Positions 1 through 32,392 of a stretch of 32,392 bases of DNA are shown piece by piece (the stretch's first letter is position 1; the number at the start of each line of letters is the position of its first letter). Made by a program: the position numbers and the translations under genes. The stretch spans positions 1-32,392 of the forward strand of contig CALBEG010000069.1 in NCBI GenBank assembly GCA_937927455.1. The letters run 5' to 3'. Source of the DNA: an uncultured Elioraea sp. (GTDB lineage: Bacteria > Pseudomonadota > Alphaproteobacteria > Acetobacterales > Acetobacteraceae). The notes beneath the pieces are model-generated. The model made no database searches. It was given only the letters and a program-made list of their open reading frames with translations, and was not told the origin of the DNA.

Positions 1-1190
1 GGCAGCGACAGGCCGACGAGCGAGCCGACCATCACCGTGCAGACCATGGTGAGCGCGACGACGAGAGCGATCTCAGGGCCGCCGCGCACGAGCCCAATCA
101 GCGACACGGCGACTGCCATCGTGCCGCCGAGCAGGGCGGCAACACCCATCTCCCGGCCCATCATCCGCGCCCAGTCCGACAGAGTCGCGTCACCCGTGGC
201 GAGCGCGCGCACCATCAGGGTGGCAGACTGGCTGCCCGCATTGCCGCCTGAGTCGATGAGCAGCGGAAGAAAGAAGACGAGCGCGACATTGGCCGCGATC
301 ACGTCCTCGAACGCGGCGATGCCGGCACCGGAGAAGATATTGGCGAAGACGAGCACGATCAGCCATGAGATGCGCTTACGGTAGAGGAGGCCGACGGAGG
401 CGTCGCGCAAGGAAATAACGAGCCCGGAGGTGCCGCCCGCTTTCTGGATGTCTTCGGTCGCTTCGCGCTCGGCGACATCCATGGCATCATCTGCGGTGAT
501 GATGCCGACCATCATCTCCCCGCCATTGATTACCGGGATGGCCGGTAGGTCGTAGCGCGCAATCAGCCGCGCGGCTTGCTCAGCGTCGTCATCGGCGCGG
601 ACGAACGGTGGGTCGCGCCGCATCAGCGCCTCAACGCGCTCCTCCGCACGCGCGACGACGAGATCCTCGAGGGCAACAGTGCCGAGAAGCCGCCGCTGTG
701 GCGACAGCACGTAGGCAATGGCGATGGTTTCCTTGTTCGCCGCTTGAGCCCGCAGGGCCTCGATCGCCTCGCGTGCGGTCATCTCTGGCCGCAGCGTGGC
801 GTATTCGCTGGTCATCACCGCGCCGGCAGAGCCCGGCGGATAGGCAGAGAGCCGACGGATGTCCTCGCGTTCGGCAGCAGCCAGGGCGGGTGCCAGTCGA
901 TCGCGAAGGCCATCGTCGAGGGCGTTCCAGAAATCAGCCCGCTCGTCGGCGTCCATGGCGGCGAGCAGGTCGGCGAGCGCGCGCAGATCAGCCTCCGCCG
1001 CAATTGCCACCTGCGTCGGGGCCTCGAGATAGCCGAAAGTTTCGGCACGGCGGGCAAGCGGCAAGGAGGCAAGAATGTCCCATGCCTCATCCGCAGACCG
1101 GCGCTCAAGCAAGGCAGCGAGATCGGCCGGATGGAGGGCCAAGGCCGCCTGGGGCGACAGCGTGGCCGCGTTGAGAACGGTCTTGCTCAT
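1..1190 (-). CDS. mgtE: Magnesium transporter MgtE (C-terminus cut off by window edge)
   Basis: This is a Mg2+ channel/transporter of the inner membrane, absent from the ORF track because its stop lies outside the window. From the ATG at 1190 about 396 codons are open to the left edge, against about 450 for the family, so roughly the last 50-60 residues are missing. The order of domains is that of MgtE. An alpha-helical N domain (about 1-125, rich in ALLE and LADLL repeats) is followed by two CBS domains (about 130-250, with GAVMTSEY and MVGIITADD). Transmembrane helices begin near SWLIVLVFANIFSGAG. The family signature LLIDSGGNAGSQSATLMVR lies in the membrane part. In known MgtE proteins the N and CBS domains sense cytosolic Mg2+ and gate the pore. 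The gene is separated from fhs by 259 bp and is probably transcribed alone. Identification is firm; the missing tail cannot be assessed. Confidence 0.95.
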   Translation of the reverse strand, partial: MSKTVLNAATLSPQAALALHPADLAALLERRSADEAWDILASLPLARRAETFGYLEAPTQVAIAAEADLRALADLLAAMDADERADFWNALDDGLRDRLAPALAAAEREDIRRLSAYPPGSAGAVMTSEYATLRPEMTAREAIEALRAQAANKETIAIAYVLSPQRRLLGTVALEDLVVARAEERVEALMRRDPPFVRADDDAEQAARLIARYDLPAIPVINGGEMMVGIITADDAMDVAEREATEDIQKAGGTSGLVISLRDASVGLLYRKRISWLIVLVFANIFSGAGIAAFEDVIAANVALVFFLPLLIDSGGNAGSQSATLMVRALATGDATLSDWARMMGREMGVAALLGGTMAVAVSLIGLVRGGPEIALVVALTMVCTVMVGSLVGLSL

Positions 1191-1449
1191 GGGTTCGATC
1201 CCCCGGTGCTGGATCACTGGCCCTACCGAGAGACCGAAGCCGCGTGGCTCTCACGCGGTGGGAACTCGGGTCAGGCCAGCTCTGTCAACGGCGCGCGAAA
1301 ACTTCCGCTCCCGTCGCTCATCATGAACTCCAGTGAAACTGCTGCTGTGCCGCAAGTACGCGGCCCTCTTCGCTAATGCCAGCGTGACCAAGCCGGGGTC
1401 AATCCCTCTTTGCGCCGCATGGGCAGCGCAGCGTCGGTTGAGGTGCGGG
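1191..1449 (-). promoter_or_regulatory. mgtE upstream region with hairpin and TTGACA element
   Basis: This 259-bp gene-free stretch lies upstream of mgtE. Read on the minus strand it holds a perfect TTGACA hexamer (complement of 1283-1288), which could be a -35 box, although no convincing -10 follows 16-18 bases later. It also holds a perfect 7-bp hairpin CCGCGTG-gctct-CACGCGG at 1240-1258, about 50 bases before the start codon. I do not recognise a known Mg2+ riboswitch here. Its role as leader or promoter is inference. Confidence 0.35.
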
Positions 1450-3120
1450 TCAGAAGAGCCCCATGATCTCGCCCGACGCGTCTAGTCCGATCGCCTCCGC
1501 CGCCGGCACGCGCGGCAGGCCAGGCATGGTCATGATCTCGCCGGCGAAGGCAACCACGAAGCCTGCGCCAGCGGAGAGACGCACGTCTCGCACGGGAAAC
1601 GTGTGACCCTCCGGCGCGCCAAGGAGGCGCGGGTCGGCCGAGAAGCTGTACTGCGTTTTGGCGATGCACACCGGCAGGTGGCCGAACCCCGCAGCCTGGA
1701 AAGCGTCAAGGCGGCGCGCGGCGGCGTCTGAGAACGTCACCTCCCCGGCATGGTAGAGGCGTGTTGCCACCGTCGCGATCTTTTCAGCAAGCGGCAGCTC
1801 GTCCGGGTAGAGGAGAGAAAGACGCGCCGTGCCGGCATTGAGCCGCGCCAGCACCGCCCGTGCGAGTGCCATCGCCCCCTCGCCGCCTTCAGCCCAGTGC
1901 GTGCAGAGAACGGCCTCCGCCCCGATGGCTGCCACCGCCTCCTGGACCGCCGCGATCTCGGCCGCCGTGTCGGAATCGAACCGGTTGAGCGCGACCAGCA
2001 CGGGCAGACCGAAGCCCTGCAGATTGGCGACATGGCGCAGCAGGTTCGCAGTGCCGCGTGCCACGGCCGCAACGTCCTCGCGACCGAGTTCGGCCTTTGC
2101 AAGCCCAGCATGCATCTTCAGCGCGCGCACGGTGGCGACGACGACGGCACAGCCCGGAGCGATCCCGCCAATCCGGCACTTGATGTCGAGGAACTTCTCT
2201 GCCCCGAGATCGGCCCCGAAGCCGGCTTCCGTCACCACCACGTCGGCGAGAGCGAGCGCCATCCGGGTCGCGATCAGGGAGTTGCAGCCATGTGCGATGT
2301 TGGCGAAGGGCCCGCCGTGGACGAGGGCCGGCGTGCCCTCCAGGGTTTGCACGAGGTTCGGCATCAGCGCATCGCGCAACAGGGCGGCCATCGCACTGTC
2401 TGCATGGAGATCGGCGGCGGTGACGGGGCTGCCGTCGCGCCGCTGCGCCACGATGATGCGGGCGATGCGTGCGCGCAGGTCGGCGAGGTCGGCCGCGAGG
2501 CAGAGCACCGCCATCACCTCGGAGGCGGCGGTGATGTCGAATCCGTCCTCACGCACCGGCCCGTTGGCCGGCCCGCCCAGGCCCACCACGATGTCGCGCA
2601 GCGCGCGGTCGTTCAGGTCGAGACAGCGACGCCAGGAGATGCGGCGCGGATCGATCCCGAGCGCGTTGCCGTGATGGAGGTGATTGTCGATCAGGGACGC
2701 GAGCAGGTTGTTCGCCGCCGTGACGGCATGGATGTCGCCCGTGAAGTGGAGGTTGATGTCCTCCATCGGCGCCACCTGGGCATACCCGCCGCCGGTCGCC
2801 CCCCCTTTGACGCCGAAACAAGGGCCGAGCGAGGGTTCGCGTAAGCAGGCGACCGCGCGCACGCCGATTCGCCGCAGAGCATCGGCAAGCCCGATGGTGG
2901 TGGTTGTCTTGCCCTCGCCGGCGGGCGTCGGGTTGATGCCGGTGACGAGGACGAGGCGGCCACGGTCTGTTCGGTGCGGCACCGCATCGAGCGGTATCTT
3001 CGCCTTGTATCGACCAAAGGGAAGGATCGTTTCGGTCCCTAAGCCCAACTCCGCTGCCACGTCGGCGATCGGGCGAAGGGTGGCGGTGCGGGCAATCGTG
3101 AGATCTGAGGGCTGCGGCAT
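1450..3120 (-). CDS. fhs: Formate-tetrahydrofolate ligase
   Basis: This cytosolic enzyme joins formate to tetrahydrofolate at the cost of ATP, giving 10-formyl-THF and feeding one-carbon units into purine, serine or methyl metabolism. The ORF track shows a 949-residue ORF, but the real protein starts at the ATG at 3120 ([13 protein letters not shown]) and has 556 residues, the usual family length. The extra upstream part is the wrong frame of the dehydrogenase gene. Visible motifs are the P-loop-like [18 protein letters not shown] and the conserved stretches [43 protein letters not shown] and [14 protein letters not shown]. The C-terminal part carries [12 protein letters not shown] and ends EIMGLF. 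The upstream dehydrogenase gene stops only 8 bp before this start, so the two are probably one transcript. No other folate enzyme is nearby. Confidence 0.96.
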
Positions 3121-3128
3121 GGCTGGGC

Positions 3129-4220
3129 TCAGCGTGGCTTCGGGATGCGATCGGCGACAAGACCGACCTCGTCTGCCGTGGCGAGGAGGGATCGCCAGAC
3201 CTCGTCGGGCAAGGGAACACCCTCGCGCTCGCGAACGGCGCGTTGGCGACGTTCGGGCTCTCCCGGCAGCAGCACCGCACCACCTGGCCGGTCGGCGCGG
3301 GAAGAGCGGCAGAACGCGATGAAGCGGCGTGCCCGTTGCGCGAAGGCTTCGGGGTCGTCGATCACGTCGGGGCGCAGGTAGAACGAGAGCATGCCATTGG
3401 TGATCCGGCCGCGACCGCCATCGCGCGGTCCGGCGGTGCCGTTGCCGGTGAGAGCGCCGGCGAGGAGTTCGCACAGCACGGCAAGCCCCGAACCTTTGTG
3501 CAAGCCGAAGGCGCGGAGCGCGCCTTCGCCCGCCTCCGGATTTCGTTCGCGCCGCGAAAGGTCGCCATAGAGCGCGGCAGGGTCTCCCGTCAGCCGCCCA
3601 TCGGGCAGGATCATCGAATCGTCCGGCACGGGGGGCCCACCACGGGAGGCGACCAGCACCTTGCCTTCGGCGACCAGCGAGGTGGCGAAATCGAGGATAA
3701 TCGGCTCGCCTCCTTCGATGGGCACGCCGATGCAGAAGGGCGCGGTAGAAAGACGGCGATCGACGCCGCCGAACGGTGCCACTAGGAGCGAGCCCTGCAC
3801 GTTGACAAAGTGAATCGAGATCACGCCCTCGGCGGCCGCACGCTCCGCCCACTCGCCGACCCGCCCGATATGGCCGGCATGCTTGAGGGCGACGGCGGCA
3901 AGGCCCGAGGCGAGTGCCTTCTTCGTACCGACCTCGACGGCGAAGGAGGCCGCCGTCTGGCCGAAGCCGAACCTCCCGTCGATCACCGCGGTGATCGCGG
4001 TCTCGCGCTCGAGGCGCGGCGTGACGTCGGCGACCACCAGCCCGTCGCGCAGCCAGGCGACGTAGCGCGGCACCCGCACCACGCCGTGGCTGTCGTGGCC
4101 CGCCAGGTTGGCGGAAACCAGCGAGGCGGCGACGCGAGAGCCCTCCTCCTCCGAACAACCCGCAGCGTTGAAAATGGAGGCGACGAAGTCGCGCAAGGCA
4201 GTGGCATCGAGGGTCGGCAT
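3129..4220 (-). CDS. Ldh2-family malate/lactate-type dehydrogenase
   Basis: This is an NAD(P)-dependent 2-hydroxyacid dehydrogenase of the Ldh2/MDH2/ureidoglycolate dehydrogenase family, cytosolic, unrelated to classical lactate dehydrogenases. I start it at the ATG at 4220 ([13 protein letters not shown]), giving 363 residues; the longer 433-residue ORF adds a low-complexity, non-conserved N-terminus. Family motifs are [13 protein letters not shown] (His45, Arg49), the central [13 protein letters not shown] (His117 region, the proposed catalytic histidine), a [23 protein letters not shown]-like substrate/cofactor loop and [21 protein letters not shown] near the C-terminus. The substrate cannot be fixed by sequence: malate, lactate, ureidoglycolate and sugar-acid enzymes share these motifs. 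It is likely co-transcribed with fhs (8-bp gap). It diverges from an HpaI-type aldolase, which suggests a role in hydroxyacid catabolism. Confidence 0.88.
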
Positions 4221-4345
4221 GCAGCGGGCGAGGAGCTTCGGCGGGCCGGGAGGGAGGAGGATGGCATGCAACCCTGCTCTGCACGGGCGGCGCGGGCAAG
4301 GGTGGCAGACGCTGGTTGTGCTCTCTCCCTCGCCGACGACGGGCC

Positions 4346-4374
4346 GGAGAGCGAGGCTGGCGGTCTCGCTCTCC
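4346..4374. repeat. 10-bp perfect inverted repeat between divergent genes
   Basis: GGAGAGCGAG and its exact complement CTCGCTCTCC flank a 9-base loop in the 245-bp region between the dehydrogenase (minus) and the aldolase (plus). No T-tract follows, so a terminator is unlikely. The position between two divergent promoters fits an operator or a leader hairpin. It was seen directly; function is unknown. Confidence 0.5.
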
Positions 4375-4465
4375 CTTGGCGTCGCGAGACCGATCGGCTC
4401 AGATGGAGGCCAGCCGACGGGCAGAGGCACGTCGGTGACGAAATGGGGAAGGAAAGGGGAGAGGC

Positions 4466-5257
4466 GTGCGCCCGAACAGGATCCGCGAACTCTGGGCCGC
4501 AGGAAAGACCGTGATCAACGGCTGGCTCGGCATCCCGTCGTCGATCGCGGCGGAGGCGATGGCGCAGGCCGGCTGGGACAGCCTGACCATCGACCTGCAG
4601 CACGGCATGGTGCATTTCGACACGGCTGTGCCCATGCTGCAGGCGATTTCCACCACAACAGCTGTGCCGCTCGCCCGCGTGCCGTGGAACGAGCCCGGCA
4701 TCATCATGAAGATGCTGGATGCCGGCGCCTACGGGATCATCTGCCCGATGGTGAGCTCGCGCGCAGAGTGCGAGCGCTTCGTGCGCGCCTGCCGCTACCC
4801 GCCGAAGGGCTATCGCAGTTTCGGGCCGCTGCGCGCGGCCTGGTATGCCGGCACGGCGGACTACTGGAGGCACGCGGATGACACCGTGCTCACCTTCGCC
4901 ATGATCGAGACCGCGGAAGCCCTGGAGAAGCTGGAGGAGATCGTGACCACGCCGGGGCTTGATGCGGTCTATGTCGGCCCGAACGACCTGGCACTCGCGA
5001 TCGGCGAGACGCCGGCGATCGACCCGACGTCGGAACGGACACTCGCCGAAATCCGCCGTATCGCCGAGGTCGCGACCAGGCATGGCGTGATGCCCGGGAT
5101 CCACACCGGCAGCGGCGAAGGAGCCAAGCGCATGTTCGGCCTCGGCTACCGTTTCGCATCCATTTCAGGTGACGCCGGCCTGCTTGCCGCCGCGGCGAAG
5201 GCAGCGGTGGCGGCGGCGCGAGGGGCGGAGGCGAAGGCGGGCGCGGGCACCTATTGA
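4466..5257 (+). CDS. HpcH/HpaI-family class II aldolase
   Basis: This is a metal-dependent aldolase or lyase of the HpaI/2,4-dihydroxyhept-2-ene-1,7-dioate aldolase type, which cleaves 4-hydroxy-2-keto acids to pyruvate and an aldehyde, or a relative acting on related substrates. The protein is 263 residues, typical for the family, and starts with GTG at 4466 behind a strong GGGGAGAGG ribosome site. The expected active-site residues are present: His46 in DLQHG, Arg71 in ARVPW, Glu148 in MIETAEA and Asp174 in VGPNDLA. The TIM-barrel glycines in MLDAGAYGIICPMV are also conserved. It diverges from the Ldh2-type dehydrogenase and converges, 31 bp apart, on an RraA-type gene whose family also includes keto-acid aldolases. 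The natural substrate is unknown. Confidence 0.9.
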   Translation: MRPNRIRELWAAGKTVINGWLGIPSSIAAEAMAQAGWDSLTIDLQHGMVHFDTAVPMLQAISTTTAVPLARVPWNEPGIIMKMLDAGAYGIICPMVSSRAECERFVRACRYPPKGYRSFGPLRAAWYAGTADYWRHADDTVLTFAMIETAEALEKLEEIVTTPGLDAVYVGPNDLALAIGETPAIDPTSERTLAEIRRIAEVATRHGVMPGIHTGSGEGAKRMFGLGYRFASISGDAGLLAAAAKAAVAAARGAEAKAGAGTY

Positions 5258-5288
5258 GCCTAAGCGGCGGGCGGGACGGCGCCGGCCT

Positions 5289-5993
5289 TCAGTGGATCTC
5301 GCTCATCCGGGCGAAGGCCGCGCGCAGGTCCGCGATGCCGAAGCCTTGCCGACGCGCGGCCTCCAGGATCACAGCTTCCCGCCGCGCACACAGCGCGGCT
5401 GCGTCCGGCACACGCGCCGCGACCTCGCGGGGGATCACCACCGCGCCATGACGGTCGGCGTGCACGAGCTCGCCATCGTGCACCACCATGCCATGAATGC
5501 TCACCGTCACGCCGACCGCGACCACGTGCACGAAGGCGTGCGAGGGGGCGAGCATGCCGGCGAGGATCGGGAAGCCTTCCGCCATCATCGGGATGTCGCG
5601 GATGGAGCCGTTGGTGATCGAGCCCGCGACACCGAGCGCCTTGTGCACCGTCGTCTGCACCTCGCCCCAGAAGGCGCCCGTGCCGGGAACGGAATCGAGG
5701 TCCTGGATGACGGCGATGTTCGGCCCAGGCGCGGCGGTCGCGACGTGCTCGTAGTACCGCATGCGAAGCGCGTTTCGCTCCTCGGCCGGCATTGCGGGCG
5801 GACGTTCGGCGCGGATGGCGGCGGTGCGCGCCCAGCCGACCAGGATCGCGTCCGGGTGGTCGTTGTGAACGAAGGGGCGGGTGGTGAACCGGATCAGCTC
5901 CCGCGGGGAGAGGAGCTCCTCAAGCGCGTTGCACACCGTTGGCGTGTCGAGCCTGGCGAGTTCGGCCAGCAGCGCTGCGTCAGGCGTGATCAT
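5289..5993 (-). CDS. RraA-family protein (HMG/CHA aldolase-like)
   Basis: This 234-residue protein belongs to the RraA/dimethylmenaquinone-methyltransferase-like fold, which includes 4-hydroxy-4-methyl-2-oxoglutarate/4-carboxy-4-hydroxy-2-oxoadipate aldolases and RNase E regulators. I start it at the ATG at 5993 (MITPDAALLAELARLDTPTVCNALEEL); the ORF-track version is 99 residues longer and its extension is not family-like. The NGSIRDIP motif supplies the Arg132-Asp133 pair, which in the aldolases binds substrate and the divalent metal. The conserved Gly-rich FWGEVQTTVHKALGVAG segment precedes it, and SIHGMVVHDGELVHADRHGAVVIP follows. Presence of Arg-Asp and the length favour an enzyme over the RNase E regulator. 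It lies downstream of trxC on the same strand (65-bp gap) and tail-to-tail with the HpaI-type aldolase. Confidence 0.85.
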   Translation of the reverse strand: MITPDAALLAELARLDTPTVCNALEELLSPRELIRFTTRPFVHNDHPDAILVGWARTAAIRAERPPAMPAEERNALRMRYYEHVATAAPGPNIAVIQDLDSVPGTGAFWGEVQTTVHKALGVAGSITNGSIRDIPMMAEGFPILAGMLAPSHAFVHVVAVGVTVSIHGMVVHDGELVHADRHGAVVIPREVAARVPDAAALCARREAVILEAARRQGFGIADLRAAFARMSEIH

Positions 5994-6029
5994 GCAAGTG
6001 GTGTCCTCCCTTCGCGAACGCCTCACCCT

Positions 6030-6042
6030 CCCATCGGATGGG
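6030..6042. repeat. 13-bp palindrome in the trxC-rraA gap
   Basis: CCCATC-G-GATGGG is a perfect hyphenated palindrome located 37-49 bases upstream of the RraA-family start, inside the 65-bp gap after trxC. It might be an operator, but short dyads are frequent in GC-rich DNA. I attach little weight to it. Confidence 0.25.
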
Positions 6043-6058
6043 GCACGCGTCGAGAGGG

Positions 6059-6493
6059 TCAGGCGGCGAGGCGCTCGGCGAAGGCCAGCAGGTCGCGCAA
6101 GGGGAGCGCCCCGGAAAGGCGGGCCACTTCGCGCCCGCCCTTGAAGCCGATGAGGGTGGGAATGGCACGCACGGCGAAGCGCGCTGCCGCCTCCGGATGG
6201 GCCTCCGTGTCGAGTTTGAGGAAGCGGATCGCGGGCAGGCGGGCGGCGGCTTGCGCGAAGGTCGGGGCGAAGGCGCGGCAGGGGCCGCACCAGGGCGCCC
6301 AGAGATCGACCACGGCGGGAAGCTGATCTTTCTCAAGGAAGCGGGCAAGGCTTGCGCTGTCCGTTTCAATCGGCGCGGCTGGCAGTAGCCCGGCACGGCA
6401 GGAGCCGCAGACGGGCCTCTCGGCGAGGCGCGCGGCGGGCACGCGATTGAGCGTGCCGCAGGATGGGCAGACGAGGAGGAGAGGGTCGGGCAT
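6059..6493 (-). CDS. trxC: Thioredoxin 2 (zinc-binding thioredoxin)
   Basis: This cytosolic disulfide reductase reduces oxidised protein thiols with electrons from thioredoxin reductase and is often linked to oxidative stress. The 144-residue length matches TrxC. An N-terminal zinc-binding module has two CxxC pairs (Cys9/Cys12 in CPSCGT and Cys29/Cys32 in CGSC), and the thioredoxin fold follows with the WCGPC redox site at Cys69/Cys72. The cis-proline segment AIPTLIGFKGG and the terminal LLAFAERLAA helix are conserved. It lies upstream of the RraA-family gene on the minus strand and diverges from mlrC across about 254 bp. I found no clear OxyR-type site by eye in that gap. Confidence 0.95.
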   Translation of the reverse strand: MPDPLLLVCPSCGTLNRVPAARLAERPVCGSCRAGLLPAAPIETDSASLARFLEKDQLPAVVDLWAPWCGPCRAFAPTFAQAAARLPAIRFLKLDTEAHPEAAARFAVRAIPTLIGFKGGREVARLSGALPLRDLLAFAERLAA

Positions 6494-6747
6494 GGCGGAT
6501 CGGGTTCAGCGTCCGAAACACTCCTGCATCCGGCTCGCCCGCCTTGCAACCGGCAAGCCGTCGCGCCGGCGAAACCAACCCCTTCCCGCGCGATCGGTTG
6601 CCGGCGGATCACGTTTCGTTGCGAGAGGCGGCACATCACTGCGGCGAAACTGCACGGGCCCGTGCGCCGTCGCAAGACAAGGCTGGCGCCCGTTGGGCGT
6701 TCCGGATGTGATGTGCTACCGAGGTCTGCCAACGCCAAGGACGTCCC

Positions 6748-8214
6748 GTGCGTATCGCCATCGCCGGTTTCCAGCACGAAAGCCATTCCTTCGCGCCGTT
6801 TCCGGCCGATCTCGACTCCTTCCGCAGCCCCGGCGGGTTTCCTCCTCTCACGCGCGGCGAGGACGTGTTCGCCGCGATCGCCGGCACGCGACTCCCGATT
6901 GCTGGCGCGGCGGAGCTCCTCCGTGACGCAGGTGCGGAGGTGGTTCCGATCGTGTACGCGATGGCGATGCCATCGGCGCCGCTGACGCGCGACGCGTACG
7001 AAACGATCACGGGGTGGATCGTCGAGGATGCCGCGCGGGCCGGCCCGCTGCAGGGTCTCTATCTCGACCTGCACGGCGCGATGATGGCCGAACACGAATC
7101 GGACGGCGAAGGCGCGCTGCTGCGCCGCCTTCGTGAGCGTCTCGGCAACGTTCCGATCGCGGCGAGCCTCGACCTGCACGCCAACGTCACGCCGGCGATG
7201 GCGGATCGGGCGGACGTTCTCACCGCGTATCGGACCTATCCGCACATCGACATGAAGGAGACCGGGGCGCGCGCCGCCGCCCTTCTGTTGCGGCGCATCG
7301 CGCAGCACCGCCCCTGGGCGCGCACCCATCGCGCGATCGACTTCCTCATCCCCATCACCGCCCAGTGCACGCTCGTTCCGCCCATGCGCGACCTCTACGG
7401 GCTGCGCGACCGGATCGAGACGGAGACGGGCGCGCTCGAGCTTTCGCTCACGCTCGGCTTCCCCTACTGCGATTTTGCGGGATGCGGGCCGGCGGTCACA
7501 GCCTATGCGGAGTCGCCGGAGGTTGCCCAAGAGGCGGCCGAACGCCTGGCCGCGGCTTTCATCTCGCGCCGGGCGGAGATGCGCCAGGCGATCCTCTCGC
7601 CCGAGGAGGCGGTCGCGCACTGCCTCGCGCACGCCTCGTGCGATGGGCCGCCGATCATTCTCGCCGACACGCAGGACAACCCGGGCGGTGGCGGGCACGG
7701 CGACACCACGGGACTGCTGCAGGCACTCGTCGCGGGCGGTGTGGCGGGAGCAGTGGTGGGTGTGCTGAACGACGCCGAAGCCGCGCGTGCGGCGCACGAG
7801 GCGGGGATCGGCGCCACGCTCGATCTCGCCTTGGGTGGCAGGAGCGATGGCGCCCCCCTCGCGGCGCGCTTCCGCGTGCTGGCCCTCGGCTCTGGCCGTT
7901 TCACCTGCGAGGGGCCGATGACTCGCGGCACCCGGGCCGAGCTTGGGCCGATGGCGCTTCTGGAGACGGATGGCGTGCAGGTCGCGGTGGCGTCGCGCAA
8001 GATGCAGGCGTACGATCGCGCGATGTTCCGCCATCTCGGCCTCACTCCGGAACGCACGCCTGTGCTCGCGCTCAAATCCTCGGTGCATTTCCGCGCCGAC
8101 TTTCAGCCGATCGCCAAGGAGGTGCTGGTCGTCGCCGCGCCGGGGCCCGTGGTCGCCGACCCGGCATCGCTTCCTTTCCGCAACCTTCGCGCCGGCCTCG
8201 CACTCCGGCCATGA
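6748..8214 (+). CDS. M81-family metallopeptidase, MlrC/microcystinase C-like
   Basis: This is a putative zinc hydrolase of the MlrC family (peptidase M81), whose founding member finishes linearised microcystin breakdown. Most members act on unknown substrates, so 'microcystin' should not be read as the function here. The protein is 488 residues, normal for the family, beginning with GTG at 6748 (MRIAIAGFQHESHSFAP). Likely metal and active-site motifs are FQHESHSF, LDLHGAMM, the ASLDLHANV Asp-x-His pair, TYRTYPHIDM and the LADTQDNPGGGGHGDTT loop. A weak promoter candidate (TTGGGC at 6693-6698, 18-bp spacer, TACCGA) lies just upstream. The stop codon overlaps the start of the next gene in an ATGA arrangement, so the two are translationally coupled. 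An amidohydrolase role on small peptides or amides is likely but unproven. Confidence 0.88.
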   Translation: MRIAIAGFQHESHSFAPFPADLDSFRSPGGFPPLTRGEDVFAAIAGTRLPIAGAAELLRDAGAEVVPIVYAMAMPSAPLTRDAYETITGWIVEDAARAGPLQGLYLDLHGAMMAEHESDGEGALLRRLRERLGNVPIAASLDLHANVTPAMADRADVLTAYRTYPHIDMKETGARAAALLLRRIAQHRPWARTHRAIDFLIPITAQCTLVPPMRDLYGLRDRIETETGALELSLTLGFPYCDFAGCGPAVTAYAESPEVAQEAAERLAAAFISRRAEMRQAILSPEEAVAHCLAHASCDGPPIILADTQDNPGGGGHGDTTGLLQALVAGGVAGAVVGVLNDAEAARAAHEAGIGATLDLALGGRSDGAPLAARFRVLALGSGRFTCEGPMTRGTRAELGPMALLETDGVQVAVASRKMQAYDRAMFRHLGLTPERTPVLALKSSVHFRADFQPIAKEVLVVAAPGPVVADPASLPFRNLRAGLALRP

Positions 8215-8597
8215 CCGGGGGCCCGGTCCCACATGTCCCACGTCGTTTGGAGGAAGACCCGCAGGAGCGGCGCGCCCGCAACTACGCCCTCGCCGTCTAT
8301 CTTCTGTACGGGGCCGGGTTCTTCGTCGGTCTCACCTTCCTGATCGGCGTCATCCTCGCCTATGTTGCGCGCGACGGCGCGCCACCCTGGCTCGCCACCC
8401 ACTTCACGTTCCAGATCCGCACCTTCTGGCTGTCGATATTCTGGGGCGTGCTTGGCCTCGTCTCGGCCTGGCTGCTGGTCGGTCTGGCCTTTCTCGCCTG
8501 GGCCTTCATCCTCACCCTGGGGCGTACCATCAGGGGTTTCGTTCGACTGAACGAAGACCGGCCGATCGACAATCCGCGATCCTGGTATTTCGGTTGA
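8211..8597 (+). CDS. Small three-helix membrane protein, DUF4870-like
   Basis: This is a predicted inner-membrane protein of 128 residues with no known function. It starts at the ATG at 8211, overlapping the mlrC stop by 4 bases (ATGA); the ORF track instead lists a 410-residue ORF that begins inside mlrC. A charged N-terminus (RRLEEDPQERRARN) precedes a helix from YALAVYLLYGAGFFVGLTFLIGVILAYV. A loop with the family-like APPWLATHFTFQIRTFW follows, then two more hydrophobic helices, and it ends NPRSWYFG. This layout resembles DUF4870-type proteins common in alphaproteobacteria, which lie near many unrelated genes. It ends 6 bp from the convergent aldolase-like gene. No function should be assigned from context alone. 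Confidence 0.8.
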   Translation: MTGGPVPHVPRRLEEDPQERRARNYALAVYLLYGAGFFVGLTFLIGVILAYVARDGAPPWLATHFTFQIRTFWLSIFWGVLGLVSAWLLVGLAFLAWAFILTLGRTIRGFVRLNEDRPIDNPRSWYFG

Positions 8598-8603
8598 GCG
8601 CAC

Positions 8604-9155
8604 TCAGGGCCCGATGACATCGATTCCGACGAAGGCTGCCCCGGCGTCGCGATAGGCTGCAGCTTCGGCGGCGGCGATGCCGCCCGAAGGGTAGAACGCG
8701 ACCTCGGGAAACACCGTTCGCAAGGCGCGGATATGGCTCGCCCCGCCCAAAGAGGGGGCGGGAAACACCGCCACGGCGTCGGCGAACCCTTCGAGCGCCT
8801 CCACCACTTCGTCAGGGGTCAGGGCGCCGAGCAAGACGCACGCACCGAAGCGTTTCCCGGCAGGAACGATCTCCGGCTCGTTCCACGGGCAGGCGAGGAA
8901 GCGCGCCCCGGCTTCTCCGCAGGCATAGGCCTCGGCCGCCGTGCGCACCATGCCAGCCCCGATCAACAGGGTTGGGTCGGCGGCGAGGTCGCGGATCACC
9001 TCCATCGCCGACGGTGTGGAGAGGGCGACCTCGAAAGCGGCGAGTCCCGCCGCCCGGCCAGCGTTGATCCGGGCGCGCGCGGCGTCTGCCGTCGTCTCGC
9101 GGACGATGAGGACGCTGCCCGCCTCGGCAAGCCGGCGGGTGATCGGGTGGCTCAT
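8604..9155 (-). CDS. KDPG/KHG-aldolase-fold protein lacking the Schiff-base lysine
   Basis: The 183-residue protein has the TIM-barrel sequence pattern of 2-keto-3-deoxy-6-phosphogluconate aldolases (Eda), but probably not that activity. Family landmarks are an N-terminal VLIVRE strand, Glu42 in FEVALST (the general acid/base position), LIGAGMV, the ARFLACPWN strand, AVAVFPAPSLGG and the phosphate-binding YPSGGI near the C-terminus. In active enzymes the strand before FPA reads K-x-FPA, where the Lys forms the Schiff base. Here that position is Ala129 (ADAVAVFPAP). The arginine of the EVTLRT-type motif is also replaced, by Ser46. It sits 69 bp downstream of pdxY, same strand. It may be a non-aldolase paralogue or use another mechanism. 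Confidence 0.8.
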   Translation of the reverse strand: MSHPITRRLAEAGSVLIVRETTADAARARINAGRAAGLAAFEVALSTPSAMEVIRDLAADPTLLIGAGMVRTAAEAYACGEAGARFLACPWNEPEIVPAGKRFGACVLLGALTPDEVVEALEGFADAVAVFPAPSLGGASHIRALRTVFPEVAFYPSGGIAAAEAAAYRDAGAAFVGIDVIGP

Positions 9156-9224
9156 GGTGCGACCCCTATGCTGAGACTGTGTGCTGCTACCACGCTGTGC
9201 GCGGCGGCGTCATCGCGCGAGGCG

Positions 9225-10076
9225 TCAGGTGAACGGTTCGGCAGGAAAAAGGGGGTCGGGAGCGACGAGCTGCTCCTGCGCGGCAATCAGTGCCATTTCC
9301 TGCCGCCCCGCCGCCACGGTGGCGCGCAGCACACCGTGCAGGGAGGAGGCGGCGCGCGACGTGGCCGCGGCGAGGTCGCGCCCAGCCAGCACGTGGGCGA
9401 GGAAGAGGGCGGCGATCGCGTCGCCGGTTCCACGCCCGACGATCGGCAGTTTCGGCACCCGCACCCGCACCGCGCGCGACGCGTCCACCGCGACCACGTC
9501 GATCGCGTCCTCGGGCGTGTCCTCGACCGCGGCCGAGGTGACGAACACGATGCGCAGCCCGCGCGCGATGAGGTCGCGCGCCGCCGCCAGCAGGTCGGCG
9601 CGCGTGCGTGCCGTCGATCCCGTCAGCCAAGCGAGCTCGAATTGGTTCGGGGTCAGGATGTCGGCCGCGGGCAGGCAACGGTCGCGGAAGAACTCAGGGA
9701 TCCCCGCACGCACGAACACGCCGCGCCCGTCGTCGCCGATCACCGGGTCGCAGCACCAGAGCGCAGCAGGGTTTGCAGCCTTCAGGCGTGCGTGCGCATC
9801 GAGGATCGTCTCGCCGATCCCCGCATCCCCCAGGTAACCGGTGAGCAGCGCGTCCGTTTCAGCAAGAGCGCCGCGCTCCGCCACCCCGTGCACGATCTCA
9901 CGCACGAGCTCGACCTCGACGATGCGCCCCCGCCACGATCCGTAGCCGGTATGGTTCGAGAAGAGCACGGTGTGGATCGCGACCACCTCGACGCCGAGGC
10001 GCTGCAGCGGAAATACCGCCGCCGCATTGCCGGCATGGCCGTGGCTGACCCAGGACTGGATCGACAGCACCTTCAT
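9225..10076 (-). CDS. pdxY: Pyridoxal kinase
   Basis: This cytosolic ribokinase-fold enzyme phosphorylates pyridoxal (and related B6 vitamers) with ATP in the PLP salvage route. Length is 283 residues, as expected for PdxY. The N-terminus VLSIQSWVSHGHAGNAAAVFPLQRLGVEV is diagnostic, and NHTGYGSWRG, LTGYLGDAG, CDPVIGD and LTPNQFELAWLTG follow in the usual order. Near the C-terminus GRGTGDAIAALFLAHVLAG holds the GTGD anion hole and catalytic aspartate. It lies 46 bp downstream of ubiE and upstream of the aldolase-like gene, all on the minus strand, perhaps one transcript. The pairing with ubiE has no evident biochemical logic. Identification as PdxY rather than the bifunctional PdxK/ThiD is supported by the N-terminal motif. 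Confidence 0.93.
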   Translation of the reverse strand: MKVLSIQSWVSHGHAGNAAAVFPLQRLGVEVVAIHTVLFSNHTGYGSWRGRIVEVELVREIVHGVAERGALAETDALLTGYLGDAGIGETILDAHARLKAANPAALWCCDPVIGDDGRGVFVRAGIPEFFRDRCLPAADILTPNQFELAWLTGSTARTRADLLAAARDLIARGLRIVFVTSAAVEDTPEDAIDVVAVDASRAVRVRVPKLPIVGRGTGDAIAALFLAHVLAGRDLAAATSRAASSLHGVLRATVAAGRQEMALIAAQEQLVAPDPLFPAEPFT

Positions 10077-10122
10077 GGACGAAAACGCGCTCGCGAGACG
10101 AGAAGAGAGGGAGAGGGAAGGA

Positions 10123-10869
10123 TCAGAGACGCCAGCCGGAGTGGATGGCGGCGATGCCGGCGGAGAGGTCGCGCCAGGTCACGCGCTCGAAGCCGGCCTG
10201 GCGCATGCGCTCGGCGAGCTCTGCCTGGGCTGGGAAGCGGCGGATGCTCTCGGCGAGATAGCGATACGCACCCTCATCGCCCGCGACAAGGCGGCCCAGC
10301 ATGGGCAGCACGGTGAAGGAATAGGCGTCGTAGAGCGGACGCAGCGCGGCGACCGACACTTGCGAGAATTCGAGGCAGAGGAAGCGCCCGCCAGTGCGTA
10401 GCACGCGGCGCGCTTCACGCAGCACGGCGTCGATGTCGGTGCAGTTGCGCAAGCCGAAGGCAATCGTCACCGCGTCGAACGAGGCGTCGGGCAGGGGCAG
10501 GGCCTCGGCGTCCGCGACCAGGAACTCGCATTTCCCGATCAGCCCCTTCGCCACTGCACGCTCCTCCGCGACGTTCAGCATCGCCTCGGTGAGGTCGGCG
10601 AGCACGGCGGAACCGGCGCCGCGCTCGAGCGCGAGGAAGGCGATGTCGCCCGTGCCGGCGGCGAGATCGAGCAGGCGCATTCGCGGGTGGGGTGCCAGCG
10701 TGTTGATAAAGATGCGCTTCCAGACCCGATGGATGCCGAGGCTCATCAGGTCATTCATCAGGTCGTAGCGTTGCGCGACCGAGTCGAAGACGCCGCGCAC
10801 GAGCTCCTTCTTCGCGGGCACGGGCACGGTGCGATAGCCGAAATGGGTGACGGGTGCGTTGTCGCTCAT
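10123..10869 (-). CDS. ubiE: Ubiquinone/menaquinone C-methyltransferase
   Basis: This SAM-dependent enzyme methylates the quinone ring (2-polyprenyl-6-methoxy-1,4-benzoquinol) in ubiquinone synthesis; in menaquinone producers it also methylates demethylmenaquinone. I choose the ATG at 10869 (MSDNAPVTHFGYRTVP), giving 248 residues; the ORF track adds three codons. Diagnostic segments are VFDSVAQRYDLMNDLMSLGIHRVWKR, the SAM-binding LLDLAAGTGDIAF, DAEALPLPDASFDAVTIAFGLRN and LEFSQV. It diverges from mutM across 48 bp, an arrangement common in alphaproteobacteria. The downstream gene is pdxY, not the ubiB often found next to ubiE in this class. Confidence 0.95.
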   Translation of the reverse strand: MSDNAPVTHFGYRTVPVPAKKELVRGVFDSVAQRYDLMNDLMSLGIHRVWKRIFINTLAPHPRMRLLDLAAGTGDIAFLALERGAGSAVLADLTEAMLNVAEERAVAKGLIGKCEFLVADAEALPLPDASFDAVTIAFGLRNCTDIDAVLREARRVLRTGGRFLCLEFSQVSVAALRPLYDAYSFTVLPMLGRLVAGDEGAYRYLAESIRRFPAQAELAERMRQAGFERVTWRDLSAGIAAIHSGWRL

Positions 10870-10917
10870 GGCGCGCAAGCGTAGCCTCGAATGGGCGTGG
10901 AGGCGAGAGAGGGGGGC

Positions 10918-11760
10918 ATGCCGGAACTGCCCGAGGTGGAAACGGTGCGCCGCGGCTTGGCGGCACGGCTTGCAGGAAACCTCATCGGGCGCGTTGGTCT
11001 TGCCCGCGGCGACCTGCGCTGGCCCATCCCCGCGGGCTTCGCGGAGGCGCTGGCGGGGCGGCGAATCCTTGAGTTCGGCCGCCGCGGCAAGACCATCCTG
11101 ATGCGGCTTGAAGGCGGGCTCAGCGTGCTATGGCATTTGGGCATGTCGGGCCGGCTTCGCCTCTCCGGCCCAGATGAGGCGGCACCGGCCTTGGCGCACG
11201 AGCATGTGGTGATCGAAACGGAGGAGGGCTGGCGCGTCGGCTTCATCGATCCGCGCCGCTTCGGCAGCCTCGATCTGGTGTCGACCGCGCACGAAGCGCA
11301 ACACCCCCGGCTCGCCGGTCTCGGGCCTGAGCCGCTTGAGGATGCCTTCACGCGCTCCAAGCTTGAGGCCGCGCTGGCCGGGCGGCGAAGCGCGATCAAG
11401 GCAGCGCTGATGGATCAGTCGGTCGTGGCGGGTTTGGGCAACATCTACGCCTGCGAAGCCTTGTTCCGCGCGCGGATCTCGCCGAGGCGGGAAGCCCGCA
11501 CCGTGCGCGGCGACCGCGCTGCCCGCCTCGTCGCGGCGATTAAAGCTACGCTTGCGGAGGCGATCGCGGCCGGCGGGTCGTCCTTGCGAGATTGGCGGCA
11601 GACGAGCGGCGAGCTCGGCTACTTCCAGCACGCCTGGAAGGTCTATGGCCACGCCGGCGAGCCCTGCGAGCGTTGCCCGGGCCCACCCGCTTGCCGAGGG
11701 ATCGCGACCGTCGTGCAGCAAGGCCGCACCACGTTCTATTGCCCCCGCACGCAACGTTGA
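10918..11760 (+). CDS. mutM: Formamidopyrimidine-DNA glycosylase with altered zinc finger
   Basis: This DNA repair enzyme excises 8-oxoguanine and formamidopyrimidines and nicks the abasic site. Translation starts at the ATG at 10918 behind AGAGGGGGG, because the mature N-terminus must be Met-Pro-Glu-Leu-Pro-Glu (Pro2 is the catalytic nucleophile, Glu3 helps). The ORF-track start 27 bases earlier would bury it. The 280-residue protein carries [11 protein letters not shown], the [10 protein letters not shown] segment and the helix-two-turn-helix [19 protein letters not shown]. The C-terminal zinc finger is unusual. It reads [12 protein letters not shown]...FYCPRTQR, so Cys250, Cys253 and Cys275 are present, but the usual last cysteine is Thr278. 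An extra Cys259 lies in a short insertion and could replace it. It diverges from ubiE and precedes the hydratase gene by 41 bp. Confidence 0.95.
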
Positions 11761-11801
11761 GTAGGCGAAGGCGCGGTGCAGACAGAGAAGGGGACAAGCC
11801 C

Positions 11802-12578
11802 GTGGCCTACGAGATGATCCTGACGGAGACGCGCGGCGCGGTCGGCCTGATCACACTGAACCGGCCGAAAGCGCTGAACGCTTTGTGCGACCAGTTGATG
11901 GTCGAGCTCGGCGAGGCGCTGCGGGCATTCGATGCCGATGACGCGGTCGGCGCCATCGTTCTGACGGGGAACGAGAAGGCCTTTGCCGCCGGGGCAGACA
12001 TCAAGGAGATGAAGGACCGTTCCTTCATCGACGTGGTGAACGACGATTTCATCGGCAACCGGTGGGAGACGATCCTCGCCATCCGCAAGCCGGTTATCGC
12101 GGCGGTGGCTGGTTTCGCGCTCGGCGGCGGCTGCGAGCTCGCCATGATGTGCGACATCATTCTCGCTGCCGACACCGCGAGGTTCGGCCAGCCCGAGATC
12201 ACACTGGGCGTCATACCCGGTGCTGGCGGCACGCAGCGTCTGACGCGCGCGGTCGGCAAGTCGAAGGCGATGGAGATGATCCTGACGGGGCGGATGATGG
12301 GCGCCGAGGAGGCCGAACGCGCGGGGCTCGTTGCGCGCGTCGTGCCGGCAGCGGAACTGATCGACGAGGCGCTGCGCGTGGCGGAGAAGATTGGGTCCCT
12401 CTCGCGCCCCGCGGTGGCGATGGCCAAGGAGGCCGTGAACCGGGCCTTCGAGACGACGCTCACAGAGGGTGTCCTGTTCGAACGGCGCCTCTTCCAGTCC
12501 TGTTTTGCGCTCGAGGACCGAAAGGAAGGGATGATGGCGTTTACGGAGAAGCGGCTGCCGGCCTTTCGCCATCGCTGA
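11802..12578 (+). CDS. Enoyl-CoA hydratase
   Basis: This crotonase-family enzyme adds water across trans-2-enoyl-CoA in beta-oxidation or related acyl-CoA pathways. I start it at the GTG at 11802 ([22 protein letters not shown]), 8 bases after an AGAAGGGGA ribosome site; this gives 258 residues, the family norm. Both catalytic glutamates are in place: Glu112 in GGGCELAM and Glu132 in [19 protein letters not shown]. The oxyanion-hole segment [11 protein letters not shown] is intact. The C-terminal [22 protein letters not shown] matches short-chain hydratases of the PaaF/EchA type. Its position between mutM and rpsT seems to be chance packing. The acyl-CoA substrate cannot be named from sequence. 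Confidence 0.93.
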
Positions 12579-12602
12579 GCCGTCAGCGAGCGCCTTGACG
12601 GC
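12579..12602 (+). terminator. Hairpin directly after the hydratase stop
   Basis: GCCGTCA and its exact complement TGACGGC enclose a 10-base loop, starting with the first base after the TGA stop. It lacks a U-tract, so intrinsic termination is uncertain. Its 3' arm overlaps the candidate rpsT -35 box TTGACG. Confidence 0.4.
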
Positions 12603-12623
12603 ATCAGACGCGGGGTGTAAGCA
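12595..12623 (+). promoter_or_regulatory. Candidate sigma-70-type promoter of rpsT
   Basis: TTGACG (12595-12600) and TAAGCA (12618-12623) are separated by 17 bp, which is the optimal spacing. The -35 matches consensus in five of six positions and the -10 in three. This leaves an untranslated leader of about 55 bases before the rpsT ATG. Ribosomal protein S20 needs its own strong promoter, which fits the position. Confidence 0.45.
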
Positions 12624-12683
12624 CCGCGATCCTCGGGGGCACACGCGAGTTGCCATCATCGAGCATCGTGATCGAGCGACGTC

Positions 12684-12962
12684 ATGGCGAACACAGCTTC
12701 GGCGAAGAAGCGCATCCGGCAGATCGAGAAGCGCACGATGCGCAACCGCGCGCGGCGGTCGCGGCTTCGAACCTTCGCCAAGAAGGTGGAGAAGGCCATC
12801 GCTGCTGGCTCTGCGCAGGAAGCGCGCGCTGCCCTGAACGCGCTGACGCCTGAACTGATGCGTGCGGCGTCGAAGGGCGTGATCCATCGCAACGCCGTTG
12901 CACGCAAGCTCACGCGGCTCTCTCGGCACGTGAAGGCACTGGACGTCGCGCCCGCTTCGTGA
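12684..12962 (+). CDS. rpsT: 30S ribosomal protein S20
   Basis: This small basic protein binds 16S rRNA early in 30S assembly. The 92-residue sequence [31 protein letters not shown] is diagnostic, followed by the helical [15 protein letters not shown] and the conserved [22 protein letters not shown]. Its place just upstream of dnaA is a conserved feature of many alphaproteobacteria. A 272-bp regulatory region separates it from dnaA, so the two are probably transcribed independently. Confidence 0.98.
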
Positions 12963-13036
12963 CCGTCCCGTTTCGGCCGCTCTGTCGCCGTCATCCCGGC
13001 GGCAGTAATCTGGTCAAGTGAGCAGTGAAGGGGGCT

Positions 13037-13049
13037 CCAGATGATCTGG
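13037..13049. repeat. CCAGATGATCTGG palindrome upstream of dnaA
   Basis: This is a perfect 13-bp dyad (CCAGAT-G-ATCTGG). A further ATCTGG copy lies at 13008-13013, so one arm can also pair at longer range. It lies 18 bp before the candidate dnaA -35 box and could be an operator or part of the rpsT transcript end. Confidence 0.35.
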
Positions 13050-13066
13050 CTGTCCTCCACGGCCCA

Positions 13067-13097
13067 TTGACTCCGTTTCTGAACTCCAACCGATAAT
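13067..13097 (+). promoter_or_regulatory. Candidate dnaA promoter with a GANTC site
   Basis: TTGACT (13067-13072) and GATAAT (13092-13097) could form a promoter, although the 19-bp spacer is longer than ideal. The -35 box overlaps GACTC (13069-13073), a GANTC site of the kind methylated by CcrM in many alphaproteobacteria; in Caulobacter, methylation state influences dnaA transcription. The link here is inference. Confidence 0.4.
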
Positions 13098-13131
13098 GAC
13101 TTAGGCTTAGTCTCTGAAACGTAACATCACC

Positions 13132-13177
13132 GCAAATATTGATTTGCCTCCGCCGTGGCAACTTCCCTAAATGGAAG
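13132..13177. promoter_or_regulatory. Cluster of three inverted repeats in the dnaA leader
   Basis: Three perfect inverted repeats follow each other almost without gap: GCAAAT-attg-ATTTGC (13132-13147), TTGCC-N8-GGCAA (13144-13161) and CTTCC-N6-GGAAG (13162-13177). The preceding 65 bases are only about 40% GC, against about 70% around them. They lie 58-103 bases before the dnaA ATG. They may be an operator, an mRNA leader structure or part of an origin region. I found no TTATCCACA-type DnaA box. Confidence 0.45.
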
Positions 13178-13234
13178 GGTCTGCACCGCGCCCACGGCGC
13201 CAGCCGGGGCGGGGTATGCTTCGAGTTGCGCGCG

Positions 13235-14665
13235 ATGGAAGGGACCGTGGAAGAGAGCGGGTTTGGCGTGTCTCGCATCGACCCGGAAATCGGCGGGCAG
13301 TGGGCGCGTGTCCGCGGCCGGCTCCGCGAGGAGGTCGGCGAGGTCCAATACCGCACGTGGCTGCGCCAGATGACCCTCGCTGATGTCAGCGAGGACGAGG
13401 TCACCATCATTCTGCCGACACGGTTTCTGCGCGACTGGGTGAGGGCGCATTACGGCGATCGTATCCGCGCGCTGTGGCATGCGGAGAATGCACGCATCCG
13501 CCGCGTCGAACTGCGCATCGGCGCGCCGCATGCCGGGCTTGCCGAAGCGCTCGCGCCTGCGCCGGCCGCGGAGGCCAAGGAGCGGAGCTCCGTTGCCGAG
13601 GCCGCGCGCGGCGAGCTGCCCACCGATGCACGCCACGACCTCTCAGGCCCGCTCGACCCGCGCTTCACCTTCGGTACCTTCGTCGTCGGCAAACCGAACG
13701 AGTTCGCCTATGCCTGCGCGCGCCGAGTGGCGGAAAACGGGCCCACGCCGGGCTTCAACCCTCTGTTCCTCTACGGCGGTGTGGGCCTCGGCAAGACGCA
13801 CCTGATGCACGCGATCGCCTGGGCCATCCGTCAGCGCACCCCGCAACGCGCCGTCGCCTACATGTCGGCCGAGAAGTTCATGTACCGCTTCATCGCCGCC
13901 ATCCGCAGCCAGTCATCCGTCGAGTTCAAGGACAGCCTGCGCGCTGTGGATGTGCTGATGGTGGACGACCTGCAATTCCTGATCGGCAAGGACTCCACGC
14001 AGGAGGAGTTCTTCCACACCTTCAACGCCCTGGTCGATGCCGGCAAGCAGATCGTCGTCTCTGCCGACAAGTCGCCTTCCGATCTCTCGGGGATCGAGGA
14101 GCGGTTGCGCACCCGTCTCGGTTGCGGCATGGTCGCGGACATCCACGCCACCACCTACGAGCTGCGCATCGGCATCCTGCAGGCGAAGGCCGCCCTACAG
14201 GGCGTGGCCGTGCCGCAGAAGGTGATGGAGTTCATGGCGCACAAGATCACCACCAACGTGCGCGACCTCGAGGGTGCGCTCAATCGTGTCGTTGCGCACG
14301 CACAACTCGTCGGCCGCCCCATCACCCTAGAAAGCACGCAGGAGGTGCTGCGGGACCTTTTGCGCGCGCACGAACGGCGCGTCACCATCGAAGAGATCCA
14401 AAAACGCGTGGCGGAACACTACAATATCCGCCTCACCGACATGTTCTCCGCCCGCCGCGCCCGCGCCGTCGCTCGCCCGCGCCAGATCGCGATGTACCTC
14501 GCCAAGCAGCTCACCGCGCGTTCCCTGCCCGAGATCGGGCGCAAGTTCGGCAACCGCGACCACACCACGGTGATGCACGCCTGCGCGCGAATCGCCGAGC
14601 TGATGCAGAAAGACCCCTCTCTCGCCGAGGACGTCGAACTCCTCCGCCGCATGCTGGAGAGCTGA
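13235..14665 (+). CDS. dnaA: Chromosomal replication initiator protein DnaA
   Basis: DnaA binds origin DNA boxes, forms an ATP-dependent filament and melts the origin. I start it at the ATG at 13235 (MEGTVEESGFGVSRIDPEIG), giving 476 residues. The ORF-track TTG start 96 bases upstream would run through the inverted-repeat leader. No strong ribosome site precedes the ATG, so a start a few codons away is possible. Domain I covers about 20-95 (WARVRGRLREEVGEVQYRTWLRQM). A short Ala/Glu-rich linker leads to the AAA+ core with Walker A GGVGLGKTH (181-189), Walker B LMVDDLQF (241-248) and the sensor segment GIEERLRTRLGCGM. The C-terminal DNA-binding domain carries the signature RDHTTVMHA. rpsT lies upstream and lutB downstream, so the origin may be near, but it was not located. 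Confidence 0.97.
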   Translation: MEGTVEESGFGVSRIDPEIGGQWARVRGRLREEVGEVQYRTWLRQMTLADVSEDEVTIILPTRFLRDWVRAHYGDRIRALWHAENARIRRVELRIGAPHAGLAEALAPAPAAEAKERSSVAEAARGELPTDARHDLSGPLDPRFTFGTFVVGKPNEFAYACARRVAENGPTPGFNPLFLYGGVGLGKTHLMHAIAWAIRQRTPQRAVAYMSAEKFMYRFIAAIRSQSSVEFKDSLRAVDVLMVDDLQFLIGKDSTQEEFFHTFNALVDAGKQIVVSADKSPSDLSGIEERLRTRLGCGMVADIHATTYELRIGILQAKAALQGVAVPQKVMEFMAHKITTNVRDLEGALNRVVAHAQLVGRPITLESTQEVLRDLLRAHERRVTIEEIQKRVAEHYNIRLTDMFSARRARAVARPRQIAMYLAKQLTARSLPEIGRKFGNRDHTTVMHACARIAELMQKDPSLAEDVELLRRMLES

Positions 14666-14690
14666 GGCTCAGCCGCACGCCCAATCGCCC

Positions 14691-14711
14691 CAGCCCAGCG
14701 CGGCGGGGCTG
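14691..14711 (+). terminator. Hairpin between dnaA and lutB
   Basis: CAGCCC-N9-GGGCTG is a perfect 6-bp stem followed by CATTTCCC, 26 bases after the dnaA stop. The T-run is only three bases, so it is a weak intrinsic terminator candidate. A possible lutB -10 element, TACATT, lies at 14731-14736. Confidence 0.35.
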
Positions 14712-14762
14712 CATTTCCCGCTCGAACGGCTACATTGCCAGCGTCGAGGGAGACCCATCCGC

Positions 14763-16193
14763 ATGCTCGCCACCAGCCCCGCCTTCACGGAAAACGCCGC
14801 CCGCGCGCTCGCCGATGCCGGGCTGCAGAAGGCACTCGCCGCCACGCGCCCGCGGTTCCAGGACAAGCGGGCCAAGGCGTATGCGGGCCTGCCCGAGTTC
14901 GAGGCGTTGCGCGACGCCGCCCGCGACATCAAGAACCACACAATCGCCCATCTCGACCTTTACCTCGAGGCGTATGCCAAGTCCGTCGAGGCGCAGGGCG
15001 GGCAGGTGCATTGGGCCGAGACGGCCGAGGAGGCGCGGCGGATCGTGCTCGAGATCTGCCGCCGCGCCGGCGCGCGCACCGTGACCAAGGGCAAATCGAT
15101 GATCGCCGAGGAGATCGGGCTGAACGATCACCTCCAGACCAACGGTATCGTGCCAGTGGAGACCGACCTCGGCGAGTACATCATCCAGCTACGGCAGGAA
15201 CCGCCCTCGCACATCATCGCCCCTGCCTTCCATCTCAACCGCGAGGACTGGATCACCACCTTCCGCGAGAAGCATGCCGGCCTGCCGGCGGATCGTCCAC
15301 TCGCCGAACGGCGCGACCTGCTGGCGGAGGCGCGCAGCGTGCTGCGCGAGCGATTCCTCGCCGCCGATGTCGGCATCACGGGGGCGAACCTACTGATCGC
15401 CGAAACGGGAAGTTCTGTGATCGTGACGAACGAGGGCAACGGCGACCTCACCCAGACCTTGCCTCGCGTGCACATCGTGCTCGCCTCGCTCGAGAAGCTG
15501 GTGCCCACCCTTGAAGATGCCTGCACCATCCTCCGCCTGCTCGCGCGTTCGGCCACCGGACAGGACATGTCGGTGTACACGACCTTCTCCACCGGCCCGC
15601 GCCGGGCGGAGGATATTGACGGGCCGGCCGAGTACCATGTCGTACTGCTCGACAACGGCCGGTCAGCCATGATCGGAACCGAGTTCCAGGAGATGCTCCG
15701 CTGCATCCGCTGCGCCGCCTGCATGAATCACTGCCCGGTCTATGGCTCGGTCGGCGGCCACGCCTATGGCTGGGTCTATCCGGGGCCGATGGGCGCGGTG
15801 TTGACGCCGGCGTTGATCGGTGTCGATCAGGCCCGCCACCTGCCCAACGCCTCGACCTTCTGCGGGCGCTGCGAAAGCGTCTGTCCGATGAAGATTCCGC
15901 TGACCAAGATGATGCGGCATTGGCGCGAGCACGCGTTCGAACGCCATCTCGTTCCGCCAAAGTTTCGCACAGGGCTTGGTGCGTGGGCCTTCCTCGCGCG
16001 CCGTCCGACGCTGTATCGGCTGGCCACGCGCGTTGCCATCGGTGTGCTCGGCCTGTTCGGCAGGAGGCGGGGACGCTTCGCTGCGCTCCCGCTCGCCGGC
16101 GGCTGGACGGGAGGGCGGGACTTCCCGGCGCCAGAAGGCGAAACGTTCCAGGCACGATACGCGCGGCAGAAGAGGCGGGGTGCGCAACGGTGA
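14763..16193 (+). CDS. lutB: Lactate utilization iron-sulfur protein LutB
   Basis: LutB is the iron-sulfur subunit of the LutABC L-lactate oxidation complex, passing electrons towards the respiratory chain at the inner face of the membrane. The 476-residue protein starts at the ATG at 14763 after GAGGGAGA. The N-terminal two-thirds is an LUD domain (about 50-300, with TVTKGKSMIAEEIGLNDHL and ITGANLLIAETGSSVIVTNEGNGDL). It is followed by two four-cysteine ferredoxin motifs, CIRCAACMNHCP and CGRCESVCP. The C-terminal KFRTGLGAWAFLARRPTLYRLA is family-typical. Its stop overlaps the GTG of lutC (GTGA). The third partner, LutA, is not in this window, so it is encoded elsewhere or replaced. Confidence 0.95.
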   Translation: MLATSPAFTENAARALADAGLQKALAATRPRFQDKRAKAYAGLPEFEALRDAARDIKNHTIAHLDLYLEAYAKSVEAQGGQVHWAETAEEARRIVLEICRRAGARTVTKGKSMIAEEIGLNDHLQTNGIVPVETDLGEYIIQLRQEPPSHIIAPAFHLNREDWITTFREKHAGLPADRPLAERRDLLAEARSVLRERFLAADVGITGANLLIAETGSSVIVTNEGNGDLTQTLPRVHIVLASLEKLVPTLEDACTILRLLARSATGQDMSVYTTFSTGPRRAEDIDGPAEYHVVLLDNGRSAMIGTEFQEMLRCIRCAACMNHCPVYGSVGGHAYGWVYPGPMGAVLTPALIGVDQARHLPNASTFCGRCESVCPMKIPLTKMMRHWREHAFERHLVPPKFRTGLGAWAFLARRPTLYRLATRVAIGVLGLFGRRRGRFAALPLAGGWTGGRDFPAPEGETFQARYARQKRRGAQR

Positions 16194-16909
16194 ACGGCAC
16201 TCGCGACGCCCGGGCGCGCATCCTTGCTCGGATCCGCGCCGGTCTGCCGCGCGACCGCGACGATGGCGCGCGGGCCGGAACCGTGCGCGCTCGCCTCACC
16301 AACCCTCAGCGCGGGCTGATCCCGGAACGCGCGAAGGGAGAAAGGTCCGCCCTGATCGATCGTTTCGTCGCCAATCTCGAGAAGGAGTTCGGCACGGTGG
16401 CGCGGCTTGGCGATGCTGCCGAGGTGCCGGGGCACGTCGCCGCCTGGCTCGCTGCCCGCAACCTGCCCGCCCGGCTTGCAGCCGCCCCGCACCCAGACCT
16501 TCTCGCGCTGCCTTGGGCTGACCGCTCTTCCCTCTCCATCCGCTTCGGCCGCGCCAACCCCGATGACGCCGCCTCGCTCACCGCCTGTTTCGCGGCCGTG
16601 GCGGAAACGGGCACGCTGGTTTTGACCTCTGGCCCCGATCACCCGACGACCCTCGCCTTGCTCCCGGAAGCGCATCTCGTGCTGCTGCGGGCCAGCCGCA
16701 TTGTTGGCGCCTTCGAGGAGGCGTGGGACCTGTTGCGGACGGAGCGGGGGCAGGCGGATGTGGCGCTGCCTGCTGAGCGTCGCGTCATGCCGCGCACGGT
16801 GATGCTGGTCACCGGCCCGTCGCGGTCGGCAGACATCGAGCAGACTCTGGAACTCGGTGCGCACGGGCCCCGTAGCCTGCACGTGATCCTGGTCGAGGAC
16901 GAAGGATGA
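16190..16909 (+). CDS. lutC: Lactate utilization protein LutC (LUD domain)
   Basis: LutC is the LUD-domain subunit that works with LutB in L-lactate oxidation; its exact chemistry is not settled. I start it at the GTG at 16190, which overlaps the lutB stop by 4 bases; the 329-residue ORF of the track begins inside lutB in another frame. The 239-residue product has the family order RARILARIRAGL, RGLIPERAKGERSALIDRFVANLEKEF, the central SIRFGRANPDDAASLTACFAAVAETGTLVLTSG and the C-terminal MLVTGPSRSADIEQTLELGAHGPRSLHVILVED. That last motif is shared with YkgG. The stop overlaps the next ATG (ATGA). Translational coupling of lutB, lutC and the Smr gene is therefore likely. Confidence 0.93.
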   Translation: MNGTRDARARILARIRAGLPRDRDDGARAGTVRARLTNPQRGLIPERAKGERSALIDRFVANLEKEFGTVARLGDAAEVPGHVAAWLAARNLPARLAAAPHPDLLALPWADRSSLSIRFGRANPDDAASLTACFAAVAETGTLVLTSGPDHPTTLALLPEAHLVLLRASRIVGAFEEAWDLLRTERGQADVALPAERRVMPRTVMLVTGPSRSADIEQTLELGAHGPRSLHVILVEDEG

Positions 16910-17475
16910 GTCGCCCGCCGCGCGGGCGCATCCCGCCTGCGCGTCGCCGCCGTGAGGTGACGGCGGAGGAGGAGGCGCTGTGGCGCGCCTTCGTTGTGCG
17001 GGCGGGAATCCTGCCAATGCGGCCTGAGGAGGCCGCCGTGACCGATCCGCCTGCGGAACGGGAAGGCCAGCCACCGCCCGCCCCGATGATTGAGCCTCCG
17101 CAACGGCCACCGGCCAGACCGCCGCTGCCCGACCTCTCGCCCACCGTTGCGCCGGCAGGGCTCGATCGGCGGCGGTGGGACGATTTGCGCCGCGGTCGGT
17201 TGCGGCCGGAGCGGACACTCGACCTGCACGGCCGGCGGGCGGCCGAGGCGCATGCCGAGGTGCGCGCCTTCCTGCGTGCCGCCCACGCTTCGGGCCTGCG
17301 GTGTGTCGCCATCGTCACCGGCAAGGGCACAGGCGAGGCGGGCGGAGTGCTGCGACGGGAACTGCCGCACTGGCTGAATGCGCCGGACCTGCGGGCGCTC
17401 ATTTTGGCCATGGCGCATCCGCACGGCGGCAATTACGGTGCGGTGCACCTGCTGCTCCGCCGCCGCCGCCTGTGA
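16906..17475 (+). CDS. Smr-domain protein
   Basis: This is a 189-residue protein with a C-terminal Smr (small MutS-related) domain, a fold associated with nucleic-acid nicking or binding. The N-terminal half is basic and then Pro-rich and probably disordered (PPAPMIEPPQRPPARPPLPD). The domain, from about residue 100, has the three hallmark segments: LDLHGRRAAEAHAEVRAFL, IVTGKGTGEAGGVLRRELPHWL and HPHGGNYGAVHLLLRRRR. In alphaproteobacteria stand-alone Smr proteins of this length are common and lack MutS2 ATPase parts; their substrate is not known. The ATGA overlap with lutC indicates coupled translation, but a functional tie to lactate oxidation is not evident. Confidence 0.9.
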   Translation: MSRPPRGRIPPARRRREVTAEEEALWRAFVVRAGILPMRPEEAAVTDPPAEREGQPPPAPMIEPPQRPPARPPLPDLSPTVAPAGLDRRRWDDLRRGRLRPERTLDLHGRRAAEAHAEVRAFLRAAHASGLRCVAIVTGKGTGEAGGVLRRELPHWLNAPDLRALILAMAHPHGGNYGAVHLLLRRRRL

Positions 17476-17502
17476 GCACGCGCGCGACGCGCGATTCGCA
17501 CT

Positions 17503-17519
17503 GCCCTCGGTCAGAGGGC
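17503..17519. terminator. Hairpin between convergent genes
   Basis: GCCCTC-ggtca-GAGGGC is a perfect 6-bp stem with a 5-base loop in the 47-bp gap between the Smr gene and the convergent hydrolase gene. It lacks a T-tract on either strand but sits where a bidirectional terminator is expected. Confidence 0.45.
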
Positions 17520-17522
17520 GCA

Positions 17523-18452
17523 TCACTGTCCCTGAAGGAACGACCTCAGCACCGCGACCGTGCGGTCCGGATCCTCCTCGAACGGCAGATGACCGAGGCC
17601 GGGGAAGATGATCACCTGCGCGTGGCGCAGGTTCGCCCGGTAGTCTTCCGCCCGCGCGGGTGGGATCGCGCGGTCCTTCTCGCCCCACAGCACCAACACG
17701 GGTGCCGAGATCGACCGCAGCCGCTCCTCCGGCGGAAGCAGAACATGGCCCGCGATGCGGTCAAGGATCGCCTGCCGAACGCCCGGCGCGATCAGCATCT
17801 CGTGCGTGCGTTGCACCACCTCCTCCGTCATCCGCGACGAATCGCCGTAGGCCCCGGCGAGCGACCAGCGCACCAGAGCCTTGGGCATGAAGAAGGGCAG
17901 AAGCCGTGCAAGCAGGGGTACGCGCGTGGGCACGCCATAGGTGCGGCCGGGGCTTTCGAACCCGTCGGGCGAGACGAGCACAAGACGATCGACCCGCGCG
18001 GGATGGGCAGCGGCGAAGGACCAGGCGATCCGCCCGCCCATCGAGGAGCCGACGAAGGACGCACGGGCGAGGCCGAGACGATCCATGACGGCAAGGATCA
18101 CCGCATGCGCGCGCGTGTCGGTGTAATCCCCGGTCGGGTCGGGTCCGGTGAGCCCGAACCCGGGCAGGTCGAACCGGACGATGCGGAACTGATCCGATAG
18201 GCGGGTGGTCCATCCGTCCCAGGTGTGCAAGGAGGCGCCGAAGCCGTGCAGCAGGAGCACGGCCGGCGCATCGCGCGGCCCCTCGTCGCGCAGGTGAAGG
18301 CGCAAGCCCGCAATGGTCGCGAAATCACCTGGCCCGCGGCTGTAGCGCGCCTCGAGGGCGGCGCGATCGCGATCGGGTTGCCAGGCCCAGGCTGCAACCA
18401 GGCCGACGGCGAGGAGAAGGCCGCCAAGGCCGAAGAGGACGGCGCGACGCAT
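17523..18452 (-). CDS. Alpha/beta hydrolase with N-terminal membrane anchor
   Basis: This is a serine hydrolase of the alpha/beta fold. The 309-residue protein begins with a hydrophobic segment (MRRAVLFGLGGLLLAVGLVAAWAW), which is a membrane anchor or signal peptide, so it probably acts at or outside the inner membrane. The catalytic set is complete: the oxyanion segment LLLHGFGAS, nucleophile Ser137 in GSSMGG, Asp260 in LWGEKDRAIPP and His288 in GLGHLPFEEDP. Overall it resembles lipase/epoxide-hydrolase-like and meta-cleavage product hydrolases, but the substrate cannot be told. It lies 58 bp downstream of hemN on the same strand and may share its transcript. Confidence 0.9.
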   Translation of the reverse strand: MRRAVLFGLGGLLLAVGLVAAWAWQPDRDRAALEARYSRGPGDFATIAGLRLHLRDEGPRDAPAVLLLHGFGASLHTWDGWTTRLSDQFRIVRFDLPGFGLTGPDPTGDYTDTRAHAVILAVMDRLGLARASFVGSSMGGRIAWSFAAAHPARVDRLVLVSPDGFESPGRTYGVPTRVPLLARLLPFFMPKALVRWSLAGAYGDSSRMTEEVVQRTHEMLIAPGVRQAILDRIAGHVLLPPEERLRSISAPVLVLWGEKDRAIPPARAEDYRANLRHAQVIIFPGLGHLPFEEDPDRTVAVLRSFLQGQ

Positions 18453-18510
18453 GGGCAGGGCCTAGCGGCGGCAACGGGCAGGGCGCAACCGCGGCTGACC
18501 CAAGACGGCC

Positions 18511-19866
18511 TCAGACCGCGCGCGCGTGCCGCTGAGCCGTTGGGTCGAGATGGCGGTCGAACAGGGCAGCGACCGCGCGTAAGAAAGGGCGGCCGCGCGA
18601 GGTGACAGCGATGCGCCAGCCCTCGCGCTCGATCAGCCCGTCCGCCGCCATCGCATCAAGCCGCGGCAGCACGTCGGCGAACCGACGCGGATCGACCCCA
18701 TGCTCGCGACAGGTAGCGCCGATGTCGAGGGCAAGAGTGCACATCAGGCGCTCGATCAGCAAAGCGCGCAGGCGGTCGTCTGCGTCGGGCTCGATGCCGC
18801 GCACGATGGCGAGCCGCCCGGACCGGATTGCCTCGCGCCACGGCGGCACGCTGGCCGCGTTTTGCGCATAGCCCTGAACGAAGGAGGAGATCGCAGACGC
18901 GCCGATGCCAATCAACGTGGGGGCGGTGTCGTCTGTATAGCCCTGAAAGTTGCGCCTGAGGCGGCGATCGGCCAGGGCGAGGGCGAGCGGGTCATCGGCA
19001 CGCGCGGCATGATCAAGCCCGATCGCGACATAGCCGGCGGCGGTGAAGATGGCGAGCGCGGCGCGGAATTGGGCAAGACGCCCGGCAGCGTCGGGAAGAT
19101 CCTGCTCGCGGATGAGGCGCTGATGGCGTCGCATCCACGGCACGTGCGCGTAGCCGAAGATGGCCACCCGGTCAGGGTTCAGCGTCAGGGCCTGGCGGGC
19201 CGTGCGCGCAACCGAGAACTCGGTCTGGTGCGGCAGGCCATACATGAGGTCGAAATTGATCCGCGAGATGCGCGCTCCGCGCAGCCGCGCCACGCAGTCG
19301 GCGACGAGATCGAACGGCTGCACCCGGTTCACCGCCTTCTGCACCACGGGGTCGAAGTCCTGTACGCCAAGCGAGGCGCGCGTGACGCCAGTTTCGGCAA
19401 GCGCGCGGATCATGGCGTTCGAGACTGTGCGCGGGTCGAGTTCGACCGCGATTTCGGCCTCTGCATCGATGGCGAAGGCGGAGCGGAGGGCGGAGTCGAC
19501 CTTGCGCCACTCCGCAGGGCCGATGATGGAAGGCGTGCCCCCGCCCCAGTGAATGCGCGTCACAGGCTGCATCCGTCCGATCGCCTGGCGCCAGAGGGCG
19601 ATTTCGGCGATCAGGTCCTCGACATAGGCCGACACCGGGGCAGCGCGGTTGGCCACGACCGTGCTGCAGCCGCAGTACCAGCACATGCGGCGGCAGAACG
19701 GAACGTGCAGGTAGAGGGAGAGTGGCTCTTCGGGTGCGAGGGCAGCCAGCCAGCCGCGCACGGTCGCCTCGGTGACGCCGGCATGAAACTGCACCGCCGT
19801 CGGGTACGACGTGTAGCGCGGCAGCCTACCGTCCCAGCGGGCGATCAAGGTGGCGTCGTCGACCAT
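18511..19866 (-). CDS. hemN: Oxygen-independent coproporphyrinogen III oxidase
   Basis: This radical-SAM enzyme decarboxylates coproporphyrinogen III to protoporphyrinogen IX without oxygen, in haem (and, where present, bacteriochlorophyll) synthesis. I start it at the ATG at 19866 (MVDDATLIARWDGRLPRYTSYPTAVQF), since this is where HemN homology begins; it gives 451 residues, the family length. The [4Fe-4S] cluster motif is at Cys58, Cys62 and Cys65 (PFCRRMCWYCGC). The radical-SAM GGGTPS, ELDPRT, GVQDFD and FDLMYGLPHQ segments follow, and the C-terminal HemN domain has FQGYTDDTAPTLIGIGASAIS. No ribosome site is seen before the ATG. An FNR/FixK-like palindrome lies 37 bases upstream, which would suit induction at low oxygen. 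The hybrid kinase gene ends 79 bp upstream. Confidence 0.95.
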   Translation of the reverse strand: MVDDATLIARWDGRLPRYTSYPTAVQFHAGVTEATVRGWLAALAPEEPLSLYLHVPFCRRMCWYCGCSTVVANRAAPVSAYVEDLIAEIALWRQAIGRMQPVTRIHWGGGTPSIIGPAEWRKVDSALRSAFAIDAEAEIAVELDPRTVSNAMIRALAETGVTRASLGVQDFDPVVQKAVNRVQPFDLVADCVARLRGARISRINFDLMYGLPHQTEFSVARTARQALTLNPDRVAIFGYAHVPWMRRHQRLIREQDLPDAAGRLAQFRAALAIFTAAGYVAIGLDHAARADDPLALALADRRLRRNFQGYTDDTAPTLIGIGASAISSFVQGYAQNAASVPPWREAIRSGRLAIVRGIEPDADDRLRALLIERLMCTLALDIGATCREHGVDPRRFADVLPRLDAMAADGLIEREGWRIAVTSRGRPFLRAVAALFDRHLDPTAQRHARAV

Positions 19867-19903
19867 GGCCGGATGAGTGTCCGTCCGCGCGACGATGCCC
19901 GCA

Positions 19904-19917
19904 TTGAGGGAAGTCAA
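19904..19917 (-). promoter_or_regulatory. FNR/FixK-like palindrome upstream of hemN
   Basis: Read in the hemN direction the site is TTGA-CTTCCC-TCAA, which fits the TTGA-N6-TCAA core of FNR, Anr and FixK boxes. The stricter TTGAT/C-N4-G/ATCAA form has one mismatch. hemN is a classical target of such regulators. The centre is only about 44 bases from the ATG, so the usual -41.5 activation distance would imply a nearly leaderless transcript. Function is inferred. Confidence 0.5.
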
Positions 19918-19945
19918 GCAAGGCCCATGCGCCAAAACCCTCGGC

Positions 19946-22900
19946 TCACACGGCCGCCGCGCGGGCCTCGGCGAGCAGGCGCCCCAGCATTTCGAGCAAA
20001 TCCTCGCGCGAGAACGGCTTGCGCACGATGGGTAGCTCGGTGTCGGTCAACCCGGTGTCGTCGTAGCCGGTCATCAGCACCACCGGAAGGTTCGGGCGCA
20101 GGGTGCGGATTTCGGCGGCGAGCGCACGGCCATCGAGGCGGCCCGGCATTCGCACATCTGACAGGACCAGATCGACGGCAACTCCGTAGCGGAGCAGGGC
20201 AAGCGCGGCGTCGCCCTCAGCCACGGCGTGGGTCCGCAGCCCGGCCTCGGCGCAGACGCGTTCGATCAACGCGCGCAGCGGCGGCTCGTCCTCGACGATC
20301 AGCACGGTCGCTCCGGCGAGGATCTCGCTTTCGGCGCCGTCCCGTTTCGCTGCTTCCGCCGGCGCGGCGGCCGCCGGCAGCCAGAGCGTCACGGTGGTTC
20401 CCTGGCCGGGCGCGCTGTCTATGCGGACTTCGCCGCCCGACTGGCGCGCGAAGCCGTACACCATGGCAAGCCCAAGCCCCGTGCCCTTGCCCGCCCCCTT
20501 GGTGGTGAAGAAGGGCTCGAAAGCGCGGGCCAGCACCTCGGCTGTCATGCCGACACCCTGGTCGGCCACCGTGATCTTCACAGCTGGGCCGGCGAGGTTG
20601 AGCGAAGCGAGCTCCCGCTCGGGGGCGAGAGTGGCGGAGAGGGTGACAGTGCCGCCGTCGGGCATGGCGTCGCGCGCATTCAGCACCAAGTTCACCAGCG
20701 CGCTTTCGAGCTGGGCGGCGTCCGCGAGAGCGAGCGGAGTGGCGGGATCAAGCGCGACCTTGAGTTCGATCCGCCCGCCGAGGGCACGTCGCAGCAGCGT
20801 TTCCAACCCGCCGAACAGGGGCCCCAGCGCCACGGCGGCGGGACGAAGCGGCTGGCGCTGGGCGAAGGCGAGCAGGCCGCGGGTAAGCTTGGCGCCCTTG
20901 TCGACCGCGGCCAGGGCCGCGCTGGCCAGCTCCTGGCCGTCCCCTTCGCCCAGCTGTTCGCGAATGAGCTCGAGATTGAGCCCGATTACGGACAGGAGAT
21001 TGTTGACATCGTGCGCGATGCCGCCGGTCAGTTCGCCGAGAGCGGACAGGCGTTGCGACCGTTCGAGCCGCTGCTGCTGTTCGATCCGCTCCGTCACGTC
21101 CTGGCTGACGCCGACCAGCGCGAGCGGCGTGCCGTCCGCTGCACGCTCCAGCGCGATGGTCGAGCTGCGCGTGCGGATCGTGCCGTCCGTGTGGCGGACG
21201 CGATAGGTGACGAAGGCCGGCTCGCCCGACTGTCGCACCTTCTCGAGCGCGGCAAGCAGAACCTCTGCATCCTCTTCAAGCCAGATGTCGCGCCTGTAGG
21301 TCTCGATCGATCCGGTAAAAGTGGCTGGATCGCGCCCGAGCTGTTCCGGAATGATGTCGGTCAACTCAAATCGGTTTGACCCGATCGGCAGACGCCAGAA
21401 GCCGAGCCCCGCGAGCCGTGCGGCCTCGGCGAGTTGCAGCTTGGCGCGCGCGATCCGTTCGCTTGCCGTCACCGCGTCGGTCACATCCTGGGTGATGCCG
21501 TAGACGGTTGGCCGTCCGTCGCGGTCGCGTTCGAGCCCGGCCGTGATACGCAGCCAGCGCACGGCACCGTCGTCATGGCGCACCCGACACTCCACCGTCT
21601 GCGTCTCGTCAGAGGAGAAGAGTCTCTCCCGCATGTCTTCCCAGCGACGCAGGTCGGGCGCGAGGAGGCGCGATCGCACCAGGTCCAAGGTCGGTGTAAC
21701 GCTGCCGGGTGCTACCCCCCAGTGCCTGAACATTTCGTCCGACCACTCCATCACTTCCTCGTCGAGGCGGCGGCGCCAGAAGCCGAGGCGCGCCACCCGG
21801 CCGACATCGGCGAGCAGCCGTTCCTGGCGGCGCAGGCGCAGAGTGGCCTCCACCTCCTCGGTCACGTCCTGCGAAAGGCCGGTGACGGCGAGAGCCCGTC
21901 CCTCAGCGTCGCGTTCGAGACCGGCGACGATGCGGATCCAGCGCGTGGTGCCGTCTGGGTGCACGACGCGCACCGTTGCGGTTTCGGTCGAACCCTCGGC
22001 GACGATTCTCCGCCCCGACTCCTCCATCACCGCTCGGTCGTCGGGATGGAAGCGGGCACGGAACGCTTCGATGTCAAGCGGCCCAGAGTCGGGCGGGAAG
22101 CCGAACTGGCGAAGCTTCTCTTCGGAGGCGACCATCAGCGACCCATCAAGGGCGCGGCGATAGAAGCCGACCTTGGCCACGCGCTCGACCTGGCGAAGCC
22201 GTTCTGCTTGCTCAATCATCTGCGCCCGCGCGTGCACCTCCTCCGTGATGTCGCGGGTAACGCCCACCACCGCGATCGGCCGGCCAGTGTCGTCGTATTG
22301 AAGCTTGCCGACCGCCTCACGCCAGCGAATCTGCCCGTCGGGGCGAACGATACGAAACTGCATCGTGCCGGTTTCGCCGGTTTCCAGCACGCGGCGTCGT
22401 GCCCCCTGAACCGCCTCTCGATCCTCAGGGTGGATCATCGCGGTCACCGCCGCGCGCGTCGGCACGAACGTTGCAGGGTCAACGCCGTAATCTTCGTAGA
22501 TGTCGGGCGTCCACTCGTAGAGATCTCTGTCGAGATCGCGCCGATAGAAACCGATTCGGCCGGCTTGGCGAGCCGTCTCCAAAAAGGTCTTCTGCCGCTC
22601 CAGCCGCTCGCGCGCCTCAACCTCCTCCGTGACGTCTTGTGTCAGACCGTTGATCGCAACAGGCGTGCCCGTCTCGTCGCGCTCGAGGCTCGCGTGCAGA
22701 CGAAGGCGGCGAACCCGACCGTCGGGCAGAACGACGCGGAACAGGGTGCTTGCTGTCTCCGCGCCCGCTTCAAGCTGGGCTGTGACCGCGTTGAGGAGCG
22801 GCAGGTCGTCCGGATGCACGCGGCTGCGGGCCTCGGCGAAGGTCGGCGCCTCATCTTCCGCAAACCCGTGCTGGCGGCGAAAGACGGCTGTGGTTTCGAA

Positions 22901-25063
22901 GCGGGAGCCGTCGAGGGCGCGGGAGTAAAAACCAATGCTCGCCACCCGGCCGACCGCGGCGATTTGCTTCTCCTGCCGGGCGAGGCGCTGTTCCGCCGCG
23001 ATGTCCTCCGAAATGTCGAGCGCAACCCCATAGAGCGCCGCCGGACGTCCTTCGCCGTCGCGCTCGAGCGCCATCGACACCCAGAGGTGGCGCACCCGGC
23101 CGTCCCCGCCGCGGATCCGGTAGGTGATCTGAGCCGGCTGTCCGCTGTCGATGACGCGCTCGGGCAGACGCTTCAACAGTTCGCGGTCAGGGGCCAAAAC
23201 GCGTTCGTACAGCGCTTCAATGGTCGGGGTGAATGTATCGGGTGTTTCGCCGAAGTGGCGGAACATCTCTGGCGACCATTCGAGGCGGCCGGAGCCGTCG
23301 AGCGGGCGCCGCCAGAAGCCCAAGCCCGCAAGCCGTCCAGCTTCGGCCATTTGCAGATCGCGCCGGATCAGCGCCTCGTGCAGGGCTTCGCGTTCGGTGA
23401 TGTCCTGGCTGACCCCGTTGAGGCAGACGATGCGGCCCGTCTCGTCACGCTCTGCCGAGATCAGCGACCAGCGCACACGCAGCGCGCCGTCTGAGGGTCG
23501 GCGAAAGCGGAACACCACGCTTTCCGTCTCGCCGGTCTCCGCCACGCGCGCGAGGGCGGCGAGAAGGCGCGGCCGGTCCGCCTCCTCGACCAAAGACCAG
23601 GTCGCCGCTGTGGTGGGGACAAAGCTCGCTGGATCCACGCCGAACTGGCGGTAGGACTGTTCGTCCCACTCGTAGCGATCTCCGCCTGGTTTCAGCCGCC
23701 AAAAGCAGAGCCCGGCGAGCCGCTTCGCGTCTTCCAGCTGCTTCGTCTGCCGGGCAATTGTTTCGCGCGCTTCGCGCACCTCGGTGACGTCCGTCACAGC
23801 GCCGTAGACTGGTCCTGGCGACCCGTCCGGGCCGAGGAGTTGGATCGCCTTGTCCTCGATCCAGCGCACCTGCCCGGTGGCGTCGACGATTCGATAGGTG
23901 AACCGCCAGCCCTTGGTGAGGTCGGCAGAGCGGTAAGAGCGTTTGAGGCCCTCGCGGTCCTCCGGGACGACCACCTCCTCGCGCCAAATGTTCGGGCGTG
24001 ACTCCAGCACCTGCAGTGGCTTGCCCGTCAGCTGTTCGACAAACTCGGCGAAATATTCCGTCCGCGCCTGCGGGCTTCGCCTAACCCAGAGGCCGATGCC
24101 GAGACTGTCCGCCACCCGACGCAGCTCGCCCTCGCGAGTGGCGAGTTCGGCCAGCGCCCGATCCAGCCGGCCGAGGCTGCGGGCCAAACGCTGGGCGAGA
24201 ACGGCCAGTGCGGCGGCGAAAACGAGAGCGGCGACCGCGACCGGCAGGGCAAAGCTGAGCCATTCCTGCAGCACAGCGCGTCGCGAGTGGGTCACGATCA
24301 CCGCAGTTGTTCCGCCTCTGACCGCACGCGCGGCGATCAGCGCGCCGGGCTCCGCCGCCACAGCGTCGGCCTTGGGCTGCCAAGGGATCCACTCTGGCAG
24401 GCGACCGATCGGCGTACCGTCCGTCCGCACCAGCAAGACCGAGACATCGTCGGGAACGGTGAACTCCGGCAGGAGAGAACCAGGCCCCTCGGCCGGCAGG
24501 ATGGCAGAGACAACCGCGCTGATGCTGCCATCGCGGTCGAACACGGGAAGCCCGACCGCGACCACGGGGCGCCCAGCGGCGTGGCCGAGCCGTCCGACAT
24601 AGCGTTCGCTGACGCTGAGCGAGGGGCGCCAGTCGCGCGCGACCGTCAGGAAGGCAGGGCTGTCGGCGAGTGAGACCCTCTCCATCCGCTCCGGCGGCAC
24701 GCGCGAGGTGGCAACCAAGCTGCCGCTGCCATCGAACACCGTGAAGACGAGGACGCCGTCGCTGACTGCCAAAGTCCGCCGGGCGAGGCGGTGAAGCTCG
24801 TCGCGATGTGCCGCATCGTCCAGCCGGTCGGGCCGCACCGCTGTGGCGATTGCGGAGAGCCCATACTCCAGCGCCTCGAGCCGGCGCGACACGGCTTCCG
24901 CCGCGCTCTCCGCCAGCGCAGACGAAGCGGCTTCGGCCCTGCGCAGTGAGGCCCGCAGCTCGAACTGCAGAGCGAGCGCAACTGTGGCGACGACGAGGAG
25001 CCCAAGCGCGACAGCCGCCCACGGCAAAAGGCCAGCGAGGCGTCGCGCCGGGCGGGGCGTCAT
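19946..25063 (-). CDS. Giant hybrid sensor histidine kinase with eight PAS repeats
   Basis: This is a membrane-bound sensor kinase with an attached receiver. I start it at the ATG at 25063 (MTPRPARRLAGLLPW), 4 bases after the receiver gene; it has 1705 residues. TM1 is about 12-32. A 235-residue periplasmic region resembling a double Cache sensor follows (SPAFLTVARDWRPSLSVSERYVGR), then TM2 at about 269-290. Residues about 312-1330 hold eight PAS/PAC units of about 128 residues, each with a GFWRR/GFYRR start and a QDVTEE-type end. Short coiled linkers (such as RLERQ) join them. The kinase core has phospho-acceptor His1351 (GGIAHDVNNLL), N-box NLVLNARDAM, VADQGVGM and GTGLGLAMVYG. The C-terminal receiver has Asp1636 (LSDVRMPG) and Lys1682. 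No HAMP or output domain is present. The signal is unknown. Confidence 0.93.
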   Translation of the reverse strand: MTPRPARRLAGLLPWAAVALGLLVVATVALALQFELRASLRRAEAASSALAESAAEAVSRRLEALEYGLSAIATAVRPDRLDDAAHRDELHRLARRTLAVSDGVLVFTVFDGSGSLVATSRVPPERMERVSLADSPAFLTVARDWRPSLSVSERYVGRLGHAAGRPVVAVGLPVFDRDGSISAVVSAILPAEGPGSLLPEFTVPDDVSVLLVRTDGTPIGRLPEWIPWQPKADAVAAEPGALIAARAVRGGTTAVIVTHSRRAVLQEWLSFALPVAVAALVFAAALAVLAQRLARSLGRLDRALAELATREGELRRVADSLGIGLWVRRSPQARTEYFAEFVEQLTGKPLQVLESRPNIWREEVVVPEDREGLKRSYRSADLTKGWRFTYRIVDATGQVRWIEDKAIQLLGPDGSPGPVYGAVTDVTEVREARETIARQTKQLEDAKRLAGLCFWRLKPGGDRYEWDEQSYRQFGVDPASFVPTTAATWSLVEEADRPRLLAALARVAETGETESVVFRFRRPSDGALRVRWSLISAERDETGRIVCLNGVSQDITEREALHEALIRRDLQMAEAGRLAGLGFWRRPLDGSGRLEWSPEMFRHFGETPDTFTPTIEALYERVLAPDRELLKRLPERVIDSGQPAQITYRIRGGDGRVRHLWVSMALERDGEGRPAALYGVALDISEDIAAEQRLARQEKQIAAVGRVASIGFYSRALDGSRFETTAVFRRQHGFAEDEAPTFAEARSRVHPDDLPLLNAVTAQLEAGAETASTLFRVVLPDGRVRRLRLHASLERDETGTPVAINGLTQDVTEEVEARERLERQKTFLETARQAGRIGFYRRDLDRDLYEWTPDIYEDYGVDPATFVPTRAAVTAMIHPEDREAVQGARRRVLETGETGTMQFRIVRPDGQIRWREAVGKLQYDDTGRPIAVVGVTRDITEEVHARAQMIEQAERLRQVERVAKVGFYRRALDGSLMVASEEKLRQFGFPPDSGPLDIEAFRARFHPDDRAVMEESGRRIVAEGSTETATVRVVHPDGTTRWIRIVAGLERDAEGRALAVTGLSQDVTEEVEATLRLRRQERLLADVGRVARLGFWRRRLDEEVMEWSDEMFRHWGVAPGSVTPTLDLVRSRLLAPDLRRWEDMRERLFSSDETQTVECRVRHDDGAVRWLRITAGLERDRDGRPTVYGITQDVTDAVTASERIARAKLQLAEAARLAGLGFWRLPIGSNRFELTDIIPEQLGRDPATFTGSIETYRRDIWLEEDAEVLLAALEKVRQSGEPAFVTYRVRHTDGTIRTRSSTIALERAADGTPLALVGVSQDVTERIEQQQRLERSQRLSALGELTGGIAHDVNNLLSVIGLNLELIREQLGEGDGQELASAALAAVDKGAKLTRGLLAFAQRQPLRPAAVALGPLFGGLETLLRRALGGRIELKVALDPATPLALADAAQLESALVNLVLNARDAMPDGGTVTLSATLAPERELASLNLAGPAVKITVADQGVGMTAEVLARAFEPFFTTKGAGKGTGLGLAMVYGFARQSGGEVRIDSAPGQGTTVTLWLPAAAAPAEAAKRDGAESEILAGATVLIVEDEPPLRALIERVCAEAGLRTHAVAEGDAALALLRYGVAVDLVLSDVRMPGRLDGRALAAEIRTLRPNLPVVLMTGYDDTGLTDTELPIVRKPFSREDLLEMLGRLLAEARAAAV

Positions 25064-25067
25064 CCGG

Positions 25068-25502
25068 TCAAGACCCGTCTGCCCCGGCAGCGGCCTCGTG
25101 CAGGAAGGTACGCAGTGCGGTGGCCGAGAAGGGCTTGGGGCGGACCGACACGCGGGTGAGGCCGCAACGCTCCGCCGTCTGTTCCGCCACTCGAAGCAAA
25201 GAATCGCCGTAGCCAGAGACAATCATCAGAGGAATGTCCCGGCCCGTCGCAGCGAGCCGCCCTAGAACGTCCAGCCCGGACCCCTCCGCCAACATGCAGT
25301 CGACAATCGCGGCTGTTGGGCGCAGCCGGCTCAGCGCCTCAACGGCCTGCTCGGCGTCGACGCAATCATGCACCTGCCAGCCTTCGGCCTGGGCGACGCT
25401 GGCCACAACCCGGGCCAAGGCCGGATTGTCCTCGAGCAGGAGGAGGTCACGGGCGGAACCGCTTCCTTGGGGTGTGGCGATGCGGGAGGTTTCGTCGCTC
25501 AT
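25068..25502 (-). CDS. Stand-alone receiver (response regulator) protein
   Basis: This is a 144-residue single-domain response regulator with no DNA-binding or enzymatic output, probably a phosphate shuttle or sink for the hybrid kinase whose gene starts 4 bp later. The receiver has the acidic pocket LLLLEDNP, the acceptor aspartate in AIVDCMLAEGSG, the MIVSGYGDS strand and the conserved lysine in RPKPFS. I start it at the ATG at 25502 (MSDETSRIATP); an ATG four codons upstream is equally possible, as neither has a strong ribosome site. A short AT-rich stretch upstream probably holds the operon promoter. Its effector could also be a remote protein that binds the phosphorylated form. Confidence 0.9.
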   Translation of the reverse strand: MSDETSRIATPQGSGSARDLLLLEDNPALARVVASVAQAEGWQVHDCVDAEQAVEALSRLRPTAAIVDCMLAEGSGLDVLGRLAATGRDIPLMIVSGYGDSLLRVAEQTAERCGLTRVSVRPKPFSATALRTFLHEAAAGADGS

Positions 25503-25612
25503 GCCAGGCAGCATCTACCGACCATCTCTAAACATTTCCACATTCCCGCGTCCTGACCAAGGATTTCCCCGTCGCGCGCACGGACGTGACGAGCCGCCGG
25601 CGCGCGCCCCGC
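25503..25612 (-). promoter_or_regulatory. Upstream region of the receiver-kinase operon
   Basis: This 110-bp gap holds an AT-rich patch near 25520-25570 (minus strand GGAAATCCTTGG and GGAAATGTTTAGAG), in contrast to the GC-rich flanks. A TTGGTC element could act as a -35 box, but no clear -10 follows. I take it as the probable promoter region of the two-component operon without fixing the elements. Confidence 0.3.
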
Positions 25613-27181
25613 TCAGGGCACAGCGAGCTCGATCAGGAACGGACCGCGCCGGCTGAACGAGGCGCGCAACAGGTCGGCGAGCGTGCCAAGGTCGGCCGCC
25701 GCCGCCGCCTCGACGCCGAAGCCCTGCGCGATCCGCACCCAATCGAGGTCAGGGTCGCCGAGATCGAGCAGGTCAAGCGCCGTTCGCCCGGGGTTCGCGC
25801 CCACATTGGCCAGCTCATGACGCAGAATGGCATAGCGGCGGTTGGCGAAGATGATGATGGTGGCATCGGCCCGTTCGCGGGCGAGGCTCCACAGCCCCTG
25901 CACGGTGTAGAGGGCAGACCCGTCGGCCTGCAGACCGATCACGCGCCGCCCTGGCGCGGCGACGGCGGCGCCGAGCGCGAGCGGGATCCCCTCGCCGATC
26001 GACCCTCCGGTCAGCTGAAGCCAATCGTGCGGGGCAGCGGCGTGGGTGGCCGGGAAGAAGCCCCGCCCTGTCGTCACCCCCTCGTCGACCACGATGGCGC
26101 CTTCTGGCAGGAGGGCGGCCAGCACCGCCGCGATGCCCTCTGAGGTGACGGCGCCGCGCGGCGGGTCGGCCGGTCTGCCGTCATTGCCCGGCGGGGGGCT
26201 CACGCCCGACGCCACCGCCTCGGCCAGAGCCTCGAGGGCTTCGACCGCATCCTGCTCCGGCCTCGCAAGCACGTGCACGGCGCAGCCCTGCGGCAGGAGC
26301 GAGGAGGGTTTTCCGGGATAGGCGAAGAACGCCACCGGATGCTTGGCCCCAACGAGGATGCAGGCACGACAGCGGGAAAGCCGCTCAAGCGCGAGATCGA
26401 CCGGGTAGGGCACGTGCTCGATCGGGAAGCGCCCGCGCCCGCGCGGGATGCGCGCGTTCGACATCTGGGCAAGCACGTCCGCCCCCGTCGCGGCAGCGAT
26501 CCGGAACGCTGCGCTCTGCCCGGCTTCCGACAGCGCTGCCCCGCCGAGCAGGAGCAGCACCTCGACCCCGCCCCGACGCAGAATCCGCGCGGCGGTGTCG
26601 ACCTGTGCGGGCGCGGGCGGCAAGGCGGAAGGGATGGGCAGCGGCTCGGCAGGGGCGCCTGCCTCGGTCCATGCCGTATCGGCGGGCAGGATCAGGGTCG
26701 CGATTTGCCCGGGTGGGGTGCGCGCCGCCTGCACCGCCGCTGCCCCGTCCGCCGCCACCGTGGCCGCCGACTGTGCCGTGCGCACCCAGTCGGAATAGGG
26801 CCGCGCCGTGCCCTCCACGTCTGCCGTCAGCGGCGCATCCCAAGCCCGGTGGTGGGTCGCGTGGTCACCGACGATGGCGACGACGGGCGAGCGCGCGCGA
26901 CGTGCGTTGTGCAGGTTGGACAGCGCGTTGGCGAGCCCGGGGCCGCAGTGCAGCAGGATGGCTGCCGGCTTGCCGGCCAGACGCGCGTAGCCGTCCGCCG
27001 CCCCGCTGACCACACCCTCGGCAAGCCCGAGCACGCAGCGCAGACCGCCCACCCGATCAAGGGCGGAGACGAAGTGCATCTCCGAGGTGCCCGGGTTGGC
27101 AAAGCACGCCTCGATCCCGCACCCGACCAGCGTGCGCACCAGCGCCTCGGCGCCGGTCATGGTGGTGAGTGCAGCATCCAT
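25613..27181 (-). CDS. ThDP-dependent enzyme, acetolactate synthase large-subunit-like
   Basis: This thiamine-diphosphate enzyme belongs to the acetolactate synthase/benzoylformate decarboxylase superfamily; the exact reaction is unknown. I start it at the ATG at 27181 (MDAALTTMTGAEALVRTL) behind GGGGAGAA, giving 522 residues; the 590-residue ORF adds a non-conserved N-terminus that would overlap the divergent ATPase. The cofactor-activating glutamate is Glu34 (FANPGTSEMHF). The ThDP/Mg motif is IGLQADGSALYTVQGLWSLAR...IIFANRRY, where the first glycine of the usual GDG is alanine. GSIGEGIPLALGAAVAAPGRR precedes it. No ilvN-type small subunit is nearby, so it is probably not the biosynthetic acetolactate synthase. 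A decarboxylase or carboligase acting on a 2-keto acid is likelier. Confidence 0.87.
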   Translation of the reverse strand: MDAALTTMTGAEALVRTLVGCGIEACFANPGTSEMHFVSALDRVGGLRCVLGLAEGVVSGAADGYARLAGKPAAILLHCGPGLANALSNLHNARRARSPVVAIVGDHATHHRAWDAPLTADVEGTARPYSDWVRTAQSAATVAADGAAAVQAARTPPGQIATLILPADTAWTEAGAPAEPLPIPSALPPAPAQVDTAARILRRGGVEVLLLLGGAALSEAGQSAAFRIAAATGADVLAQMSNARIPRGRGRFPIEHVPYPVDLALERLSRCRACILVGAKHPVAFFAYPGKPSSLLPQGCAVHVLARPEQDAVEALEALAEAVASGVSPPPGNDGRPADPPRGAVTSEGIAAVLAALLPEGAIVVDEGVTTGRGFFPATHAAAPHDWLQLTGGSIGEGIPLALGAAVAAPGRRVIGLQADGSALYTVQGLWSLARERADATIIIFANRRYAILRHELANVGANPGRTALDLLDLGDPDLDWVRIAQGFGVEAAAAADLGTLADLLRASFSRRGPFLIELAVP

Positions 27182-27257
27182 CGCGTTCTCCCCGCTCGCC
27201 ACCGCAGGCGGCCACAGCGGTTGCGCGGGGTCAAGGCGAGCCGGGGGGCGGGCAGGC

Positions 27258-29621
27258 ATGGTGCCCCGCATGGGAATGGAGCGTGCCGCGGGCGAAGGTC
27301 TCGCCGTGCGGCTCTCCGCGTGGGCGGAGCGACGCGGTCGGAACGTGCTGTTCGGGTGGGTGATCGCGGGATTGACCGCTGGCACGGCGGCCGCGTTCGC
27401 CGAGGCGCCCGTGTTGGCACGGCTCCTCTGGTCTGCTGCCGCCGCCCCGGTCGCCCTTCACGTCGCGGCGCAGAGCCTCCGCGCCATCCTCGGCGGGCGG
27501 GTCGGGGTCGATGCGATCGCGCTCGCCGCCATCGTCTTCGCACTGACGCTCGACGAGGCGGCGGCGGCGGCGGTCATCGCGCTGATGGTGGCGGGGGGCG
27601 AGGCGCTGGAAGACTGGGCGCAGGGCAGGGCACGACGGTCTCTGACGGCGCTTGCCGAACGCGCCCCAAGACGGGCGGCGCGCTTCGCGGGAGAGGTGGT
27701 GGAGGAGGTCGCGGTCTCGGCCATCCGTCCGGGCGATGTGCTTTTGGTGCGCACGGGCGAGACCGTGGCTGCGGACGGCACCGCTCTCGAACTGTGCTCC
27801 GTGGACGAGAGCCCGCTTACCGGAGAGCCGCTGCCACGCTCTGTGCGGGTGGGGGAACGCATTCCCTCCGGTGCGGTGAACGCCGGCGCCCCCTTTCGGC
27901 TGCGGGCCGGGGCGACCGCCGAGGCCTCGACCTACGCTGCGGTCGCGCGACTCGCTCAGGCGGCCGCCTCCGCGCGCGCCCCGCTGACCCGGATGGCAGA
28001 CCGGTTCGCGGTGGTCTTCCTCCTCGTCACCGCTGCGGTGGCAGGGGGTGCTTGGCTTGTCTCAGGCGAGGCGCTGCGGGCGCTTGCGGTGCTCGTCGTC
28101 GCCACCCCTTGCCCTCTCATTCTCGCCGCCCCGGTGGCCCTCGTCTCCGGGGTGGGGCGGGCGGCGTCGCGGGGCATCGTGGTCAAGGGGGCGGGGGTAA
28201 TGGAGCGGCTGGCCGCCATTCGCGTCGTGCTGTTCGACAAGACCGGCACGCTGACCCCCGGCCGGCCGCGCCTCTCTGCCATCGAGACCGAACCGCCGCT
28301 CCGCCGCGAGGAGGCGCTTCGCCTCGCCGCCTCGCTTGCGCAAGGGTCGACCCATCCGGTCTCTGCTGCCCTGCTCGCCGCCGCGCGCGAGGAGGGGGTG
28401 GCGCTCGTGCTGCCGGAGGGCTTGGCGGAGAGTGCCGGCGGCGGCATCGCCGGGCGTCTCGAGGGCCGGCCTTGCCTGTTGGGCTCTGAGGGGTTCCTCG
28501 CCGCGCACGCCGTGCCGGTGGCGGGGCGGATCGCGCTCGCCACCGCCCTCGTCGTCGCCGGCAGCATCGCTTGGCTGGCGGTGGATGGCCGCGCGGTCGC
28601 CGCCTTCGTGCTGGCGGATCGGCTGCGGCCAGAGGCGCGGCGCACGGTGCGACGCCTGCGGGAACTGGGCATCACGCGCATCGCTCTCGTCACGGGCGAT
28701 CGTGTCGAGGCGGCGGAGCCGATCGGCCTCGTCCTCAGGCTCGACGCCGTGCATGCCGGGCTGTCGCCCGAGGGCAAGATCGCGGCCCTGCGGGCGGAAC
28801 GGGAGGGCGGGCCGGTCGCCATGGTCGGAGATGGGGTGAACGACGCCCCCGCGCTCGCTGCGGCCGACCTCGGCATCGCGCTCGGCGCCCATGGCACCGC
28901 AGCGGCGGCAGAGGCGGCAGACGTGGTGCTGGTCGTGGATCGCGTTGACCGGGTGGCAGAGGCGGTGGCGATTGCGCGGCGGTCGCGGCGGGTGGCGTGG
29001 GAAGCGATCGCGCTCGGCATGGGGCTCTCGGCGGTGGCGATGGCGGTCGCGGCCCTGGGTTTCCTTCCCCCTCTGGCCGGCGCTCTCGTCCAGGAGGGGA
29101 TCGACATCGCCGCCATCCTCTACGCGCTCTCCGCCCTGCGGCCGGGACGCGAGGAGAGGGTGACCCGCCCCCTGCCCGTTGGCGCTGGGCTTGCCGACCG
29201 CGTGGCTGAGCACGCTGCCTTCCGCCGCCTCGCCGGCCGGCTGCGCGAGGCAGCAGAGGCGGTGGCGGAGGGGCCGGGCGCGCGGCCTTTGGTCGTTGCC
29301 GCCGAACGCGACCTGCGCGAGGCGGTGCTGCCGCACCAGGTGGCGGAGGAAGCCCGTCTCTATCCGGAGGCGGCGCGGCGCCTCGGCGGGCGCGACCCTC
29401 TGGGCAGCCTGATCCGCATGCACGGCGAGATCGAGGCGCTGACCCATCGCCTAGCGGTCCTGCTCGACCTTGCCGACCGGCAAGGTGGGTGGGAGGCGGC
29501 GGCGCCCGAACTCCGCCGCACCCTGCACGCGCTGGAGGTTCTGCTCAGCCTTCACCTCGCCGCGGAAGAGGAGGCGCTTGCCGACTTCGCGACCGAACCT
29601 TCAGCCGAGGCGGCGGTGTAG
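27258..29621 (+). CDS. P1B-5-type metal ATPase with C-terminal hemerythrin-like domain
   Basis: This inner-membrane pump probably exports a transition metal. I start at the ATG at 27258 (MVPRMGMERAAGEGLAV), giving 787 residues, because the longer ORF overlaps the divergent gene. There is no N-terminal metal-binding HMA domain. The pump elements are complete: TGE (188-190), metal-site motif TPC (Thr283-Pro284-Cys285) in ATPCPLILAAPVAL, phosphorylated Asp327 (DKTGT), the P1B-specific His366-Pro367 and GDGVNDAP (524-531). The last 140 residues form a hemerythrin-like HHE region with His693/Glu697, His722/Glu726, His730 and His766/Glu770 as probable di-iron ligands. A TPC motif plus a hemerythrin tail defines the P1B-5 subgroup (Sinorhizobium Nia), linked to nickel and iron. 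The substrate here is unproven. Its last 21 bases overlap tsuA tail-to-tail. Confidence 0.92.
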   Translation: MVPRMGMERAAGEGLAVRLSAWAERRGRNVLFGWVIAGLTAGTAAAFAEAPVLARLLWSAAAAPVALHVAAQSLRAILGGRVGVDAIALAAIVFALTLDEAAAAAVIALMVAGGEALEDWAQGRARRSLTALAERAPRRAARFAGEVVEEVAVSAIRPGDVLLVRTGETVAADGTALELCSVDESPLTGEPLPRSVRVGERIPSGAVNAGAPFRLRAGATAEASTYAAVARLAQAAASARAPLTRMADRFAVVFLLVTAAVAGGAWLVSGEALRALAVLVVATPCPLILAAPVALVSGVGRAASRGIVVKGAGVMERLAAIRVVLFDKTGTLTPGRPRLSAIETEPPLRREEALRLAASLAQGSTHPVSAALLAAAREEGVALVLPEGLAESAGGGIAGRLEGRPCLLGSEGFLAAHAVPVAGRIALATALVVAGSIAWLAVDGRAVAAFVLADRLRPEARRTVRRLRELGITRIALVTGDRVEAAEPIGLVLRLDAVHAGLSPEGKIAALRAEREGGPVAMVGDGVNDAPALAAADLGIALGAHGTAAAAEAADVVLVVDRVDRVAEAVAIARRSRRVAWEAIALGMGLSAVAMAVAALGFLPPLAGALVQEGIDIAAILYALSALRPGREERVTRPLPVGAGLADRVAEHAAFRRLAGRLREAAEAVAEGPGARPLVVAAERDLREAVLPHQVAEEARLYPEAARRLGGRDPLGSLIRMHGEIEALTHRLAVLLDLADRQGGWEAAAPELRRTLHALEVLLSLHLAAEEEALADFATEPSAEAAV

Positions 29622-30788
29622 GCCGAGGGCTGTGGCGTAGCCGGCGAGTGCTGCCGCGATCCATACCCAGCCGTGCAGACTGCCCGAGGCGATGCCCGAC
29701 ACATAGGCCGAAATGTTGCACCCCCCGGCGAGGATGGCGCCGAAGCCGAGCAGCGTGCCGCCGCAGGCCGCCCCAGCGACCGCGCGCGAGGAGAGCGGGC
29801 GGCGGGTCAGCAGCCGCCCGGTGAGGGCAGCCGACAGCCCCGCCCCGATCACCAGCGCCACCGCCATCACGCCGAACCGGTCGGCCGTCAGGGGCGCGAG
29901 CAGGCGGGCCGAACGCCCCTGCTCCTCCCACCACGCCCAGAACGCCGGGTCATCAAGCCCGACCTCGCCGACCAGCCGGCTGCCCCAGAGCGGGAAGGCG
30001 GCGACGATGCCCCAGGGCCGGCCGGCGACCAGGAGGGTGGCGAGGTTGAGGAGAGCGAGAGCGACCGCGCCCCAGGCGAGTGGAGCGAGGCCCTCGCGTG
30101 CTACGAACAGCGGCTCAATGCCGCCGGTCCGGCGGCGTTCGAGCACGACGAGCCCCATCCACGCCAAGCCGAGGACGGACAGGATCAGCAAAAGTGCGGG
30201 TAGGGTGCCGAAAATCCCCTGCAGGCTGACAGACGGGAGAGAGGGCAGAGTGGACCAGCTCCCTCCTGTGGCCGCGGCCAGCGTGGCGCCGAAGATGGCG
30301 AAGGGAATGGTGAGCCAGGCGGGTGGGCTGCCGGCTCCGGCGCAGAACAGCGTGCCGGAGACGCAGGCGCCCGCCCAGTGCATACCGATGCCGAACAGGA
30401 AGGCACCCAAGAGGGTAGCCAGGCCGGCCGGGACGATGGTGCCGCCGACCTGAAGCCCTACGCCCGGGGCGAAGGCGAAGGTGGGCAGGAACAGCACCGC
30501 ACCGAGGCCAAGGAGAAGGATCTGGGCGCGCATCGCCCGCGTGCGCCCCTCCACCAACAGAGCCCGGAAGCCGCCGGCGAACGTGAACGCCGCGCGATGG
30601 AGCGCGAAGCCGAGGCCGGCCCCGACCAGCCACAGCGCAGCGATTCGCCAGCCGTGCAGCGCATGGAGCCAGGCGGCACCGCACGCCAGCAGCAGCACGG
30701 CAGCGATGCCGAGGGCAGCGCGCGACCAGCCCGGAGCGCGGACGGAGGCGGACGAGAGGGAGGGAAGGGCGGGGCGAAGAGCGATCAT
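29601..30788 (-). CDS. tsuA: YeeE/YedE-family (TsuA-type) thiosulfate transporter
   Basis: This is an integral inner-membrane protein of the YeeE/YedE family; TsuA/YeeE imports thiosulfate by passing it between membrane cysteines. I start at the ATG at 30788 (MIALRPALPS), because GGAGG lies 8 bases upstream; the GTG at 30812 lacks such a site. The 395-residue protein has about nine hydrophobic segments. The signature repeats are FGIGMHWAGACVSGTLFCAGAG (Cys142 and Cys149) and GAILAGGCNISAYVSGIASGSLHGWVW (Cys357), matching the two-fold cysteine arrangement of the family. No TusA-like YeeD gene is adjacent. The neighbours on the other side, an Rrf2 regulator and cysK, support a sulfur-assimilation role. 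Selenium or other sulfur transport by a paralogue remains possible. Confidence 0.87.
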   Translation of the reverse strand: MIALRPALPSLSSASVRAPGWSRAALGIAAVLLLACGAAWLHALHGWRIAALWLVGAGLGFALHRAAFTFAGGFRALLVEGRTRAMRAQILLLGLGAVLFLPTFAFAPGVGLQVGGTIVPAGLATLLGAFLFGIGMHWAGACVSGTLFCAGAGSPPAWLTIPFAIFGATLAAATGGSWSTLPSLPSVSLQGIFGTLPALLLILSVLGLAWMGLVVLERRRTGGIEPLFVAREGLAPLAWGAVALALLNLATLLVAGRPWGIVAAFPLWGSRLVGEVGLDDPAFWAWWEEQGRSARLLAPLTADRFGVMAVALVIGAGLSAALTGRLLTRRPLSSRAVAGAACGGTLLGFGAILAGGCNISAYVSGIASGSLHGWVWIAAALAGYATALGLHRRLG

Positions 30789-30898
30789 TGCGGGAGCCTC
30801 CGCGTTGGTCACATGAGGACTTCTACACGGCGGAGTTCAATAATCAATACGAAAATTCAGCGTAGTTTCCACACATCATCCGTCGCCTCCCGGGCGGC
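30789..30898 (-). promoter_or_regulatory. AT-rich tsuA upstream region with a TCAATA direct repeat
   Basis: This 110-bp gap between the rrf2 stop and the tsuA start holds an AT-rich island in an otherwise GC-rich region. At 30837-30849 the hexamer TCAATA occurs twice with a 1-base gap (TCAATAATCAATA), a 7-bp period. It could hold the tsuA promoter and a regulator site, perhaps for the neighbouring Rrf2 protein. No strong -35/-10 pair is evident. Confidence 0.4.
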
Positions 30899-31387
30899 TC
30901 AGATGGTCCAGGTCAGCGCCGCCGGCGGTTCCGGCGCCAATCCGGCCGCGACCGCGCGCCGGCACAGCGCCTCCACAGTGATGCCGTCGAGCCGGGCGAG
31001 AGCGGCTTCAGCCACTTCGGCAAGCGCCGGGGCGATCACCGCGGCCAGCAGATCCGGGCCCCTGGCCACCGTGTGTTCTGCCTGCACCGCCCGCGCCACC
31101 TCGCCCGCAGTGATCTCGCGCCGGGCCCGCGCGAGGCGATAGCCGCCGCCGCGGCCGCGGGCGGAGGCCAGGATGCCGGCCCGCGACAGGGTCTGCAGCA
31201 GGGGCTCGATGCCGCGCGGGCTCTGCCCCAGGCGGTCGGCGATCGCCGCTGCACCTGCCGGGCCGGCCACCCCGTGCAGGGCAACGTCGACCACCACGGC
31301 GAGAGCGAGCGCGACCCTGCCGTCGGCAGAGAGAGAAAGATCAGTCGCCCCCGGCGCGGGAGCAGCGAACGAACCGCTTTCGGCCAT
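30899..31387 (-). CDS. Rrf2-family regulator without Fe-S cysteine cluster
   Basis: This is a 162-residue winged-helix transcription regulator of the Rrf2 family. The N-terminal part has LSLSADGRVALALAVVVDVALH, the HTH core AAAIADRLGQSPRGIEPLLQTLSRAGILAS and the family-defining wing GRGGGYRLARARREITAGEVARAVQ. IscR, NsrR and RirA carry three cysteines for an iron-sulfur cluster near residue 90-110; here that stretch (AEHTVARGPDLL) has none and the only cysteine is Cys142. This places it with the cluster-free CymR/YwnA-like branch. CymR of Bacillus binds CysK and represses sulfur-uptake genes. It diverges from cysK across 40 bp and precedes tsuA by 110 bp, which fits a sulfur/cysteine regulator. 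This role is inference. Confidence 0.88.
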   Translation of the reverse strand: MAESGSFAAPAPGATDLSLSADGRVALALAVVVDVALHGVAGPAGAAAIADRLGQSPRGIEPLLQTLSRAGILASARGRGGGYRLARARREITAGEVARAVQAEHTVARGPDLLAAVIAPALAEVAEAALARLDGITVEALCRRAVAAGLAPEPPAALTWTI

Positions 31388-31427
31388 GACCCTGAACTAC
31401 GACGTGAAAGCGTGATATTCCAGCCCC
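31388..31427. promoter_or_regulatory. 40-bp divergent region between rrf2 and cysK
   Basis: Only 40 bases separate the two divergent start codons, so both promoters must overlap or lie partly inside the opposite gene. The sequence around GCGTGATATTCCAG is locally AT-richer. I found no clear dyad. One bound regulator could act on both genes. Confidence 0.35.
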
Positions 31428-32378
31428 ATGACCAGCCCCACCGCCAGGATCCGTGACGGCATCCTCGACACCATCGGCGCGACCCCCCTGGTGCGCGCCG
31501 CCCGCCTCGCCGCCGAGGAGGGGCTGGCGGCTGACCTCTGTCTGAAGCTCGAGTTCTTCAACCCAGGCGCCTCGGTGAAGGACCGCATCGGGCTGGCCAT
31601 GGTGCGCGCGGCGGAGGCTGAGGGCGAGCTCGCCCCCGGCGCGACGCTGGTTGAACCCACCTCCGGGAACACAGGCATCGCGCTTGCCATCGTCGCCGCC
31701 GCCCGCGGCTACCGCCTCGTCGTCACCATGCCGGAAGGGGTGTCGGAGAGCCGTCGGCGCATGCTCCGGCTTCTGGGCGCCGAGGTGGTGCTCACCCCGG
31801 CCGAGGAAGGCATGCGCGGCGCAATCGCCGAGGCTGAACGAATCCTCGCCGAAACCCCGAACAGCTTGATGCCCCGCCAGTTCGACAACCCGGCCAACCC
31901 GGAAATCCACGAGCGCACCACGGCTGAAGAGATTTGGGCCGATACAGCAGGCGAAGTGGATGCAATCGTCGCCGGGGTCGGCACCGGCGGCACGGTGAGC
32001 GGGATCGCGCGTGCCCTGAAGCCGCGCCGCCCCACCTTGCGGGTGTTCGCCGTCGAGCCGGACGAAAGCGCCGTGCTGTCGGGCGACGCGCCCGGCCGGC
32101 ACGGTATCCAGGGCATCGGGGCGGGGTTCCGACCGCGCGTGCTCGACCTCGAACAGCTCGACGGCGTGATCCGAATCGCCGAGGCGGAGGCAATCGCGAC
32201 AGCGAGGCGCGTCGCACGCACGGAAGGGATCGCGGTCGGCATCTCCTCTGGCGCAGCGGTGGCGGCAGCGCTGAAAGTGGCGCGCGACCCGGCGCTGGCA
32301 GGCAAGCGCGTGGTCGCGATCTGTCCCTCTTACGCCGAGCGCTATCTCGCCACCCCTTTGTTCGCCAATCTCGAGTGA
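31428..32378 (+). CDS. cysK: Cysteine synthase A (O-acetylserine sulfhydrylase)
   Basis: This PLP enzyme makes cysteine from O-acetylserine and sulfide in the cytosol. The 316-residue protein has the PLP-binding Lys51 (NPGASVKDR), the substrate loop SGNTG (79-83), the phosphate-binding GTGGT (185-189), GIQGIGAGF and Ser273/Ser274 in AVGISSGAA. The sequence QFDNPANPEIHERTTAEEIW is close to CysK. Distinguishing CysK from CysM (which can use thiosulfate) by eye is not certain. This matters because the adjacent tsuA would supply thiosulfate. It diverges from the Rrf2 regulator and is followed by 14 bases of window end. Confidence 0.94.
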   Translation: MTSPTARIRDGILDTIGATPLVRAARLAAEEGLAADLCLKLEFFNPGASVKDRIGLAMVRAAEAEGELAPGATLVEPTSGNTGIALAIVAAARGYRLVVTMPEGVSESRRRMLRLLGAEVVLTPAEEGMRGAIAEAERILAETPNSLMPRQFDNPANPEIHERTTAEEIWADTAGEVDAIVAGVGTGGTVSGIARALKPRRPTLRVFAVEPDESAVLSGDAPGRHGIQGIGAGFRPRVLDLEQLDGVIRIAEAEAIATARRVARTEGIAVGISSGAAVAAALKVARDPALAGKRVVAICPSYAERYLATPLFANLE

Positions 32379-32392
32379 AATTTCCGCGTCAA

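Follow-up and report, generated by a model that had tools for sequence, protein, structure and literature searches.

Comparative analysis of the rpsT-dnaA gap points to a dnaA promoter with a putative clade-specific operator in two genera of Acetobacteraceae

The gap between rpsT and dnaA, the initiator gene of chromosome replication, in an uncultured Elioraea sp. contains a conserved block of about 75 bp (13098-13172), found in nine genomes from two Acetobacteraceae genera, which probably represents the dnaA promoter combined with an operator specific to this clade. We favor this reading because the block is conserved, has a promoter signature and is unique to dnaA, and because of its position. 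The window, that is, the whole stretch of 32,392 nucleotides analyzed here, lies on contig 69 of an incomplete genome (2.5 Mb in 289 contigs, 88% complete). Gene order at the site is ubiE (minus strand), mutM, enoyl-CoA hydratase, rpsT and dnaA, as named from reading the ORF translations, and the named proteins most similar to its DnaA belong to Acetobacteraceae (Acetobacter sacchari, 72%; Acidiphilium iwatense, 69%). The features considered are the following.

12684-12962, plus strand: rpsT (ribosomal protein S20), the upstream gene; an ORF whose orthologue precedes dnaA in 90/90 family loci compared
13037-13049, no strand: dyad CCAGATGATCTGG, not conserved in the alignment of relatives
13069-13073, no strand: GACTC (GANTC) site, not conserved, found in the window only
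13098-13172, plus strand: conserved dnaA control block, CTTA...CGTAACAT...CGCAAATAnTnATTTGC...CTAAA, from the alignment and a sequence model
13100-13127, plus strand: CTTAGG-N16-TAACAT, a conserved pair within the block with CTTA and TAACAT invariant; speculatively, a second promoter or an activator site
13132-13147, no strand: palindrome GCAAAT-ATTG-ATTTGC (GCAAATATTGATTTGC), putative operator overlapping the -35 element; arms conserved, exact form at dnaA only
13144-13149, plus strand: predicted -35 element TTGCCT of the dnaA promoter, from the conserved TTGC and the family-wide enrichment of TTGCC-N16/17-CTA
13167-13172, plus strand: predicted -10 element CTAAAT of the dnaA promoter, from the relatives' alignment and the family enrichment
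13179-13181, plus strand: transcription start predicted from promoter geometry, about 7 bases past the -10 element
13247-14665, plus strand: dnaA coding sequence, starting at GTG 13247 (or GTG 13268) and not at ATG 13235, from comparison of start codons among relatives

The start of dnaA at ATG 13235 is improbable because this codon is replaced in four of five same-genus relatives (ACG in G001; ATT in G002, G003 and G006). GTG 13247 is present in 6/6 genomes of the genus and the equivalent of GTG 13268 in 9/9, so that one of these two is probably the start. A coding explanation for the region itself was also considered, as the frame is open back to TTG 13139, but length changes in relatives break it.

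When the rpsT-dnaA gaps of the genus were aligned, a single conserved block emerged at about 13098-13172, while the flanking gap was poorly conserved. Invariant columns reached 17/20 in the block versus 10-14/20 in the first dnaA codons. Over a 57-base stretch, each of the 21 species pairs tested showed higher identity in the block than at dnaA fourfold sites (for example, 0.86 versus 0.58), and the 78 bases directly upstream of the block, compared without gaps, were only 0.24-0.53 identical. The stretch 13095-13178 is present in all but one of the seven genomes of the genus, the exception (G004) being 81% complete, and the second genus having the block is g69 (G074 and G146). A sequence-only model built from eight genomes and run over 398 genomes of the family recovered its eight sources and an unseen ninth, G204 (E 1.3e-19), where the block also sits between rpsT and dnaA and contains the exact palindrome. 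Outside the clade, the model gave three weak matches (E 0.002-0.007 over 398 genomes), which is chance level. Within the block, CTTA and CGTAACAT(N)A are invariant and at fixed spacing in eight genomes, and a genome-wide search with the CTTA/TAACAT composite found a mismatch-free match at dnaA only. In G204 (locus L297), the arms of an inverted repeat of 10 bp, TCAAAGACAA...TTGTCTTTGA, lie on either side of the block's upstream part, and G074 and G146 have weaker forms of it.

The initial annotation had described an AT-rich region with three nearly contiguous inverted repeats at 13132-13177. The dip in GC content is clear (39.4% over 13081-13146 versus 69.6% for the window). Two of the repeats were found as described, GCAAATATTGATTTGC at 13132-13147 and CTTCCCTAAATGGAAG at 13162-13177, but the third, around 13146-13160, amounts to only 3-4 bp. 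Perfect dyads with 6-bp arms number two in 13030-13180, against 0.2 expected, and 4% of shuffles reach two; dyads within one sequence are thus only marginally above chance, and the comparative evidence is decisive. Conservation in relatives, proposed as the check on these elements, retained GCAAAT-N4-ATTTGC, whereas CCAGATGATCTGG, TTGACT/GATAAT, GANTC and CTTCC/GGAAG were absent or broken.

The block carries a predicted alphaproteobacterial housekeeping (sigma-70 type) promoter, TTGCCT-N17-CTAAAT, which has the TTG.. and.TA... hexamers 16-18 bases apart that define this type. Upstream of dnaA, TTGCCn is followed by CTA with a spacer of 16 in 20 and of 17 in 9 of 90 family loci (29/90 together), for a chance expectation of about 0.3 loci per spacing, and the pair occurs in zero of the 90 at spacers of 12-15 and 18-24. 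With an iterated two-box model, 45/89 loci scored above the 95% level of shuffles. The promoter that had been proposed before, TTGACT at 13067-13072 with GATAAT at 13092-13097, has to be abandoned: the strings are present, but their spacer is 19 bases, a standard scan misses them and they are not conserved. Three relatives (L034, L035 and L036, from G006, G003 and G002, respectively) have a second promoter-like site, TTGCC-N16-CTAG, soon after rpsT and upstream of the block, which is absent from the window.

The palindrome lies across this promoter, its right arm forming part of the -35 element. Its arms, GCAAAT and ATTTGC, are intact in 8/9 genomes (G005 breaks one, giving GCAAGA) and 98% paired, while the 4-base center varies among ATTG, AATC and AATG; fixed arms around a variable center are as expected for a dimer site, and an inverted repeat with arms conserved between species is what characterizes a dimeric operator. 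Whole-genome searches allowing one mismatch found the exact palindrome in seven of nine genomes searched, as a single copy that was in every case at dnaA; apart from these, the searches gave just three one-mismatch sites. As this genome-wide search for a regulon revealed no other convincing site, the regulator cannot be deduced from neighboring genes. The proposal of a compact dnaA operator is therefore the part of the initial annotation that gained support, with a predicted promoter and a strongly conserved dyad both present.

From these features, we infer protein binding to the palindrome, repression and the start site as follows. The housekeeping sigma factor would direct RNA polymerase to TTGCCT-N17-CTAAAT, and transcripts starting near 13180 would carry a leader about 65-90 bases long. 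A DNA-binding protein acting as a dimer would bind GCAAAT-N4-ATTTGC and, because the right arm belongs to the -35 element, would compete with the polymerase, so that dnaA would be repressed. The CTTAGG/CGTAACAT stretch directly upstream may offer a second contact site, for an activator, an alternative promoter or a second subunit. Two considerations temper this model. The role of the right arm in the -35 element would by itself conserve that arm, and the dyad may thus be incidental in part; moreover, a regulator having one genomic site only is unusual, which counts against the operator reading.

The main rival does without an operator: two tandem promoters, CTTAGG-N16-TAACAT and TTGCCT-N17-CTAAAT, with an AT-rich UP element, would account for the block, and the dyad would be a by-product of the A/T-rich sequence before the -35 element. 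We consider this rather unlikely. It fits with the invariance and fixed spacing of CTTA and TAACAT in eight genomes, and with the observation that GTAACATC acts as an apparent -10 element in another genus (L039); however, CTTAGG is a poor -35 element, and the left arm GCAAAT, which an UP element does not need, is nonetheless letter-perfect in 8/9 genomes. The suggestion that the repeats form a structure in the dnaA mRNA leader is very unlikely. Pairing is possible in the window for CTTCC/GGAAG and for CGCCGTGG/CCACGGCG, but the dyads at 13132-13147 and 13162-13177 overlap with the -35 and -10 elements, which places them outside the predicted transcript. Only 55% of alignment cells of the CTTCC/GGAAG helix are paired, and the long-range arms are lost in relatives. 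No Rfam covariance model matched the region at E up to 1.

It is extremely improbable that the region is part of a replication origin with divergent DnaA boxes, another proposal made at the outset. The region is AT-rich, single-copy and adjacent to dnaA, but, as had been noted before, it has no DnaA box, none being found in 12963-13246 at up to 2 mismatches. Since the 289 contigs rule out a whole-chromosome skew for the window's genome, we turned to G074, a related chromosome of 3.37 Mb in a single contig, whose cumulative skew (weak and noisy, sampled as 40 x 20 kb) has its minimum near 1.53 Mb, with hemE at 1.605 Mb and parB at 1.623 Mb, about 0.6 Mb away from dnaA at 2.223 Mb. The origin of Caulobacter, Cori, adjoins hemE, and the G074 minimum near hemE agrees with such a hemE-linked origin (PMC1914354); at dnaA, none of its marks (DnaA boxes, adjacency to hemE, skew minimum) was found. 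Before hemE on contig 286 of the window's genome (L180:1365-1418), an exact DnaA box, TTATCCACA, and a one-mismatch box, TCATCCACA, lie 45 bases apart, an arrangement kept in several genomes of the genus, making this stretch a candidate origin region of the window's species.

Similarly, a switch in which CcrM methylation of GACTC 13069 controls dnaA is highly improbable in this clade. CcrM (RAMA) and GcrA domains were found in the six other genomes of the genus, the CcrM match of G002 being a weak fragment, and GANTC occurs at fixed places by the -35 element in other genera. Against the switch, the GANTC site of the window is missing in 8/8 clade relatives and is 75 bases away from the conserved -35 element, on its upstream side, and neither a CcrM nor a GcrA gene was found in the incomplete genome of the window. 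The CcrM C-terminal domain and GcrA are probably missing from this 88%-complete assembly because the contigs are absent. Two other kinds of binding site were rejected as well: no CtrA site was found in the dnaA upstream region at up to 2 mismatches, and an IHF site (WATCAA-N4-TTR) in the dyad, partially matched by eye in the window, is lost in most relatives.

GANTC is depleted across the 90 rpsT-dnaA gaps of the family (84 sites versus about 140 expected from shuffles). Among 45 recognized family promoters, 7 (L018, L019, L190, L194, L197, L200 and L209) have a GANTC precisely 8 bases ahead of the dnaA -35 element and 4 have one within the spacer, at +11, against an expectation of about 0.11 for each position; these loci are related by descent, so the counts are not independent events. 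This positioning suggests that CcrM controls dnaA in other Acetobacteraceae. The window's clade has no GANTC by the -35 element and has the palindrome there instead, which suggests, without proving it, that the means of control at this promoter position differ between lineages. We would only tentatively propose, with little confidence, that a single-target regulator acting at the -35 palindrome replaced the CcrM/GANTC site of the other genera; if true, the replication-initiation switch was rewired in this clade. In any case, a 16-bp palindrome found only at dnaA, lying across the -35 element and conserved beyond fourfold sites, would be a specific bait for finding and testing such a regulator.

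As far as we checked the literature, neither the palindrome nor its confinement to dnaA in two genera has been described. In E. coli, dnaA has the promoters p1 and p2 and is autoregulated through DnaA boxes (PMC8203912). The arrangement is alike in having an operator, here putative, inside the promoter region and possibly two promoters, but the palindrome differs in sequence and no TTATCCACA-like box, the mark of such autoregulation, lies in the promoter region here at up to 2 mismatches. Caulobacter dnaA shares with the locus studied here the gene order, a promoter in the rpsT-dnaA gap and an element just upstream of the -35 element. Its leader is long (155 bases) and under translational control, whereas the leader predicted here is 65-90 bases, and no GCAAAT dyad is reported in the account consulted. 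A further parallel is the Caulobacter RRF motif, common to the promoters of several replication genes, where it lies between the -35 and -10 elements (PMC1175088). Like the dyad described here, RRF is a site at which a repressor may act and which is linked to a core promoter in replication genes; it differs in position and in serving several genes, whereas our dyad overlaps the -35 element and is found at dnaA only.
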